A DNA stretch of 64,000 nucleotides, taken from Alteromonas sp. KC3 (GTDB lineage: Bacteria > Pseudomonadota > Gammaproteobacteria > Enterobacterales > Alteromonadaceae). The notes under the pieces are model-generated. The model made no database searches. It was not told where the DNA came from and worked only from the letters and a program-made list of their open reading frames with translations. This document shows, piece after piece, positions 1 through 64,000 of the stretch (position 1 is the first letter of the stretch; each line of letters starts with the position of its first letter). Location of the stretch: contig NZ_AP024235.1 of the NCBI RefSeq assembly GCF_016756315.1, forward strand, positions 4,402,001 to 4,466,000, written 5' to 3'. The position numbers and the translations under genes were made by a program.

Positions 1-1
1 T

Positions 2-352
2 AATACAAAATTAGTAGGAATTACTGCCTTACCTGGCACATTAGAAGATGTGGGCTATTGGGTGAGTCACTTACTTGCCGATGCAACGATTACCGCAGAT
101 AAAGCGTTTGCTGAGAGTATGATGTCAGGCTATATGATGGGACAAATATTGGCGAACCCTCAAGCCCAAGGCATGAGCCCTGAAGAAATACAGGCGGCTG
201 CCGATCAGCAAGCGCCAATGATGATTAATTCTTTTGCACAACAAGGGTTAATAAAAGTCACTGAAGACGGTTACGAGACACAATTAACCCTTAAAGATGG
301 CAAAGCCAACGTTAATGGCACTCCCATACCGTTGCCATTTGCACCTCAATAA
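2..352 (+). CDS. DUF945 (YdgA-like) family protein, C-terminal part
   Basis: This is the C-terminal end of a gene that begins before the window: the frame stays open to base 2, so the GTG at 50 is not a real start. The segment ends with a small helical region and a pattern (QGLIKVTEDGYETQLTLKDG) followed by a proline-rich tail ending PLPFAPQ. This resembles the end of the DUF945/YdgA family, which are exported or inner-membrane-anchored proteins of unknown function in gammaproteobacteria. The assignment rests on the tail only, so the family is likely but not certain. It converges with the metallo-hydrolase gene on the other strand. Confidence 0.6.
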   Translation, partial: NTKLVGITALPGTLEDVGYWVSHLLADATITADKAFAESMMSGYMMGQILANPQAQGMSPEEIQAAADQQAPMMINSFAQQGLIKVTEDGYETQLTLKDGKANVNGTPIPLPFAPQ

Positions 353-382
353 ACGTTGAGCGCTAGTACGCCTTAATCATGG

Positions 383-414
383 TGAACATTACTCTTGGTC
401 AAGGGTAATGTTCA
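383..414. terminator. Hairpin between convergent genes
   Basis: A perfect 10-bp inverted repeat (TGAACATTAC at 383-392, GTAATGTTCA at 405-414) with a 12-base loop. It lies just after the DUF945 stop and overlaps the last codons of the convergent hydrolase. There is no T-run on either side, so its role as a terminator is uncertain. Confidence 0.4.
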
Positions 415-1438
415 TCAGTTCTACTGCGCTGTATACCCTTCCTGGTGCCACTACAGTAATAGCTTCATTTAGCGCTGCCAACCCTGGCTCACTGCGTTTC
501 ATAATATGAGATAGCAATATTCGCTTAGCTTTCGATTGGGTGGCAATCGCAATCAGCTGCTTTGGTGTCATGTGCAAATTTTTAGCAACCCCACCTGCGT
601 TATCGTCAATGGCATTATGTAACACTAAAAGGTCAGCACCGTTAGCAAACTCAGCGAGTGTATTGGCCTTGTCATTAGTATCACCAGAAAATACAACCTC
701 ACAGCCATTTACCTTTACTTTCCATGCAAGGGCCGGAATGGGACCGTGATGAACTGAAAGCGCCTCTAGGCTTATAGCATCATTAAGTGAAACGGTGAAC
801 GGTGACTGTAATGACGCTGATAGTGATACCGAAGTAGGTCGAATGGTGTAGTCGTCTTGTCCTTCCTTGGTATAAGAAGACAAGTAGCGATAAGCGCCAT
901 GACTGCCCAAAAGCGTTTTAAGGTAAGTCGATGTATCTGGCATAACGTCGTTGCCTTGTGGCCCGAAAATGGGTAAGTCGTTATTTCGAGAGGTGAAAAA
1001 GCTTCCCTTTACGAAGCTGGGCACATCGGCAGCGTGGTCAGTGTGTAAGTGCGACAACACCATTGCTTGGATATCGTCAAATAACGCTCCGGACGCACCA
1101 AACTGCACACTGCTGCCACTACCTGCATCAACCAAAATACGCGCACTATCGTCAACCCACACTATGTAAGCGCTTGAAGTGCGCCCATCATCCAATTCAG
1201 GACCGCCTGAACCAAGTACTTGTACCGAAACGTCGTGACACGCTTGAGCCTTTGTCACTTTATTTGGTGTAGATTCCGGCGTTCGCACATCACTATTTTC
1301 ACTATACGCAACGCTAGAGAAACTCAACACGGCGCTGCACAGTGTAGTGACGAGCAAATTATTTAGTGCCCTGTTTCGCTGCGGGCGGCACAGGCGCTTT
1401 TGTGAGTGACTTTGTGTTGTGATTCGATGTGCATGCAT
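389..1438 (-). CDS. Secreted metallo-beta-lactamase-fold hydrolase
   Basis: A zinc hydrolase of the metallo-beta-lactamase superfamily, 349 residues from the chosen start. The HxHxDH zinc motif is at about residues 130-135 (HLHTDH). A later His (HHGP), an Asp in GDTN and a His in SHIMKR complete the usual metal ligand set of the RNase Z/arylsulfatase-like branch. A hydrophobic segment at about residues 26-46 ending VAYSE reads as a signal peptide, so the enzyme is probably periplasmic. The frame is open to 1573, but the ATG at 1438 has AGGAA 8 bases upstream, and the longer version would run into the terminator at 1542-1567. The substrate cannot be told from sequence. Confidence 0.8.
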   Translation of the reverse strand: MHAHRITTQSHSQKRLCRPQRNRALNNLLVTTLCSAVLSFSSVAYSENSDVRTPESTPNKVTKAQACHDVSVQVLGSGGPELDDGRTSSAYIVWVDDSARILVDAGSGSSVQFGASGALFDDIQAMVLSHLHTDHAADVPSFVKGSFFTSRNNDLPIFGPQGNDVMPDTSTYLKTLLGSHGAYRYLSSYTKEGQDDYTIRPTSVSLSASLQSPFTVSLNDAISLEALSVHHGPIPALAWKVKVNGCEVVFSGDTNDKANTLAEFANGADLLVLHNAIDDNAGGVAKNLHMTPKQLIAIATQSKAKRILLSHIMKRSEPGLAALNEAITVVAPGRVYSAVELMNITLDQE

Positions 1439-1541
1439 TATGTGGGTTCCTATTGCCATTAAGTAGGCTGCGCTTTTGCTCTTTGCCATGGGTTTACGTT
1501 TACAAGACCAGTAGACGCATGTTTTGTATTCAATAATAGGC

Positions 1542-1567
1542 AAAAAAGGGAGCAAGCCCCCTTTTTT
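1542..1567 (-). terminator. Intrinsic terminator of the aldehyde dehydrogenase gene
   Basis: Read on the minus strand, AAAAAAGGG pairs with CCCTTTTTT around an 8-base loop, 21 bases after the dehydrogenase stop. The T-run makes a standard rho-independent terminator. Confidence 0.75.
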
Positions 1568-1588
1568 ACGCACATTTATGAGCGAACA

Positions 1589-2983
1589 TTAGTGTTGATC
1601 TGACTGACTTTCTGCCACCATGATAGTTTTGATATTTACAAACTCGCGAATGCCATAACCACCGTGTTCACGTCCGTATCCACTGTCTTTCACACCACCA
1701 AAAGGTAAGTTCGGCTGGGCAAGCGAATACCCATTGATGTTCACCATCCCCGTATCAAACTCGTCTTTAGCGAGAGAAATTGCCTTTTCGGTATCAGTAC
1801 TAAAGATACCGCCACCCAAACCATAGCGAGAGTCGTTGGCGACTTCCATGGCTTGTTTATCATCTCGGGCACGAATTAGTGATGCAACGGGCCCAAATAA
1901 CTCGTCGTCGTAAGCAGGCATACCGGGAGTGACGTTTTCTAGTACAGTCACCGGATAGAAGTAACCGTCGGTATCAGGGACTTCGCCACCCAATGACAGC
2001 GTTGCCCCCGCTTCCAGCGATTTTTTCACTTGTTCGTGCAATTCGTCGCGTAGGTCTTCTCGCGCCATGGGCCCAAGGTCGGTATTTTCGCTGGTGGGAT
2101 CTCCCACTTCTAATTTGCTGCACTGTGCAACAAACTTTTCTTTAAACTCATCGTAAACGCTATCTACAACGACAAACCGCTTTGCCGCTACACAGGTTTC
2201 ACCATTGTTGATAACGCGACCTTGAATACACATTTCCACCGCATGGTCTATATCGGCATCGGCGAGTACCAAAAACGCATCGTTACTGCCTAGTTCCATC
2301 ACCGTTTTCTTTGACATACTCGCAGCTTCTTTAGCGACCTCCTTGCCCACTTCATCGCTTCCCGTGAAGGTCACGCCACGTACATATTTATGCTTAATAA
2401 GGTCACTTGCCGTACTGCCATCTATCAACAGCGATTGATAAACATTTTTTGGGAAACCAGCATCTTCATACATTTGCTGAATGGCCATTGCCATACCAAA
2501 TACGTTCTTGGCATGCTTAAGCACTGTCGTATTACCCGCCATTATGTTCGATGCACTGTAGCGAATAACCTGATACAAGGGGAAGTTCCATGGCTGTATA
2601 CCTAAAATAACACCAATGGGTTGATAGGTAATAATTGCGCGACCGCCTTCAAAAATACGATGTTCATCTTCTAAGAACTCGGCACCGTGTTCGGCGGTAT
2701 AACGACAAATTTCAGCGCACAACTGCACTTCTTGTTTTCCCTGTGCAGTCACTTTACCCATTTCTCGGGTCATTAAGCTCGCTAGGTCATCAATACGCTC
2801 TTCCATGATGTTGGCGAGGTTTTTAAATAAATCGGCACGGGTTGCAAACGATGTGCGGCGCCAATTTAGGTAAGCTTCTTGAGAGCGGGTAACGGCTTGC
2901 TCAGCATCGTCTACAGACATTAGATGATAATGATCGATCTTTTCGCCAGTAGCGGGGTTGTATGTATTCACTGTCTCACTCAT
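1589..2983 (-). CDS. sad: NAD(P)-dependent succinate-semialdehyde dehydrogenase, Sad type
   Basis: An aldehyde dehydrogenase superfamily member that oxidises an aldehyde, probably succinate semialdehyde, to the acid. At 464 residues it matches the short Sad/YneI-like branch. Visible are PWNFP (131-135), the cofactor-side lysine K156, the FTGS motif (206-209), the general-base Glu230 (in MELGS) and the catalytic Cys264 (in GETC). The frame is open to 3043, but the ATG at 2983 has AAGGAG 7 bases upstream and gives the usual N-terminus. No GABA transaminase is adjacent, so the physiological aldehyde is inferred from the family. It appears to be a single-gene transcript ending at the terminator downstream. 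Confidence 0.85.
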   Translation of the reverse strand: MSETVNTYNPATGEKIDHYHLMSVDDAEQAVTRSQEAYLNWRRTSFATRADLFKNLANIMEERIDDLASLMTREMGKVTAQGKQEVQLCAEICRYTAEHGAEFLEDEHRIFEGGRAIITYQPIGVILGIQPWNFPLYQVIRYSASNIMAGNTTVLKHAKNVFGMAMAIQQMYEDAGFPKNVYQSLLIDGSTASDLIKHKYVRGVTFTGSDEVGKEVAKEAASMSKKTVMELGSNDAFLVLADADIDHAVEMCIQGRVINNGETCVAAKRFVVVDSVYDEFKEKFVAQCSKLEVGDPTSENTDLGPMAREDLRDELHEQVKKSLEAGATLSLGGEVPDTDGYFYPVTVLENVTPGMPAYDDELFGPVASLIRARDDKQAMEVANDSRYGLGGGIFSTDTEKAISLAKDEFDTGMVNINGYSLAQPNLPFGGVKDSGYGREHGGYGIREFVNIKTIMVAESQSDQH

Positions 2984-3155
2984 TGTCACACTCCTTATTC
3001 CATGTGGTCTAAGGCAAGTGCAACTACAACGCCAAGCCGGCAAACAATTAAATCACATTAAAAACATAAGCTTATTAAATATCTAAGCAGATTTCTTAGT
3101 ACAAAAAATGCGTCGATCAGGAAAAGATTACTGGTTAGGGAAAAGATTTCAGAGA

Positions 3156-3177
3156 CACGGCTATCGATAACGCCGTG
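3156..3177 (-). terminator. Weak hairpin downstream of yjjX
   Basis: CACGGC and GCCGTG pair around a 10-base loop about 37 bases after the yjjX stop, followed on the minus strand by a loosely T-rich stretch. It is a possible terminator, but the stem is short and the T-run is broken. Confidence 0.35.
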
Positions 3178-3213
3178 GCTCTAAATAGATTTATAGCAAA
3201 GATATACGGGCTC

Positions 3214-3759
3214 TTAGTCTGTATACAAATCTGGGAAATGAAATTTGGCCATAGCAAGTGTAAGGGCAACCTCGTACACACTTTGGCGCGTTGCATGATT
3301 CAAGGTTAAAAGGCCAATGGCGCCGCCCTTTTGCTTGACATTGACTGTGTCGAACAACTTATCCATTACGGTTCCCAATTCTTCACCGCGCTGCAGTGCT
3401 TGATACACACTCACGGGTAAGGGCAAGCTTGCGCTACGACTCACTGACCAATGCCCCTCATGGTAAATAGCTACATAAGCGAAGGTTGCAGGGCCATCTT
3501 CAAATACATCAACGCCTCCTTCAATCGCAACATACCACGCATCACTTAAGCCACCTTGATGATGTGCAAGCATCGCTTTTACGCGATTGATAGCGCCTAA
3601 TCGGGTCTCTTCTTCCGTCATTGGCTGGTCAGCGACGCCACTTGGAACACTTATGCCTTGCGCATCAAAATCGTGCTCAAGCGTGTCAGATAAGGTATTG
3701 AGCGCTGCATTAATTTTTACCGGATTTTTTGAACCCACAAATATGGTATCAGAAAGCAT
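3214..3759 (-). CDS. yjjX: Inosine/xanthosine triphosphatase YjjX
   Basis: A house-cleaning NTPase that hydrolyses non-canonical purine triphosphates (ITP, XTP) in the cytoplasm. The 181-residue length is usual for YjjX. The N-terminus carries the family's VGSKNPVK pattern (residues 8-15), followed by SGVADQPMTEEETRLGA (about 40-56) and IEGGVD (about 79-84), which are hallmark YjjX stretches. The ATG has AAGGA 6 bases upstream. It follows yrfG by 12 bases on the same strand, so the two nucleotide-cleaning genes form a probable operon. Confidence 0.88.
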   Translation of the reverse strand: MLSDTIFVGSKNPVKINAALNTLSDTLEHDFDAQGISVPSGVADQPMTEEETRLGAINRVKAMLAHHQGGLSDAWYVAIEGGVDVFEDGPATFAYVAIYHEGHWSVSRSASLPLPVSVYQALQRGEELGTVMDKLFDTVNVKQKGGAIGLLTLNHATRQSVYEVALTLAMAKFHFPDLYTD

Positions 3760-3771
3760 GGAAAGTCCTTA

Positions 3772-4476
3772 TTACTGGCTCTTTTTAATGACTGGGTGGG
3801 CATTGATATCATCTAACATCAAGCGATAGTCACGCACGGCAGGAAACTCGGTAATATTGCGATTGGGCAACTGACTGTCAGGGTTATCTACTGCTAACAA
3901 ATGCTTAATACCAAATGTTTTCGCTGCGTTAAGAATAGGTAATGAATCATCAACAAATAAAGTACGTGACGCATCAAATTTCACACGCGCCTGCAAGCGT
4001 TGCCACAACAGTTGAGACTCTTTTGTCACACCAAATTCATGCGTTGAAATTAGGTTATCAATGTGAGCATCTAGCTGGGTATACTCTAGCTTAAGCGCCA
4101 AACTATGAGGGTGAGCATTAGTCACTAAAATCACCTCTCTCCCTGATTCATGCAGTGCCTTAAGAAAAGGTACGGTATCGTCGCGAAGCATAAGTAAATG
4201 CGACAATTCGCGTTTTAATGGCATAAATTCATTGTCTAAATCCATTTGCAGCGCCTGCGCCCAATAATCGAGGCAGTACCACTGAATTTGTCCAAATACC
4301 GCATCGTAACGCGCAGTCATGGCAGCACGGCTTTCCTCTTCAGAAATACCGCGTAATTCGGCCAATCGTTTAGGTAAATGATGTAACCAGAACTGGTTGT
4401 CATAGTGCAAATCTAACAGGGTGCCATCCATATCGAGCAGCACTGTGTCAATTTCATTCCAAGGCAGAAAGGGCAA
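3772..4476 (-). CDS. yrfG: GMP/IMP nucleotidase YrfG (HAD family)
   Basis: A haloacid-dehalogenase-fold 5'-nucleotidase. The nucleophile motif DMDGT is at residues 15-19, motif II at LVTNAHPHS and the acidic motif IV at FVDDS. The N-terminus (WNEIDTVLLDMDGTLLDL) closely resembles E. coli YrfG, which dephosphorylates GMP and IMP. The start is an unusual TTG: there is no ATG before the catalytic motif, and GAGGA sits a few bases upstream of the TTG. It is divergent from nudE, the same arrangement seen around yrfG/nudE in enterobacteria, and is followed by yjjX. Confidence 0.85.
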   Translation of the reverse strand: MPFLPWNEIDTVLLDMDGTLLDLHYDNQFWLHHLPKRLAELRGISEEESRAAMTARYDAVFGQIQWYCLDYWAQALQMDLDNEFMPLKRELSHLLMLRDDTVPFLKALHESGREVILVTNAHPHSLALKLEYTQLDAHIDNLISTHEFGVTKESQLLWQRLQARVKFDASRTLFVDDSLPILNAAKTFGIKHLLAVDNPDSQLPNRNITEFPAVRDYRLMLDDINAHPVIKKSQ

Positions 4477-4605
4477 GCGATTTTCCTCATAATGAAGTAA
4501 GCTAAAGACTACTGATCTTTGCTCGTTAAAATTGTAACGGTAAAGAACAACAGGCCCTAGATACAGATTGTATGAAAGTATGATAACAAAGTTGTAGCGA
4601 GAGAC

Positions 4606-5169
4606 ATGCCTAAAATTGATCCAAACAAACCGTTACCACAAATTCATTCTCGTGAAATCGTTGCGCAAAGCAAACTCTTCAGGGTAGAACGCCTTGACCT
4701 TGAGTTCTCTAACGGTGCCACCCGAGAATTCGAACGTATGGCTGGCGGCAACCGCGGCGCGGTTATGATTGTGCCAATGTTAGATAAAGATACCATGGTG
4801 CTTATTCGCGAATATGCAGCGGGTACACACTCCTATCAACTTGGATTCCCCAAGGGCTTAATTGATCCCGGTGAGACGGCCATTGAAGCCGCTAACCGCG
4901 AACTGCAAGAAGAAGCCAGCTTTGCGGCCAATGAGTTAGTTGAGCTGCACAAAGTGAGTATGGCGCCTACTTTCTTCAACGCGAACATGACCATTGTGTT
5001 GGCAAGAGACCTATATCCTAAGCGTTTAGAAGGCGATGAACCTGAACCACTTGAAGTCATTCACTGGCCTTTAGCCGAAGCAGATGCTTTACTTGCACGA
5101 GAGGACTTTATTGAAGCACGCTGTATTGCTGCCCTGTTTTTAGCTCAAAAGTGGTTTAAGGAACAATAA
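4606..5169 (+). CDS. nudE: ADP compounds hydrolase NudE
   Basis: A Nudix hydrolase acting on ADP-ribose, Ap3A, NADH and similar ADP compounds. The Nudix box G(x5)E(x7)RE(x2)EE runs from G84 to E103. The 187-residue length and the RMAGGNRGAV and AAGTHSYQLGFPKG segments are typical of NudE. Its stop codon lies 3 bases before the cysQ ATG, so the two are almost certainly co-transcribed and translationally linked. Divergent from yrfG. Confidence 0.9.
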   Translation: MPKIDPNKPLPQIHSREIVAQSKLFRVERLDLEFSNGATREFERMAGGNRGAVMIVPMLDKDTMVLIREYAAGTHSYQLGFPKGLIDPGETAIEAANRELQEEASFAANELVELHKVSMAPTFFNANMTIVLARDLYPKRLEGDEPEPLEVIHWPLAEADALLAREDFIEARCIAALFLAQKWFKEQ

Positions 5170-5172
5170 ACA

Positions 5173-6018
5173 ATGCCCGATGACGCCCATGCCGACCTTT
5201 TAGAACTTGCCAAAAAAATTGCTGTAGAAGCGGGTGAAGCTGTATTAGAAGTGTATGACAAAGGTGATTTCGACGCCTACCAGAAAGACGACGAGTCGCC
5301 TGTCACTAGTGCAGACTATCTTGCTAACGACATTATTAATAAACGCCTAAAGGCAGCAACACCTGACATTCCAATTTTGTCAGAAGAAAACAAGCATGCA
5401 AGTTTAGAAGAACGAAAGCATTGGTCGCGATATTGGCTTATTGACCCTATAGACGGCACCCAAGAGTTTATTGCCAGAAGTGGCGATTTTGCCGTGAACA
5501 TTGCTCTGATTGAAAACAATGAGCCTGTAATTGGCGTTATTTTCTGGCCTCCTGGACAGTCACTCTATTACGCTGCCAAAGGCAAGGGTGCGTTTAAATC
5601 ATCCCCTGATGGCGAACATCGTATTCACGTGCGCAAGTTAGACGACCCCAAAAACAGTGTCGTAATGATTGCGATTAGCCGCCGCCAATCTAGAGAAAAA
5701 GTATTAAGCAGGATGTGCGCTAAGCGGGTTTATCAAACACTGCCTCTAGGGAGTTGCTCGTTGAAAGCCTGTTTTATTGCAGAAGGTAAAGCCGACGTAT
5801 TTATGCGTATTGGTGTTACCGGAGAATGGGACACCGGTGCGTCTCAGTGCATAGTTTGTGAAGCGGGAGGCAGTATATCTGCGGCAAACTTTGAGCCGCT
5901 CACTTACAATCAGCGTCATTCTCTGGAAAATCCGGATTTCGTCGTCATGGGCGATAAACGCGTGCCATGGCAAGATATCGTACAATACGATGATTTTGTA
6001 AACCCACATCAGCACTAA
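5173..6018 (+). CDS. cysQ: 3'(2'),5'-bisphosphate nucleotidase CysQ
   Basis: A metal-dependent phosphatase of the inositol monophosphatase superfamily that converts 3'-phosphoadenosine 5'-phosphate to AMP, recycling the by-product of sulfate assimilation. The signature DPIDGTQEF is at residues 91-99, preceded by the acidic pair at 71-72 (SEENK). The second signature is in GEWDTGASQCIV. The 281-residue length is slightly above the usual ~250 because of a longer tail. It is the second gene of a nudE-cysQ operon. Confidence 0.9.
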   Translation: MPDDAHADLLELAKKIAVEAGEAVLEVYDKGDFDAYQKDDESPVTSADYLANDIINKRLKAATPDIPILSEENKHASLEERKHWSRYWLIDPIDGTQEFIARSGDFAVNIALIENNEPVIGVIFWPPGQSLYYAAKGKGAFKSSPDGEHRIHVRKLDDPKNSVVMIAISRRQSREKVLSRMCAKRVYQTLPLGSCSLKACFIAEGKADVFMRIGVTGEWDTGASQCIVCEAGGSISAANFEPLTYNQRHSLENPDFVVMGDKRVPWQDIVQYDDFVNPHQH

Positions 6019-6149
6019 CCCGTAGAAAACAGGTATATAGCTGGGGGGGAAACCCGCGTATAATAATGCAGTAATGTTGCTGGGCTACATTGCGCTTTAA
6101 TGATCACCATCAATCGAGATGGAATCAACATGTTAAAAGGAGTAAACCT

Positions 6150-6734
6150 ATGATGGCGACACGTATTCGTACGTTATCGGCAGCCTTGCTCGCTTGTGGG
6201 CTAGCATTTCCAGCAGCCGCAGACTGGACAATAGACAGTGACAAGAGTGCGCTGCATTTTATGTCGACAAAAAATGCGCAGGTTACTGAAGTGCATCAAT
6301 TCGATAGTTTTGAAGGCAGCTTATCAGATGATGGTAAGCTAATAGTAACGGTAGACCTTTCATCGGTTAATACTGCTATTGATATTCGCAACACGCGTAT
6401 GCAAGAAATGCTATTCAATGTTGCTAAATACGCTGAAGCGTCGTTTGAAGCGTCGCTGCCAGAGACCATGACAAACCTTGAAACAGGCGATGTAGTATCA
6501 GGTAAAGTAGACGGTATTCTCATGCTTCATGGTAAGGCCGTCCCTACAAGTTTTTCAATTACCGCCAGTAAAGTCAGCGACGATACCATTAGCGTTTCTA
6601 CCTCTGAGCCTACGTTAGTGAAGGCAGAAGCATTCGGCCTTGCTGATGGCGTTGCTGCCTTGCAAAAAGTCGCAGGCCTTAACAGTATTACGACAACCGT
6701 TCCGGTGACTTTTTCGGTTACCTTCAACCAGTAA
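6150..6734 (+). CDS. YceI family periplasmic protein
   Basis: A YceI-fold (lipocalin-like barrel) protein of 194 residues. Residues 1-24 form a signal peptide ending AAADW. The mature part opens with WTIDSDKSALHF, the usual YceI start, and contains VDLSSVNTAIDIRNTRM, which corresponds to the family's conserved DxRN segment. YceI proteins bind isoprenoid-type lipids and are often stress- or alkaline-induced; the ligand here is unknown. The frame is open from 6090, but the ATG at 6150 has AAAAGGAG 7 bases upstream and starts the signal peptide. Confidence 0.85.
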   Translation: MMATRIRTLSAALLACGLAFPAAADWTIDSDKSALHFMSTKNAQVTEVHQFDSFEGSLSDDGKLIVTVDLSSVNTAIDIRNTRMQEMLFNVAKYAEASFEASLPETMTNLETGDVVSGKVDGILMLHGKAVPTSFSITASKVSDDTISVSTSEPTLVKAEAFGLADGVAALQKVAGLNSITTTVPVTFSVTFNQ

Positions 6735-6764
6735 TGTCAGTGACGAGTTTACTTTCGGTTAAAC

Positions 6765-6793
6765 AAAAAACCGCACATTACGTGCGGTTTTTT
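6765..6793. terminator. Bidirectional terminator between yceI and opgH
   Basis: AAAAAACCGCAC pairs perfectly with GTGCGGTTTTTT around a 5-base loop. A-run and T-run on the two sides let it serve both convergent genes. Confidence 0.9.
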
Positions 6794-6810
6794 ATTCGCT
6801 TAAAATCGCT

Positions 6811-8826
6811 TTAGACATTATTTACCAAAGCAGGTCGCATGGGCAGCGGCTTTTCACTTAATACTTGTTCAGGCATAGTAAGCGACAAACTTACCGGCAA
6901 ACTCGGCACCTGTGGCTTATGCTGACTGATAGCAAAGTATGACATTGCAACGCGCAAACGCTTCAGTGCTTTGCACTCATGAATTTCTTGGTCGATGACA
7001 AATACGCCCCATTTACGCATGGTAACGCCTAATCTATCGCTACTTGAAAGACGAATAACCGGTGCCGCTAACACCATACCCACCAGCACGGGGAGCAACC
7101 ACATGAACAATGACGGTGTAAAATAGAAGGTTGTTACGCCCCAAGCAACCGCCAAACAGCTCATAATTTGAGTATGTTTAATGGCGACCTTCCAAGGCAC
7201 CTTCCGCCCTTCGCGCTCTTGTGCTTCCCATTTAACCGAGTGCCCTACAAACACGCTGATCACAAAGTAGCTGTGATAAAACATCATAAGGGGGGCAATT
7301 AGCACTGCCATAAGTAGCTCCGCTGCCGCCCCTTTTAGCAATGACCAAGCACCGCCAAACTCGTCGCTTCGCTTAATAAGTGCAAGCACAATGCCCAACA
7401 CTTTAGGCAAGAATAATAATGCAGCTGTTCCCCACATAGTCACCATCATCATATCTTGACGCGCAACCTGCCAGCTTGGGAACAACTGATACTCTGATAC
7501 AAAAAATTCAGGCACTGACGTGGCACGTATAAGGGCGTCAGCTGTGCCAAGCGCCAGCATGCAAAACAGAATAAGCGACGAAATATAGGCAAACGCACCA
7601 AACAAGAAATGTAAGCGATTGGCCGTTTTAAGGCCTTTTACTTTAAGCAGGCCTAAATGCTGAATATTGCCCTGCACCCAACGACGGTCTCGAATGGCAT
7701 AATCAACTATATTACTCGGAACTTCTTCGTAACTACCTGTGGTATCGGTAAGCAAATATGCTTGCCACCCTGCTCGACGTAAAAGCGCCGCTTCCACAAA
7801 GTCGTGACTTAGAATTTCCCCACCAAAAGGCGCACGCCCTTCCAACGTTGGCAAACCGCAATGCTGCATAAAAGGTGCGATGCGAATGATAGCGTTGTGC
7901 CCCCAATAGTTCGCACTGTCGGTTTGCCAAAACGATAAACCTGTTGCCAACATTGGGCTGTAAAGGTGCGCCGCAAATTGCACAAAGCGACCAAAAAAGG
8001 TGTTTTGGCGAACGGGCATAGGAATTGTCTGCACTAGGGCAGTGTCAGGGTTTTGTTCGATACGACGAGCCAAGTCTTGCATACGCTCGCCGCTCATAAC
8101 GCTATCTGCATCGAGCACGATCATAGATTCATAGTGACCACCCCAGCGCTCACAGAAGTCCTTCAAATTTCCCACTTTTCGATGAAGATTTTGCTCTCGT
8201 CTACGATAGAAAACCTGCTGAGAAAATCGTCCTAGTCGCTTCTGTAAGCGTGCGAATGCGCGCAGTTCTGCGTCAGCCTTTTGCATATCACGCGTATCAC
8301 TTAGCATATAGAAATCAAACTGCTTGGCATTCGCGCTGTCCATTAACTCGCGAATACAAGCCTCAAATCCCACCATAATTCGACGCGTATCTTCGTTATA
8401 GACTGGCATGACAATAGCGTGACGTTGATGCAACGGTGTTTGCGCATCAGGTGTTTGCAATGTCTTTTTCAAGCTGAGGGGGTCGATATTAAATAGCTGC
8501 AATACAAAGCCAATAATACCCGTCCAAAATGCCATACATAACCAAGCAAACAAGGTAAGCCCTAAGCCCAGCTGAGCAATTTCCAAATTGGTTAAGCCAT
8601 TAGGTAAAAATATCTCATACAAACTCCAACCGGCCAGTGCCGTGCTTGGGATCACTAGCATCGCCATAATAAACAAACGCATGGTTTCTCCTTTGATAAA
8701 CATTTGCGATGCCCTAGATGGCACATCGCTTTGACTGTGAGGCACCGCGTTATCCTCGTTTGATGAATCTTGCGTAGGCGTCGACAACGCGCGCGCAACG
8801 TGCTTATTGTTGTGGTTGATAGACAT
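6811..8826 (-). CDS. opgH: Glucans biosynthesis glucosyltransferase OpgH (MdoH)
   Basis: An inner-membrane family-2 glycosyltransferase that polymerises UDP-glucose into the beta-glucan backbone of osmoregulated periplasmic glucans and passes it across the membrane. Two N-terminal membrane segments (about 51-70 and 85-112) precede the catalytic domain, with PVYNED at 141-146, the nucleotide-binding LDADSVM at 238-244, the HD acid pair at 341-342 and RRWVQGN (the Q/RxxRW motif) at 381-387. Several membrane helices follow. The ATG at 8826 overlaps the end of opgG by 23 bases and has GAGG upstream, so translation is probably coupled; the frame itself is open to 8865. Confidence 0.93.
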   Translation of the reverse strand: MSINHNNKHVARALSTPTQDSSNEDNAVPHSQSDVPSRASQMFIKGETMRLFIMAMLVIPSTALAGWSLYEIFLPNGLTNLEIAQLGLGLTLFAWLCMAFWTGIIGFVLQLFNIDPLSLKKTLQTPDAQTPLHQRHAIVMPVYNEDTRRIMVGFEACIRELMDSANAKQFDFYMLSDTRDMQKADAELRAFARLQKRLGRFSQQVFYRRREQNLHRKVGNLKDFCERWGGHYESMIVLDADSVMSGERMQDLARRIEQNPDTALVQTIPMPVRQNTFFGRFVQFAAHLYSPMLATGLSFWQTDSANYWGHNAIIRIAPFMQHCGLPTLEGRAPFGGEILSHDFVEAALLRRAGWQAYLLTDTTGSYEEVPSNIVDYAIRDRRWVQGNIQHLGLLKVKGLKTANRLHFLFGAFAYISSLILFCMLALGTADALIRATSVPEFFVSEYQLFPSWQVARQDMMMVTMWGTAALLFLPKVLGIVLALIKRSDEFGGAWSLLKGAAAELLMAVLIAPLMMFYHSYFVISVFVGHSVKWEAQEREGRKVPWKVAIKHTQIMSCLAVAWGVTTFYFTPSLFMWLLPVLVGMVLAAPVIRLSSSDRLGVTMRKWGVFVIDQEIHECKALKRLRVAMSYFAISQHKPQVPSLPVSLSLTMPEQVLSEKPLPMRPALVNNV

Positions 8827-10429
8827 AGTTCCACACCTCACTAATACGCTTACCGTCTTTTTCAATATAAGCGCGCATATCTACGGTTTGCTTTTCTTTG
8901 GGTTTTACCAAAAACGTGGCGCGCCATTCTTGCCCATCGGCTACGGCATACAGTCTTTGATCGGAAATGGTTCCGTTAGCGCCTTGTACAACAAGCTTCA
9001 TCGCTTGGTCGTCAAAAGAGGTATCTTGAGGCGCTGTGAAATCAACGCTGAATTGGCGGGTAGTCGACAGCTTGTCGTTCTTAAATTCATCCCCTGGCAG
9101 TACCGCTTTGCCTTGGCGAGTGCGTACAACTGACGCAAGTTCACTTACAAATGGATTTTGTTCTACTGTGCTCAATTGATAAGAAAAATACAGAGATTCC
9201 CCTGCATTAAAAGGCGTTTCTGGAGTCCAGAATGCAACAATATTGTCGTGAATTTCTGATTTGGTTGGGATCTCAACCACTTCGAGGCGGCCTTTGTCAA
9301 AGCCAGCTTCAGGCGTTACCCACAAGCCAGGGCGAAGATGATAGTTGGCTTCTGCATCAAGATAATTATCCCATTCTGCGTCGCGTTGCAGCATGCCGAA
9401 GCCTTTGGGAGCAGTGTCACTCAATGAAGTAACTTGTAAACGCGCTGGGTTAGTTAGCGGGCGCCAGATTTCTTCTCCCGCGTGCGTTACCATTAATACG
9501 CCATCACTATCGTGAACCTCTGGTCGATAGTCGTCGATACGTCCTTGCGTGTTTTCACCATACAAAAACATACTGGTAAACGGTGCAACCCCCAACTTTG
9601 CCACATCTTCACGCGCAAACAGCCAGCTTTCTACCTTTACGCGAGTATCTATACCAGGCTCAATAACAAACTTATATGCACCTGCTACCGACGGGCTCTC
9701 TAACCGAGCGTAAATCGTAATAGGCTGACCATCGCTTGGCTCAATCACCCAGAACTCAGTGAAATGCGGAAACTCTTCGCCCTTGGCAAGTGCAGTATCT
9801 ATAGCCAATCCACGCGCAGAAATGCCGTAAACTTGGTTTTTACCCACTAAACGAAAATATGATGCACCTAAAAAAACAGCGAATTCGTCCTTGTACTCGT
9901 TATTTTTAATGGGGTAGTGAACACGAAAACCTGCAAATCCAGACTTTTCATCGGTAAGACCAGCCAACGCTTGCGCACTACCATCGTACTTAAACATAGC
10001 ACTATCAAAAGGAAGGCGAGTCGGTGTATTGTCAGCACCTATAGTGTGAATAGTGACTGGGTATTCGTACAGAAAGCCAGGGTGAAAAAACTGCAGTTCG
10101 TAATCGTTTTCTCCACGCCATAAACTAGCCTCACTATCGAAACGAATAGAACGATAGGTGGTGTAATCAATTTCCTTAAGCTTAGTGTCAAGGCCGTGGT
10201 CATCCTGCTCGTAGTCTTCTTTTGCTGAAGCACGCGCAGCATCAATGACTGACTGTAGTACTGGCGAAGACTTTTGCGGTTGATTTGCATCACTGACCTC
10301 AACCGCCCATGCGCTTTGCTTTAAAGCACCAATAAACATTAAAGACAGTACACTTGCCATCGACACAAGCGTATGTGTTAGCGCTTGTGAGGTAAAACCT
10401 TTTGTTGAAAATAAAACTGGCTTAGCCAT
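8804..10429 (-). CDS. opgG: Glucans biosynthesis protein OpgG (MdoG)
   Basis: Periplasmic partner of OpgH, required for making branched osmoregulated periplasmic glucans. 541 residues. A long N-terminal signal sequence (about residues 1-43, ending SAWAVE) is followed by the beta-sandwich MdoG domain with features such as IDYTTYRSIRF, FHPGF, HYP, GASYFR and the FWVIEPSDG segment. A C-terminal Ig-like domain ends EVWNYVYQPQQ. The ATG at 10429 was chosen over the open frame to 10471 because AAGGAG lies upstream and it begins the signal peptide. First gene of the opgGH operon. Confidence 0.92.
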   Translation of the reverse strand: MAKPVLFSTKGFTSQALTHTLVSMASVLSLMFIGALKQSAWAVEVSDANQPQKSSPVLQSVIDAARASAKEDYEQDDHGLDTKLKEIDYTTYRSIRFDSEASLWRGENDYELQFFHPGFLYEYPVTIHTIGADNTPTRLPFDSAMFKYDGSAQALAGLTDEKSGFAGFRVHYPIKNNEYKDEFAVFLGASYFRLVGKNQVYGISARGLAIDTALAKGEEFPHFTEFWVIEPSDGQPITIYARLESPSVAGAYKFVIEPGIDTRVKVESWLFAREDVAKLGVAPFTSMFLYGENTQGRIDDYRPEVHDSDGVLMVTHAGEEIWRPLTNPARLQVTSLSDTAPKGFGMLQRDAEWDNYLDAEANYHLRPGLWVTPEAGFDKGRLEVVEIPTKSEIHDNIVAFWTPETPFNAGESLYFSYQLSTVEQNPFVSELASVVRTRQGKAVLPGDEFKNDKLSTTRQFSVDFTAPQDTSFDDQAMKLVVQGANGTISDQRLYAVADGQEWRATFLVKPKEKQTVDMRAYIEKDGKRISEVWNYVYQPQQ

Positions 10430-11020
10430 TTGTCCTCTCCTTATGAAAACAACGGTTACCGATGTGGGCAAAACACCTCATTCGCCAACGTTAAGAAAAG
10501 CGCTCTCTTCCTTTCTTATTCGTCGTGCCTTGCTCGCCTTGTCACTGATGAAGTAGATAAAGTGCTGTGAATCCCAATCCAGTCAAATGGGAAGTGGGGA
10601 TAGGCGAACATTCGATAACATGCGTAGTTATTGAACAAAAGGCTGAGCAAAAGATGTTCCAATGCGCTAGGGGAGTGTATTAATTTAAAAAAAAGATTAT
10701 TTAACAAATGGTTACATGATAAACATTCGATAATAGATGCAAGCAAAATGCTTAGTGAAGATAGTGAACACAGAAACCACGCCCAAAAGTGTTGTTTTTT
10801 AGCGACAGTTCTTATTTGTACTTCGAGGTAATAGGGTCGAAATGCGCTTTAACAGCGTCCTCAACATTCATTTCCTACCGAAAATTAACATTTAATATCA
10901 AATACTTAAAAACAAACCGTTCCTTTTCATATGTAAGTTGGCAAAGCCTTTGCACTCACCAGATAACGATAAGTTAGCGCTTGTTTCTTCCATACGGGTT
11001 GGCACAAGCACAAACGGTAT
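10430..11020. other. Intergenic region, no gene seen
   Basis: About 600 bases between divergently transcribed opgG and the outer-membrane barrel gene. Short frames exist in it, but none has a signal of coding (ribosome site plus sensible composition), so I read it as regulatory and spacer DNA carrying both promoters. It is AT-rich, especially 10,660-10,930. I could not assign a specific promoter. Confidence 0.5.
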
Positions 11021-11052
11021 GCATTGTTTTGAATGTATAAGCAAAACAATGC
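11021..11052 (+). promoter_or_regulatory. Perfect inverted repeat in the leader of the barrel gene
   Basis: GCATTGTTTT (11021-11030) and AAAACAATGC (11043-11052) are perfect complements around a 12-base spacer, 26 bases before the start codon. It could be an operator or, if transcribed, a stem-loop in the 5' leader. Confidence 0.5.
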
Positions 11053-11078
11053 CACTGTGAATATTAAGGAGTTATCAC

Positions 11079-11630
11079 ATGCGTAAAGCAATCACACTAT
11101 TGGCCGCACTTACTGCTGCAACACTGCCTCTTTCTGCGATGGCAGATAAGCCTGACTGGCGTTACGTTGAAGGTGGTTACACTAAAATGGACTTCGACGG
11201 TAATGAATCATTTGAACCAGACGGCCTTACCATCAACGGTAAATACCTGCTTAACAGTAATTGGTATCTTAATGGCGAATACAGCTTCTTTGAAGAAGGT
11301 AACTTTGACTTTGACACGCTGACGCTAGGTGCAGGCTATCGCCTTCCCGTTAATGCAACAACTGATGCATACTTCGGCGCAAACCTAGAACGCGTGGACG
11401 GCGACTTCGATGACGAAACAGGCTATAGCATTAACGCTGGTCTTCGCTCAATGATTACCGAACAGGTCGAGCTAGCAGGTGAAGTAGGTTACTACGATGT
11501 AGATGACGGTGAAGCGACGTTTAAGGTGGGCGCAAACTATTACATTACGCCGCAGTGGGCCGTAGGCGCTAACTATGAAGTTATTGACGACTGGGACATT
11601 ATGCAAGTCACCGCTCGTTACGCGTTTTAA
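11079..11630 (+). CDS. Small outer-membrane beta-barrel protein
   Basis: A 183-residue exported protein. Residues 1-22 form a signal peptide (cut near AMADKP). The rest is a chain of alternating amphipathic strands (VEGGYTKMDF, INGKYLL, WYLNGEYSFF, TLTLGAGYRL, DAYFGANLERV, YSINAGLRSM and so on), ending in the terminal aromatic pattern VTARYAF, which is the C-terminal signature recognised by the BAM machinery. The size suggests an eight-stranded barrel like the OmpX/OmpW/Ail group. The loops and turns are acidic, common in marine bacteria. AAGGAG sits 7 bases before the ATG. Specific function unknown. Confidence 0.8.
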   Translation: MRKAITLLAALTAATLPLSAMADKPDWRYVEGGYTKMDFDGNESFEPDGLTINGKYLLNSNWYLNGEYSFFEEGNFDFDTLTLGAGYRLPVNATTDAYFGANLERVDGDFDDETGYSINAGLRSMITEQVELAGEVGYYDVDDGEATFKVGANYYITPQWAVGANYEVIDDWDIMQVTARYAF

Positions 11631-11654
11631 GCCTTCCTCTCCTCAGGCAGGTTA

Positions 11655-11685
11655 GCCGGGTTGCTCGACCCGGCGTTTTTGTTTT
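11655..11685 (+). terminator. Intrinsic terminator of the barrel gene
   Basis: GCCGGGT (11655-11661) pairs with ACCCGGC (11668-11674) around a 6-base loop, followed by a T-rich run. Confidence 0.85.
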
Positions 11686-11687
11686 AT

Positions 11688-11915
11688 CTACTCTTCGCCA
11701 GCTTGAATATCTTCTTTGCGCTTAATATCAACACTTTCATGAAGTTCTGAGTAAACCAACACCGCCTCGCCCGACTTTAGTCGTTTAAGCACTTGCTGCA
11801 CTTTAACGTCAAGAGACACTTCTTGTTCGCCATAGTCCGTTCCCTCGCGAAGTACAAACGATTCAGCCAAGCTATACAGCGTATCGGCTTCTAGCGCATC
11901 AATTGGGATAATCAT
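11688..11915 (-). CDS. yheU: YheU family protein (UPF0270)
   Basis: A 75-residue cytoplasmic protein matching the YheU/UPF0270 family: it opens [13 protein letters not shown] and contains [10 protein letters not shown] and [17 protein letters not shown], the conserved stretches of this family. Function is unknown. It lies downstream of yheT on the same strand, the same neighbour pair as in E. coli, with a 53-base gap, so it is probably the last gene of the yheS-yheT-yheU block. Confidence 0.88.
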
Positions 11916-11968
11916 ACAACCTCCGGTAGGTCTACGTTAACACTATCAATGGTGTTCATGACAAGTCG

Positions 11969-13000
11969 CTACTTTGAGTAACTGCAGGTACTGTCAACAG
12001 GTAACACTTCACTCACAAAACGTTTAACGCGCTCATGCAGCCACACTTTAGGATTGAGCATAGAGCCTTGCATGAAGCCCACATGACCACCTCTCTCACT
12101 CAACTCAACGGTCACATTGCGCGCTAGTTCTTCTTCTTTAGGCACAATTAAATGGTTCATAAACGGATCGTCGATGCTGTGAAGCACTAAAGTAGGACAG
12201 TGAATAGCGCTTAAGAAATGGTACGCACTACACTTTTCGTAATAGTCTTGGGCATCAGCAAAGCCGTGTAGTGGCGCCGTAATCTTCTCATCAAACTGCG
12301 TAAAACTGGTCATGCTATCCACATCGCTTTTGGTCAATTGGATCAATTTGCGATAGTCGATGTATTCCATTTTTTTGCGTAGCGTGTTTTTCATGCTCGT
12401 GAGTAAATACTTCTGATATACCCGTGAAAAACCTTGGTTAATCGACTTAGCACACTCAGAGAGCTTTAACGGCGACGAAATAGCAACAGCGGCTTTAAGC
12501 CAACGCTGTGCGGGGTTTTCTCCCAATAATTTGAGCAACATGTTTCCCCCTAATGAGAAGCCAATTGCGACTTTAGGGATACGGGGAAATTTGTCATGAA
12601 GCCATTGTAAAAAGAAGCTGGGATCTTCAGTCTCACCACTGTGGTAGGCGCGAGCTTTTAAATTAGGCACACCACTACAACCGCGATAATGCATCATCAC
12701 TACCTGCCAGCCATTAACCGATAACTGTGCCATCATATCGTTGGCGTAATGAGATTTGATGCTACCCTCTAAACCGTGAAATAGCACCACGATCCCAGAC
12801 GTCTCTTGTGGCTTTGGCCCCCATGCAACGTCAACAAAATCATCATCAGGTAATGTGAGTCGCTCCATTTCGTAAGAAAGGGGAAGACGTTTTTGAATAA
12901 AGCGCGGCCATATTGTTTGCACATGACGATTTTTGGCCCACCCTGGCACTTTGAAGCTGCTTTTAACTATTTTTCCATGCGATAGCGCTGATTTACTCAT
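11969..13000 (-). CDS. yheT: YheT family alpha/beta hydrolase
   Basis: A 343-residue alpha/beta-hydrolase of the YheT/EMB8 family, probably an esterase with unknown substrate. The oxyanion-side motif FHGLEGS is near residue 74, the nucleophile elbow GFSLGG places the catalytic Ser at 149, the acid is in HSIDDPF and the His in GGHVGFM. RPGCSG-like MHYRGCSG is the family's conserved loop. A TTG-started frame extends to 13039, but the ATG at 13000 gives the usual YheT start before KVPGWAKNRHVQTIWP. It follows the TIGR02444 gene by 19 bases. Confidence 0.88.
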   Translation of the reverse strand: MSKSALSHGKIVKSSFKVPGWAKNRHVQTIWPRFIQKRLPLSYEMERLTLPDDDFVDVAWGPKPQETSGIVVLFHGLEGSIKSHYANDMMAQLSVNGWQVVMMHYRGCSGVPNLKARAYHSGETEDPSFFLQWLHDKFPRIPKVAIGFSLGGNMLLKLLGENPAQRWLKAAVAISSPLKLSECAKSINQGFSRVYQKYLLTSMKNTLRKKMEYIDYRKLIQLTKSDVDSMTSFTQFDEKITAPLHGFADAQDYYEKCSAYHFLSAIHCPTLVLHSIDDPFMNHLIVPKEEELARNVTVELSERGGHVGFMQGSMLNPKVWLHERVKRFVSEVLPVDSTCSYSK

Positions 13001-13019
13001 TCTGTTTCTTATGTTTTTG

Positions 13020-13526
13020 TTACGGTAATTGGTTAACAACTAGACTTATTAGGCGACGCGCTTCGCTACTCTCTCTTAAGCCATAAGCATTAATGAATGC
13101 AGCGATAGAGGCGTTAAATACATTACCAGCTTGAACTTGTGGCGGTAAACAACTCACTTCTTCGGCATTAAACGCAGTGATCATGTCGTTCTGCTGCGCC
13201 CTTTCTAGAGCCAGTTCTTCTGCTTTTAATGCCTCGTAATGTGCACTGTCGCCACCTTTTTCAGGGTGGGCGGCTTTGCGAAGAGCGCGATGTGCTACCA
13301 ATTTCGCTTCGCTCGTTGACGTCGACACTATAACGTTTTTTAGCTGGCTTAAGTTTATGATGGCATTATTTTCCAAACACCAGCATACAAGCAAGAGAAC
13401 GTTTACATTTACGCCATGGTTATCTTGAAGTACTAACGCTAAAGGTGCGATATCCGCAGAGGTATAACGACTTACACTGTATTGCCAAAACGTGTTTGCA
13501 TCGAGTTTAGGCGTTGGCGCTGTCAT
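13020..13526 (-). CDS. TIGR02444 family protein (DUF2390)
   Basis: A 168-residue all-helical cytoplasmic protein of the TIGR02444/DUF2390 family, whose function is not known. Visible family stretches are FWQYSVSRY near the N-terminus, VNVLLLVCWC in the middle and the conserved RALRKAAH. The ATG at 13526 overlaps the 3' end of yheS by 20 bases, which favours it over the longer open frame to 13562 and suggests coupled translation. It sits between yheS and yheT, a common arrangement in Alteromonadales and pseudomonads. Confidence 0.8.
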   Translation of the reverse strand: MTAPTPKLDANTFWQYSVSRYTSADIAPLALVLQDNHGVNVNVLLLVCWCLENNAIINLSQLKNVIVSTSTSEAKLVAHRALRKAAHPEKGGDSAHYEALKAEELALERAQQNDMITAFNAEEVSCLPPQVQAGNVFNASIAAFINAYGLRESSEARRLISLVVNQLP

Positions 13527-15459
13527 AAGCTTCTCGCTCCAATTCAATTTGCTCTTGCGCATCTAGCCACGCCATTTCTTCTTCTTCTAACTGCTGCTTT
13601 AATTTGGTTTGCTTATCAAGTAACTGCATCAACGTTGATTTGTTTTCTTCGTTGTAAAGCGCAGTATCAGACAGCGACGCTTCAACATCATTAAGTGCAG
13701 CAGTGTGTTTTTCCATGGCCTTTTCGTGCTTTTCTACTGCTTTTTTATATGGTGCTATCTTCTGTCTAAATTCTGCTTCGCGGCGCTTTTCTTCTTTACG
13801 GTCAATTTTACGCTCTGGCTTACTTTGATCACCTGCTGTTTTAAGCGCTTCCTCTTTCGCGTCGCTATTTGCCTTTGCTTTTTCTGCAGCCTGTTGCTTC
13901 AAGATCCAATCGCGGTAGTCGTCTAAGTCTCCACTGAATGGCTCAACCGCACCACTGTCCACTAAGTAAAAGTCTTCACACACTGAAGACAATAAGAAAC
14001 GATCGTGCGAAACCAGTACCATGGCACCTTCAAACCCCTGAAGCGCGATATTTAGTGCATGGCGCATTTCAAGATCTAAATGGTTGGTCGGTTCATCGAG
14101 AAGCAATAGATTAGGCTTTTGATAAACAATAAGGGCAAGTACCAAGCGCGCTTTTTCGCCACCCGACATAGGGGCAACTGGCGCTAGTGCCTCATCGCCG
14201 TTAAAGCCAAAACCACCAAGATAGTCACGAAGTTGTTGTTCTGTTGCTTTTTCATCTATTCGCTGTAAGTGCAACAACGGCGTAGCGTTGGCATCAAGTG
14301 TTTCCAGCTGATGCTGCGCAAAATAGCCTATCTTAAGCCCCTTGGCCGTATTGAATATGCCCTGTTTGGGCGCATGTACGCCAGCAAGGAGTTTAATTAA
14401 TGTTGATTTACCTTGACCATTTCGCCCCAATAGACCGATACGACTACCCGGTACTAAATTGAGCTTCACATGCTCTAACACAATGTGATTTTCATAGCCG
14501 AGCTGGATATTTTCCATCTGCACCAAAGGATTCGGTAATGCCGTAGGGGCAGCAAAGGCAAAACTAAATGGGCTCGCCATGTGCGCTGGCAATAACACTT
14601 CCATTTTTTCTAACTGCTTGATACGACTTTGAGCCTGCTTAGCCTTACTCGCCTTAGCCTTAAATCGGGTAATAAATGAATTGAGATGAGCGACCTTTGC
14701 CTGTTGCTTTTCATACTCTAAGTTTTGCAAGCGAATGCGTTCAGCGCGTTGAGTTTCGTAAGCAGAATAGTTGCCGGTGTACGTGATCAGTTTTTGATGT
14801 TCAACGCTAACGATTTGAGCAACGGTGTTATCAATGAATGCTTTATCGTGAGAAATTAATAGCAATGTACCGTTATAGCGCTGTAACCATTTCTCAAGCC
14901 AAATTACCGCATCTAAATCTAAGTGGTTTGTTGGCTCATCCAGCAATAATAGGTCTGACGGACACAAAAGTGCTTGCGCCAAATTTAAGCGCATACGCCA
15001 TCCACCTGAAAAGTCGGTAACAGGTGCGCTAAGCTGTTGATTGGTAAATCCAAGTCCAGACAAAATAGTGGCAGCGCGAGACTCAACATCGTACGCGCCA
15101 GCTTGCTCTAGTTGACCATGTAGCTGGCCTATTTGCACGCCGTCTTCACGGGCTTCTGCTTCAGCCAATTGAGCTTGAAGTGCACGTAAGTGTTTATCGC
15201 CATCAATCACGTAGTCAATTGCACTACGATCAGATGCAGGTGTCTCCTGCGCGACACTCACTATGCGCCAATCGCTTGGAACACTGCAATTGCCAGCATC
15301 TACACTTAACTCATTTCTCAGAAGTGCAAAGAGCGTAGATTTACCGCATCCGTTACTCCCAATAAGCGCTACTTTATGGCCAGGGAATACCTGCATAGAC
15401 GCGTCTTCTAGCAGCATTTTGCGGCCGCGAAGCAATGAAACGTTAGAAAGCTTGATCAT
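13507..15459 (-). CDS. yheS: ABC-F type ATP-binding protein YheS
   Basis: A soluble twin-ATPase of the ABC-F family, which act on ribosomes as translation factors rather than as transporters. Two ABC cassettes are visible: Walker A GSNGCGKST (34-42) with FSGGWRMR signature and LLLLDEPTNHLD, then GRNGQGKST with MSGGEKARL and a second LLLLDEPTNHLD. The linker between them is lysine-rich and helical. The C-terminus (about 530-650) is a charged coiled coil. 650 residues is the usual YheS length. First gene of the yheS-TIGR02444-yheT-yheU run, divergent from yheV. Confidence 0.92.
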   Translation of the reverse strand: MIKLSNVSLLRGRKMLLEDASMQVFPGHKVALIGSNGCGKSTLFALLRNELSVDAGNCSVPSDWRIVSVAQETPASDRSAIDYVIDGDKHLRALQAQLAEAEAREDGVQIGQLHGQLEQAGAYDVESRAATILSGLGFTNQQLSAPVTDFSGGWRMRLNLAQALLCPSDLLLLDEPTNHLDLDAVIWLEKWLQRYNGTLLLISHDKAFIDNTVAQIVSVEHQKLITYTGNYSAYETQRAERIRLQNLEYEKQQAKVAHLNSFITRFKAKASKAKQAQSRIKQLEKMEVLLPAHMASPFSFAFAAPTALPNPLVQMENIQLGYENHIVLEHVKLNLVPGSRIGLLGRNGQGKSTLIKLLAGVHAPKQGIFNTAKGLKIGYFAQHQLETLDANATPLLHLQRIDEKATEQQLRDYLGGFGFNGDEALAPVAPMSGGEKARLVLALIVYQKPNLLLLDEPTNHLDLEMRHALNIALQGFEGAMVLVSHDRFLLSSVCEDFYLVDSGAVEPFSGDLDDYRDWILKQQAAEKAKANSDAKEEALKTAGDQSKPERKIDRKEEKRREAEFRQKIAPYKKAVEKHEKAMEKHTAALNDVEASLSDTALYNEENKSTLMQLLDKQTKLKQQLEEEEMAWLDAQEQIELEREAYDSANA

Positions 15460-15600
15460 GAATTACCTGCGATGAACAACTGAGGGCGCGTATAATACCA
15501 GTTAGTACAAGCATTACACAGCTTTCGTCTGATGACGTTTATTCACTCGCATAATAACAAAAACTTGGGGGAATAGCTGATCAGTAACGCCTGTTTAACG

Positions 15601-15606
15601 TATAAT
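15601..15606 (+). promoter_or_regulatory. Candidate -10 box for yheV
   Basis: A perfect TATAAT 28 bases upstream of the yheV ATG. A matching -35 hexamer is weak (TGATCA at 17-18 bases spacing), so this is a tentative promoter. Confidence 0.4.
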
Positions 15607-15634
15607 ACGTGCGAATTTCCACAAAGGTGTATGT

Positions 15635-15841
15635 ATGTCAAACCGCGTAAGACGTCGCTTTGTTGCAGGAGCAACCTGCCCTAAATGCCAGGAGCAAGAT
15701 ACTATTTCGCTCTATTTTGAGAATAACGTGGAAAAGTTAGAGTGTGTTGCGTGTGGTTATCACGAAGCCCAAACTGACGAAAAAGTCAGTGCAGTAACAC
15801 GTGCAAACGAAGACGTTATCGGTATTTTTAAACCACACTAG
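15635..15841 (+). CDS. yheV: YheV family putative zinc ribbon protein
   Basis: A 68-residue protein with a four-cysteine zinc ribbon: CPKC near residues 18-21 and CVAC near 38-41. The N-terminus RVRRRFVAGATCPKC and the tail DVIGIFKPH match the YheV/TIGR02443 family of unknown function. It is divergent from yheS, as in related genomes. AAGGTGT is upstream of the ATG. Confidence 0.88.
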   Translation: MSNRVRRRFVAGATCPKCQEQDTISLYFENNVEKLECVACGYHEAQTDEKVSAVTRANEDVIGIFKPH

Positions 15842-15904
15842 TACGTAATCTTTTCAAAATGCTGCGTAGAAGTCACATACTGCAGGCATGTGAAAAGTGC
15901 GATA

Positions 15905-15938
15905 AAGAAGTGTGAACATGTTATCGTTCACACTTCTT
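15905..15938. terminator. Long perfect hairpin between yheV and the bacteriocin-like pair
   Basis: AAGAAGTGTGAAC pairs perfectly with GTTCACACTTCTT (13 bp, 8-base loop) between convergent genes. It likely ends transcription of both, although only the minus-strand side has a short T-rich tail. Confidence 0.65.
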
Positions 15939-15943
15939 AAACA

Positions 15944-16138
15944 TTAGGTCTCGCTTTTTGAGCGCTTCAATAGCAGCCACCTCGTGGCCACAAACACCAG
16001 TCCCGTAACACCTCCTGAAACGAAATAGGTAGCTAGTTTGACATTGTCAGACATACGTTCAATAACATCACCAAGTATGTAAAGCTGTAATAAGCCTGCG
16101 ACAACACTTACCAAAAATGCCCAAAAAACGATAGCCAT
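15944..16138 (-). CDS. Small two-helix membrane protein, candidate immunity protein
   Basis: A 64-residue protein with two hydrophobic helices (about residues 2-22 and 38-57), separated by a short polar stretch (DVIERMSDN), and a basic tail (LLLKRSKSET). I do not recognise a family. Its ATG is one base after the stop of the double-glycine peptide gene upstream, so the two must be co-transcribed and are probably translationally coupled. Small basic multi-helix membrane proteins encoded directly after bacteriocin genes are commonly their immunity proteins; that role here is inference from position and topology only. No clear ribosome site of its own is visible. Confidence 0.65.
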   Translation of the reverse strand: MAIVFWAFLVSVVAGLLQLYILGDVIERMSDNVKLATYFVSGGVTGLVFVATRWLLLKRSKSET

Positions 16139-16139
16139 G

Positions 16140-16343
16140 TTAGTCAGTCCACATAACGTCAAACATGTATGCTACAGCAGCACCCACGCCGCCGCCCAGC
16201 ATGCCCATTGGGCCAGAGAAACTGCCCGCGACTGCACCGCCTAATGTGTTGGCGAAAAGCGCCCCCATTTCGAAGTCGCCCCAGCAGTATTCAGCACAAC
16301 CGCCGCTTACCATCGTAATTTCGTTCATTTGTAGTTGTTGCAT
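16140..16343 (-). CDS. Bacteriocin/microcin-like peptide precursor with double-glycine leader
   Basis: A 67-residue precursor. Residues 1-15 (MQQLQMNEITMVSGG) form a classic double-glycine leader with Leu, Glu-Ile and Val-Ser-Gly-Gly at the usual spacing, which is recognised and cut by C39-peptidase ABC exporters. Cleavage would release a 52-residue peptide with cysteines at positions 1 and 5, eleven glycines, and a glycine-zipper hydrophobic stretch (GGAVAGSFSGPMGMLGGGVG), as in class IIb bacteriocins and class II microcins. AAGGAAAG lies 7 bases before this ATG; the longer open frame to 16454 has no such support. No exporter gene is in the window, so export would depend on one elsewhere. 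Confidence 0.75.
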   Translation of the reverse strand: MQQLQMNEITMVSGGCAEYCWGDFEMGALFANTLGGAVAGSFSGPMGMLGGGVGAAVAYMFDVMWTD

Positions 16344-16586
16344 TGTTCTTTCCTTAGATACAAGTCGTAGCCTGATTGCTACCTGTAAAGCATGGCATAA
16401 CACAGGCAAAAATGAACCTGATCTTACGCCTAGAATTTTGCGCAATTCACTCATTGCTTAGCGCGTGTGGTGAGCAAACTCGCTTTAGGTACAGTTCTTG
16501 AAGGCTTTAGGACAACACATTGGGATTTAAAACGATGAACCAATTTAAATCCCAGTTCCTTATACGTAACGAGAAGGCGAACAGTG

Positions 16587-17687
16587 ATGAGTAGGACACG
16601 CGTTGTTACCATGTTACTTGCCGTGCTAATCACGCTTGGAGCTGTGCGCGTCAGTTTACCTTATGCGGTAGCGTGGTATATCAACAATACATTGAGCCAG
16701 CCAGGCAATTACGATGGCCGAGTGGGTGATGTTGACCTTATGTTATGGCGAGGTGCGTACAGCCTTGAACACGTATTGCTATACAAGGCGAATGGCGAAG
16801 TAGACCGCCCGTTATTTAAAGCCGACTATGTCGAATTTACGCTTTCTTGGACACAACTATTAGACGGTGCAGCAGTAGGTCGCGTGGTGGTTAATTCGCC
16901 TGAGATAAACTTTATTGACAGTAATGCCAGCGAAAAACGTCAGTCTGGTAAGAACGAAAATTGGCTCTCTATTGCCGATCAGCTATTTCCATTACGCATT
17001 GATAAACTAGCGATAAACAATGGCAAAGTTGCTTTTTATAACCCTGATACCACCCCCGCTATTGATATTTCACTGCATGATATTCAACTTGAGCTTAATA
17101 ACCTTGTAAACAGCGATAGATTGTCAGATACACGAGTGGCCACCGGTAAAGCAACTGGACAGACTGCAGAGCAAGGCACATTAACAGTAGACGCCAAACT
17201 TAATCCGGCTACCCATGCCCCCACTTTCGATATTGATATACACGCAGATAATGTGGGCTTGGTCAATTTTAAGAATCTATTAGACACTTACGCACCCTTT
17301 GACTTGGAAGCAGGCACAATGACACTTGCCGCTGAAATCGCGTCAAACGAAGGCAAAGTAAAAGGTTATGTGAAGCCCATCTTGCACAACGTAGAAGTGT
17401 TTAGCTGGAAAGGTGATATCCAGCAAGATGGCGATGGTTTTTTTGAAGGTAGTATTGAAGCCATTTCAGCATTAGTGACTGAGCTTTTCGAAAACCAAAG
17501 TAAAGATCAGATTGCAACGCGCATCCCCATTGAAGGTGATATTTCTGACCCAGAAGCGCAAACATGGGATGCCTTCACTGCTATTTTAAAAAACGCTTTT
17601 GTACAGGCCTTCAATGGTGATGTAGAAAAAACCATTGAGTTGGAAAGACTTGATGTTGATAAGTCACAACAAGAAAGCACAGACTAG
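16587..17687 (+). CDS. DUF748/AsmA-like envelope protein
   Basis: A 366-residue protein with one N-terminal membrane segment (about 6-27) and a large exported part. The sequence has the repetitive beta-strand style of AsmA/DUF748 proteins (VGDVDLMLWRGAYSLEHVLLY, FPLRIDKLAINNGKVAFYNP, IDISLHDIQLELNNL), a family now linked to lipid or envelope transport bridges. It ends with an acidic tail. The ATG at 16587 is preceded directly by a GTG in frame; either could be used. It is a shorter member of the family, standing alone between the bacteriocin-like pair and the slyX group. Function inferred only from the family. Confidence 0.7.
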   Translation: MSRTRVVTMLLAVLITLGAVRVSLPYAVAWYINNTLSQPGNYDGRVGDVDLMLWRGAYSLEHVLLYKANGEVDRPLFKADYVEFTLSWTQLLDGAAVGRVVVNSPEINFIDSNASEKRQSGKNENWLSIADQLFPLRIDKLAINNGKVAFYNPDTTPAIDISLHDIQLELNNLVNSDRLSDTRVATGKATGQTAEQGTLTVDAKLNPATHAPTFDIDIHADNVGLVNFKNLLDTYAPFDLEAGTMTLAAEIASNEGKVKGYVKPILHNVEVFSWKGDIQQDGDGFFEGSIEAISALVTELFENQSKDQIATRIPIEGDISDPEAQTWDAFTAILKNAFVQAFNGDVEKTIELERLDVDKSQQESTD

Positions 17688-17755
17688 GTTGTACACAATA
17701 CACCCGTGATTATACTGTGCTTTATCGCTCTAGCTCCTGCGAAAGATAAATACTT

Positions 17756-17776
17756 TTGTTGCTAGCAAGGCAACAA
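17756..17776. terminator. Hairpin between convergent DUF748 and CxxxC genes
   Basis: TTGTTGC (17756-17762) and GCAACAA (17770-17776) form a perfect 7-bp stem with a 7-base loop. There is no long T-run, so terminator function is tentative. Confidence 0.4.
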
Positions 17777-17787
17777 CTGGCAGCATA

Positions 17788-17946
17788 CTAAATCGTACAG
17801 CTATCACCGCAGTCATTTGCACCATCTCGCATGCCTTCAATTTGCTGACTTTCTTGCTTGTCTTTCTCTGCCTGCTTCTGTGTCACAGTTTCTTCAATGG
17901 CGTCGAAATCAAGGTTGTCAAACGCATCCATATCAAAGTCACTCAT
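17788..17946 (-). CDS. Small acidic protein with C-terminal CxxxC
   Basis: A 52-residue frame too short for common gene-finding cut-offs. It starts ATG with GATAAGGG about 10 bases upstream and reads MSDFDMDAFDNLDFDAIEE, then a charged helix rich in K, E and Q, and ends NDCGDSCTI. The acidic N-terminus, amphipathic middle and closing CGDSC look like a real protein rather than a chance frame. I do not recognise a family. The cysteine pair could bind a metal or form a disulfide; that is inference. It lies 132 bases downstream of slyX on the same strand. Confidence 0.6.
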   Translation of the reverse strand: MSDFDMDAFDNLDFDAIEETVTQKQAEKDKQESQQIEGMRDGANDCGDSCTI

Positions 17947-18078
17947 TACAACGTGCCCTTATCGTGTTTTCGTAAAAAATAAATAGAATTCAATTATAAA
18001 TGGGGCAGTCACTTTTAGTGAACTAAATCGCTAGTTCAAAGCGCGATAACCCATAACGAATTAAATGATCAACACGCT

Positions 18079-18327
18079 CTAGTAATGGGGAGGGGGCGTT
18101 TCTTCAGATTGTTTAGCAATATTTGATGGCTCTATCGATTTCACTCTGTCGATAACATGGCGCACCTTAAACGCAATATCATCCAACTGTTGCTGCTGTG
18201 AAGACAATGCATCATTAAGGGCATCAATAGTATGTTCCTGGAAGGCTACTTTGGTTTGCAGTTCTTCAATATAACTATGGGCGGTATCCAGCTGTTCTTG
18301 TAAAGCTGCTATACGTGTGTCAGTCAT
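18079..18327 (-). CDS. slyX: SlyX family protein
   Basis: An 82-residue coiled-coil protein. The core KVAFQEHTIDALNDAL (about 25-40) matches the SlyX signature AFQExTIExLN. The tail ends in a proline run followed by HY (PPPHY), also typical of SlyX. Function is not known. The ATG at 18327 fits the family N-terminus; a frame from 18354 would overlap the WD40 gene. It follows the WD40 gene by 8 bases, so the two are likely one transcript. fkpA, its neighbour in E. coli, lies just beyond the WD40 gene. Confidence 0.85.
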   Translation of the reverse strand: MTDTRIAALQEQLDTAHSYIEELQTKVAFQEHTIDALNDALSSQQQQLDDIAFKVRHVIDRVKSIEPSNIAKQSEETPPPHY

Positions 18328-18335
18328 GCTTGTCT

Positions 18336-19328
18336 CTATTTCTCTCGTTGCCATACTTCGGCTAGGCCGCTGCTACTTGCTGATACTATATTACCATCTG
18401 GCATGAAGGCGACGCCATACACAACTGCGGTAGGCGGAGAGATAGTTTCTCGAGATGCCACCTGAATGGCTTGCAGCTGATCACCTGTTTTAATGTCCCA
18501 CAAGTAAACCTTTCGCGAAGGCGAACCAGTAAGTAAATACTTACCATCCTTCGAGAATTCAACATCAGTAAATATTTTCTGACGAGACGCAAAGTTAAGT
18601 GCACTCACCGCTTGGCCAGTTTGTACATTCCATATCTGTGACTTACTTTTACTATCAGCAGTAAAGGCGTACCGACCTTCATCGTCTAGTGCTACCTTTG
18701 TTACGCGTGTTGGATGAGTGAACGTGTGAATAATTTGACCCGTTTCTGTGCTCCACAGATAAGCAATATAATCATTGCCACCAGTAAGGGCATATTTACC
18801 ATTAGGTGAAATATCAATGGAATTTACCTTTTCCTGATGGCCAAGAAATTCTAAACGCCTCGATGTGCGAGGCTCAAAATACATGACCTTTCCACTAGAG
18901 CGCGCGACAAGTATACCATCGCCATTATTCGCTACTGCTACGTCGCGAATTGATGACTCATCGATGCGCCAAAACCCTTCAGGTTCCCCAGTTTCCATAC
19001 TCCACAGAGCAAACGCTTCGCGGTCAGCAGTAACGATATAGCGCTTGTCAGCACTAATATGCACCGACATGACTAAGTTGTTACCCTCACCTTGGTGTCC
19101 CCAGTGATACAAAGGCTCATCTTCACCAATGCGCCATACATTAATGCCATTATCAACGCCAGATAACACCGAAATGGTGCCATCTGTAGAGATATCTGCG
19201 GCATATGCGCCTTCTTCTACATGACGCCACTGTTGTATTGGCGTAGTATCAGGAACAGAACACCCTATGGATACGCCAATAAGTACGACGAGTAACACTA
19301 TTCTGAGGAACATTTGGGCCTTAAACAT
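18336..19328 (-). CDS. WD40-repeat lipoprotein
   Basis: A 330-residue exported beta-propeller protein. A signal sequence ends in a lipobox-like VSIGC with Cys23 as the probable lipidation site. After it come about seven WD40-type blades, for example HQEKVNSIDISPNGKYALTG followed by YIAYLW, and later YLLTGSPSRKVYLWDIKTG, ending GLAEVWQREK. Such lipoproteins are common in Alteromonadales but have no known role; binding of a partner protein is the usual function of propellers. It is inserted between fkpA and slyX and is probably co-transcribed with slyX. The start is the ATG at 19328 rather than an upstream TTG. Confidence 0.8.
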   Translation of the reverse strand: MFKAQMFLRIVLLVVLIGVSIGCSVPDTTPIQQWRHVEEGAYAADISTDGTISVLSGVDNGINVWRIGEDEPLYHWGHQGEGNNLVMSVHISADKRYIVTADREAFALWSMETGEPEGFWRIDESSIRDVAVANNGDGILVARSSGKVMYFEPRTSRRLEFLGHQEKVNSIDISPNGKYALTGGNDYIAYLWSTETGQIIHTFTHPTRVTKVALDDEGRYAFTADSKSKSQIWNVQTGQAVSALNFASRQKIFTDVEFSKDGKYLLTGSPSRKVYLWDIKTGDQLQAIQVASRETISPPTAVVYGVAFMPDGNIVSASSSGLAEVWQREK

Positions 19329-19466
19329 AATCAAATGGGTTTCGCTTTGTAAACGCTAGGTTTAACATAGCATGGATCACGCATCTTTAAACTATCGTGC
19401 ACACTGCCTTGGATGCAGCAGTATAGACATAGACGCATGATGATAAAAATTAATGGAGACGTTTTT

Positions 19467-20249
19467 ATGCAGAAGTCGCTCGTTGCCTTATCTACTATCG
19501 CTGCGCTAGGCCTTTTCGCTTGCCAGCCAAACACCACAGATGAGGCCGCTTCTAACGCTGATAGTGCAAAAACAACTTCTGTCTCTGCAGAAGAAATGAC
19601 AGATTCACAAAAGCAGGCTTATGCCATGGGCGCAAGCATGGGTTTATTTGTTAGCAATCGCGCTGAACAACAAGCTACGCTTGGCCTTGAACTAGACCAA
19701 GAAGCCTTAAAGCAAGGGTTCAATGATGGCCTTGCAGATACACTTAAATTCACTCCAGAGCAGATTCAACAAATTGCTCAACAAGGTGAAGAAGTACTGC
19801 GTGCTAAACAACAAGAAATGGCTGCCCAAGCTGCTGAGAAAAACATTGAGGCAGGCTTAGCCTACCTAGAAGAAAACGGTAAACGCGAAGGTGTTGTAAC
19901 CACTGACTCTGGACTTCAGTACGAAGTACTGACCGAAGGTGAAGGTGCCAGCCCAGCAGCAACAGATGTGGTAAAAGTCCACTACCGCGGCACCTTGCTA
20001 GACGGTACTGAGTTTGACTCTTCTTACAAGCGTGGTGAGCCTGCTGAGTTCCCACTTAACCGCGTTATTGCAGGCTGGACTGAAGGCGTGCAGCTGATGA
20101 AAGAAGGCGCGAAATATCGCTTCCACATTCCATCAGAATTGGCCTATGGTCAACGCTCAACAGGTGCAATCACACCAAACTCTACACTTGTTTTTGATGT
20201 AGAGTTGCTTGAAGTGGTTAAGCCAGAAGCAGACGAAGCTGCTGAGTAA
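19467..20249 (+). CDS. fkpA: FKBP-type peptidyl-prolyl isomerase, FkpA/Mip type lipoprotein
   Basis: A periplasmic proline isomerase and chaperone. 260 residues: an N-terminal signal sequence with a likely lipid-attachment Cys19 (GLFAC), a helical dimerisation domain (about 45-135: KQAYAMGASMG, QGFNDGLAD, a long Gln/Glu/Ala helix), then the FKBP domain (VKVHYRGTLLDGTEFDSS, AGWTEGVQLMKEGAKYRF, LAYGQRSTG, LVFDVELLEV). The Cys suggests membrane anchoring as in some Mip proteins. GGAG lies 8 bases before the ATG at 19467; the longer frame from 19413 lacks support. Divergent from the WD40-slyX pair. Confidence 0.9.
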   Translation: MQKSLVALSTIAALGLFACQPNTTDEAASNADSAKTTSVSAEEMTDSQKQAYAMGASMGLFVSNRAEQQATLGLELDQEALKQGFNDGLADTLKFTPEQIQQIAQQGEEVLRAKQQEMAAQAAEKNIEAGLAYLEENGKREGVVTTDSGLQYEVLTEGEGASPAATDVVKVHYRGTLLDGTEFDSSYKRGEPAEFPLNRVIAGWTEGVQLMKEGAKYRFHIPSELAYGQRSTGAITPNSTLVFDVELLEVVKPEADEAAE

Positions 20250-20290
20250 TCACTGAGCGAACGTCCTCTATTTGCGGGGATATAAAAGAG

Positions 20291-20320
20291 AAAGCCGACA
20301 CACAATGCGTCGGCTTTTTT
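20291..20320 (+). terminator. Intrinsic terminator of fkpA
   Basis: AAAGCCGAC (20291-20299) pairs with GTCGGCTTT (20309-20317), followed by T's. The region 20321-20544 beyond it shows no gene. Confidence 0.85.
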
Positions 20321-20544
20321 GTTTAGTGAGTCAGCGTAATCCTTGCCTACCTTTTCCCTACGAGCTAGTGGGTTTTCACCACGCGCGTACCCAAATAGTA
20401 AAGTGGGTTATTCAATATGCTTGGTGCCTCGAATCACTCTTTAAGCATAGTTGAAAACGGCAATTTTGCACTTCGCGAGCGCCACTTTCTTGTAACGATT
20501 TAGCCTTAAAGCCGTACGCTTAGAACCTTAAGTTTTAACGCCCG

Positions 20545-20814
20545 TTATCGCTGGGGTGCACGCCTTCTTTCAGTTGGGACTTTTAAGGTAGCAAAGTAAT
20601 TAAGCAACGAGTGCCCTATTTTATACATTGTGCAACCGGCGATAAGATACAGCACGGTTTCGATGCTTTTGAGACGAACAACAATATCGAGTAAGGCGTA
20701 CAACAAGAACAGCGCACCGCTTAAAAAAAGCATAAAACCTATGATAGTACCGCTGGTTTGCAAGGGATCTTGATCCGATCGCCTTCGGTTAATCAAAGGT
20801 AAGTTGTTACGCAT
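20545..20814 (-). CDS. Small inner-membrane protein, function unknown
   Basis: An 89-residue protein with two hydrophobic helices (about residues 22-45 and 51-70) flanked by arginine-rich ends (NRRRSDQD at the start, ERRRAPQR at the end). The basic ends point to a cytoplasmic N- and C-terminus. I do not recognise a family. It is alone on its strand between fkpA and greB. The ATG follows the poor ribosome site GGGGAAAC. The regular composition and helix spacing make it a probable real gene. Confidence 0.6.
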   Translation of the reverse strand: MRNNLPLINRRRSDQDPLQTSGTIIGFMLFLSGALFLLYALLDIVVRLKSIETVLYLIAGCTMYKIGHSLLNYFATLKVPTERRRAPQR

Positions 20815-20990
20815 TAGTTTCCCCTAGTGACTTGTATATTATTTATACTACGACACTACACTTTTAGATTATGTTCAATAAATATTCAAACTCTCTGTAT
20901 TAACTCATTTTTAAACGCACTAAAGATTGCGTTTTTGCGCAATACCCTCATAAAGTAAGAGGTATAGAAAAATATTGCTTTTAGAACATT

Positions 20991-21476
20991 GTGAAAACGC
21001 CACTTATTACCCGCAAAGGTTACTTAAAACTTAAGCAAGAACTCGACTTTCTATGGCGAGAGGAACGGCCAGAGATAACACGCAAAGTAACGTGGGCAGC
21101 TAGCCTAGGAGATCGCAGTGAAAATGCCGACTACCAATACAACAAGAAGAAGCTACGCGAAATAGACCGCCGTGTGCGCTATTTGCGTAAATGTCTAGAG
21201 AACCTGAAGGTTGTAGATTACGACTCACAGCAAGAAGGCAAAGTCTTTTTCGGCGCATGGGTAGAGATTGAAAACGAGAGCGGCAAAGTGATGGAACTGC
21301 GTCTTGTTGGTTACGATGAAATATTCGGCCGCAAAGACTATATCTCTATCGATTCGCCCATGGCGCGCGCGTTGGTTGGAAAAGAAGAAGATGATGAATT
21401 TACGGTTAAAACTGAAACCGGAACCAAAGAATGGTGGATCAACCGAATTTGGTATGACCCTACCGACAAGCTATAA
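20991..21476 (+). CDS. greB: Transcription elongation factor GreB
   Basis: Binds the RNA polymerase secondary channel and stimulates cleavage of backtracked RNA. 161 residues, usual for GreB. The N-terminal coiled coil carries the acidic tip in SLGDRSENADYQYNKKKLREIDRR (D and E at the loop), and the C-terminal FKBP-like domain has FGAWVEIENESGK and SIDSPMARALVGKEEDDEF. The start is GTG with no strong ribosome site, which may keep expression low. It stands directly before tex, the same order as in E. coli. Confidence 0.93.
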   Translation: MKTPLITRKGYLKLKQELDFLWREERPEITRKVTWAASLGDRSENADYQYNKKKLREIDRRVRYLRKCLENLKVVDYDSQQEGKVFFGAWVEIENESGKVMELRLVGYDEIFGRKDYISIDSPMARALVGKEEDDEFTVKTETGTKEWWINRIWYDPTDKL

Positions 21477-21674
21477 GCCACCTTGTGTAACGTAGATATG
21501 ACAATCTCTTTGGCTACGCGCCTTTCAAAGCAATAATGATCAGACGACTTATACTAAACCGCGGTGCTATACTCACCGCTCAATTTTTCACTCGTAACGC
21601 TGTGTGCCACGGGCAGTTAACACATCGTTAATTCGCACTTTCCTATCGCGAATTTTTGCACTTTAGAGCGACTT

Positions 21675-24023
21675 ATGATTATCAATAAAATTGCCGAAGA
21701 ACTTGCCGTTCAACCTTCGCAAGTTACTGCTGCCGTTAAACTTCTTGATGAAGGAGCAACCGTTCCTTTTATTGCACGTTATCGTAAAGAAGTCACACAG
21801 GGGCTCGACGATACCCAACTGCGTAACCTAGAACAGCGCCTCACTTATTTGCGTGAGCTGGAGGAGCGTCGCGATGTTATTCTTAAGTCGATTGAAGAGC
21901 AGGGCAAACTCAGCGATACGCTAAAAGCAAGTATTGTTGGCGCAGAGAGTAAGACCACGTTAGAAGACTTGTACTTACCCTATAAGCCACGTCGACGCAC
22001 AAAAGGGCAGATCGCCATCGAAGCTGGCCTTGAAGGTCTTGCCGATACCTTGTTCAACGACCCTAATACCGATATCGACGCTACCGCACAGTCGTATGTC
22101 GATGCCGAAAAGGGTGTTGCTGATACCAAAGCGGCACTTGAAGGTGCGCGCTATATCCTTATGGAACGTTTTGCTGAAGATGCCGCCCTACTTGGTAAAA
22201 TTCGTCACTACTTGGTGGAAAATGCCCACCTCAAAAGCACTGTTGCACCGGGCAAAGAAAAAGAAGCCGTAAAATACAAAGACTACTTCGAGCACAGCGA
22301 AAAGTACAAAACAGTGCCATCACATCGCGCCCTAGCGATGTTTAGAGGGCGCAATGAAGGCATGCTTCACATTCAGTTAGATGCAGATCCGCAAAATGAA
22401 GAAAACGGTCCATCACATTGTGAGCACATTATCGCGAGCCACTACGACATTATGCATCGCGGTCGCAGTGCAGATGACTTTCTTGCTCAAGTTGTGCAGT
22501 GGACGTGGAAAATCAAAATTGGTCTTCACATGGAGACTGAACTCTTTAGTACCTTGCGTGAACGCGCTGAAGAAGAGGCCATTGAGGTCTTTGCTAAGAA
22601 CTTGAATGACCTACTTATGGCCGCGCCCGCTGGCGCGAAGACTACCATGGGCCTCGATCCGGGCTTGCGCACGGGTGTAAAAGTCGCCGTGGTAGACCAA
22701 ACAGGCAAAGTTGTAGCGACCAACACAATTTTCCCTCATGCACCACAAAACCAGTGGGACAAATCGATTCGTACGCTCACGACTTTGTGCAAACAGTACA
22801 AGGTTGACCTTATCAGTATAGGGAATGGTACAGGCTCTCGCGAAACGGATAAGCTCGTTGCTGAAATGTTGAAGAACAACAGTGATTTGAGTGCTCAGAA
22901 AATTATGGTGAGTGAAGCAGGGGCATCGGTATATTCGGCTTCAGAATTGGCTTCCAAAGAATTGCCAGAACTTGATGTGTCGCTACGTGGTGCTGTATCT
23001 ATTGCTCGCCGTTTACAGGATCCACTTGCAGAGCTGGTAAAAATTGAGCCAAAAGCTATTGGTGTTGGCCAATATCAGCACGACGTAAGCCAAAGTCAGT
23101 TAGGTAAGTCGCTAGACCGTGTAATTGAAGACTGCGTAAACGCTGTAGGGGTCGACCTAAATACGGCATCACCGGCGCTACTAAGCTATGTGTCTGGCTT
23201 GAACAAAACCCTCGCGCACAACATTGTAAACTTCAGAGATACTAATGGGGCTTTCCCTGACAGAAAAGCCTTACTAAACGTTGAACGTTTAGGTCCAAAA
23301 GCGTTTGAACAAGCTGCCGGCTTCTTGCGGATTGTTAACGGGACAAACCCGCTAGACGCTTCTGCGGTGCACCCAGAAGCTTATCCCGTTGTAGACAAGA
23401 TAGTGGACACCACTGCTGTGGCAGTCAACGACATCATTGGCAATACGGAGTTACTGAAAAGTTTGTCGCCCGACACCTTCACCAGTGAGGCGTTTGGTCT
23501 ACCTACCGTAAAAGACATCTTGAAAGAACTTGATAAACCAGGACGCGATCCTCGCCCAGAATTTAAAACCGCGGCATTTAAAGAGGGTGTTGAAACCATC
23601 AATGACCTTAAGCCAGGCATGATTTTGGAAGGCGTTGTAAGTAACGTTGCCAATTTTGGTGCCTTTGTCGATGTAGGCGTGCATCAAGATGGGCTGGTGC
23701 ATATATCGGCGCTAACGAACAAGTTTATCTCTGACCCCCGTGAAGTGGTAAAAGCGGGTGACATTGTCAAAGTTAAAGTGCTAGAGGTAGATGTACCACG
23801 CAAACGTATTTCATTTACCATGCGCCTTGACGATACGCCAAATCAAGCTGGTGGCTCAGCAGATAAAGGGCCGCGTGCGGGTAAAGGCTCAAATAAAGGA
23901 CCAAACAAGGGGCAAGGCAAGCAATCAGGGCAACAAAGGAGCGGGCAGAGTCGAAGTAACCAAGTGCAAAACAGTGCCATGGGCAATGCGTTTGCCGATG
24001 CCTTTGCAAAAGCGAAAAAGTAA
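21675..24023 (+). CDS. tex: Tex family RNA-binding transcription accessory protein
   Basis: A 782-residue nucleic-acid-binding protein related to eukaryotic Spt6. Domain order: N-terminal HTH-containing Tex region ([22 protein letters not shown]), the YqgF/RNase H-like domain ([18 protein letters not shown]), the helix-hairpin-helix section ([38 protein letters not shown]) and an S1 RNA-binding domain near 645-715 ([25 protein letters not shown]). The tail after the S1 domain is rich in Gly, Gln, Ser and Lys. Probably linked to transcription through stalled complexes. A candidate promoter element TATACT lies in the 200-base gap after greB. Confidence 0.95.
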
Positions 24024-24038
24024 TTTGTGACTCTGAGT

Positions 24039-24068
24039 ATGCGCTACCCTCATCAAGAGGTAGCGCAT
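24039..24068. terminator. Bidirectional hairpin between tex and the metalloprotease gene
   Basis: ATGCGCTACC (24039-24048) and GGTAGCGCAT (24059-24068) form a perfect 10-bp stem. No T-run follows, so strength is uncertain. Confidence 0.55.
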
Positions 24069-24104
24069 TACCAATGCTGCTAGGCGTGAGTAGCAAAAAA
24101 TTGA

Positions 24105-25103
24105 TTACGCTTGAAGCGATAGCCCTTCGCGCGCAGGGGTGTAGGCTTGTGTATAAACGTTCTGTATGCGGCCTATGCGCGCCTGTATCGCATCGTCACC
24201 GTTCAGATCACTGGCATTACCAAAGTTAAGTGAGCGAGTACCTACTTCGCTTGATGCGCCTTGTGATGCATCCTCACTACTGTTGCCTTGCTCTGTTTTT
24301 AAGACAGCATCATCTAGACTACGTGTGGGCCGCTCGACGCCTGCGGTATCAGTGATATCATCGATAGAAGGTATCGTTGGCTCACTTGCACTTACACCAT
24401 CACTACTTTCACTTTCTCGCGCTTCGCGATTTTCTTCAGCTATGTCGCTTCTTGCTTCAAATGCTTTTTGTGCGGCCTCAGCTGCCACTTTTAAATCTTG
24501 AGATGATGGCTGAGCTGGCGCTAATGCCGCTGCGCGCACCTGTTGCATTTTTCGCAGTGTTTGTTCTGGGCTTTGTGCTTCAGAAATATCAATTGAAACT
24601 TCGCCGTCGGTGACATAGCGCTTGTTATCAGGGCCTGTAGTGTACTCATATTGAGGAGAGCCTGCATATTGGCCTCCCGTCGCAGCATGGGCTTGCTCGT
24701 GGGTACGTACTTCTTGGTCACGCGCTTTGAGCTGCTCGATCTCTTGGGTGTCTTGCTGCTCTTGCTGTTGTTCCCGCTGACGAGCCTGCTGCTCGCTTTG
24801 TGCATCTTGCTTGCCTGCACTTTCATCTTGCGCATTGTCTTTATCTTGGCCAAAGACATTTTGGAACGCCGCTTGTAGCTCAGTTTGAACTTGCGGACGT
24901 TCGTATGTAACCGGGGCAGGCGGCTGACCAGGGCTTTTTGCCTTATCAGCTTCCGAACCTAAACCTTTTTGCGACGCCCCTTGTTCGGCATCACTGGTTT
25001 GTGGAATAGTTTCGCGCTGCACGTTATCACGACGGGCAGACTCAGTATTGATATTCGCGGTAGGGTAGGCAATGGCGTTGAGAATTGGGGTTACGATATT
25101 CAC
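24105..25103 (-). CDS. Putative metalloprotease, SprA/CJM1_0395 family
   Basis: A 332-residue protein with a low-complexity N-terminal half (Gln/Glu-rich charged run at about 90-130) followed by a conserved core: EVRTHEQAHAATGG with an HExxH zinc motif at 135-139, then GSPQYEYTTGPDNKRYVTDGEVSIDI and PEQTLRKMQQVRAAALAPAQPS. That core is the signature of the SprA-related/CJM1_0395 putative metalloprotease family (PF12118). Proteolysis has not been shown for the family as far as I know. The C-terminal third is acidic and disordered-looking. The start is GTG with AGGGG upstream. It is 11 bases after the flagellar-rod-like gene, so the pair is an operon. Confidence 0.75.
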   Translation of the reverse strand: MNIVTPILNAIAYPTANINTESARRDNVQRETIPQTSDAEQGASQKGLGSEADKAKSPGQPPAPVTYERPQVQTELQAAFQNVFGQDKDNAQDESAGKQDAQSEQQARQREQQQEQQDTQEIEQLKARDQEVRTHEQAHAATGGQYAGSPQYEYTTGPDNKRYVTDGEVSIDISEAQSPEQTLRKMQQVRAAALAPAQPSSQDLKVAAEAAQKAFEARSDIAEENREARESESSDGVSASEPTIPSIDDITDTAGVERPTRSLDDAVLKTEQGNSSEDASQGASSEVGTRSLNFGNASDLNGDDAIQARIGRIQNVYTQAYTPAREGLSLQA

Positions 25104-25114
25104 CGTTATATCCC

Positions 25115-25408
25115 CTAAGCCAAGATGTCGATAATGGTACCCACCGTCTCATTTGCTACGTCGAGCACGCGTGCAGACGCTTGCGCGTTGGTGCTATTGA
25201 CGTTAAGCGCAATAAGATCATTTGTTAGGTTGCCATTTGAAACATTCGACGATGCATTTGCTTGTGCATCGGTAGAAGAGGCATTACTTTCCACAGTGCG
25301 TTGGGCAATATTCGACGCAGCCTGCGTAATACCATCACTGGCATTTTGCAAACCGTATTGCCCTGCTAAAAAAGCAGAATTTAGATTGGCGCCACTAACG
25401 CTAGTCAT
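25115..25408 (-). CDS. Small flagellar-rod-like protein
   Basis: A 97-residue protein rich in Asn, Ser and Ala. The start (VSGANLNSAFLAGQYGLQNASDGITQAASNIA) and the end (NDLIALNVNSTNAQASARVLDVANETVGTIIDIL) resemble the two halves of flagellar axial proteins, where an N-terminal helix packs against a C-terminal helix of the LIxLxxxxxxYxAN type. The middle is a short polar linker. It could be a reduced axial-type protein, or only share the helix pattern; no other flagellar gene is nearby. GAGGT lies upstream of the ATG. It is the first gene of a pair with the SprA-type metalloprotease. Confidence 0.6.
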   Translation of the reverse strand: MTSVSGANLNSAFLAGQYGLQNASDGITQAASNIAQRTVESNASSTDAQANASSNVSNGNLTNDLIALNVNSTNAQASARVLDVANETVGTIIDILA

Positions 25409-25550
25409 ACACTACCTCTGTCCTCTCATGCCTAATTATTAACCAATTTTGAGGAAATAGGAAGCCTTGAAGCTAGCGACAATATTAAACACATGTCATA
25501 CAAGGCTTTTTTACTCTCTATGCAGGTACAGTAACGGTTTAGCGCATGAA

Positions 25551-26360
25551 CTAAGACGCCTTCTGCTGATAAATATTGGCTGCAAAACGAAACAGAATGT
25601 CAGCGGTTTGCTGCGGATGGGAGATAAAGGGCGCATGAGACGCGTGAGGCAGTACGACAGCGTCAGACTGTGGGTGCAATTCACAGATTTGGTCAATGCC
25701 ACTGGTAGGGACTAAGCTATCAAGCCTACCGTAGAGCCGTAACGTTGGTATAGCAATACGTCCGACATCCTGTCGCATATCTTCTGTAGACAATATCCTG
25801 AGCCCTTTTTTCAGAGCTTCTTCTGCAGGGTCTGGATATTGCGTCACTTGCTGTCGAATTGTCTTTATATCGTGCTTTGCTGTATCGCTGCCCATCGCCT
25901 GTATAGCTAAGAAACGCTCGAGGGTCTTTTGAAAGTTCTTCTCCAATTGCGTTTCGAACATTTTCAACAAGTCAGCTGCAATGCCCGGCCAACCAGGACC
26001 AGCTATAAAGCGTGGAGTAGACGCAATAGTCACCAACCCAGTGAGCTTCTCGGGTACCATCAATGCTACTTTTTGGGCCACTAACCCCCCGAGTGACCAC
26101 CCGACTAATACGCACTGTTCAGGTAATACCTCGACAATCGCGCGCGCTAACGAGTCAACATTATAAGGTGAGGGTACCACACTGGCATTCTCCCCAAAGC
26201 CGGGAAGGTCGATTGTGGTAACGCGAAAATTGTCGCTTAGATAAGGAATAAAAGAGGTGAACGCACCGCTGTTCATCCCCCAACCGTGAAGAAATACTAC
26301 ATCGATACCTGTACCCTCTGTACGGGTGACAAGCGCGCCGTTTGTATGCAAACTTTCCAT
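25551..26360 (-). CDS. bioH: Pimeloyl-ACP methyl ester carboxylesterase BioH
   Basis: Removes the methyl group from pimeloyl-ACP methyl ester, the last step of pimelate assembly for biotin. An alpha/beta-hydrolase of 269 residues with HGWGMN near 25-30 and the catalytic triad Ser89 (GWSLGG), Asp214 (YGRLDSLVP) and His242 (HASHAPF), nearly the same spacing as in E. coli BioH. GGAGG precedes the ATG. It is divergent from comF, the same neighbour pair as bioH-gntX in E. coli; no other biotin gene is in the window. Confidence 0.92.
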   Translation of the reverse strand: MESLHTNGALVTRTEGTGIDVVFLHGWGMNSGAFTSFIPYLSDNFRVTTIDLPGFGENASVVPSPYNVDSLARAIVEVLPEQCVLVGWSLGGLVAQKVALMVPEKLTGLVTIASTPRFIAGPGWPGIAADLLKMFETQLEKNFQKTLERFLAIQAMGSDTAKHDIKTIRQQVTQYPDPAEEALKKGLRILSTEDMRQDVGRIAIPTLRLYGRLDSLVPTSGIDQICELHPQSDAVVLPHASHAPFISHPQQTADILFRFAANIYQQKAS

Positions 26361-26459
26361 TTACACCTCCTTTGGCAAACACGCGTTTTACGCAAAAACG
26401 CGTCATGATGAAATTAGACCGACGGTCGACAAGTTAAGGAAGTTGATGGAATCAACACA

Positions 26460-27170
26460 ATGAACCTTTCATGCTTGCTATGTTATCAGGCAAGTCCCAC
26501 GCCAGTATGTCACTGGTGTGACGATGACATGTTTTTTTTCGATACACAGATACACGGAGATGACTTACTTAGGTACGGCCCTGTTGGTCGCCACGTTAAG
26601 CACAGTCATTATAAGGTATTGAGTGTATTAGGATTACACACGTGGCCCATGTCATCACTGGTTCACCAGTTTAAGTTTACCCATTCTCTGACTGCAGGCA
26701 AAGTACTAAGCAACTGGTTTGTCCATAAGAAGCGACACTGCACTTTGGCTGTGCCCAATTTGCTACTGCCTGTCCCCATTAGTGCATGGCGTTTAGCGCA
26801 TAGGCACTACAATCAAGCAGCGGTGATATGTCACTATTTAAGCAATGCTCTGAGCATTCCCTTTGATAATCACTGGGCTAAGCGCCATGGAAGAAGTGTG
26901 CAGCATCACTTGTCCAAGGCAAAGCGCGCTGACAACGCGCGGCAAACATATCGGCTCACGCAGCGTGCTATTGATAAGTGGTATCCCATACAGCAATGCA
27001 ATGACAAAGTGCCGTTCACTGTCGCCATTGTAGATGATGTGATCACCACCGGTGTAACTGTTAATACATTGGCTAAGCTACTAAAAGACCGTTACCCCGC
27101 AATACATGTGCAAGTATGGGCCTTAACCTTTACACCGCCGCCCAAAAGTGTGTTATTGAAACTAGAGTAA
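26460..27170 (+). CDS. comF: ComF family protein (GntX-like phosphoribosyltransferase)
   Basis: A 236-residue protein with an N-terminal four-cysteine zinc site (C5, C8, C17, C20) and a C-terminal type I phosphoribosyltransferase fold whose PRPP loop reads VAIVDDVITTGVT. Between them are VHQFKFTHSL and NLLLPVPISAWRLAHRHYNQA, which are typical ComF segments. In Vibrio and other naturally competent bacteria ComF is linked to DNA uptake; in E. coli the orthologue (GntX/YhgH) lies between bioH and nfuA, as here. The enzymatic reaction is unknown. Confidence 0.87.
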   Translation: MNLSCLLCYQASPTPVCHWCDDDMFFFDTQIHGDDLLRYGPVGRHVKHSHYKVLSVLGLHTWPMSSLVHQFKFTHSLTAGKVLSNWFVHKKRHCTLAVPNLLLPVPISAWRLAHRHYNQAAVICHYLSNALSIPFDNHWAKRHGRSVQHHLSKAKRADNARQTYRLTQRAIDKWYPIQQCNDKVPFTVAIVDDVITTGVTVNTLAKLLKDRYPAIHVQVWALTFTPPPKSVLLKLE

Positions 27171-27190
27171 GATGTGCGTTTATGCCCTTG

Positions 27191-27222
27191 TGCTTGCCGC
27201 AACCTTTGGTAAACGGCAAGCA
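27191..27222. terminator. Hairpin between convergent comF and M14 peptidase genes
   Basis: TGCTTGCCG (27191-27199) and CGGCAAGCA (27214-27222) form a perfect 9-bp stem with a 14-base loop. No T-run on either side. Confidence 0.5.
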
Positions 27223-27244
27223 TAAGATGCAAAACTACAAGTGG

Positions 27245-29887
27245 TTAGCGGATAAAGTGTGATTGATAGATGGCATTTGCCAACATCTTATTGGTACCGT
27301 ACCAATAGCCCCTGAACTGGGTATTGTCGGTAAAGCCAATGACCACGCCACGACCCATTTTATTGGTTGTTACCGCTGTAGTCTGTGCGATTAACGCCAC
27401 CATCGCGTTGTCACTAAACCCAGCCATCAACGGCTCATCAGTATAACGCGCAGGGGTTGTAAACGGAGACTTATCACCTTTCACAATCATATTGCTGGTT
27501 TTAAAAAGCGGCAGGGTGTCATCGTCATACCCATAGAATAAAGGGTGAGATACGTCGATATTGGCTTCAAAGACCGCACCGGCCACCAGCTTTCTTGCAT
27601 AGAGAGAAGCGCCATCGCCATAGGTTAAGTTACTTTCGTCAAAGGCGTTATCAATGGTATCGCGACTGATGAGTTCTACATCTAACCAATTGTTTTCAGC
27701 GAATAAGCGAATCGCTGACTTTTGCCCAATAACAACACCGCCCGCTTTTATCCACTGTTCTAGCTGCGTTTTCTCGCTATCTGAGAACGTATATCGACCA
27801 CTGGGAAAAATAATGTGTGTGTAACTGATCGAATCGTCAGCGAGAGCACGCCCCACATGTCGCTGCTCAACAATGCTACCTGCTAGCCCTACCTTGGTAT
27901 CAAAGTAGTGCCACATTTCACCCACTTCATATTCGCTGGTGCCTTCACCGCCTACGATAAGCACTTGAGGAGGGGTAACGGGTGCCATACTTCTACTACC
28001 CAAGTCATTCCCCATTGGCGTAAGGCCACTCTTAAAGCTGTGAACAGGCACATGTAGCTGGGACTGCGCCCGTTCGATAATTTGTGCTAAATCGACAGGC
28101 TGATTGAGCCCTTTAGGGATCACAATACTGCCAGCAGGCAATGTTGTGGTGCTATTGTCATACTGTATTGCTGAAAAAGACTTCTCTGTACTTCTTACCT
28201 TTACGCCCGCTTCTAATAAAGTTTGTAGCATGGCGGGGGCATAGTAGTGCTGCCAAGAAAAACCGTACGCATAGGCATTTTTCTGAATGGGGTTGAGGGC
28301 GTTAGTACTCAGTAATGCCCCATCTGCACGTTTAACGTCTCTGGCATCGCCTTTATCTAACGGTGAATAGTCAAGGTTAAAGGCCAGCGCTAAATTCCAC
28401 GTCGATACGTCATAAAATGTATTGTTTTCAAATGAGGTTTGCGTTGAAAAAATCGATTTCACAAGGCGATATTGTGGTTGATTTGTTGGGATATACACGG
28501 CGTGGCCTGCACCGTAGGTAGTGTCTCCTACTTTGCTTGCCTTATTCACTACGTCGTAGCGAATATTGTGCTGCTCAAGTAGTGCAACGAAAGCGTTGAG
28601 CCGCCCTAAGTCAGTGTTGGTGCCAACTACGTAACCAACCGTTTCGTCTTTAGCCGCTTGTGCTTTGGTACTTTCAACAAAGTTTGACTGATAATCTAAA
28701 ATTGCTGCTTTATTCGCTAATGCACCTTTAAACGTACTTAGTGACGTGGTGATTTGGTTTGCAATTGTATCTTTAAAAGATAGCTCGCCGTTTATCGACG
28801 ACTGTAAATGTCCGCGTGAACTGGCTTGTTCAAACAAAATACCAATACTACCGTGTAGGTCTGGATAGGTTGAACCTTTACCGGCGTAAAAATCATCGAA
28901 GGCTTCTTCGGTAAAGTACAACTTACCCTGTGCATCAAAAGCAGCAGCATGATACTGCGCAAGGGCTTCAGTGAGCGTTACATTTTCATCAGGTGTCATC
29001 GGGTTTTTACGCGAGCGCACACCAGGCTGGAAAAAGTATGTGCTGTCTGTGCCCATTTCGTGAAAGTCGGTAAGCACATGTGGACGCCATTTGTGAAACT
29101 GCTTTATACGCGCTTGTGATTCAGGGTGTGCTAATAGCAACCAATCTCGGTTTAAATCAAACCAATAATGATTAGTACGGCCTGATGGCCACCCCTCATC
29201 GTGTTCTCTGTGACGAGAATCCGCGACTAGCTGCTTGCCCTTATGCATATTTGCCCATTGTGCAAATCGAGAAAGTCCGTCGGGGTTGAAAGAAGGATCA
29301 AAGAGCACAATATTGTTGTTCAACAAGGCGTCTATTTCGTCGCCCTGTGCAGCAGCAAGATAGTAGGCAAGTGCAAGAGACGCATTAGAACCTGACGGCT
29401 CATTACCGTGAATGCTGTAACCCATGTAAAAGACTAGCGGCGCATTGTCACTGACTGATTTGCCGCTTTCCATCGCTTCGATATGCGCTTGGCGCATTGC
29501 GTCTAGGTTATTGCGGTTTTTGGGCGCTGTAATGGTAAGTAGCACCAAAGGACGATTTTCGTGGGTTCGGCCAGTCTCTTCGATGGTAATGCGGTCTGAC
29601 GTTTCAGCTAAACGCTGCATGTAATCTACAAGTTGATCGTGACGCACATGCCATTCACCAATGTTGGCGCCTAGTACTGACTCAGGGGTAGGAATAGCTG
29701 GATTGTAGGTAACAGAGTCGGGTAAGTAGGCCTGTACGGGTTTCCCTCCCACATCGGGGGTAACAGTAATTGGCGTAGCATACGCATTGTTACTATTGAA
29801 GGCACCTAAGGTCAGGGCGCTAAAAGCGAGCGTTGTTGCCAACGCAAGGCGGCTCTTTTGGGCGCATTTGTACAGATTTACTAGCAT
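27245..29887 (-). CDS. Secreted M14 family zinc carboxypeptidase
   Basis: A large exported metallopeptidase of 880 residues. A signal peptide (about 1-37, ending AYATP) is followed by the M14 carboxypeptidase domain, with the zinc ligands His160 and Glu163 in SIHGNEPSG, the substrate-binding NRDW region (WFDLNRDWLLL) and LTDFHEMGTDSTYFF, which carries the third zinc His. The C-terminal half (about 420-880) continues with a domain that has an AmiC/ThuA-like glutamine amidotransferase-like flavour (VLIVGGEGTSEYEVGEMWHY), common in these long marine M14 proteins. Probably degrades peptides in the periplasm or outside. It is inserted between comF and nfuA, which are near neighbours in enterobacteria. 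Confidence 0.88.
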   Translation of the reverse strand: MLVNLYKCAQKSRLALATTLAFSALTLGAFNSNNAYATPITVTPDVGGKPVQAYLPDSVTYNPAIPTPESVLGANIGEWHVRHDQLVDYMQRLAETSDRITIEETGRTHENRPLVLLTITAPKNRNNLDAMRQAHIEAMESGKSVSDNAPLVFYMGYSIHGNEPSGSNASLALAYYLAAAQGDEIDALLNNNIVLFDPSFNPDGLSRFAQWANMHKGKQLVADSRHREHDEGWPSGRTNHYWFDLNRDWLLLAHPESQARIKQFHKWRPHVLTDFHEMGTDSTYFFQPGVRSRKNPMTPDENVTLTEALAQYHAAAFDAQGKLYFTEEAFDDFYAGKGSTYPDLHGSIGILFEQASSRGHLQSSINGELSFKDTIANQITTSLSTFKGALANKAAILDYQSNFVESTKAQAAKDETVGYVVGTNTDLGRLNAFVALLEQHNIRYDVVNKASKVGDTTYGAGHAVYIPTNQPQYRLVKSIFSTQTSFENNTFYDVSTWNLALAFNLDYSPLDKGDARDVKRADGALLSTNALNPIQKNAYAYGFSWQHYYAPAMLQTLLEAGVKVRSTEKSFSAIQYDNSTTTLPAGSIVIPKGLNQPVDLAQIIERAQSQLHVPVHSFKSGLTPMGNDLGSRSMAPVTPPQVLIVGGEGTSEYEVGEMWHYFDTKVGLAGSIVEQRHVGRALADDSISYTHIIFPSGRYTFSDSEKTQLEQWIKAGGVVIGQKSAIRLFAENNWLDVELISRDTIDNAFDESNLTYGDGASLYARKLVAGAVFEANIDVSHPLFYGYDDDTLPLFKTSNMIVKGDKSPFTTPARYTDEPLMAGFSDNAMVALIAQTTAVTTNKMGRGVVIGFTDNTQFRGYWYGTNKMLANAIYQSHFIR

Positions 29888-30047
29888 CGCGTTTCCCGTC
29901 TTGTTGTTATAGCTGAAATGCCGTTACAGAAGTAATGCTTTCAACAAATTCGATTTACTGAAATAATTTATTTAATTAATACCTGACTGTTTTACTCAGG
30001 TAAATTTGATACACTAATCCAAATTTTCAAATATGTAGGACTTGCTG

Positions 30048-30626
30048 ATGATTACTATATCAGAAGAAGCCCAGGCTCACTTCGTAAAACTGCTGAGTAA
30101 ACAAGAGTCTGGCACGAATATTCGTGTATTCGTCGTAAACCCAGGCACATCGTCGGCAGAGTGTGGCGTGTCCTATTGTCCACCTGACGCAGTTGAACCT
30201 ACTGATACGCGATTACCGTTCAATGGGTTTGATGCAGTGGTCGACGAAGAGAGTGCACCTTACCTCGACGAAGCAGAAATCGATTATGTCACTGACCAAA
30301 TGGGCTCTCAGCTTACGCTAAAAGCACCTAATGCCAAAGCACGCAAGGTGGCCGACGATGCCCCACTTGCTGAGCGCATCAACTACATGATCGAGTCTGA
30401 AATTAATCCTCAGTTGGCGAGTCACGGTGGCAACGTAGTACTTACTGAGCTGACTGACGATGGCTACGCCATTCTTCAATTCGGCGGCGGCTGTAATGGT
30501 TGCTCGATGGTAGACGTAACGCTTAAAGAAGGCATTGAAAAGCAAATGCTTGAACAGTTCGCAGGCGAATTAAACGGTGTACGTGACGCAACAGAACACC
30601 AAGCTGGCGAGCACTCTTACTACTAG
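30048..30626 (+). CDS. nfuA: Fe-S biogenesis protein NfuA
   Basis: A carrier that delivers [4Fe-4S] clusters to target enzymes, important under oxidative stress or iron limitation. 192 residues: an N-terminal degenerate A-type domain ([21 protein letters not shown]) and a C-terminal Nfu domain with the cluster-binding pair Cys149 and Cys152 ([11 protein letters not shown]). The ATG at 30048 has AGGA 8 bases upstream; a TTG two codons earlier is less likely. Followed by a small membrane-protein gene after a UUCG hairpin. Confidence 0.93.
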
Positions 30627-30641
30627 GCGAGTTCGCTCGCC
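30626..30641 (+). terminator. UUCG-tetraloop hairpin at the nfuA stop
   Basis: GGCGAG and CTCGCC pair around TTCG, beginning at the last base of the nfuA stop codon. No T-run follows, so it may protect the 3' end of nfuA mRNA or limit read-through into the next gene rather than act as a full terminator. Confidence 0.5.
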
Positions 30642-30658
30642 CAGTAGCGGTAGCGTTT

Positions 30659-30895
30659 ATGCTATTTCTCTTTAACGATATACACCAATGCTGGCAACGC
30701 TTTAAAGTTGGATTATCCATTTTCGTTGTCGGCGCGGTGTCGCTTTTCGCTATTGGCCACTTTTCCGCGTTTTTCCATTACGCGTCGCTTACTATCCTTT
30801 TTGTAGGCTTCGGATATGCCATGCTTGGCTATATCGGTATTTTCATTCAACGTTTTTCGTTTATAAAAAATAAAAAGCCGCCACCTAAATTTTAA
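30659..30895 (+). CDS. Small two-helix membrane protein
   Basis: A 78-residue protein with two strongly hydrophobic helices (about 17-35 and 38-62) and a basic, proline-ending tail (KNKKPPPKF). I do not recognise a family. It is 32 bases after nfuA on the same strand and may be co-transcribed through the intervening hairpin. The ribosome site is weak. Function unknown. Confidence 0.6.
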   Translation: MLFLFNDIHQCWQRFKVGLSIFVVGAVSLFAIGHFSAFFHYASLTILFVGFGYAMLGYIGIFIQRFSFIKNKKPPPKF

Positions 30896-31011
30896 TGTTC
30901 AAAGCGCTCGCTTTAGATACTGCATACTTGTAAACCACAACATACTTGTAAACCCACTTATTCCGCTGCACAGTAGAACCTTGGATACTACTTTAAAGGG
31001 AGATGCTGGTT

Positions 31012-31710
31012 ATGAAGAAGCTTGGTCTAATAGGCGGTATGAGCTGGGAATCTACGGTAAGTTACTACCAAGCAATAAATCGTGGCGTCAATGCTAGCCT
31101 CGGCGGTTTGCATAGTGCCAAGCTCCTCCTTAGCAGCGTAGATTTCGCGCTGATTGAACGGCTTCAACATGAAGGCCAATGGGATGAAATGGCCAATATG
31201 CTCAGTGAAGAAGCTGTTTGTCTCGCTAGTGCTGGTGCCGAGGCTATCCTCATTTGTACTAACACCATGCACAAAGTAGCTGATGCTGTTGAAGGTGCTG
31301 TCACTGTTCCACTTTTGCATATAGCCGACGCCACAGGGACGGCTTTGCAGCAACAAGGCATTTCGAAAGTAGGGTTACTCGGCACGCAATTTACCATGGA
31401 GCAAACCTTTTACTCTGGTCGATTGAAAGAAAAGTTTGATATTGATGTCGTCATTCCCGATCAGGCGCAACGACGTATTATACACAGCGTTATTTATGAA
31501 CAATTATGCAAGGGCGTGATTTGTGTTGAGTCGCGTAAGGCGTATATTGAGATCATTAATGCACTGTGTGAACAAGGTGCCCAAGGCGTTATTTTGGGGT
31601 GCACAGAAATTGCGTTATTAGTACAACAAGAGCACACCTCAGTTCGTCTTTTTGACACCACTGCTATTCATGCACAAGCCGCAGTGGCATTTGCGCTCGC
31701 GCAAGACTAA
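31012..31710 (+). CDS. Aspartate/glutamate racemase family protein
   Basis: A PLP-independent amino-acid racemase of 232 residues. The start KKLGLIGGMSWEST is typical of the aspartate racemase/YgeA group, and the two catalytic cysteines are Cys82 (ICTNTMH) and Cys197 (LGCTEI). The natural amino acid cannot be told; YgeA-type enzymes are broad-range. The ATG at 31012 has GGGAG 9 bases upstream, while the ATG at 31003 touches the ribosome site and is rejected. It heads a short same-strand run with the VOC and methyltransferase genes. Confidence 0.87.
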   Translation: MKKLGLIGGMSWESTVSYYQAINRGVNASLGGLHSAKLLLSSVDFALIERLQHEGQWDEMANMLSEEAVCLASAGAEAILICTNTMHKVADAVEGAVTVPLLHIADATGTALQQQGISKVGLLGTQFTMEQTFYSGRLKEKFDIDVVIPDQAQRRIIHSVIYEQLCKGVICVESRKAYIEIINALCEQGAQGVILGCTEIALLVQQEHTSVRLFDTTAIHAQAAVAFALAQD

Positions 31711-31752
31711 AGACAAATCGAGGTCCTCCTTAACAACTAAAAGGACACTATC

Positions 31753-32133
31753 ATGTTTAGCCATGTAATGATTGGAGCCAACGACTTAGACGCATCGAAG
31801 CGATTTTATGACGCCATATTAGGTATTTTGGGTTACGACGAAGGCGTTTTTGACGAGTACGGACGGGTTTTTTACTACACACCCAAAGGAATTTTAGCGT
31901 TAACCAAGCCGATTAATGGCGAAGCGGCAACGCATGGCAATGGTACAACACTTGGGCTGGCGGCACGCACACCAGATATCGTTGATGAATGGCATAAAGT
32001 CGGTTGCGAAAACGGTGGTATAGCATGTGAAGATCCACCGGGCATACGTGGCAATGACAAGCGACAACTGTATCTTGCGTACCTGCGTGATCCTGCGGGC
32101 AACAAACTGTGTGCTACTCACGTTATTCGTTAG
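31753..32133 (+). CDS. VOC family (glyoxalase-like) protein
   Basis: A 126-residue single-domain vicinal-oxygen-chelate protein: it opens MFSHVMIGANDLDASKRFYDAI, the usual glyoxalase/bleomycin-resistance fold start, and closes YLRDPAGNKLCATHV. Candidate metal ligands are His4 and the C-terminal strand residue. These proteins work as dimers, as dioxygenase-like or lyase-like enzymes or as binding proteins; the substrate is unknown. AAGGA is upstream of the ATG. Confidence 0.85.
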   Translation: MFSHVMIGANDLDASKRFYDAILGILGYDEGVFDEYGRVFYYTPKGILALTKPINGEAATHGNGTTLGLAARTPDIVDEWHKVGCENGGIACEDPPGIRGNDKRQLYLAYLRDPAGNKLCATHVIR

Positions 32134-32167
32134 TAGCCCGAGAATAATAGCAATAAGGAACTAGCGT

Positions 32168-32782
32168 GTGACACCAGAGCAAACAGGGCAGGCCTACGAC
32201 AGCATCACACATTTGTGGACCAGAGACGGCTTTAACCGTGAAAATGGGCTTGCTGCCTATGAAAAAGCCCTGTCCTTTTTGCCTGCGCACCTAGTAGAAG
32301 AAAATGGTACTGCGTTAGACGTGGGTTGTGGCTGTACTAACCGCTTTATCCCAATTATTGAAACTGCCGGGCTTAGTTATGAAGGTATTGATATATCAGA
32401 GAAAATGTTAAAAATCGCGCGTACATCAATGCCTGCCCATACATTTCACCAAGGTGATATCTGTACGTTTGAACTGCCCAAGCACTATGCATTTATCAGC
32501 GCATGGGACAGTTTTTGGCACCTTCCTTTAGCGCAGCATGCCCCCGTACTCAAAAAGCTGGTTGAAAACTTACCCTCAAAAGGTGTACTTCTTTTCAGCT
32601 GTGGTGGTGTGGACGAATCGGGTAGCCATACGAATACAACCATGGGGCCAGAAGTCTACTATGCGTCTTTAGGCATAAATGGGTATATCTCGTGGCTTCT
32701 AGAGTTAGGTTGCCACATTAGACACCTTGAATACGACCAATATCCTGAACAACACACTGTAGTTGTAGCGCAAAAACAATAG
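32168..32782 (+). CDS. Class I SAM-dependent methyltransferase
   Basis: A 204-residue small-molecule-type methyltransferase. The SAM-binding motif I is ALDVGCGCTNRF (DVGCG at 51-55), motif II acid in YEGIDISEKML, and HQGDICTFELP precedes motif IV. The substrate is unknown. The start is GTG with AAGGA 6-8 bases upstream. Last gene of the racemase-VOC-methyltransferase run; it converges with the MATE gene 18 bases on. Confidence 0.85.
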   Translation: MTPEQTGQAYDSITHLWTRDGFNRENGLAAYEKALSFLPAHLVEENGTALDVGCGCTNRFIPIIETAGLSYEGIDISEKMLKIARTSMPAHTFHQGDICTFELPKHYAFISAWDSFWHLPLAQHAPVLKKLVENLPSKGVLLFSCGGVDESGSHTNTTMGPEVYYASLGINGYISWLLELGCHIRHLEYDQYPEQHTVVVAQKQ

Positions 32783-32800
32783 GGCATGTCTATAAGTAGG

Positions 32801-34126
32801 CTACGCCAACTTGTCCATTCTATAGAACGTCCACCCCAATGTAACACCCCGCGCAAATAAGAACGCAAGCAAGGCATACCACAAACTAACATTGCCTTGA
32901 TGTTGCGTGATATACCAAATAGGGAAAAAGACAAACAGTGCACTTATCACCATGGTATTACGCATCGACTCTGCGCACGTAAGACCCACAAATACACCGT
33001 CGTATAAAAAGCACCAATGTCCCAGCAAAGGCAATAAAACCATTAAGGGTAAGTAGGGAAGTGCAGCGTCGATAATAGCCACATGCTGCGTCAGTAACGC
33101 AACGATACGCTCACCCGCAAACAAAAATACAACACTGTAGAGTACTGCAAACAGTGACGACCACAGTAGCCCTTGATATGTCCGCCGATTGATTTCGTGG
33201 ACGTTCCTTGCACCTTTCGCTTCTCCGACCAAGGCTTCTACCCCGTATGCTATACCGTCAAGTCCAAGCGCGATAAGCACGAAAAACTGCATAAGTATGG
33301 CATTCACCGCTGCAGGTACTTCGCCATACCGCGCGCCTTGAATAGTTAAAAATGCTAAACAGGCCTGAAGCGCTAGATTGCGAATGAGCATGTCACCATT
33401 AAGCTTCAGCAGCACTTTACGTGCAGCGCGGTTAAACCACGCAGCTGAAATAGACACATCACCCACGCATTTAAGGGCAACTGCCAATGACATTACCGCC
33501 ATACTGTATTCAGCGATAACGCTGGCATAAGCCACACCAGCAACCGACAAACCAAGACCAAATACAAATAAGACGTCTAGGCCGGCATTCAATAGGTTAC
33601 CGACAATTTGTATAGTCATTACGCTGCGCGTTTTTTGCTGACCCACCAGCCACCCTACTAGCGCTAAATTCAGCATAGCAGCAGGCGCACCCCATACTCG
33701 TGCGTAAAAATAGTCACTGAGGTGGGTAGCGACATTTACATTCGGGTTAGTAAGATTCAAACCAACTTGGACAATCGGTTTTTGGAAGGCCAGTATGCTA
33801 ATACCAAGAACAAGTGCAACCGCAATGGTCTGCCACAACACTTTCGCCGATTCATAGTGTGCTTCGTTACTGCCTTTGGCCTGAGCACTTAAGCCTGTTG
33901 ATGACATTCTCAAAAAGCCGCATACCCAATATATTTGCGTCAATATTAGTGCACCTATCGATGCACCTGCTAACATAGCGGGCATTGACATATGCCCCAG
34001 TACAGCGGTGTCGACTAGGCCAAGTAACGGGGTTGTAATATTTGCCAGAATCATTGGCAATGCCAAGGCAAGTAGCCGCGTATGATCGCTGAAAAAAGCA
34101 GGCTGAGCATTGGAAGAGCGAGGCAT
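32801..34126 (-). CDS. dinF: MATE family efflux transporter, DinF type
   Basis: An inner-membrane cation-coupled drug/metabolite exporter with about 12 hydrophobic helices in two halves. The opening LALALPMILANITTPLLGLVDTAVLGHM is the DinF-branch signature. In E. coli dinF is part of the lexA SOS operon; here it is 11 kb from lexA and I see no SOS box in front of it, so SOS control is not indicated. Two starts are possible (34126 or 34147); the first has AGAGAT upstream and resembles the DinF N-terminus. Divergent from the deacetylase gene with 58 bases between the start codons. Confidence 0.87.
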   Translation of the reverse strand: MPRSSNAQPAFFSDHTRLLALALPMILANITTPLLGLVDTAVLGHMSMPAMLAGASIGALILTQIYWVCGFLRMSSTGLSAQAKGSNEAHYESAKVLWQTIAVALVLGISILAFQKPIVQVGLNLTNPNVNVATHLSDYFYARVWGAPAAMLNLALVGWLVGQQKTRSVMTIQIVGNLLNAGLDVLFVFGLGLSVAGVAYASVIAEYSMAVMSLAVALKCVGDVSISAAWFNRAARKVLLKLNGDMLIRNLALQACLAFLTIQGARYGEVPAAVNAILMQFFVLIALGLDGIAYGVEALVGEAKGARNVHEINRRTYQGLLWSSLFAVLYSVVFLFAGERIVALLTQHVAIIDAALPYLPLMVLLPLLGHWCFLYDGVFVGLTCAESMRNTMVISALFVFFPIWYITQHQGNVSLWYALLAFLFARGVTLGWTFYRMDKLA

Positions 34127-34184
34127 TCTGTGATCTCTGTTTTGCATTAACGGTTATAAAATGGCATTAAGGAAGGAGTGTATC

Positions 34185-35324
34185 ATGCTAATCAATTTAA
34201 TTCGGTCTTGGATAAGGTCCTCAGCATCCTTGAATTCGGTCCCATCCCCCGCGTCTATGATGACTATAGTGTGCGCCACTTTATTCGGTGTTATCTCACT
34301 AATCGCAACCGCGTCATCGTCCGACCAAGCGCCACCTATACCCAATGCGACTATTTTGCTGTATCACCATGTATCAAATGAAACGCCACCAAGCACCAGT
34401 ATTTCTCCAAGTGATTTCAAAGCACATATGGAATACTTAAAGGCCAATCACACCGTCGTGCCCCTACAAGATGTTGTGGCCGCACTTAAGGCCAATACGC
34501 CCTTACCAGATAAAGCGGTCGCCATCACGTTTGATGACGGCTTTGCCAATATTTTGGAAAATGCCCACCCAGTACTGACTAATATGGACTTTCCTTACAC
34601 CATATTTATCAACCCAGATGAAATCGACGTGGGCCCTAAACAGCTAACGTGGGAACAAGTTAAGCGTATGTTGAATGACGGGGTAACCTTTGCCAACCAC
34701 ACGCTAGATCACCTGCATATGCTCAATGATGAGCAGTCGTTGGGCGAATCGGTATGGCTGGATAAAGTGTGGCAAAACGTGGCGAGCGCTGAACGCAAAA
34801 TAAATGACCAAATTGGTGTCAGCTTAAAGTACTTAGCCTACCCTTTTGGCGAGTACAACCTCAGCTTAGCAGCAAAGTTAAAAGAAGAGGGCTACGTTGG
34901 TTTTGGACAACATTCAGGCGCAGTAGGGCCGCATAGCGACTTACAAGCACTACCTCGGTTTCCAGCAGCTGGCCCCTACGCCAACCTTAATAGTTTAAAG
35001 ACAAAGTTAAACAGTCTGGCTATGCCTGTTACGCACTCATCACTTCAAGAACCTCGCTTAACAGATCGTAAGCTTAGCGACCCTATCACTCTTACAATAG
35101 AAAGTGATGATATGCGCACCTCACAGGTCACGTGCTTTTTTAAAGGTGATGCCATTGAGACCCGAAGTAAAGGCAATACCGTGTCTTTTCGCATTAACGA
35201 CACACTGCCAATAGGTCGCTCTCGCATAAACTGTACCGCCCCATCAATAAAAGCGCAGGGACGATACTACTGGTATTCACAGCCATTCTTTATTGCTGAT
35301 AAAGCGGGGCGATACCCTGACTAA
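34185..35324 (+). CDS. Polysaccharide deacetylase family protein
   Basis: A 379-residue exported NodB-fold carbohydrate esterase. A membrane or signal segment (about 25-44) is followed by LLYHHVS, the metal motif TFDDG (115-119) and the second metal motif NHTLDH (His172 and His176), then LAYPFGEYN. It probably removes acetyl groups from a cell-surface or environmental polysaccharide. The C-terminal ~90 residues form an extra domain of beta type (ITLTIESDDMRTSQVTCFF). GGAAGGAG lies 7 bases before the chosen ATG. Confidence 0.87.
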   Translation: MLINLIRSWIRSSASLNSVPSPASMMTIVCATLFGVISLIATASSSDQAPPIPNATILLYHHVSNETPPSTSISPSDFKAHMEYLKANHTVVPLQDVVAALKANTPLPDKAVAITFDDGFANILENAHPVLTNMDFPYTIFINPDEIDVGPKQLTWEQVKRMLNDGVTFANHTLDHLHMLNDEQSLGESVWLDKVWQNVASAERKINDQIGVSLKYLAYPFGEYNLSLAAKLKEEGYVGFGQHSGAVGPHSDLQALPRFPAAGPYANLNSLKTKLNSLAMPVTHSSLQEPRLTDRKLSDPITLTIESDDMRTSQVTCFFKGDAIETRSKGNTVSFRINDTLPIGRSRINCTAPSIKAQGRYYWYSQPFFIADKAGRYPD

Positions 35325-35429
35325 ACAGTAACGCAAAAACACGGCTTGCCTTTCGCATTAATTCACATCAAGAGGTAAGCCACGTTGATGCTGTTACATT
35401 AGCGCTCACGTATATAAGAAAACGTTTAC

Positions 35430-36017
35430 CTAAACATCACGGGCAAAACGAATAAAACCTTTGTTAATAGACTCTTCGCTAAAACCGACATGTTGGTAAA
35501 AGCGAATAGCGTCCACATTGGCCAACTCGACATCAAGTACAAGCTTTCGCTTTTTCAGCTTTTCTGCTCTTTTGTGCATTGCGTCGACTAAAGCAGTGCC
35601 AATACCTTTGCGCTGACCTGTCGGGGCGATTGCAAGGTGCCCAAGCATAAGTTCAGTATTGTCAGGCGGCGTTAAATTGACTGCGACCGTCTGATTGCGC
35701 ATCAGTACGTTCATCGCTTCATCAAGTGTGAAATACGAGGTGATGCTATCAAGTGTAGCGCGGTCAAATGCTGCCCCTAACTTGCTATGCCAGGAAGTGA
35801 TAACCCCAAGTACTTCACCTTCTTTCTCAGCAACCCAGTGATTGTTGTAGCCATATTGACCACCACCCAGTTGCCATGCATGAAAAAGGTACCCTTCAGC
35901 GGTTTTATTTTGATTGTGTCCGAAAATAGAAGTTAATAATGACTCCGCAGCGCTGAGAATAAGTGGAGTCGTTTGAGCGGCATCAGACGCCACTCCTAGC
36001 CTGATTTTGATATCCAT
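35430..36017 (-). CDS. GNAT family N-acetyltransferase
   Basis: A 195-residue acetyltransferase. The acetyl-CoA-binding motif A is LAIAPTGQRKGIGTALVDAM, and the substrate-side strand and last motif are RFYQHVGFSEE. The acceptor is unknown; the N-terminal half differs from ribosomal-protein acetyltransferases. It begins 4 bases after the sco gene stop and so is the last gene of the cox assembly operon, although its link to respiration is not clear. Confidence 0.82.
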   Translation of the reverse strand: MDIKIRLGVASDAAQTTPLILSAAESLLTSIFGHNQNKTAEGYLFHAWQLGGGQYGYNNHWVAEKEGEVLGVITSWHSKLGAAFDRATLDSITSYFTLDEAMNVLMRNQTVAVNLTPPDNTELMLGHLAIAPTGQRKGIGTALVDAMHKRAEKLKKRKLVLDVELANVDAIRFYQHVGFSEESINKGFIRFARDV

Positions 36018-36021
36018 ATTA

Positions 36022-36669
36022 CTACTTCGAGATTATAACTGGCATATCTTCCAGTATTTGCTGAGAATCACTTATCGACAGCTTTCCTGGCTCTCTTCTG
36101 GGTTTAAATCTTCCTATCACCCTGGCTTGTGGGTCGATAAGTACGACAGACGCACTATGGTCAACTAAGTAGTTCGGATTGTCAGTACTTTCAGCAATTG
36201 CGTACATCATGCCCAAGTTGCGAACGAAAGGAAAAAGGGCTTTGTGCTCACCAGTAACTGCAACGAACTCTTTATTAAAATAGCTCACATATTCAGAAAG
36301 TCTATTTATTGAGTCACGTTTTGGGTCAACAGACACAAATATAACACGGATAGGCTCGTCACTTTCTATCGCTTGAAGCTGCGGGTATACGCTGTTGAGT
36401 TCAGCCATGGTAGTTGGGCAAATATCAGGGCAAAAAGTATAGCCGACAAAAACCAGACTCCATTGGCCTTGTAGTGAACTATTCGTAAAGCTATTACCTT
36501 GATGATCGGTTAGCGAAAATGGTGATAGCGCTCTAGGCTCGGGGTAAGCCTGAAAATGTTTAGGCTGGTGCTTATTGTCAGCATTTGGTGGGGCGATATA
36601 AAGCGCCCCAACAATGCCCACACACAGTGCAACAAATGCGACTATTCCAACTAAAATCCGTTGATTCAT
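36022..36669 (-). CDS. SCO family copper chaperone
   Basis: Delivers copper to the CuA site of cytochrome oxidase subunit II. 215 residues: one N-terminal membrane anchor (about 4-25), a thioredoxin fold with the copper/thiol pair Cys80 and Cys84 (FCPDICP) and the third ligand His in [12 protein letters not shown]. The ATG overlaps the cyoE stop in an ATGA junction, so translation is coupled. It lies with coxB, its likely target, in the same cluster. Confidence 0.92.
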
Positions 36670-37583
36670 AAACTTATAGGTACGTAGTGATCTAACAGCA
36701 ATACTACAAACAATACCATGAGATGAATAATTGAGAACCTAAAAGTTTTCATTGCCGTTTGGCTATCAGCGGCAAATTTAAGCTTCAGTGCATAAGCAAG
36801 AAAGCCAAGGTTTAACGCACTTGATCCGATGAGGTAAATGAGATCGCTCATGCCAATAAGATAGGGCATTAAACATACAAGGCCCAATAGTACCGTATAA
36901 AGTAATACCGAGGTCTTTGTAAACGACACGCCATGAGTCACTGGCAGCATGGGCACTTGTGCTTTAGCGTAATCTTTTTCTCTGTGGATAGCGAGGGCCC
37001 AGAAATGAGGTGGCGTCCATGTGAAGATAATCAGTACTAAAAGCAGCGCATGGGCATGCACTTCGCCAGTGACCGCTGTCCATCCCAACAAAGGAGGTGC
37101 TGCACCAGCCAAGCCACCTATCACAATATTTTGTGGCGTAGCACGTTTAAGGTACATAGTATAGATAAACGCATAGCCAACCAGACTCGCCAATGTCAGC
37201 CATGCCGTAAGCATGTTGACAAAAAGTGCTAATACCGCAAAACCCACCACACCTAGACCAAAAGCAAACCACAAGGCGTTAGACACTGTGACTTTTCCTT
37301 TCGCCACAGGGCGGTTAAATGTGCGCGCCATCATGCTGTCAATTTTGTGGTCAACCACATGATTAATCACTGCGGCTGACGCCGAAAGCATACCAATGCC
37401 TGCTAAGCCGCAGATCAGGGTCACCGCGTTTACCCACGTTGGCGTTGCTAAGCACATACCCACTAATGCCGTTAATAAAAGCAACATCACCACGTTAGGC
37501 TTGGTCATTTCATAATAATCGCGCCACGATACCGTGTGATGATGGCGTGTAGTGCGAGAAGCAATAGATACTGATTTAGCCAT
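36666..37583 (-). CDS. cyoE: Protoheme IX farnesyltransferase (heme O synthase) CyoE/CtaB
   Basis: Adds a farnesyl chain to heme B to form heme O, the first step to heme A. A 305-residue UbiA-family membrane enzyme with about nine helices, the first acidic motif [19 protein letters not shown] and YTMYLKR in the second. The ATG at 37583 has GGAGG upstream and overlaps the ctaA stop by 8 bases; the frame is open to 37709. It precedes sco with an ATGA overlap. Confidence 0.93.
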
Positions 37584-38712
37584 GGAAGCCTCCGGGTGCT
37601 TTAGTAAGCGAGTGTGATGAAAAAGATGCCGCAGGCATTGCCGCGCCTGATGCGGTATAGCGAGATGGACTTGTTGCGTCGTGAGCGCGTTTAACTTTAC
37701 TCGGTGCACTTACAACAAACGAGAACACCAGATTAAGGAGTGAAAGTAATAACACTGCTCCGACAGCGTTGTGCATTACGGCAACGGCAAGGGGCAGCAT
37801 AAAGACAATGTTACTAATGCCCAAGGCCACCTGTACGACTAAACTTCCTAGCATAAATAGGCTAATGCGTTTTTGCGCCACACTGGTTGCCCGTGAGACC
37901 AATACAGCAATACCAAGTGCTAGAACGTAGAAAAACGTTACCAGCGCACCTGCGCGATGCATAATATGCATAGTGACCCGCTCATCATAGTCATGAGCGC
38001 CAAACTCATAGTTGTCGGCGTCAGGTACACTGTAAGCGCCAGCAAAATCGAGGCGTTGCTGCCAGCCGCTTTCACATACGGGCATCTCAGTACATGCTAA
38101 GGCGGCGTAATTGGCGGATGTCCAACCACCAAGCGCTATTTGTGTTACGACTACTGCAATACCCACAAAAGCCAAAAGGCGCAGTTTCTGCGATGATGAA
38201 TGCGCACTAGCACTGTGATCCTTAGTTACTTCATTATTCGAAGTGTCGCGACGCCGAAGCCTTAAATACAGAATAAAGAGGCAAGACAGCACACTAAACC
38301 CACCAAGAAGGTGTCCCATTACAACCACTGGCAGTAGATTAAGCGTTACTGTCCACATACCCAATGCAGCCTGGAAGATGATAAGCGCAAGTAATATCAG
38401 CGGTAGTTTTAATGGCGTACCCGTTTTACGCTGACGCACCGCCATAATGGCAATGGCAAGCACACACAACCCTAGTGTGCCCGCAAAATAGCGATGTATC
38501 ATTTCATTCCATGCTTTAAATGCTTCCACGGGTCGTTCAGGATATGCCGCGTTGGCAGCAGCAACTTTGTCTTCACTGAGTGGTACTGTTAAATTGCCAT
38601 AACACCCTGGCCAATCAGGACAACCTAGCCCAGCATCCGTTAAGCGAGTATAAGCACCAAGAATAATCACCACAGCAGCAAGAAAGAGACTAAATAAGGT
38701 CAATTTTTTCAT
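37576..38712 (-). CDS. ctaA: Heme A synthase CtaA/COX15
   Basis: Oxidises heme O to heme A in the inner membrane. 378 residues with about eight helices in two homologous halves. Conserved features include the first-loop [18 protein letters not shown] with the two cysteines, EMIHRYFAG, and in the second half [13 protein letters not shown] and [10 protein letters not shown] with heme-ligand histidines. The start at 38712 has AGGA 8 bases upstream; an in-frame ATG at 38721 overlaps the previous stop (ATGA) and is possible. Directly before cyoE, whose product is its substrate donor. Confidence 0.92.
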
Positions 38713-38717
38713 TGCGA

Positions 38718-39275
38718 TCATCCTATACGAGACAGTTTTAGTAATTTTCTAATATCTGCCAACATATCGCGGCTTTCCATGACCGCTTCTTTCCTATCGT
38801 TCTTTATTTGATAGAAAAGCATGGCGTTATTCTGTGTATCAACGATATACACACTGTTTGTTTCTAACGACAAGGTATTTGACGATGCCAATGTGCTCAC
38901 ATTGGGATAATCAGAAAGGGCAGCCACAGCGGTGTTATCACTGTCTTCTTTCAGCAAGACAAGGGCTTCTGCACGGTCTGATTCCTTACCAAGAGCAAGC
39001 CACACTTGGTTGATACTAAATAATGCATTTTCACACACCGCATCGCACTGCGACGGCATGACATAAACCAGTCGCCACTTTGGCGCTTCATTCTGTAAAA
39101 CGGCACTCATATCAATGGTAGGCGTCAACAGTTGCCCTTTATTCGTTGCAGCCTTGGTAAACCAATCGTTTTCTAACGCTAACTTCGCCAAAATGACCGG
39201 TACAACAAACACTGCAATCATTAATAACAAGGTTTTCTTGGAAGCCGTACTTTTCGCTGATGCCGTATTACTCAT
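38718..39275 (-). CDS. Membrane-anchored thioredoxin-like protein of the cox cluster
   Basis: A 185-residue protein: one N-terminal membrane anchor (about 13-32), then a soluble part with WRLVYVMPSQCDAVCENALF, where the two cysteines separated by three residues sit where a thioredoxin or Sco motif would be, followed by helix-strand alternation (EALVLLKED, SVYIVDTQNNAMLFYQI). No recognised family name. The position between surf1 and ctaA, with an 8-base overlap to surf1, suggests a role in oxidase assembly, perhaps thiol or copper handling; this is inference. Confidence 0.7.
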   Translation of the reverse strand: MSNTASAKSTASKKTLLLMIAVFVVPVILAKLALENDWFTKAATNKGQLLTPTIDMSAVLQNEAPKWRLVYVMPSQCDAVCENALFSINQVWLALGKESDRAEALVLLKEDSDNTAVAALSDYPNVSTLASSNTLSLETNSVYIVDTQNNAMLFYQIKNDRKEAVMESRDMLADIRKLLKLSRIG

Positions 39276-39972
39276 AACTACGTCCTTTCTTACTTATTGC
39301 AAAACCACCAATGGCAGCCGCAGCAATGGCCAAGCCGAACCACTGCACTGCATAACCAAGGTGCTTTTCAGGAGACATCACCACGGGTTGATACTCGCGC
39401 ACGAACGCAGGATTTTCCGTAGTAAGTTGAATAACGATGGGCAATAGCGTCACGCCCAGCCCGTCACTGAGTGCGCCGAAGTCATACTGTTGAATTAGCG
39501 CAGGAAATTGAGAGAGATTGTTGTTGGTTTCTTTCACAAGTGGATTATCAGAGGGTAGTGAAACAACACCTTCAAATTGTGTAAGTGACTTATCTAGCTC
39601 TATTGTAGGCAGAGTACGCAGTAAATCTGGAGCTGGGACCCAGCCGTAGTTGACCAAAACCCAACCCGCATTGGTGTTAACCGGCACAACAACATCGAAG
39701 CCCACCCGTTGGTTTTGTATCTGATTATCAAGATAAATGAGATGACTCGCATCTGGCACGCCATCGAACGTTACCTTGATATCTCGGGGGTCGTTTTGCG
39801 AAAGTGCAGTCATCAAACTCATACTTCCATTGCCTTGCTTTTGCGCTATGCTAGCGAGACGTTGTTGCTTTTGTACCATGCGCTCTAACTGCCAATAGCC
39901 TAACGCACACATTATTGCCACACTTAGGGCAGTAAGGAGCCAAGGCAGTAATGTGCGAGAACGCTGAGACAT
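39268..39972 (-). CDS. SURF1 family protein
   Basis: An inner-membrane assembly factor that helps place heme A in subunit I. 234 residues with the two membrane helices characteristic of SURF1, at the N-terminus (about 9-28, followed by GYWQLERMVQK) and C-terminus (about 206-226, YAVQWFGLAIAAAAIGGF). Between them are VTFDGVPD, VLVNYGWVP and EGVVSLPS. The ATG at 39972 is chosen over a TTG three codons upstream. It overlaps the downstream thioredoxin-like gene by 8 bases. Confidence 0.87.
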   Translation of the reverse strand: MSQRSRTLLPWLLTALSVAIMCALGYWQLERMVQKQQRLASIAQKQGNGSMSLMTALSQNDPRDIKVTFDGVPDASHLIYLDNQIQNQRVGFDVVVPVNTNAGWVLVNYGWVPAPDLLRTLPTIELDKSLTQFEGVVSLPSDNPLVKETNNNLSQFPALIQQYDFGALSDGLGVTLLPIVIQLTTENPAFVREYQPVVMSPEKHLGYAVQWFGLAIAAAAIGGFAISKKGRSYE

Positions 39973-40020
39973 AGCTAACAAGCCCTGCGCACAGAAAAAA
40001 CAAAAACAGAGGTGTTAAAA

Positions 40021-40227
40021 ATGATAAAAATTGTCCTTGTTGCCCTAGTGATATACATGATTGTTAACTTATTTCTGGCAATGCGCGTAATGATGAAAAA
40101 CGACCCCAAAAATGGCCCAATGAGCAAATATATTGGGCGTCGTGTTCTTACCTCTGCGGTTATTGTTGTGCTTATTCTTATTGCTATAGGTACAGGGTTA
40201 ATCACGCCGAACCCACGGCCTTACTAG
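40021..40227 (+). CDS. DUF2909 twin-transmembrane protein
   Basis: A 68-residue protein with two membrane helices (about 2-22 and 44-62) and the loop MMKNDPKNGPMSKYIGRRVL, matching the small DUF2909/twin-transmembrane family that often accompanies cytochrome c oxidase clusters. Function unknown. It is on the opposite strand to its neighbours coxC and surf1. GAGGTG lies 8 bases before the ATG. Confidence 0.8.
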   Translation: MIKIVLVALVIYMIVNLFLAMRVMMKNDPKNGPMSKYIGRRVLTSAVIVVLILIAIGTGLITPNPRPY

Positions 40228-40245
40228 GGTTCGGCTTGCGTCTAG

Positions 40246-41124
40246 TTAGAGTACGTAAACAAAGATATAAAGCATTACCCACACCACATCGACAAAGTGC
40301 CAATACCAACTTCCCGCTTGGAATGCGAAGTGATTTTCAGGCGTAAAGTGGCCTTTCAATACTCTAAAAAACAGCACGATCAAGATAATAGTACCCAAGG
40401 TCACGTGCATACCGTGGAACCCTGTGAGCATGAAGAACGTGTTGCCATAGATACCTGATTGCAATGTGAGACCTAGCTCTTGGTATGCATGAATGTATTC
40501 TTCCACCTGTAAGAACAGGAAGCCGCAACCCAGTAAAATCGTGATACCAAGCATTAACGTAAGTTGTTTACGCTTGTTCTGCTCTAACCCCACATGGGCA
40601 AAATGCAAAGTGATTGAAGAAATAAGCAGAATTACCGTATTGATAGTAGGTAACCCAGCCGCACTCATTTCTTGTGTGGTAATGCCACCTGGCGTAGTGA
40701 CCAAAGGCCACATTGCCTCAAAGGTCGGCCATAAGACCTCGTTTGTCATCGCATTATTCGACGCACCACCTAACCACGGCACCGCGATAAAGCGTGCGTA
40801 GTAAAGCGCACCAAAAAAGGCGGCGAAAAACATAACTTCAGAGAAGATAAACCAACTCATGCCTTGTCGATACGAGCGACCAAGTTGGTCGCTATAAAGA
40901 CCCGACATCGACTCATCTATTTGGTTTTTGAACCATCCCACTAACATCACAAGTAAAACAATGATGCCTGCTGAAAGAATGTGGCCACCGAAACCTGACT
41001 CTCCTCGAGTTGTTTCTACCACAAAATTGCCTGCGCCAACGGCGATTAGAAACAGCGCTACCGCACCAACTATCGGCCATGGGCTTTGGGCGGGTACATA
41101 GTATTTTTGATATTCTTGCTGCAT
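40246..41124 (-). CDS. coxC: Cytochrome c oxidase subunit III
   Basis: Membrane subunit of the terminal oxidase, stabilising subunit I. 292 residues with seven hydrophobic helices. Conserved segments include YYVPAQSPWPI, SEVMFFAAFFGALYYAR, LTGFHGMHVTLGTI and FQAGSWYWHFVDVVWVMLY, the last with the family's HFVDVVW. The ATG at 41124 has AAGGAG upstream; a longer open frame to 41154 overlaps ctaG. It follows ctaG by 22 bases. Confidence 0.95.
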   Translation of the reverse strand: MQQEYQKYYVPAQSPWPIVGAVALFLIAVGAGNFVVETTRGESGFGGHILSAGIIVLLVMLVGWFKNQIDESMSGLYSDQLGRSYRQGMSWFIFSEVMFFAAFFGALYYARFIAVPWLGGASNNAMTNEVLWPTFEAMWPLVTTPGGITTQEMSAAGLPTINTVILLISSITLHFAHVGLEQNKRKQLTLMLGITILLGCGFLFLQVEEYIHAYQELGLTLQSGIYGNTFFMLTGFHGMHVTLGTIILIVLFFRVLKGHFTPENHFAFQAGSWYWHFVDVVWVMLYIFVYVL

Positions 41125-41146
41125 TTTTTTCTCCTTGTCCCTGTGG

Positions 41147-41734
41147 TTATTCACCGCTTTGCGATGTATCTACCATGAAGGGATTCGGTTTTGTCGTTAG
41201 GTCACTTGCTCTCGCGGTGACGTCATAGAGTGTGTACTGCAATGTAAAATAGGTAATTTCTTTAGGAAGCTGTGGGTCGACATAAAATTGCATGGGCATG
41301 TACGCTTCACTTCCTGCGTCTAACGGTTGCTGGTTAAAGCAAAAGCATTCCGTTTTATTGAGGTAAAGTGCTGCGGTGCCAGGGGAAACTGACGGTATTG
41401 CTTGCGCCACAATGTTGCTTGACGCTGGGTTTCTGACATAAAACGAAACGGTATTTAACTCTCCAGGATGTACTTTTACGCGCTTAGTTTCTGCGCGAAA
41501 TTCCCAAGGCATTCCCGTATTGGTGCGAGTAATAAACTCCACCGTCACTTCACGAGATGTATCAATTTCAACCGCTTGATACACTGATGCCGAGTTTTCC
41601 GTTTTGCCGTTAATACCGGTGACATCACAAAACACATCGTAAAGTGGTACTAACGCAAATCCAAAGCCAAACATACCTATGACGATGACAATAAGCTTTA
41701 ACACCATTTTATTATTTGCGTTTTGTTGTGACAT
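41147..41734 (-). CDS. ctaG: Cytochrome c oxidase assembly protein CtaG/Cox11
   Basis: Inserts copper into the CuB site of subunit I. 195 residues: an N-terminal membrane anchor (about 11-31) followed by PLYDVFCDVTGINGKT and the soluble copper-binding domain with the CFCF motif (KTECFCFNQQPL), and the usual end YFTLQYTLYDV. GGGAGGGG precedes the ATG. It lies between coxA and coxC, as in many proteobacteria. Confidence 0.93.
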   Translation of the reverse strand: MSQQNANNKMVLKLIVIVIGMFGFGFALVPLYDVFCDVTGINGKTENSASVYQAVEIDTSREVTVEFITRTNTGMPWEFRAETKRVKVHPGELNTVSFYVRNPASSNIVAQAIPSVSPGTAALYLNKTECFCFNQQPLDAGSEAYMPMQFYVDPQLPKEITYFTLQYTLYDVTARASDLTTKPNPFMVDTSQSGE

Positions 41735-41775
41735 CACACCCCTCCCAATTTGCCTATGCGCTAGTGAGATAGTGG

Positions 41776-41793
41776 CCCCCTCTAATGAGGGGG
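41776..41793 (-). promoter_or_regulatory. Strong hairpin between coxA and ctaG
   Basis: CCCCCTC (41776-41782) pairs perfectly with GAGGGGG (41787-41793) around a 4-base loop. No T-run follows, so it looks like an mRNA stability or partial-termination element between the structural genes and the assembly genes. Confidence 0.55.
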
Positions 41794-41830
41794 AGTGGGT
41801 CCACTATTACACTGACTGTTATGACAGTGA

Positions 41831-43438
41831 TTACTTCACTACAGGTGGCGTTTCGAAAGTGTGGTATGGCGCTGGTGAGGGAATTTCCCATTCCAGACCT
41901 TCCGCACCGTCCCATACTTGCGATGACACTGGCTCGCCTTGCTTCTTACACGCCTTAATAAGTAGCGCCAAGAAGATGAGCTGAGATAGGCCAAACGCGA
42001 AGCCACCAAGGCTGATCCATTTATTGAAATCAGCAAATTGCAATGCATAGTCTGGAATACGACGTGGCATACCTGCCAATCCAACAAAATGCATAGGGAA
42101 GAATAAGACGTTGACCGAAACCAGCGAGCACCAGAAGTGCCACTTGGCTAAAGTCGTGTCGTACATTTTCCCAGTCCATTTCGGCAACCAATAGTAAACG
42201 GCAGCCATAATAGAGAATACAGCCCCAGTCACGAGGACATAGTGGAAGTGCGCTACCACAAAATAAGTGTCGTGGTATTGGAAGTCCACGGGTGTAATGG
42301 CCAGCATCAGTCCAGAGAGCCCGCCAATGGTAAATAGCACAATGAACGCGATGGCAAACATCATGGGCATTTCAAATGTCAAAGAGCCGCGCCACATGGT
42401 TGCTACCCAGTTGAACACCTTCACCCCAGTTGGTACTGAAATCAACATGGTGGCAAACATGAAAAACATCTCCATGTACACCGGCATGCCCGTGGTAAAC
42501 ATATGGTGTGCCCATACCACGAACGACAACAGTGCAATAGATGCTGTGGCGTACACCATAGATGCATAGCCGAAGAGCTTTTTGCGCGAAAAGGTCGGCA
42601 CAATTTGCGAGATAATACCAAACGCAGGCAATATCATTATGTACACCTCAGGGTGCCCAAAGAACCAGAAAATGTGCTGGAACATAACAGGGTCACCGCC
42701 ACCTGCGGCATCAAAGAAGCTAGTACCAAAGAACTTATCAGTAAGTACCATGGTGACTGCACCCGCTAGTACGGGCATTACCGCAATAAGTAGGAACGCA
42801 GTAATAAGCCATGTCCAAACAAATAACGGCATTTTCATCCATGTCATGCCAGGGGCACGCATATTGAAGATAGTCACAATAACGTTAATTGCCCCCATAA
42901 TGGATGAGATACCCATAATGTGAACTGAGAATACAAACAGTGCCGTTGAATCACCGCTATATGTAGTTGAGAGTGGTGCGTAGAATGTCCAGCCGAATGC
43001 TGGGCCGCCGCCTTCCATAAACAGTGAACTCAAAAGAATAAGAAAGGCCCCTGGTAAAATCCAAAAGCTCCAGTTATTCATACGCGGGAGGGCCATATCT
43101 GGCGCCCCTATCATCATAGGTACTAACCAGTTGGCGAGCCCAGTAAAGGCTGGCATTACCGCGCCAAATACCATAATAAGACCGTGTACAGTGGTCATCT
43201 GGTTAAAGAAGTTAGGGTCGACAATTTGCAAACCCGGCTGAAAAAGTTCAGCACGAATGACCATTGCCATGGCCCCACCAACCAAAAACATGATAAAGGC
43301 GAACCACAAATACAATGTACCGATATCTTTATGGTTGGTGGTAAACAACCATCGAGTAATACCTTTCGGTATATGGTCGTGGTGATCGTCGTGATGCACA
43401 GTTGAATCTGGCGAAATGACTTCAGTTGCTTTGCTCAT
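41831..43438 (-). CDS. coxA: Cytochrome c oxidase subunit I
   Basis: Catalytic subunit that reduces oxygen to water and pumps protons. 535 residues with 12 helices. Heme a ligand His85 (TTVHGLIM), the CuB His262 and its cross-linked Tyr266 (GHPEVY), two more CuB His at VWAHHMF, and the heme ligands in HFHYVL are all visible. It opens with a His/Asp-rich stretch ([12 protein letters not shown]) before the first helix. AGGAG lies 7 bases before the ATG. It begins 9 bases after coxB. Confidence 0.97.
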
Positions 43439-43447
43439 AACTCGCTC

Positions 43448-44611
43448 CTAGTTACCCGTTGCCACGGCGTTAACGTCTTTCGCCTGTACCATGTCACCCG
43501 TGTTGTTACCCCACGCGTTACGTTCATAAGTCACCACTGCAGCAATTTCTTTGAGGCTTAACATTTTGCCGAACGCTTGCATGGCGGTACCTGATTTACC
43601 ATGAAGCACAATATCGATATGCCCTTCCTGATCTTCTAGCGCCATTTTGCTGCCTTTAAGAGCAGGGAATACGCCCGGCAGACCTTCTCCATTTGGCATA
43701 TGGCAAGCTGCACACGTGGCTTTATAGACTCGCTCACCTTCTTTCATCAGTTCGTCCATCGACATATTCATCGACAGAAGGCGTTGCTCTTCTTCTTTAG
43801 CTTTACGAATAATGTCTTCCTGCTCACTCATCCAAGCAGCATATTCAGCAGGCTCTTTCGCAATAACCACAACAGGCATGTAACCATGATCTTTGCCGCA
43901 AAGTTCAGCGCACTGACCGCGATATACCCCGGGTTCGTTAACCTTGGCCCATGCTTCGTTTATAAAGCCGGGATTTGCATCCTTCTTAACTGCGAAATCG
44001 GGAACCCACCAAGAATGAATAACGTCGTCAGATGTGATCAGAAAACGAACTTTTTGACCTGTGGGAATGACAAGCGGACGGTCAACTTCAAGAAGATAGT
44101 TTTCCGTTTTTTCAAACTTGTTTTCAATTTGCTCGCGCTGCGTAGCCAGCAACGAGTAAAACTCTACATCACTATCCATGTATTTGTAGTGCCACTTCCA
44201 TTGAGAACCCGTCACCAATACCGTCATATCCGGTTCTGAGACGTCTTCCATTGCAATTAGCGTGTTGGCAGCGGGAACCGCCATAAAAATGAGGATAAGG
44301 AACGGAATTACAGTCCACGCGATTTCTACTTTTACGTTTTCGTGGAAATTCGCGGGCTTAGCGCCTCGTGACTTTCTGTGCAGATACATAGAGGCGAACA
44401 TTACGCCAAACACGACTACTGCAATACCGACGCAAATGAAAAACATTAACATGTGCAGGTCATACACCTGCCCGCTAATGTCAGTTGCTCCGCGCCTGAG
44501 GTTAAGAGAAGAAACTTCTTCTGCAGCCTCCTGCGCAAAAAGGAAATGAGAAAAAAGCAAAAGGGGTATACTAGCAAACCCTTTTGCCATGACGGTCATT
44601 AGTTGTTTCAC
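43448..44611 (-). CDS. coxB: Cytochrome c oxidase subunit II with fused cytochrome c domain (caa3-type)
   Basis: Accepts electrons from cytochrome c through the CuA centre. 387 residues, longer than a plain subunit II. Signal peptide (about 1-26), two membrane helices (about 52-77 and 96-120), the cupredoxin domain with CuA ligands His199, Cys234, Glu236, Cys238, His242 and Met245 (QCAELCGKDHGYM), then a linker and a C-terminal cytochrome c domain with the heme site CAACH (300-304). The fused heme domain marks a caa3-type oxidase. The GTG start has GGAGG 6 bases upstream. First gene of the cluster. Confidence 0.96.
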   Translation of the reverse strand: MKQLMTVMAKGFASIPLLLFSHFLFAQEAAEEVSSLNLRRGATDISGQVYDLHMLMFFICVGIAVVVFGVMFASMYLHRKSRGAKPANFHENVKVEIAWTVIPFLILIFMAVPAANTLIAMEDVSEPDMTVLVTGSQWKWHYKYMDSDVEFYSLLATQREQIENKFEKTENYLLEVDRPLVIPTGQKVRFLITSDDVIHSWWVPDFAVKKDANPGFINEAWAKVNEPGVYRGQCAELCGKDHGYMPVVVIAKEPAEYAAWMSEQEDIIRKAKEEEQRLLSMNMSMDELMKEGERVYKATCAACHMPNGEGLPGVFPALKGSKMALEDQEGHIDIVLHGKSGTAMQAFGKMLSLKEIAAVVTYERNAWGNNTGDMVQAKDVNAVATGN

Positions 44612-44720
44612 TCAGCACCTCCGTAATGGTAGAACCATTAACGCTAAATGTTAGTGCGCGCTGTCCCTACCAAGTGGTTTGCGAACGATTGACCCACAAC
44701 TACAATTTGTAAAACAAATT
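44612..44720 (-). promoter_or_regulatory. coxB leader with two 7-3-7 palindromes
   Basis: TAATGGT-AGA-ACCATTA (44624-44640) ends 1 base from the GGAGG ribosome site (44618-44622). A second palindrome, AATTTGT-AAA-ACAAATT (44704-44720), lies about 80 bases further upstream. Both are perfect and AT-rich; they are candidate operators, and the first could also fold next to the ribosome site in mRNA. Confidence 0.5.
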
Positions 44721-45145
44721 TAGAGCCATTGTTATTATTTTGTTAATCTCTGTATAAGAATTGCGCAATAATGACGTGCCGTCTAGTCTTTTCTGCTAAA
44801 AATTTAACGAGACGGTTAAATTTTAATCATTTCATGCTAACTAGCTGCACCTTGTTAGTGCAGTGAAGCAGTGTGGCGTAAGAGTACGTCGTGAAGCTTT
44901 TAAACGCTCATTTGGAACACATGAGGCGATAAGGAAATCAACATAAGTCTTTAAAAATCAATACATAAGAATGCAAATTTAGATATTTTCAAACGTAGTT
45001 TTGTCAAAAGTAACAGGATTAAAAAGCGCTTGCGGCGCGAAAAAATTGGCGTTCTGGTGTGATTACAAAAAAATTAAACTTTTTTGACAGACTGTTCAAA
45101 AAACAACCTTCACACATAGAACAGCCTACAAAAGTGAAAGTTAAG
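44721..45145. other. Intergenic region between coxB and lexA, no gene seen
   Basis: An AT-rich stretch of about 430 bases carrying the cox promoter and the 3' flank of lexA. A plus-strand frame beginning near 45059 runs through the lexA terminator into antisense lexA and is not credible. Confidence 0.5.
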
Positions 45146-45148
45146 GTA

Positions 45149-45176
45149 CAAAAAAAGCGGCTACAAGGCCGCTTTT
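45149..45176 (-). terminator. Intrinsic terminator of lexA
   Basis: AAAAGCGGC (45153-45161) and GCCGCTTTT (45168-45176) form a 9-bp stem; reading on the minus strand a further T-run follows. Confidence 0.85.
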
Positions 45177-45195
45177 ACGTTAACCTGCCGAAACC

Positions 45196-45822
45196 TTACA
45201 TCCAGTCAGCGTTTCGGATAACACCCACCGCTATACCTTCAATAGCAAAAGGTTGTGAAGCCAAATCAACTTTTATAGGTGCAAATTCATCGTTCTCGGC
45301 GTGCAGTAATACTTCTCGCCCGCGTTTTTCTAAACGCTTAACCGTGACGTCTTCATCCACCCGGGCAACAACAACTTGACCGTTATGTACATCAGTAGTG
45401 CGATGTACAGCCAATAAGTCGCCATCAAGAATACCAATGTCTTTCATACTCATACCGTTTACACGTAGCAGAAAGTCTGCCTGAGGTTGAAATAGCGCAG
45501 GATCGACCTTGTAATGCGACTCAACATGCTCTTGCGCTAAAATAGGTTCGCCCGCTGCTACGCGCCCAATAAGCGGTAGCCCTTCTTCCTCTGGTGTTTC
45601 GTCTTCCAGTGGAATATTCAATTTAATGCCACGAGAAGTACCTGGCAAAATTTCAATAACACCTTTACGCGCTAAGGCCTTCAAATGTTCTTCTGCCGCA
45701 TTAGCAGAACGGAAACCAAGCTGTCGTGCAATCTCTGCACGCGTAGGTGGCATTCCCGTTTCTTGCATGGTCGTTTTAATAAGTTCTAAAACTTCGGTTT
45801 GTCGAGCTGTGAGTGGGCGCAT
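45196..45822 (-). CDS. lexA: LexA repressor
   Basis: Master repressor of the SOS response; it cuts itself when RecA is active. 208 residues. The winged-helix N-terminal domain ([38 protein letters not shown]) is followed by the S24 peptidase domain with the Ala90-Gly91 cleavage site, catalytic Ser125 (VNGMSMKD) and Lys162 (VTVKRLEK). Two LexA boxes directly upstream show autoregulation. Unlike E. coli, no dinF follows; transcription ends at the terminator. Confidence 0.96.
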
Positions 45823-45829
45823 AAAAGAC

Positions 45830-45864
45830 CTGTCTGTTCATACAGTTCCTGTAAGTATATACAC
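45830..45864 (-). promoter_or_regulatory. Tandem LexA (SOS) boxes of lexA
   Basis: Box 1 (45830-45845) is a perfect CTGT-N8-ACAG starting 8 bases upstream of the lexA ATG. Box 2 (45849-45864) reads CTGT-N8-ACAC, one base off consensus. Tandem boxes in front of lexA also occur in E. coli. Confidence 0.8.
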
Positions 45865-45934
45865 CTAAATTTAAATAACAAGCACTTGCCGCGTCTTTTG
45901 CCAAAAGCATTATTCTGCGACAAGTGTATTGCCT

Positions 45935-48900
45935 TTATTTCACCAGAAGAGCCATGTTTGGGTTACCTATTTGCAGCTCTACTTTGTTGGCATTATTTTT
46001 TCGAATACGCAAACCATCTACATTATCAATACTTATTGAGGGACTACGCCAAATAACGTTCCCTTTGCTATCAAGCTCAGCAACTTGATAATTAATATTG
46101 TCATAGTACCCGTATGAAGAATCATATTCGTTAGTCGGATAAATGCCGAGTATCGATTGATTAGATGAAGTCGTAGGGATTACCGCAATATTTTGCGGGT
46201 AAAAAGTCAGCGAAATGGTATCTTTAAGCACCAATGCGTCGTTTGTCACATCGTAGATATTTATCACATTATGAGTTGTGTCTAGACATGCAAACTCAAA
46301 GGCATCATCGCTATCAGAATTGATACGAAGCAATTGACTACAAACAGTTTGAAGTTCATTCAAACCAATGAACTCACCCTCTTGCATCTTGTATAGCTTC
46401 AGTGACTCATAGCCACTCACAGCGAAGAACTGCTCGCCGTTATTCGTTAATTCCGCAACAGCAACAATAGAGAAGTCACTGATGATCGAATCAACGAGTA
46501 TCTGGTTCTCGATGTCGTAAGCTTTTAGCCGGTCATTTTCAATTACAACAGCATCAATAAAGCCATCTTCATTGACATCAACGGCTTCAATCAGCGAGAT
46601 TTGACTGTTATGATTTTGGCTTAGTGTCCACTGAGTTGAATTATCTGACAGCTGAATTACGTTGAATGATGAGTTGTAATCTAAAGCGCCGGTTAATAAT
46701 TCACCCACACCATCGTTGTTATAATCAGTCACAACTGGTCGGCTATAATCGTAAGCGTCGTCGCCGAGCTCTTCACTTACTGTGATGTTATCTTCTTTAT
46801 CTACTGACAGAATTTGGATGGACGTGTCGTAATTATTTGTATTACTTACAAAAACAGCTCTTTCATCGTTATCACCAAATGGTGCCCAACCAGCAGCAAA
46901 ATAATGGGATGAATGTGCCTCAGTTTTAATATCTGACAACACGTAATCGCCACTAGCCTCTTGCTGTGCAACTAAGATTTGATAGTCTCCGACCCAGATA
47001 ATTTCATCACTGTTATCGTTACTCAGATCGCCAATTAGAAGTGATATGCCGCTATATGTATTGTGATTAATGCTCCATTGTTCTGATATTTGACTCCCTT
47101 CTAGTGTGAGTGCTTTGATCTCTCCCCATTGGCACTCAGAAATAACGACCATTCCCTCATTAGTCGCGTCATCTTTGGTATAAGACATATCGCAGATATC
47201 GTTATGCGTCGCTGTTGCCAAACTACTTTTCGAAACGGCAGAATAGATCGAGATATTTTCGTAATAGTCGGCACCGATGATTTCATCGATGCCATCATTA
47301 TTCATGTCACCAACAACTACGTATGCGTCGCCGAATCCACTGCCAAGTAGCCATTGATTAGCGCCGCTTTCAATGTCAAATACGTATCCGTTGTTAGTCA
47401 CCATCTCGATAGACGCATCGTCGTCTACATTACCAAAAGATAGGGTGGATACACCGTCTATATCATACTGCTGTAACTTCTCTCCTGTTGTTACATCGTG
47501 AATAGAGATAGAGGTCATATCGTATGAGCGATTACCGTGTAGGTATGCGATTTCACCAACACCGTCGCTATCAATATCGAAGAGCCATCCAGAGCCAATG
47601 TTACCCTCTATTACAAACACAGCTTCTGCATTATTGTTGCGATCTTTTATAACCGACAGGCCTTGTTCAGTGAGAATATATATTTCGTCATTGCCGTCGC
47701 CGTCTACGTCTTGTGTATAAACGCCTTTAATTTCCCCCCTTGTTGGAAGCTTGTAAGGGTATACATAGGTATTTTCTAGCGTATTACCTTTTAATGAGAA
47801 AGCTCCCACGTTGCGGTGACTAACCGTTATGAGCTCATTCACACCATCGACTGAGGCAAGTGCGAAACCTTGATTGAAAACCGGCGTTATTGAGGTAGTG
47901 CGTGCAAACGCTGGGGCCTTATCTGCATATGAAGTTATCTCTACGGTTTGAAGGCTCTCCACACCATCTAAACTAGCAAAACTAAAAACATAAGTTTGTT
48001 CATTAAACAATTGCTCTTCTGGCACCTGCCAAGTAAGTAAACCTTCGTCACTAAGGGTTACTCCAGTGGGCGCAGAGACAAGCTGACCTGCAGCATCACC
48101 GCTAATTCGGTCTGGGTCAGTCATACTCACAGTGAACTCAACGTAACCACCTGCCACTACAGAGTCTGGCATATTAGAGACGGTAAGTGTCATTGGAGAA
48201 TCGCTGATGGTAATGAATACCGGCTGTGATTCGACAATATTACTACCGTCAGACACCACCATGGTTACTTTCAATTCATCGCCGAACACAGCATTGTATG
48301 CGGGTAGGGTAGTACCGTTGACGCCATCTACTACATTATTATTGATATACCAACGATAGGATATCGATAGATCAGAGTCTGGCGTATCGGGATCGTAATA
48401 ATATCCTTGCTCGACGATTATATCGTCAGAAGTATAAACGGGTTCATAGGCATAATAATAGGGTTCACTTACAACGGGCGGCGCAGAAATAGTTTCGATG
48501 TCTGATAGAACAATATTAGCGGTATTGCTGCTTGCGAAGGTTTCGATATTGCTGAAGAACACGCCAACATCATATGTGTCATCTCCATCAGTATCTTCAC
48601 CGTAGCGAACCGCGCCTTGCATAATATCAATGCCAGCCGTTTTATCGCCTTTAACAACAAGGGAACCTTGATAAGCATAAGGCAGCCCGCCTTCCTCTGA
48701 GATGTAAGAAAAATCAAGCTTACCTTTTGAGCCGATATGCATTGTACCGTCATATTCAGTGGTATAACGGTCATCCTTTATGCCGTCGTATGCTGTTCCA
48801 ATTATTTTATAAGTTTCGCCGCTAAATGTAGCGGTCAGATACTGCGTGTATGTCTCACTATAGTTCCCGTTAAATTCATGATAATTTAACGCGAATTTAA

Positions 48901-49492
48901 TTAGCCCCTTTAGTGTTGCGCGCTGGCTACCTTGCCCTACCGAAAGACTGGTGAAGTAAGATGTTGCCTCAAAATTATTGTCGTCTAGTTGAGTAATAGC
49001 TACAGAAATCTGACCATCATGATACTTATTTAGATAATAATGAATACATTGATCATAATCGATGACTATTGTCCCGGTCCCGTCGTCCAGATCGAGTTTT
49101 CCAGAATAAGTAATAGAGCCGCTATCTGAACATTGAGTGACGCCATCAATATTTCCATTATCATCGGCAAAGTCGTAAACCTCAAATACGTCAAGATAAG
49201 GTGAGCTAGCGAGATCTTCACCAAAAAGCGCGATATACACATTTTGAACAGCGTCAATATCTGCCGTGGCAACGTTTGATTTTCCCGTGTAACTACTATT
49301 AGCGTAGCTCTTTGCAGCAGTGTCTAGTTGCGCAATAGAATAGTCTAATGGATTTGATAAAATCTCTAATGAAGTAGGCTCTGGAGGTGGTGCAGGTGTT
49401 GGGTTAGGCGATGAGCTAGAGCCACCTCCACCACATGCAGTTAGAGCTACAATTGAAAAAAGGCCAGCAAAACCCAAGCGCGAAGTGTTCAT
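45935..49492 (-). CDS. Large FG-GAP/VCBS-like repeat lipoprotein
   Basis: A 1,185-residue surface or periplasmic lipoprotein. Lipobox LTAC gives Cys20 as the anchor, followed by a Gly/Ser and Pro-rich linker (GGGGSSSSPNPTPAPPPEP). Residues about 50-340 form an unassigned domain, about 345-560 look like two Ig/cadherin-like domains (ISYRWYINNNVVDG, VSMTDPDRISGD), and about 570-1,150 carry many FG-GAP-type calcium loops (DVDGDGNDEIYIL, DIDSDGVGEIAYL, GDMNNDGIDEIIGA, DYNNDGVGELLTG, DVNEDGFIDAVVI), probably a beta-propeller. Such proteins usually bind partners or surfaces. It lies 112 bases upstream of lexA on the same strand. No known name. Confidence 0.85.
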   Translation of the reverse strand: MNTSRLGFAGLFSIVALTACGGGGSSSSPNPTPAPPPEPTSLEILSNPLDYSIAQLDTAAKSYANSSYTGKSNVATADIDAVQNVYIALFGEDLASSPYLDVFEVYDFADDNGNIDGVTQCSDSGSITYSGKLDLDDGTGTIVIDYDQCIHYYLNKYHDGQISVAITQLDDNNFEATSYFTSLSVGQGSQRATLKGLIKFALNYHEFNGNYSETYTQYLTATFSGETYKIIGTAYDGIKDDRYTTEYDGTMHIGSKGKLDFSYISEEGGLPYAYQGSLVVKGDKTAGIDIMQGAVRYGEDTDGDDTYDVGVFFSNIETFASSNTANIVLSDIETISAPPVVSEPYYYAYEPVYTSDDIIVEQGYYYDPDTPDSDLSISYRWYINNNVVDGVNGTTLPAYNAVFGDELKVTMVVSDGSNIVESQPVFITISDSPMTLTVSNMPDSVVAGGYVEFTVSMTDPDRISGDAAGQLVSAPTGVTLSDEGLLTWQVPEEQLFNEQTYVFSFASLDGVESLQTVEITSYADKAPAFARTTSITPVFNQGFALASVDGVNELITVSHRNVGAFSLKGNTLENTYVYPYKLPTRGEIKGVYTQDVDGDGNDEIYILTEQGLSVIKDRNNNAEAVFVIEGNIGSGWLFDIDSDGVGEIAYLHGNRSYDMTSISIHDVTTGEKLQQYDIDGVSTLSFGNVDDDASIEMVTNNGYVFDIESGANQWLLGSGFGDAYVVVGDMNNDGIDEIIGADYYENISIYSAVSKSSLATATHNDICDMSYTKDDATNEGMVVISECQWGEIKALTLEGSQISEQWSINHNTYSGISLLIGDLSNDNSDEIIWVGDYQILVAQQEASGDYVLSDIKTEAHSSHYFAAGWAPFGDNDERAVFVSNTNNYDTSIQILSVDKEDNITVSEELGDDAYDYSRPVVTDYNNDGVGELLTGALDYNSSFNVIQLSDNSTQWTLSQNHNSQISLIEAVDVNEDGFIDAVVIENDRLKAYDIENQILVDSIISDFSIVAVAELTNNGEQFFAVSGYESLKLYKMQEGEFIGLNELQTVCSQLLRINSDSDDAFEFACLDTTHNVINIYDVTNDALVLKDTISLTFYPQNIAVIPTTSSNQSILGIYPTNEYDSSYGYYDNINYQVAELDSKGNVIWRSPSISIDNVDGLRIRKNNANKVELQIGNPNMALLVK

Positions 49493-49774
49493 ACATCGTC
49501 CCTGATTTAGTAGACATGGAGGCTATTCATTAGCCAACAGCTCACAACACGCCTACTTTGTGTTAACTACAATAAAATATTACGTTCTTATAACTTATCT
49601 TTGTTTATCTGGCAATGCTTTAGTCAGCCGGCGAGCAAGCCCTCAACACTTTTGAACTTACTTCGCGGTAAGGAGTCAGTAAAGCAAGAAAAACGATAGT
49701 ATTGGCATACCGCGAGATAAATCGCCAAATGTGTTACACTTTCCCCGTTTTTATTTCATAGGATTACATACTTC

Positions 49775-52228
49775 ATGTCGTGGATGCGAAAAGCCCTTTT
49801 GTCGGTGTTTCATTATCCTGTTAAGTTACTGGTTAAAGCGCATAGTATTCCAGTAAACGTTGAAACCGAATTAGGAATAGATAAGAACAAGCCAATTGTC
49901 TATCTACTTCCCACTAACTCAGTGACCGACCAGTTGGCACTTAGAATGTCGACTGAAGCACTGGGTTTGCCAAGCCCAACAGAGACGTTGGCACTTGCAG
50001 GGCGAGAGTATTCGTCCACATTATTTTTACGTAAAACTCAGCCTATCTTTCGCTCTTCAGCAAAAGAAACTGACATTGAAGAAGTCTTCACTGAATTATT
50101 CCACCTGCACCGCGATCATGAAAACCTAGATTTGCAGGTGGTGCCAGTATTTGTAACTTGGGGAAGAGCGCCAGGCAAAGGCAACCCAGGGCTTAGCGAC
50201 TTAATTGCCGATAGAGCAGCACCTAGTTGGTTACGTAAATTATTTATCGTACTGTTTTTGGGTCGCGACAATTTTATTAACTATTCAAAAGCCGTATCGG
50301 CTCGCGCGATGTCAAACCAGCATGGTAGCGATCAGAGCATTGCCCATAAACTGGTTCGCGTAGCAAGTACTCACTTCCAGCGAAAGCGTCAAAGTATGAC
50401 AGGCCCAACATTACTTGAACGCCAAGAACTCAATAATAGTGTATTGGGCTCTGATGCGGTGCGACGCGCCATTGCCGAAGAGTCTCGCAGCAAGAAAGTT
50501 ACCCACGAGAAAGCCAAAGAGACTGCGCAATCTTACATAACCGAAATTGCCGCAGACTATCGGGAAGGTTTAATAAGGTTTGGCGATCGCCTACTTACAC
50601 GTATTTGGAATAAGATCTACAACGGAATAAGCGTAGGTCATGCCGATAGGATTCGTGAACTCGCCGCCAATGGCCACGAAATTATTTATGTTCCGTGCCA
50701 CCGCAGTCATATGGACTACTTATTGCTGACCTACGTGATTTATCACGAAGGCATGGTTACTCCTCATATTGCCGCTGGCATAAACCTCAACTTTTGGCCT
50801 GTTGGCAAAATGTTTAGGCGTGGTGGCGCGTTTTTCTTGCGTCGCAGTTTTGCTGGTAACAAGCTTTATACGGCCGTATTTAGAGAATACCTTGAGTTGT
50901 TATTTAACAAAGGCTACTCAGTGAAATATTACCCAGAGGGTGGTAGAAGCCGCACCGGAAGACTTATTCCTCCGAAAACGGGTATGTTGGCCATGACAAT
51001 TCAGGCAATGCTAAAAGGCGTTAATCGCCCTGTAAGTATCGTGCCTGTGTACATTGGTTATGAAAACGTAATGGAAGTAAAAAGCTACCTCAACGAGTTG
51101 AAGGGCTCTAAGAAGAAAAAAGAGTCTAACTTGCAGGTATTCTCTGCCATTAAGAAGCTGAAAAACTATGGTCATGGCTATGTGAATTTTGGCGAGCCTA
51201 TTCAGCTTAACCAGTTTTTAGAAAATCATGTGCCTAACTGGCGTGATTGTCGTGACGCTGAGCCAGAGAAGAAACCGGCATGGTTAACACCCGCCGTAAA
51301 TGAGCTGGCGAACAATGTTATGACACGTATCAACCGCGCCGCCGCGTTAAACGGAATGGCGTTAACATCGCTTTGTTTGTTGTCATCAAAGACACAAACC
51401 ATGAGTGAAACTGAGCTAAAACAAGCGCTAGGCGACTTTATTGAATTATTCAAAGCAGTGCCATTTAGCGACGACGCCACTATTCCTGACTCTACAGCAG
51501 ACGAGTTGCTGCGCGATACATTAAAATTAGGCAAATTCGACGTAAAAGAAGACGACTATGGTCGCCTGATAAGCCCGCAGCCTAAGTCTGCGGTTTACTT
51601 GACTTACTATCGCAATAACATTTTACATCTCTTTGCGTTACCCGGACTGATTATGGCATCGGTGTTCGCGAAAAAAGGAACCAGCCGCAATGCTATTTTA
51701 CAGCTGATCGCGGCGCTGTATCCATTGTTACAAAAAGAGTTGTTCTTACATTTATCGCAAGACGAAGCGTTAGCGCATACCGATGCACTGATTACTGCGC
51801 TGTTAGACAACGGATTACTTCGTCAAAAAGGTGAAGATTTGCTGCCACCTGATGCGCATTGTAAGCAATTCCATTCAGCATGGCTGTTAAGCCGTTGTAT
51901 GCAAGAAACGTTGCAGCGCTATGCGGTAGTACTCACCATCTTAGACAAAGAGAAAGTGATCAGCCGCAGCGCCCTTGAGCGTGAAAGTAAGAAAGTGGCA
52001 GAGCGCTTATCGACACTGTACGGACTGAGTTCGCCTGAGTTCTACGACAAAAACGTCCTATCAAGTTTTATCAGTGCGCTTAAAGACAACCACTGGTTAG
52101 ACTCTGAAAAGGACGGCAGCTTGAAGTATTCAGAGGAATGTGAAGCGTTGCGAGAAGATGTCATGGCACTAATCTGGCCAGAGATGATGCAGCACCTCGA
52201 AAATGTAGCCTTAAGCACAGACAACTAA
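49775..52228 (+). CDS. plsB: Glycerol-3-phosphate 1-O-acyltransferase PlsB
   Basis: Inner-membrane enzyme that acylates glycerol-3-phosphate, the first step of phospholipid synthesis. 817 residues, usual for PlsB. The acyltransferase motifs are visible: HX4D at His309-Asp314 (CHRSHMDYLLL), GGAFFLRRSF, the glycerol-phosphate-binding YYPEGGRSRTGRL and VPVYIGYE. AGGA is somewhat far (about 12 bases) from the ATG. In E. coli plsB neighbours dgkA-lexA; here the FG-GAP lipoprotein lies between plsB and lexA. Confidence 0.96.
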   Translation: MSWMRKALLSVFHYPVKLLVKAHSIPVNVETELGIDKNKPIVYLLPTNSVTDQLALRMSTEALGLPSPTETLALAGREYSSTLFLRKTQPIFRSSAKETDIEEVFTELFHLHRDHENLDLQVVPVFVTWGRAPGKGNPGLSDLIADRAAPSWLRKLFIVLFLGRDNFINYSKAVSARAMSNQHGSDQSIAHKLVRVASTHFQRKRQSMTGPTLLERQELNNSVLGSDAVRRAIAEESRSKKVTHEKAKETAQSYITEIAADYREGLIRFGDRLLTRIWNKIYNGISVGHADRIRELAANGHEIIYVPCHRSHMDYLLLTYVIYHEGMVTPHIAAGINLNFWPVGKMFRRGGAFFLRRSFAGNKLYTAVFREYLELLFNKGYSVKYYPEGGRSRTGRLIPPKTGMLAMTIQAMLKGVNRPVSIVPVYIGYENVMEVKSYLNELKGSKKKKESNLQVFSAIKKLKNYGHGYVNFGEPIQLNQFLENHVPNWRDCRDAEPEKKPAWLTPAVNELANNVMTRINRAAALNGMALTSLCLLSSKTQTMSETELKQALGDFIELFKAVPFSDDATIPDSTADELLRDTLKLGKFDVKEDDYGRLISPQPKSAVYLTYYRNNILHLFALPGLIMASVFAKKGTSRNAILQLIAALYPLLQKELFLHLSQDEALAHTDALITALLDNGLLRQKGEDLLPPDAHCKQFHSAWLLSRCMQETLQRYAVVLTILDKEKVISRSALERESKKVAERLSTLYGLSSPEFYDKNVLSSFISALKDNHWLDSEKDGSLKYSEECEALREDVMALIWPEMMQHLENVALSTDN

Positions 52229-52255
52229 GCACGCAATAAACCTTGCTCTAACAAT

Positions 52256-52302
52256 AAAGCCCAAACCGCCTTGGAAAAACCTTGCGCGTTTGGGCTTTTT
52301 TA
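52256..52302 (+). terminator. Intrinsic terminator of plsB
   Basis: AAAGCCCAAAC (52256-52266) pairs with GTTTGGGCTTT (52288-52298) across a 21-base loop, followed by T's. Confidence 0.8.
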
Positions 52303-52379
52303 TTGCTGCTTTACATCGCTCCACAGTAAGCCAGTGCTTAACATGAAGCGATGCAAAGCAAAACGCTGCACCTCGAAAA

Positions 52380-52400
52380 GCCTTGCCAACATAACAAGGC
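52380..52400 (-). terminator. Probable terminator of ilvDA
   Basis: Minus strand: GCCTTG and CAAGGC pair around a 9-base loop, followed by TTTT, 12 bases after the ilvA stop. Confidence 0.6.
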
Positions 52401-52412
52401 CAGTCAGACTAA

Positions 52413-53963
52413 CTAGTGTGGCTGGGACAAGAAGAAGCGGTAAGCCGGATTGTCGGTCACTTCTTCTACTTTGTAGCCAAGCTCTGCGACATGTTGATTA
52501 AAGTCATCACGGCTATCTGGCGCAATATCAAAGCCAGCCAAGACTAAACCTTCCGCGGCGCCGTGATTACGGTAATGAAATAGCGTGATATTCCACTGTT
52601 CACCTAAAGTATTTAAGAAATTAAGCAGTGCACCTGGACGCTCAGGAAATTCAAAACTAAATACCTGTTCGTTCAAGATCGAAGGTGGTCGGCCGCCGAC
52701 CATATGACGCACATGCAACTTAGCCAGTTCATTGTCTGTAAGGTTGACAACGTCATACCCTTTACTTTCAAGATCGCTTTGTAGTGCAAGGTATTCTTGC
52801 TGACCACCTTTTAGCTTCACACCTACAAAAATATGCGCTTCGCTTTCACTGGCGTAGCGATAATTAAACTCGGTAATTGCCTTTGCACCCACACATTCAC
52901 AAAACTGCTTAAACGCGCCTTTCGTTTCAGGGATTTTTACTGCAAACACAGCTTCTTTTTGCTCACCTAGCTCACAGCGTTCAGAGACATAGCGAAGGGT
53001 GTGAAAGTTAATGTTCGCACCACACAAAATGCCACCGAGTTTCTTACCGTGCAGATCATGTTGTTTGGCATATTTGCGAATAGCTGCGACCGACAATGCG
53101 CCAGCAGGCTCGGCAATAACGCGGGTATCATCAAAGATATCTTTGATCGCACCACAAATTTCATCGTTCGTCACCGTAATGGTGTCGTCGATAAAGCGGT
53201 TACACAATCTAAAGGTCTCTTGTCCCATAATTTTTACCGCTACACCGTCGGCAAAAATACCCACGCTTTCAAGCGCGGTGGGCTCACCGTTTTCACGCGC
53301 TTTGATAAAGCATGCAGACTCTTCAGACTCAACTGCAATAATTTTAATGCTGGGCTTAAGCTGCTTTAGATATACGGCAATACCTGCGGCAAGACCACCG
53401 CCACCAACCGCGATAAACAGAATATCAAGGTTAGGGTTTTGCTCGAGTAGCTCGCGGGCGACTGTTCCTTGTCCGGCAATAACGTCTGGATCGTCAAATG
53501 GCGGTACAAAGGTATAGCCATGAGTGTCGCACAGCGTTTTAGCATGACTGCTTGCTTGGTCAAAGCTGGTACCGTGAAGGACAACATTGACGTTATCTCC
53601 ACCGAAGCGACGTACTGCATCCACTTTGATATCAGGTGTGGTTTCAGGCATGACGATAGTGGCCTGAATACCCTTCATTTTCGCGCTATAAGCGAGCCCT
53701 TGTGCATGGTTTCCCGCCGACGCACCAATTACGCCCGCCTTAAGCTGTTCATCGCTTAAGGCGCAAATGCGATTATAGGCACCGCGTAGTTTAAAGCTCT
53801 TTACTGGCTGCTGATCTTCTCGCTTTAAGAATATCTCGTTATCAAGCTCTGCCGATAGCAGCGACATGTATGATAACTCACTGGCTACCGCCACATCGTA
53901 CACGGGGGCCAGTAAGATTTTTTTTAGATAATCGTGATCGCTAACGTGCTCACTTGCCATCAT
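52413..53963 (-). CDS. ilvA: Threonine ammonia-lyase, biosynthetic IlvA
   Basis: Deaminates threonine to 2-oxobutanoate, the entry step to isoleucine. 516 residues (E. coli 514). The PLP lysine is K58 in SFKLRGAYN, followed by [15 protein letters not shown] and the phosphate-binding GGGGLAAG. The C-terminal third carries two ACT-like regulatory domains ([23 protein letters not shown] and [22 protein letters not shown]), which bind isoleucine and valine in the family. The ATG overlaps the ilvD stop (ATGA), so it is co-translated. Confidence 0.96.
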
Positions 53964-55810
53964 AAGTTTTCCAGTTTGCTTACATCGCGCACAGCACCTT
54001 TATCAGCACTTGTTGCGAGTGCCGCAAACGTTTTAAGTGATGTAGACACTTCACGCACACGATTTTTAGGTCGCCAAGGTTTATCGCTGGCCTCCATTTT
54101 AGCGCGGCGTTCGGCTAGCGCTTCATCGCTAATGACAATATTGATACTGCGATTAGGAATATCGATTTCAATTTTGTCGCCATCTTCTACTAAACCAATA
54201 CCACCACCACTGGCGGCTTCTGGTGAGCAGTGACCGATAGATAGACCCGATGTACCACCACTGAAGCGACCATCTGTAACAAGTGCACACGACTTACCCA
54301 AGCCTTTTGATTTAAGGTAAGACGTAGGATATAGCATTTCCTGCATACCCGGCCCGCCACGCGGTCCCTCATAGCGAATAAACACCACATCACCTGCTTT
54401 TACTTCGTTACCCAAGATTCCCGCCACTGCATCATCTTGGCTTTCATAAATACGCGCCGTACCGGTGAATTTTAGAATTGACTCATCAACACCCGCCGTT
54501 TTAACAATACAACCGTCTTCAGCAAGGTTACCGTACAACACGGCAAGACCACCTTCTTGGCTATACGCATGCTCTACGGTGCGGATACAACCGTTTTCGC
54601 GATCGTCGTCAGCGTCATCCCAACGGCAATCTTGGCTGAACGCCTTTGTAGTACGAATGCCAGCAGGACCTGCTCGATAAAAGGTAATCGCATCTTTATT
54701 CTCTGGATTGGTAATGTCCCATTCACTGATAACATCAGTGAGTGGTTTACCTAGCACGTGATTGACGTCGGTGTTCAATAGGTTAGCTTTGTTAAGTTCG
54801 TTCAAGATACCTAAAACACCACCAGCACGGTGTACATCTTCCATGTGGTATTTCGGCGTAGATGGCGCCACTTTACACAGGTGTGGCACTTTGCGTGAAA
54901 GTCGATCGATATCATCCATCGTGAAAGGTACTTCGCCTTCCATTGCCGCGGCCAGTAAGTGCAAGATGGTGTTGGTCGAGCCGCCCATGGCAATATCTAG
55001 GCTCATTGCATTTTCAAACGCTTTAAAGTTCGCAATATTGCGCGGCAATACACTTTCATCGTCGTCGCCATAGTAGCGTTTACACAACTCAACAATTTGC
55101 TCACCCGCTTTCTTAAATAGCCCTTCACGGTCAGCATGTGTTGCCAGCATCGAGCCATTACCTGGTAGCGACAAACCAAGTGCTTCAGTTAAACAGTTCA
55201 TTGAATTGGCGGTAAACATACCCGAGCAACTACCACAGGTAGGACAGGCAGAGCGCTCAATTTCATCGCTGTCTGCATCGCTTACCTTGTCATCTGCCGC
55301 AGCAACCATGGCATCCACAAGATCGAGCTTGATAAGTTGATCGGAAAGCTTAGTTTTTCCAGCTTCCATAGGGCCACCGGAGACAAAAATAACAGGTACA
55401 TTCAAACGCATAGACGCCATCAACATACCTGGGGTAATTTTGTCACAATTAGAGATACATACAATAGCGTCTGCGCAATGGGCATTGACCATGTACTCTA
55501 CCGCATCAGCGATAATTTCCCGAGAAGGCAGGCTATACAACATGCCGCTATGACCCATTGCAATGCCATCGTCCACCGCAATGGTATTGAATTCTTTCGC
55601 TACACCACCAGCAGCTTCAACGCTTCGCGCAACAAGCTGACCAAGATCTTTAAGGTGTACGTGCCCAGGTACAAACTGCGTAAATGAGTTCGCAATAGCA
55701 ATAATAGGCTTTCCGAAATCAGAGTCTTTCATTCCAGTGGCTCGCCACAACGCGCGAGCCCCCGCCATATTTCTACCTTGCGTGGTAGTTGCAGAACGTA
55801 ACTTGGGCAT
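53960..55810 (-). CDS. ilvD: Dihydroxy-acid dehydratase IlvD
   Basis: Iron-sulfur enzyme of the common isoleucine/valine pathway that dehydrates dihydroxy acids to 2-oxo acids. 616 residues, as in E. coli. Cluster and metal-site residues include Cys122 (SNCDKITPG) and Cys195 ([19 protein letters not shown]). AAGGA is 5-6 bases before the ATG. First gene of an ilvD-ilvA operon; the ilvG, ilvM and ilvE genes that precede ilvD in E. coli are absent here. Confidence 0.97.
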
Positions 55811-56387
55811 AAATCCTTCCCGTTAAATTAGGGCCTATTGGCCGCTTTGTGAAACTTAAAAATCGCTTACAAACCGGGCATAACCCGTTTTGGTTGCATA
55901 CACCAAAGCATAGTATGTTTATGCTTGTTTTATTATACGGCCACGACGACCTGCATCCACTTCGATATTGTTTACATTACGTACCTGTGTTGCTACAGCA
56001 GTAACATAAAGAAAAACGAAAAAATCGTGTTAACCATTTCCGAAGGCGGTAATCATGTAACAAACCCTCTTCAATCGTCTAGAATGTAGGACAACAAGCA
56101 TCAGCCACCAATAGGTAGCACCTTGTTTTTAGTGATATATTTGACTAACAATGCGCAAATCCATTGGCATTGTAAAAATGAAATGTTGTTCGTATGAGGC
56201 TATGGCTTAACCTCTAACTTCATCACATAGTGGCTGCTACGTAATGACATTGGGCAAACAAATAGCATGAAACACTGCGCGTGATCAAGTATTTTGCCCA
56301 CAACAGCCACGGTTAAGTTAACAATAATATGGTCAGTAACGGGCCTATTTCGGCACTTTTTCTACACAGCAAACAAAGGTTGTAAAC
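55811..56387. other. Divergent ilvD/TRIC intergenic region
   Basis: About 580 bases without a convincing gene of normal size. On the minus strand it holds a TATAAT hexamer about 130 bases before ilvD, a tiny valine-rich frame (M-Q-V-V-V-A-V, 55944-55967) and an imperfect hairpin around AAACGGG/CCCGGTTT (about 55870-55890). These could belong to an ilvD leader. On the plus side I see no clear promoter for the TRIC gene. Confidence 0.4.
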
Positions 56388-57005
56388 ATGTTTGATTGGT
56401 TTCACTGGTTAAACCTAGCCGGTGTTGCGGTATGTGCAATATCGGGCACCCTAATGGCATACCAAAAGCGGATGGATGGTTTTGGTGTTGTGGTACTTGC
56501 TAGCGCAACTGCCATTGGTGGCGGCACATTGCGCGATGTTATGTTAGATGTACCCGTATTTTGGATAGCCGATACCGACTATTTGTACACCACCTTAATA
56601 GCCGCGTTTATTCCTATTATATGGCTGCGTGTCAGCCCGCGTTTTCCCTATCACTACTTACTTATTGCCGATGCGTTTGGGCTTGCCTTATTTAATGTAG
56701 TGGGCATCGAAAAAGCCTTGGCCAACGATACAGGTATGGCTGTGGCGGTCGCGATGGGTACTATCACAGGCGTATTCGGTGGTTTACTGCGCGATGTAAT
56801 TTGTCGTGAAGTGCCATTAGTGCTCAACGGAGAACTTTACGCCATGACATGTATAGCGGGCGGTGTAGTGTATGGCGTAGGTATGCAGCTAGACTTTGCA
56901 ACCCAATGGTGTGGTATTGCAGCACTGATCACCACCGTGTTGTTTCGTTTAGGTGCTATGCGCTGGCATTGGCAACTGCCTGTCTTTTACAACGATCACC
57001 ATTAA
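56388..57005 (+). CDS. TRIC-type (UPF0126/YicG) cation channel family protein
   Basis: A 205-residue inner-membrane protein with about seven helices made of two similar halves, each with the family's glycine-rich kink and arginine: ATAIGGGTLRDVMLDVPVFW in the first half and GTITGVFGGLLRDVICREVPLVL in the second. Bacterial TRIC homologues form trimeric potassium-type channels. The tail ends in HH. It lies alone between the ilvD promoter region and yifB. Confidence 0.87.
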   Translation: MFDWFHWLNLAGVAVCAISGTLMAYQKRMDGFGVVVLASATAIGGGTLRDVMLDVPVFWIADTDYLYTTLIAAFIPIIWLRVSPRFPYHYLLIADAFGLALFNVVGIEKALANDTGMAVAVAMGTITGVFGGLLRDVICREVPLVLNGELYAMTCIAGGVVYGVGMQLDFATQWCGIAALITTVLFRLGAMRWHWQLPVFYNDHH

Positions 57006-57116
57006 GACTGAAGAACTCGCCTGTTGTACAGTAAAATTAGTGAGTCATTTTCTCTATAGTGCTTGTTTTGCATTGTATCAAGCGAGCAGCGCTACCTAGA
57101 GAGGACGAACTTAGTT

Positions 57117-58631
57117 ATGGGCATGGCGGTGGTAAAAACGTTTGCAGGGCAGGGAGTATCTGCGCCAGAAGTACGTGTAGAAATTCACCTTGCTAATGGC
57201 TTGCCGGCCTTTCAGTTGGTAGGTATGGCTGAAACCAGCGTGAAAGAAGCGAGAGAGCGGGTACGCAGCGCCCTCATTAATAGCGGCTTCGACTTCCCTG
57301 CTAAGCGTATTACTGTAAACCTTGCGCCTGCAGATATCCCCAAATTCGGTGGACGCTTCGACCTACCCATTGCTATGGGCATTTTAGCCGCATCAGGTTA
57401 TATCTCTGACACAGCATTACTCAACCTAGCGTTTGTTGGCGAGCTTGGGCTTAACGGCGAGATAAAGCCTGTAAATGGGCTAATTCCTGTTGTAATGGCC
57501 GCGGCGAACGAAGATATACCCCTTATTTACCCGGGCGATAACGACATTGAAGCGGCATTAGTATCGCACGCCACGCGTTATCCTGCCTTTGACCTACTGT
57601 CAGTTTACGAGCACTTAGCGGGAAATAAAACGTTAGCAAAAGGGCAACCCTTTAGTCTGAACCATAAGCCCCAACCGTCAACGGGGTGGGACGACATTAT
57701 TGGGCAAGCCCAAGCCAAACGAGCTCTTATGATCGCCGCCACAGGGTCGCATAATTTACTAATGGTGGGGCCGCCCGGTACAGGAAAAAGCCTTTTAGCC
57801 AGCAGAATGCTATCCCTTCTGCCCGACATGACAGAAGAAGAGGCCCTTGAAGTTGCGGCTATTCATTCGGTGAAAGGCGAACGGCTCAACGCCGAGCAAT
57901 TCTTACAACGGCATTTGCGATCTCCCCATCATACAAGCTCGGCGGTGGCCCTTACCGGAGGAGGTTCACATCCTGTACCGGGTGAGATATCACTGGCACA
58001 CAATGGTATTTTGTTTTTGGATGAGTTTCCTGAATTTGGTCGTAAGGCGTTAGATGTGCTGCGCGAACCATTAGAAACAGGCGATGTACACTTATCTCGC
58101 GCATCAGGCAGTGCCACTTACCCTGCAAATTTTCAGCTTGTGGCAGCCATGAATCCAAGCCCAACAGGCGATATTGACGACAACAGACTTACTCCGCAGC
58201 AGCAATTAAATTACTTAAACCGCTTATCAGGGCCATTGCTTGATAGAATCGATATTCAAGTAGAAGTGCCTCGGTTGCCTGATTACGACTTACCTGCACC
58301 CAGCAATAAACCTGATGACACTTTGTTTCAAACAAAACAATTCGTTGCCGCCGCTCGTCAAAAACAGCTTATGCGCCAAGGCAAGCCCAATGGGGCGCTA
58401 AACGCAGGTGAACTTGCTGACATTTGCAAGCTAACGTCTGCCGACTTACAGTTTTTGCAGGCCGCGGCTAAACAGTTAAATTTATCGATGCGCGTGTTTC
58501 ATCGCACATTGAAGGTGGCCCGCACCATCGCCGATTTACAAGACGAAAGTGCAGTAAGTCGTGCACACATTGCTGAAGCCCTAGGCTATAGAGCGCTAGA
58601 CAACTTAATAAAGCAACTAAGTTCCAATTAG
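57117..58631 (+). CDS. yifB: YifB family Mg chelatase-like AAA ATPase
   Basis: A 504-residue protein of the YifB/ComM family, which in competent bacteria acts as a branch-migration helicase during natural transformation. Order: N-terminal Lon-like domain (VEIHLANGLPAFQLVGMAETSVKEARERVRSAL, NLAPADIPKFGGRFDLPIA), Walker A GPPGTGKS, Walker B LFLDEFPEF, a sensor region AAMNPSP and a C-terminal helical Mg-chelatase domain. The zinc cysteines seen in many YifB proteins after AAMNPSP are missing here (it reads TGDIDDNRLTP). The frame is open from 57063, but ATG 57117 fits the family N-terminus. Ends overlap ilvY's end. Confidence 0.92.
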   Translation: MGMAVVKTFAGQGVSAPEVRVEIHLANGLPAFQLVGMAETSVKEARERVRSALINSGFDFPAKRITVNLAPADIPKFGGRFDLPIAMGILAASGYISDTALLNLAFVGELGLNGEIKPVNGLIPVVMAAANEDIPLIYPGDNDIEAALVSHATRYPAFDLLSVYEHLAGNKTLAKGQPFSLNHKPQPSTGWDDIIGQAQAKRALMIAATGSHNLLMVGPPGTGKSLLASRMLSLLPDMTEEEALEVAAIHSVKGERLNAEQFLQRHLRSPHHTSSAVALTGGGSHPVPGEISLAHNGILFLDEFPEFGRKALDVLREPLETGDVHLSRASGSATYPANFQLVAAMNPSPTGDIDDNRLTPQQQLNYLNRLSGPLLDRIDIQVEVPRLPDYDLPAPSNKPDDTLFQTKQFVAAARQKQLMRQGKPNGALNAGELADICKLTSADLQFLQAAAKQLNLSMRVFHRTLKVARTIADLQDESAVSRAHIAEALGYRALDNLIKQLSSN

Positions 58632-59494
58632 CGCTGTGCGTTGAGCTCCATAAATGCGTTGATAAGAGGCTCGTTTTGTTTATCCTGCAAGCAGCATAAA
58701 CCCAATGCATACGGCTCGATGTCATCAACCTGAATTTGCGTGACGGCATTGGCCATACTCGAATGATCAAGCACTACTTTAGGTACAAATCCCACGCCAC
58801 ATTCAAGCGCCACCATGCTCACAATGGCTTCGTTACCGCCCACGTAGGCATACACATTCGGTCGAATACCGTGTTCAGCAAACCAATGATAGGCGGTTCG
58901 CCGCGTAGGGCCCGTTTCTGGCATGATCACCTGATGCTTGGTCCAGTCCAGTTGACTTAGTTGTGTTAGCCGCCATTCCCGCGGCGCAATCAGTACCAAA
59001 GGCACATTATCAAGAGCAGTGAAATGCAAGTCGGTGGGCATATCAGGCGTGTAAATGGCAATTGAAAGGTCGCACTGTTTGCCTTTCACCTTTTCAATAG
59101 CAAGGGCAGGGTCACCCGTGATAAGACGAATATCAACGCCCGGATGTTGCTGTCTGAATTGTCTGAGCATAGCCGGCAAATGGCTTTGACTGGCGGTAAC
59201 CGAGCAAAATACGCTGAGCTCGCCTTGCAGCGCGTCATTGTCTTCTTTCAAATCTACTTTGAGTTGTTGCCAGTCTTTTAACGCCTGTTTTGAAAATGCC
59301 AACAGCTTATGTCCACTATGGGTTAGCGCCACCTTACGGTTATCCCGTTTAAACAACGTACAACCTAGCTCGTCTTCTAAGCGTTGAATAACGCGGCTTA
59401 GGGTTGAGGGAGACACATACATGGCCTCTGCAGTAATACCAAAATGTAAGCTAGTAGCAAGGTGATTAAAGAGCTGAAGGCTTCTGAAATCCAT
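58628..59494 (-). CDS. ilvY: LysR-type activator IlvY
   Basis: A 288-residue LysR-family regulator. The HTH is near 1-60 ([36 protein letters not shown]) and matches IlvY well, followed by the effector-binding domain ([37 protein letters not shown]). IlvY turns on ilvC when acetolactate or acetohydroxybutyrate builds up. It is divergent from ilvC, the classic arrangement, with a candidate operator in between. Its stop overlaps that of yifB by 4 bases. Confidence 0.93.
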
Positions 59495-59507
59495 AATGTT
59501 TCACTTT

Positions 59508-59526
59508 TTGCAATGTTATCTTGCAA
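59508..59526 (+). promoter_or_regulatory. Candidate IlvY operator in the ilvY-ilvC region
   Basis: Two TTGCAA hexamers (59508-59513 and 59521-59526) separated by 7 bases make a LysR-type interrupted palindrome (TTGCA-N9-TGCAA) just upstream of ilvY's start and 125 bases before ilvC. It resembles IlvY operators in form. Confidence 0.55.
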
Positions 59527-59650
59527 ATATATCATTTTCCAAAATAAAAGAAATCTTTTAGTCTCAATACCAAGTCGTCATAGACGAGGTCTATCAACGC
59601 CAAGGTTGGCGTGTGATATCGACAAAAATGAATGTTGTTCGGAAATTTTT

Positions 59651-61129
59651 ATGGCTAATTATTTCAACACCCTGTCACTTCGCCAGCAGTTAGATCAGCT
59701 AGGCCGCTGCCGTTTCATGGCACGCGAAGAATTTGCTGACGGTTGTCAGTTTCTAAAAGGCAAGAAAATTGTCATTGTAGGCTGCGGCGCGCAGGGCCTT
59801 AACCAAGGCTTGAATATGCGTGACTCAGGGTTGGATGTTTCTTATGCGCTGCGCCAAGCAGCCATTGATGAGCAACGCGACTCTTACAAACGCGCTACCA
59901 GCAATGGTTTCACTGTTGGTACTTATCAGGAGCTTATTCCTGATGCAGATTTAGTATACAACCTAACCCCAGATAAGCAGCACGCAAGTGTGGTTGAGGC
60001 AGTAATGCCACTTATGAAAGAAGGGGCAACGCTGAGTTACTCACATGGCTTCAACATTGTTGAAGAGGGCCAACAGATTCGTAGCGACATTACTGTTGTT
60101 ATGTGTGCACCCAAAAGTCCAGGCTCAGAAGTACGTGAAGAATATAAGCGTGGCTTTGGTGTTCCTACACTAATTGCTGTGCACCCAGAGAACGACCCTG
60201 AAGGTAAAGGCTGGGACACTGCCAAAGCACTAGCAAGTGCAACAGGTGGCGACCGTGCAGGTGTACTTGAGTCATCGTTTGTGGCTGAAGTGAAATCTGA
60301 CCTTATGGGTGAGCAAACCATTTTGTGCGGTATGCAACAAGTAGCGGCAGTGCTTGCGTTTGAGAAAATGGTTGATGACGGCATTGACCCCGGTTACGCA
60401 GGTGCACTTATTCAGTATGGTTTAGAAGCTATTACTGAAGCACTTAAGATTGGCGGCGTGACCAACATGATGGACCGTCTGTCTAACCCTGCAAAAGTGA
60501 AAGCATTTGAGCTTTCTGAACAATTGACTGATTTACTTCGTCCGCTATTTGAAAAGCACCAAGACGACATCATCAGCGGTGAGTTCTCTCGCACAATGAT
60601 GGAAGACTGGGCAAACGGCGATGCTAACCTACTTAAATGGCGTGCAGAAACTGGTGAAACCGCGTTTGAAAATGCACCCGCTTTTGAAGGTGAAATCAGC
60701 GAACAAGAATTCTTTGACCACGGCATCTTGTTAGTTGCCATGATCAAATGTGGTGTTGAAGTTGCGTTCGACGTAATGGTAGAAGCCGGTATTCTTCCAG
60801 AGTCTGCGTACTATGAATCACTACATGAAACACCACTAATTTCAAACACCATTGCGCGTAAGCGTTTGTATGAAATGAACGTGGTAATTTCTGACACTGC
60901 GGAATATGGAAACTACTTATTTGCCAATGCGGCAATTCCAATTTTGCGTGAGAAATTTATGCCTGCGATTGACACAAGTGTGATTGGTAAGGGTTTGAAT
61001 GTTACTTCTAATCAAGTAGAGAACAAACGCCTTGTTGAAATTAACGAAGCCATTCGTTCACACGGTGTGGAATCGGTAGGTAAAACCTTACGTGGCTACA
61101 TGACTGACATGAAAGCCATTATAGGTTAA
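59651..61129 (+). CDS. ilvC: Ketol-acid reductoisomerase IlvC (long class II form)
   Basis: Converts acetolactate and acetohydroxybutyrate to dihydroxy acids with NADPH. 492 residues, the long enterobacterial-type class II enzyme with a duplicated C-terminal knotted domain. The NADPH-binding GCGAQG is at 44-49, preceded by GKKIVIV. Acidic metal ligands lie in [12 protein letters not shown] and the second-half [24 protein letters not shown]. The ATG at 59651 starts [20 protein letters not shown] as in E. coli; an open frame reaches back to 59462 into the regulatory region and is rejected. Controlled by divergent ilvY. Confidence 0.96.
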
Positions 61130-61167
61130 GACAGTTTCTGTCGTTAGGTGCTTAACTAAGCCCTCTT

Positions 61168-61194
61168 GCCCGACCATTTTGGTCGGGCTTTTTT
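61168..61194 (+). terminator. Intrinsic terminator of ilvC
   Basis: GCCCGACC (61168-61175) pairs with GGTCGGGC (61181-61188) around a 5-base loop, followed by six T's. Confidence 0.92.
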
Positions 61195-61341
61195 ATGCGC
61201 GACGTAAAGTATATTAGTTGTCCATTGACGTCTTACTTTGGCCTTTTCGACGCGGCGTGAACTTGTGGGCCGAGGCGCTTGACAACTGCGCCGATGCTCA
61301 CGTAATCTTTGCCGCTTTATTGAACTAACAAGGATTGTTTA

Positions 61342-61839
61342 ATGTGTGATGTTTCGCATTTTCGCCCAATCTCCCCTCTTATTATCGCCGTATTAACTGT
61401 TGCTACATTTAGCTTTACACCTCTTTTTGCAGCTGCCCAAGATTATGAGACCAATTATAAATACGATAGTCGAGGTAGGTTGATAGACGCCACCGACCAA
61501 TCACAAAAATCAAACAAATACGCCTATGATAATGCAGGCAACAGAGTTGCAACTGCCGATGAAACTGAATCATTAGTACCTCGCCCGAATATCACATCTT
61601 TTACCGGACCTTCAAGTGTAAATACAGGCACTAGAGTAACCTTAAGCTGGATATCTACTAGCACAACTCATTGCAAAATAGACGGTGATGTTAGCTATAC
61701 CAACCTACCATCTATTGGTAACGTGTCGTTTGTGGTGAATAGCAATATTGGCTTGCTTCTAACTTGTAGTTACGGGAGCGAAAAAGATACTGCCAGCAAA
61801 CTAATCCGTGTTATTAGCTCAAGCGGCCCATTATTCTAA
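61342..61839 (+). CDS. Small secreted protein with RHS/YD motifs
   Basis: A 165-residue protein. Residues about 1-32 form a signal peptide (ending FAAAQDYE). The next 35 residues hold two YD-repeat motifs (KYDSRGRLIDA and YAYDNAGNRVA), which are usually found in long arrays in RHS proteins. The C-terminal ~85 residues (PRPNITSFTGPSSVNTGTRVTLSWISTS onward) form a small Ig-like beta domain with two cysteines. AAGGA is 7 bases before the ATG. It stands directly before the large RHS gene and may be a companion or a broken-off RHS end. No named family. Confidence 0.65.
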   Translation: MCDVSHFRPISPLIIAVLTVATFSFTPLFAAAQDYETNYKYDSRGRLIDATDQSQKSNKYAYDNAGNRVATADETESLVPRPNITSFTGPSSVNTGTRVTLSWISTSTTHCKIDGDVSYTNLPSIGNVSFVVNSNIGLLLTCSYGSEKDTASKLIRVISSSGPLF

Positions 61840-61869
61840 TTACGTGCAACTCACAGACTGTTATTCATT

Positions 61870-64000
61870 ATGCTAAATTTTAAATCCATTTCGAATGGCT
61901 TCGTCACACTGACTGTTGCCGCATTGATTTTATTACTCACTTCATTTAATGCACTGGCTAGCCTATCTGGCAACGTAGTACATACTGAATTTACACAACT
62001 AAAGCCGGAACACCTTGCGCCTGATGTAAATGGCGTTGACCTGATAACAGGGAAGTACTACGCCGACTACCCAACATTAAGTATTCCAGCAGCTCCCAAT
62101 CTGTCTTTTAAATCAGTACAGCAGTTTACAGGGATGCTAAACGTTACTTTATATAGAAATACTTCTAATACTACGCAGTTTATAGAGCGTACCGAAAAAA
62201 TTTCATTAACTTATGGAAGAAGTGTTTCAGAATCGTTCACTTGTGTTACTCATGAGTGTTCGCCTTCAACGCCTACTGGCTCAAGATTGTTGAGCAACCT
62301 CAATGGTAAAGTATTCGTTTACAAGCAAGGAAGTACAGGCATCCACGTTGTTTACAATCTGGAGTCGTCATTGTTCACTAACAACGACTTAACCAAGCCT
62401 GAGCACACTGTTGGCAACTACTACATCAGTACAATTACATTCCCGAACGGCGAACGTTTAGATTTTGATTATGACACCTATACATATTCATATCCGTCAG
62501 CTGTTGGTCAAAAAATTAAATACTATCGTCCAACAACTGTAACATCATCGACGGGTTACAAACTTGATATTACGTATAGAACAAACAACATTACCAACGG
62601 CTGGGGCGATGTATCTACTGCTACCATAACAAAAGTTGGAAGTAGTGTAGCACTCGCTAAACATACCTACAGCAGTGGCAGCGTAACCGACTTAAATGGC
62701 AGAACTTGGCAAACATCAGGTTTTGGTAATGGTCTTGGCTATTCAGATTACGCGGCGAATTACACACTAAAACAGCCCTCTTCCTCTATTAACCAGCTAC
62801 ACATTACGTCTGCCAATCAAAACCACGGGCCAACCACCCATCAATTTTTTGTAACCAGTGTAAAAAGAGCTGGGCAAACCTTCAATTACGATTACTTAGC
62901 TGCTGGAAGTGGCCTATCGGCTAGCACTCAGGTAAAGCAAGTTACAATTACGGGTCCAGAAGGGTATTTTCGCGACGTAGAGATAGGCGATTATGGCTCC
63001 TATGGCAGACGAATCACATCTGACACCGATGCACTAGGAAACACTACACAATATACGTGGGACAAAGGGTTAGTTAAAACCATCACCTTTCCGGAAGGTA
63101 ACCGCATTGCTTATCAGTACGACGGGCTAGGTAATATCACTAAAGTTACAACCTCCGTTAAACCAGGCCAATCAGGGTCAAATATAATAGAGCAGGCACA
63201 CTACCCAGTAAATTGTGCTGACCTTGTTTGTTTTAGACCTGATTGGACAAAAGATGCTGAGGGTAAAACAACAACTTATACCTTCGCCAGTCACGGCGGA
63301 ATGCTAACAAAAACAGAGCCTGTTGGCCAAAGCGGGCAGTCACGCATTACCACACAAGAGTGGGACACCAACAACGCTGGTATAACTCTTCTTCGCTCTG
63401 TATCTGTATGCGGTAGTCAAGAGTGCGGCACTGAGAAAGAGCAAATTACCCAATACGAGTATTGGAACGATACTGCATTACCGAAAACAATCACGCGAAC
63501 CAATGGCAAATTTTCAGCATCTGAAGTAACAACTTACACCTACTATGAGGATGGCCGAGTTAAAACGGCTGATGGCCCGTTAAGTGGAAGCAGCGATAAA
63601 ACGCACTATCGCTATGACGCATCGGGCCGTTTAACGTGGGAAATTGGCCCTAAAAACAGTAACAACCGCTACGTAACGAAGCGTACTACATATCGCAGTC
63701 AAGATAATCAGGCAAATGTTGTTGAAACTGGTACGTTAACCAGTACCACTTCGACTTCGCTGAGTGTGAAATCTAAAGTGGTAAATGGCTTTAACAGCTA
63801 TGGTTTACTAACGTCGAGAAAGAACTATTTAGGGAGCAGTATTGAAGGCTACCTGCAATTTAGTTACGACGGTTTAAACAGGCAAGAGTGCGCTGTTACA
63901 CGCATGAATAAGAGCCGCTTTAACTACAGTATGCCGTCTGCATGCCAACTTGGCCAAGAGGGTGACGAAGGACCAGACCGTATTGTAGTTACCACCTACA
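61870..64000 (+). CDS. Large secreted RHS-repeat protein, N-terminal part
   Basis: A frame open from the ATG at 61870 to the right edge (710 residues so far, no stop), so the gene continues beyond the window. Residues about 1-35 form a signal peptide (ending NALASLSGN). The first ~370 residues show few repeats. From about residue 380 on, RHS/YD-type repeats appear: DALGNTTQYTWDKGLVKTI, IAYQYDGLGNITKV (near 415), YTYYEDGRVKTADGP (near 556), YRYDASGRLTWEIGP (near 580) and FSYDGLNRQECA (near 664). RHS proteins form a shell around a variable C-terminal domain, often a toxin. That end is not visible. No good ribosome site; coupled reading from the gene upstream is possible. Confidence 0.8.
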   Translation, partial: MLNFKSISNGFVTLTVAALILLLTSFNALASLSGNVVHTEFTQLKPEHLAPDVNGVDLITGKYYADYPTLSIPAAPNLSFKSVQQFTGMLNVTLYRNTSNTTQFIERTEKISLTYGRSVSESFTCVTHECSPSTPTGSRLLSNLNGKVFVYKQGSTGIHVVYNLESSLFTNNDLTKPEHTVGNYYISTITFPNGERLDFDYDTYTYSYPSAVGQKIKYYRPTTVTSSTGYKLDITYRTNNITNGWGDVSTATITKVGSSVALAKHTYSSGSVTDLNGRTWQTSGFGNGLGYSDYAANYTLKQPSSSINQLHITSANQNHGPTTHQFFVTSVKRAGQTFNYDYLAAGSGLSASTQVKQVTITGPEGYFRDVEIGDYGSYGRRITSDTDALGNTTQYTWDKGLVKTITFPEGNRIAYQYDGLGNITKVTTSVKPGQSGSNIIEQAHYPVNCADLVCFRPDWTKDAEGKTTTYTFASHGGMLTKTEPVGQSGQSRITTQEWDTNNAGITLLRSVSVCGSQECGTEKEQITQYEYWNDTALPKTITRTNGKFSASEVTTYTYYEDGRVKTADGPLSGSSDKTHYRYDASGRLTWEIGPKNSNNRYVTKRTTYRSQDNQANVVETGTLTSTTSTSLSVKSKVVNGFNSYGLLTSRKNYLGSSIEGYLQFSYDGLNRQECAVTRMNKSRFNYSMPSACQLGQEGDEGPDRIVVTTY

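Follow-up and report, generated by a model that had tools for sequence, protein, structure and literature searches.

A microcin-like precursor gene with a coupled membrane partner in Alteromonas sp. KC3, and a promoter sequence common to its relatives, comM and radC

Next to yheV in Alteromonas sp. KC3 lies a short gene for a double-glycine peptide, followed directly by a gene for a small membrane protein. Do the two form a bacteriocin and its immunity gene, and if so, how would the peptide leave the cell and under which control would it be made? A preliminary description drawn from the DNA letters had answered that this was a new, minimal class II-type microcin and immunity pair, exported in trans. 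We followed up that proposal by comparing the pair and its surroundings with related genomes. Throughout, the window is the whole stretch of 64,000 nt that was analysed, and its features are collected in Table 1.

Table 1. Features of the window discussed in the text, with strand and basis of assignment.
Feature	Position	Strand	Basis or remark
67-aa double-glycine precursor gene	16140..16343, stop included	-	ORF reading and homologue alignment
Leader MQQLQMNEITMVSGG, 15 codons	16299..16343	-	Sequence and alignment
Predicted mature peptide, 52 aa	16143..16298	-	C-x3-C-W-G-D start, glycine-rich hydrophobic core, net charge -5
64-aa two-helix membrane protein, presumed immunity	15944..16138	-	ORF reading, hydropathy, family comparison
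13-bp perfect stem with 8-nt loop	15905..15938	.	Between convergent yheV and the pair; probable terminator
20-bp box AACTCGCTTTAGGTACAGTT	16477..16496	+	Highest-scoring site of the 64-kb window with a matrix from other genomes' peptide promoters
comM box	57014..57033	+	Followed by TATAGT 21 nt later
comM, Mg-chelatase-like helicase gene	57117..58631	+	Pfam domains; promoter type common with peptide genes

The precursor, its partner and their locus

Both genes of the pair are as first described. The 67-residue precursor has 11 glycines in its predicted mature part, with the two near-terminal cysteines at mature positions 1 and 5. The 64-residue partner, which starts one base past the peptide stop, has hydropathy peaks at residues 1-17 and 35-51, in agreement with two helices, and ends in a basic tail. 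The proposal had hinged on a leader conserved in homologues, and across 16 aligned peptide sequences M1, L4, V12, G14 and G15 of the leader are indeed invariant, as are C16, C20, W21, G22, D23 and several core glycines. The C-x3-C-W-G-D start after the GG is near-invariant in the family: one peptide outside this alignment (L018) carries Tyr in place of the first Cys.

A search for homologues, which the preliminary description had suggested, found the peptide in 17 of the 59 genus genomes, so the precursor family is real and reflects more than chance. In the wider sample, a peptide profile search matched 23 of 395 genomes from the family, several of them through distant double-glycine peptides only, and 5 of 394 genomes sampled across the order, each of which belongs to that same family. 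The window peptide had five protein matches, with relatives at 64-82% identity, and the matches to the peptide include the public names Alteromonas halophila and A. mediterranea. Public records name its relatives "Blp family class II bacteriocin" or "Bacteriocin". Because bacteriocin names are thus already in use for this family, the kind is not new; what stands of the original claim, on the strength of conservation in the family, is a bacteriocin-type precursor with a coupled small membrane protein. Pfam and NCBIfam scans of peptide and partner returned nothing above cut-off, the window peptide scoring 13.5 bits with PF10439 (Bacteriocin_IIc; cut-off 27.1) and 14.9 bits with PF17508 (Microcin V; cut-off 27). 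PF10439 is listed for five peptide relatives (P0004, P0005, P0006, P0011 and P0019). Plasmid and phage collections held no match to the peptide, and a scan of viral contigs gave 15 pattern matches with no peptide relative among them. One source labels the close relative P0003 as the outer membrane lipoprotein SlyB, which seems to be a misannotation. The literature search found no Alteromonas double-glycine bacteriocins and, among the papers listed, none on topic for an Alteromonas microcin or class II bacteriocin.

The partner is regular in position. A small hydrophobic ORF lies downstream of the peptide gene, on the same strand, in all 19 loci read (L002-L018, L119 and L123); counted from the start codons chosen, these ORFs span about 57-88 aa, and the first start codon is at most about 65 nt from the peptide stop or overlaps it. 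Two hydropathy peaks were present in 13 of the 14 partners examined and one peak in the remaining partner. Sequence comparison shows that the partner diverges faster than the peptide: the window partner had only two matches among 5.8 billion proteins, both 100% identical where aligned. In G069 a stop falls inside the peptide frame and the 68-aa partner-like ORF is intact. We presume the partner to be the immunity gene, since its appearance is what would be expected of one.

On the yheV side the pair is closed by the 13-bp hairpin that had been noted earlier, which folds at -19.2 kcal/mol (55 nt of the minus strand). The pair had been described as an insertion between yheV and slyX-fkpA. The first boundary is correct; slyX is not the immediate neighbour, as a divergent DUF748 gene (16584-17687) directly upstream of the peptide gene intervenes and slyX lies beyond it. 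We compared 30 yheV loci including the window, one of them (L161) only partial. A DUF748 match follows yheV in 21 of the 29 other loci fetched, and in the ten closest (L135-L137, L139 and L141-L146) it begins about 190-260 bp after yheV, as against 743 bp in the window. With the window peptide as query, two of the 30 loci matched, namely the window itself and G033, where the pair lies at the same side of yheV with no DUF748 match there. Among 16 loci around other peptides, the window's neighbours recur in G033 only. In Rfam, window positions 15000-17000 had no match, and seven relative loci had none besides a ribosomal leader. A 5' hairpin was noticed by eye at two loci, the window and G033; it was discarded as a family feature, as it was not evident in other loci.

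Exporter genes in relatives and in Alteromonas sp. KC3

Export in trans would call for a C39-peptidase ABC exporter elsewhere in the genome. A C39 family search matched in 58 of the 59 genus genomes, and in 57 of them the match is strong and the frame measures 720-787 aa, as a C39 ABC exporter would; the two exceptions are the genome of Alteromonas sp. KC3 itself and G002. The 16 other peptide-bearing genus genomes contain 17 C39 exporters, chosen by length and ABC signature with one checked against Pfam, and all have the Cys-His-Asp triad. None of the 17 falls within the 20 kb read around the peptides, and all are unlinked to the peptide gene. The claim of export in trans therefore agrees with the relatives, of which 16 of 16 encode an unlinked C39 exporter, and for the genome in which it was made it runs into the refutation that the preliminary description had itself set: the KC3 assembly is one contig, 100% complete, and the family search found no C39-peptidase ABC exporter in it. 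Its sole C39 protein is a lipoprotein-like frame of 336 aa without ABC domains, and C39 frames of this size, about 310-350 aa, occur in many genus genomes. When the exporter of a relative was searched against KC3, all matches were to ordinary ABC transporters or ATPases, and the membrane-fusion protein that the preliminary description had also named gave no match there in a search with one relative's protein as the single query and no positive control.

The exporter cassette of relatives consists of a fusion protein, the exporter and a small LuxR-type regulator, often with a second small double-glycine peptide and an ATP-grasp gene, and in 15 of 17 loci it lies between genes that we take to be mvaA and hslU. 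Eight genomes were examined at mvaA: the exporter is divergent from mvaA in six, on the other side in G039 and absent in G002. In KC3 the place of the exporter between mvaA and hslU is taken by three unrelated ORFs (L109:9713-12143). Because no exporter was found in the genome and its usual site is occupied by other genes, we regard the window pair as an orphan, and we infer that the exporter was lost from KC3 rather than never present.

Several further observations concern the transporter loci. By eye, one of the three L109 ORFs has an aspartyl-protease-like DTGSS stretch and one a HEAFH stretch. Two further transporters examined have degenerate C39 sites; in L076 and L090, a second ABC transporter type with a degenerate C39 domain lies beside repeat-rich ORFs, with a TolC/OmpA-like protein also adjacent in L076 (by eye), and both loci resemble an adhesin-type type I system. 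The second small double-glycine peptide was seen in exporter operons at ten loci (L075, L080-L084 and L086-L089); the six that were read end in GEGGG or GEDGG, then LPD, and close to the peptide there is a RimK-like ATP-grasp gene, whose Pfam assignment was checked in L075. Peptide and ATP-grasp gene together presumably resemble a graspetide-type RiPP cluster. Upstream of the fusion-protein gene in L075, L080, L084 and L086-L088 we noted by eye a conserved inverted-repeat leader, followed by a T run in some loci and with no Rfam match in the loci searched.

Orphan microcins have precedent. In the cinful survey, the exporter was present in the assembly for 81.9% of E. coli microcin hits (PMC9746304, partial text); the remaining share may partly reflect assembly gaps.

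A box upstream of peptide genes, comM and radC

A 20-bp, partly dyadic box lies upstream of 13 non-redundant peptide genes. Its best Gibbs motif score was 256, compared with 168-186 in 12 base-shuffled controls, which leave kinship between the upstream regions in place. The box is upstream of 18 of 19 peptide genes (the G033 peptide is without it) and starts 85-102 nt before the start codon in 17 of 19 loci, and at -153 in the window. There, a matrix built from 11 boxes of other genomes places it in the gap that separates the peptide gene from DUF748; it scores better toward DUF748, and neither direction offers a good -10. Beside DUF748 in the other yheV loci there is nothing comparable, apart from one weak site of 12.3 in L136. 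Over 701 kb surrounding other peptide and exporter loci, with two unrelated stretches added, the matrix gave 15 sites scoring at least 15, all of them peptide boxes, and in 400 kb of other relative sequence two such sites, both 15.9 (L195:5149 and L199:5044). Two other box-like sites were recorded, one scoring 17.7 at window positions 4549-4568 before a NUDIX (nudE-like) gene, with no -10 at 21 nt, which may be chance or a repressor site, and one scoring 15.9 at L227:10653, 62 bp from a recQ-like gene and in the opposite orientation.

The same matrix matches upstream of the window gene that we take to be comM, and upstream of radC in the KC3 genome. We found comM in 8 of 10 relative genomes sampled; seven have a partial site scoring 8.5-11.2 in the orientation of the gene, and the eighth (L203) has, by eye, the right half GTACAGT only. 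The set of eight comM boxes used below comprises seven of these eight and the window's own, L211 being left out because its box is identical to that of L206. We read radC in KC3 and in five of six relatives sampled (it was not found in the G025 stretches), with five sites scoring at least 9.9 and one 5.9. When a -10 hexamer was scored at 39 offsets, a distance of exactly 21 nt after the box came out best in each of three groups (11 peptide, 8 comM and 6 radC boxes), the hexamer at that distance being poor for 4 of the 11 peptide boxes and 1 of the 6 radC boxes.

When box and -10 at 21 nt were scored together, by a model for which peptide boxes of other genomes were the sole training set, comM ranked first and radC second of 1,715,724 positions in 860 kb, or 19% of the KC3 genome, and a rerun agreed; in a separate listing of such sites the window peptide box was fifth. 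Not one of 150 column-shuffled matrices placed comM and radC both in the top 100 (the best reached 360, and five came within 1000). By box alone the two genes ranked 4 and 10, and at offsets of 18, 23 and 24 both were likewise in the top ten, suggesting that most of the signal is in the box and that spacing contributes less. A pattern search of the whole genome gave two sites with one mismatch, at this pair and at comM, and 11 with three mismatches versus 5 for the reversed control; it is not independent evidence, because the pattern was written from these two sites.

Does the box mark a competence regulon? Neither comF (KC3 and two relatives) nor comEC of KC3 has a good box, and dprA has none in KC3 or in three of six relatives in which it was found, with best scores up to 8.9 in 900 nt. 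This argues against a whole competence regulon. Nothing that we read shows natural competence in Alteromonas, and a literature search gave, among the papers listed, nothing on topic that joins a microcin or bacteriocin to a competence regulon or TfoX. Both radC and comM belong to the CRP-S competence set of Haemophilus, under a different motif (PMC5809987, partial text), and comM of V. cholerae is QstR-dependent, with no common motif reported in the text seen (PMC6237807). A link of the peptide to competence control is thus something we propose from promoter resemblance. Of seven distant double-glycine peptides, only that in L129 (G117) has a good box (12.3 bits) and -10, and L133 (G010) is weak at 5.0 bits; a -10-like hexamer follows 21 nt later in both, and other peptide families may therefore have this type of promoter too. 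We also considered whether the exporter operon is regulated through this box by its small LuxR-type protein, and dropped the idea, as the best score upstream of the fusion-protein gene was 7.3 across 17 of 17 loci.

Proposed account, alternatives and known systems

We hold, with moderate confidence, that the pair encodes a microcin-like precursor and its immunity protein, with unlinked export in relatives, a promoter of the comM/radC type and a remnant in KC3. In relatives, an activator would bind the 20-bp box, and peptide and partner would be transcribed from the promoter type common to the family, that is, box, 21 nt and -10. The C39-peptidase ABC exporter, whose gene lies at another chromosomal site, would cut the precursor behind VSGG and carry the peptide out. 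Sensitive kin may then be attacked by insertion of the mature, glycine-rich peptide into their inner membrane, an attack from which the small two-helix protein would shield the producer. Because this promoter is common to the peptide genes, comM and radC, timing with DNA uptake or recombination is suggested, much as in the competence bacteriocins of Streptococcus (PMC13059744), and production of the peptide probably coincides with expression of DNA-processing genes, perhaps as part of a competence-like state. In KC3 the pair is probably silent or an immunity-only remnant, which we consider its likeliest state because no exporter was found and the box is displaced and lacks a good -10.

Other explanations deserve consideration. 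The peptide could be a secreted pheromone, with the partner as a small membrane receptor or modulator, since double-glycine leaders serve the export of pheromones too; the small LuxR-type regulator gene in the exporter operon of relatives and the resemblance of the peptide promoters to those of comM and radC would fit. However, pheromones do not usually have a hydrophobic, glycine-rich core as long as this one (about 50-65 aa), the partner evolves fast and belongs to no family above cut-off, and the neighbours read in the window include no histidine kinase beside the pair, and we consider a pheromone unlikely. A different alternative concerns only the control: the box might be an imperfect SOS operator bound by LexA, as for many colicins. 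Its half sites CTGT/ACAG agree with the consensus SOS box, and in KC3 the matrix also detects an SOS-like site (L220:7310) before a gene that we take to be imuA-like. LexA control is nevertheless improbable, because most boxes have no left CTG (it is missing in 8 of 8 comM, 5 of 6 radC and 8 of 11 peptide boxes) and because the -10 tends to lie at one fixed distance downstream, as for an activator.

Two further alternatives bear on the missing exporter. That both ORFs of the pair are still intact in KC3 might mean that an unrelated transporter exports the peptide and another protease removes the leader, and the genome does contain six type I-like ABC transporter frames. These are only 577-648 aa long, with no C39 domain found in them, and the one C39 protein available is the lipoprotein-like peptidase lacking ABC domains, which makes this route improbable as well. 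If the peptide simply stayed inside the cell, as it would with no exporter, it could act on the producer itself as a lysis or autolysis peptide without killing others. Precedent comes from the Nap peptides of Neisseria, which are bacteriocin-like, have double-glycine leaders and showed no inhibition of the bacteria tested (PMC11798529, partial text). The Naps are, however, cationic and come with their own C39 peptidase gene according to the same text, whereas the window peptide has a net charge of -5 and its relatives have a full exporter; we regard self-lysis as very unlikely.

We return to the account of a microcin-like peptide with its immunity protein. It can be extended, as a tentative generalization that we think possible and doubtful in its full form, to a group of dispersed Gram-negative double-glycine bacteriocins under the activator of comM and radC, with which marine Alteromonas-type bacteria would kill kin when ready to take up and recombine DNA, and of which KC3 would keep the immunity after loss of the exporter. 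Such bacteriocins would be the counterpart of the competence bacteriocins of Streptococcus. If true, this would tie a peptide weapon to DNA-processing genes, in a way open to direct testing, in a marine Gram-negative group that is common, with the 20-bp box as a handle for fishing out the regulator. A genome that keeps a bacteriocin-immunity pair and no exporter would also be a natural case for asking whether orphans persist as resistance.

Among known systems, class II microcins such as MccV (PMC9746304, partial text) are alike in the double-glycine precursor, the adjacent small membrane immunity candidate and, in relatives of the pair, the C39 ABC exporter with its fusion protein. The pair's family differs in its CxxxCWGD mature start, Alteromonadaceae host and comM/radC-type promoter, and in an exporter that is unlinked in 16 relatives and not found in KC3. 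Bacteriocin_IIc or Blp-type peptides (PF10439) have a comparable leader and glycine-rich core, and some relatives carry the PF10439 or Blp name, although the window peptide itself is below the cut-off. In Moraxella catarrhalis, a double-glycine bacteriocin gene, mcbC, is followed directly by the 74-aa immunity gene mcbI; the likeness is one of gene layout, and the mcb genes differ in sharing an operon with their exporter (PMC2761928, partial text). Streptococcus has bacteriocins tied to the competence state, in a Gram-positive host and with expression shown by experiment (PMC13059744, partial text), whereas here the link is the promoter sequence only. The QstR regulon of Vibrio cholerae similarly places killing genes, those of a T6SS, and comM under one regulator (PMC6237807, partial text). 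In that system the regulator has a name, QstR, and the text seen reports no common motif; in the family described here, a putative activator would act through a 20-bp box.
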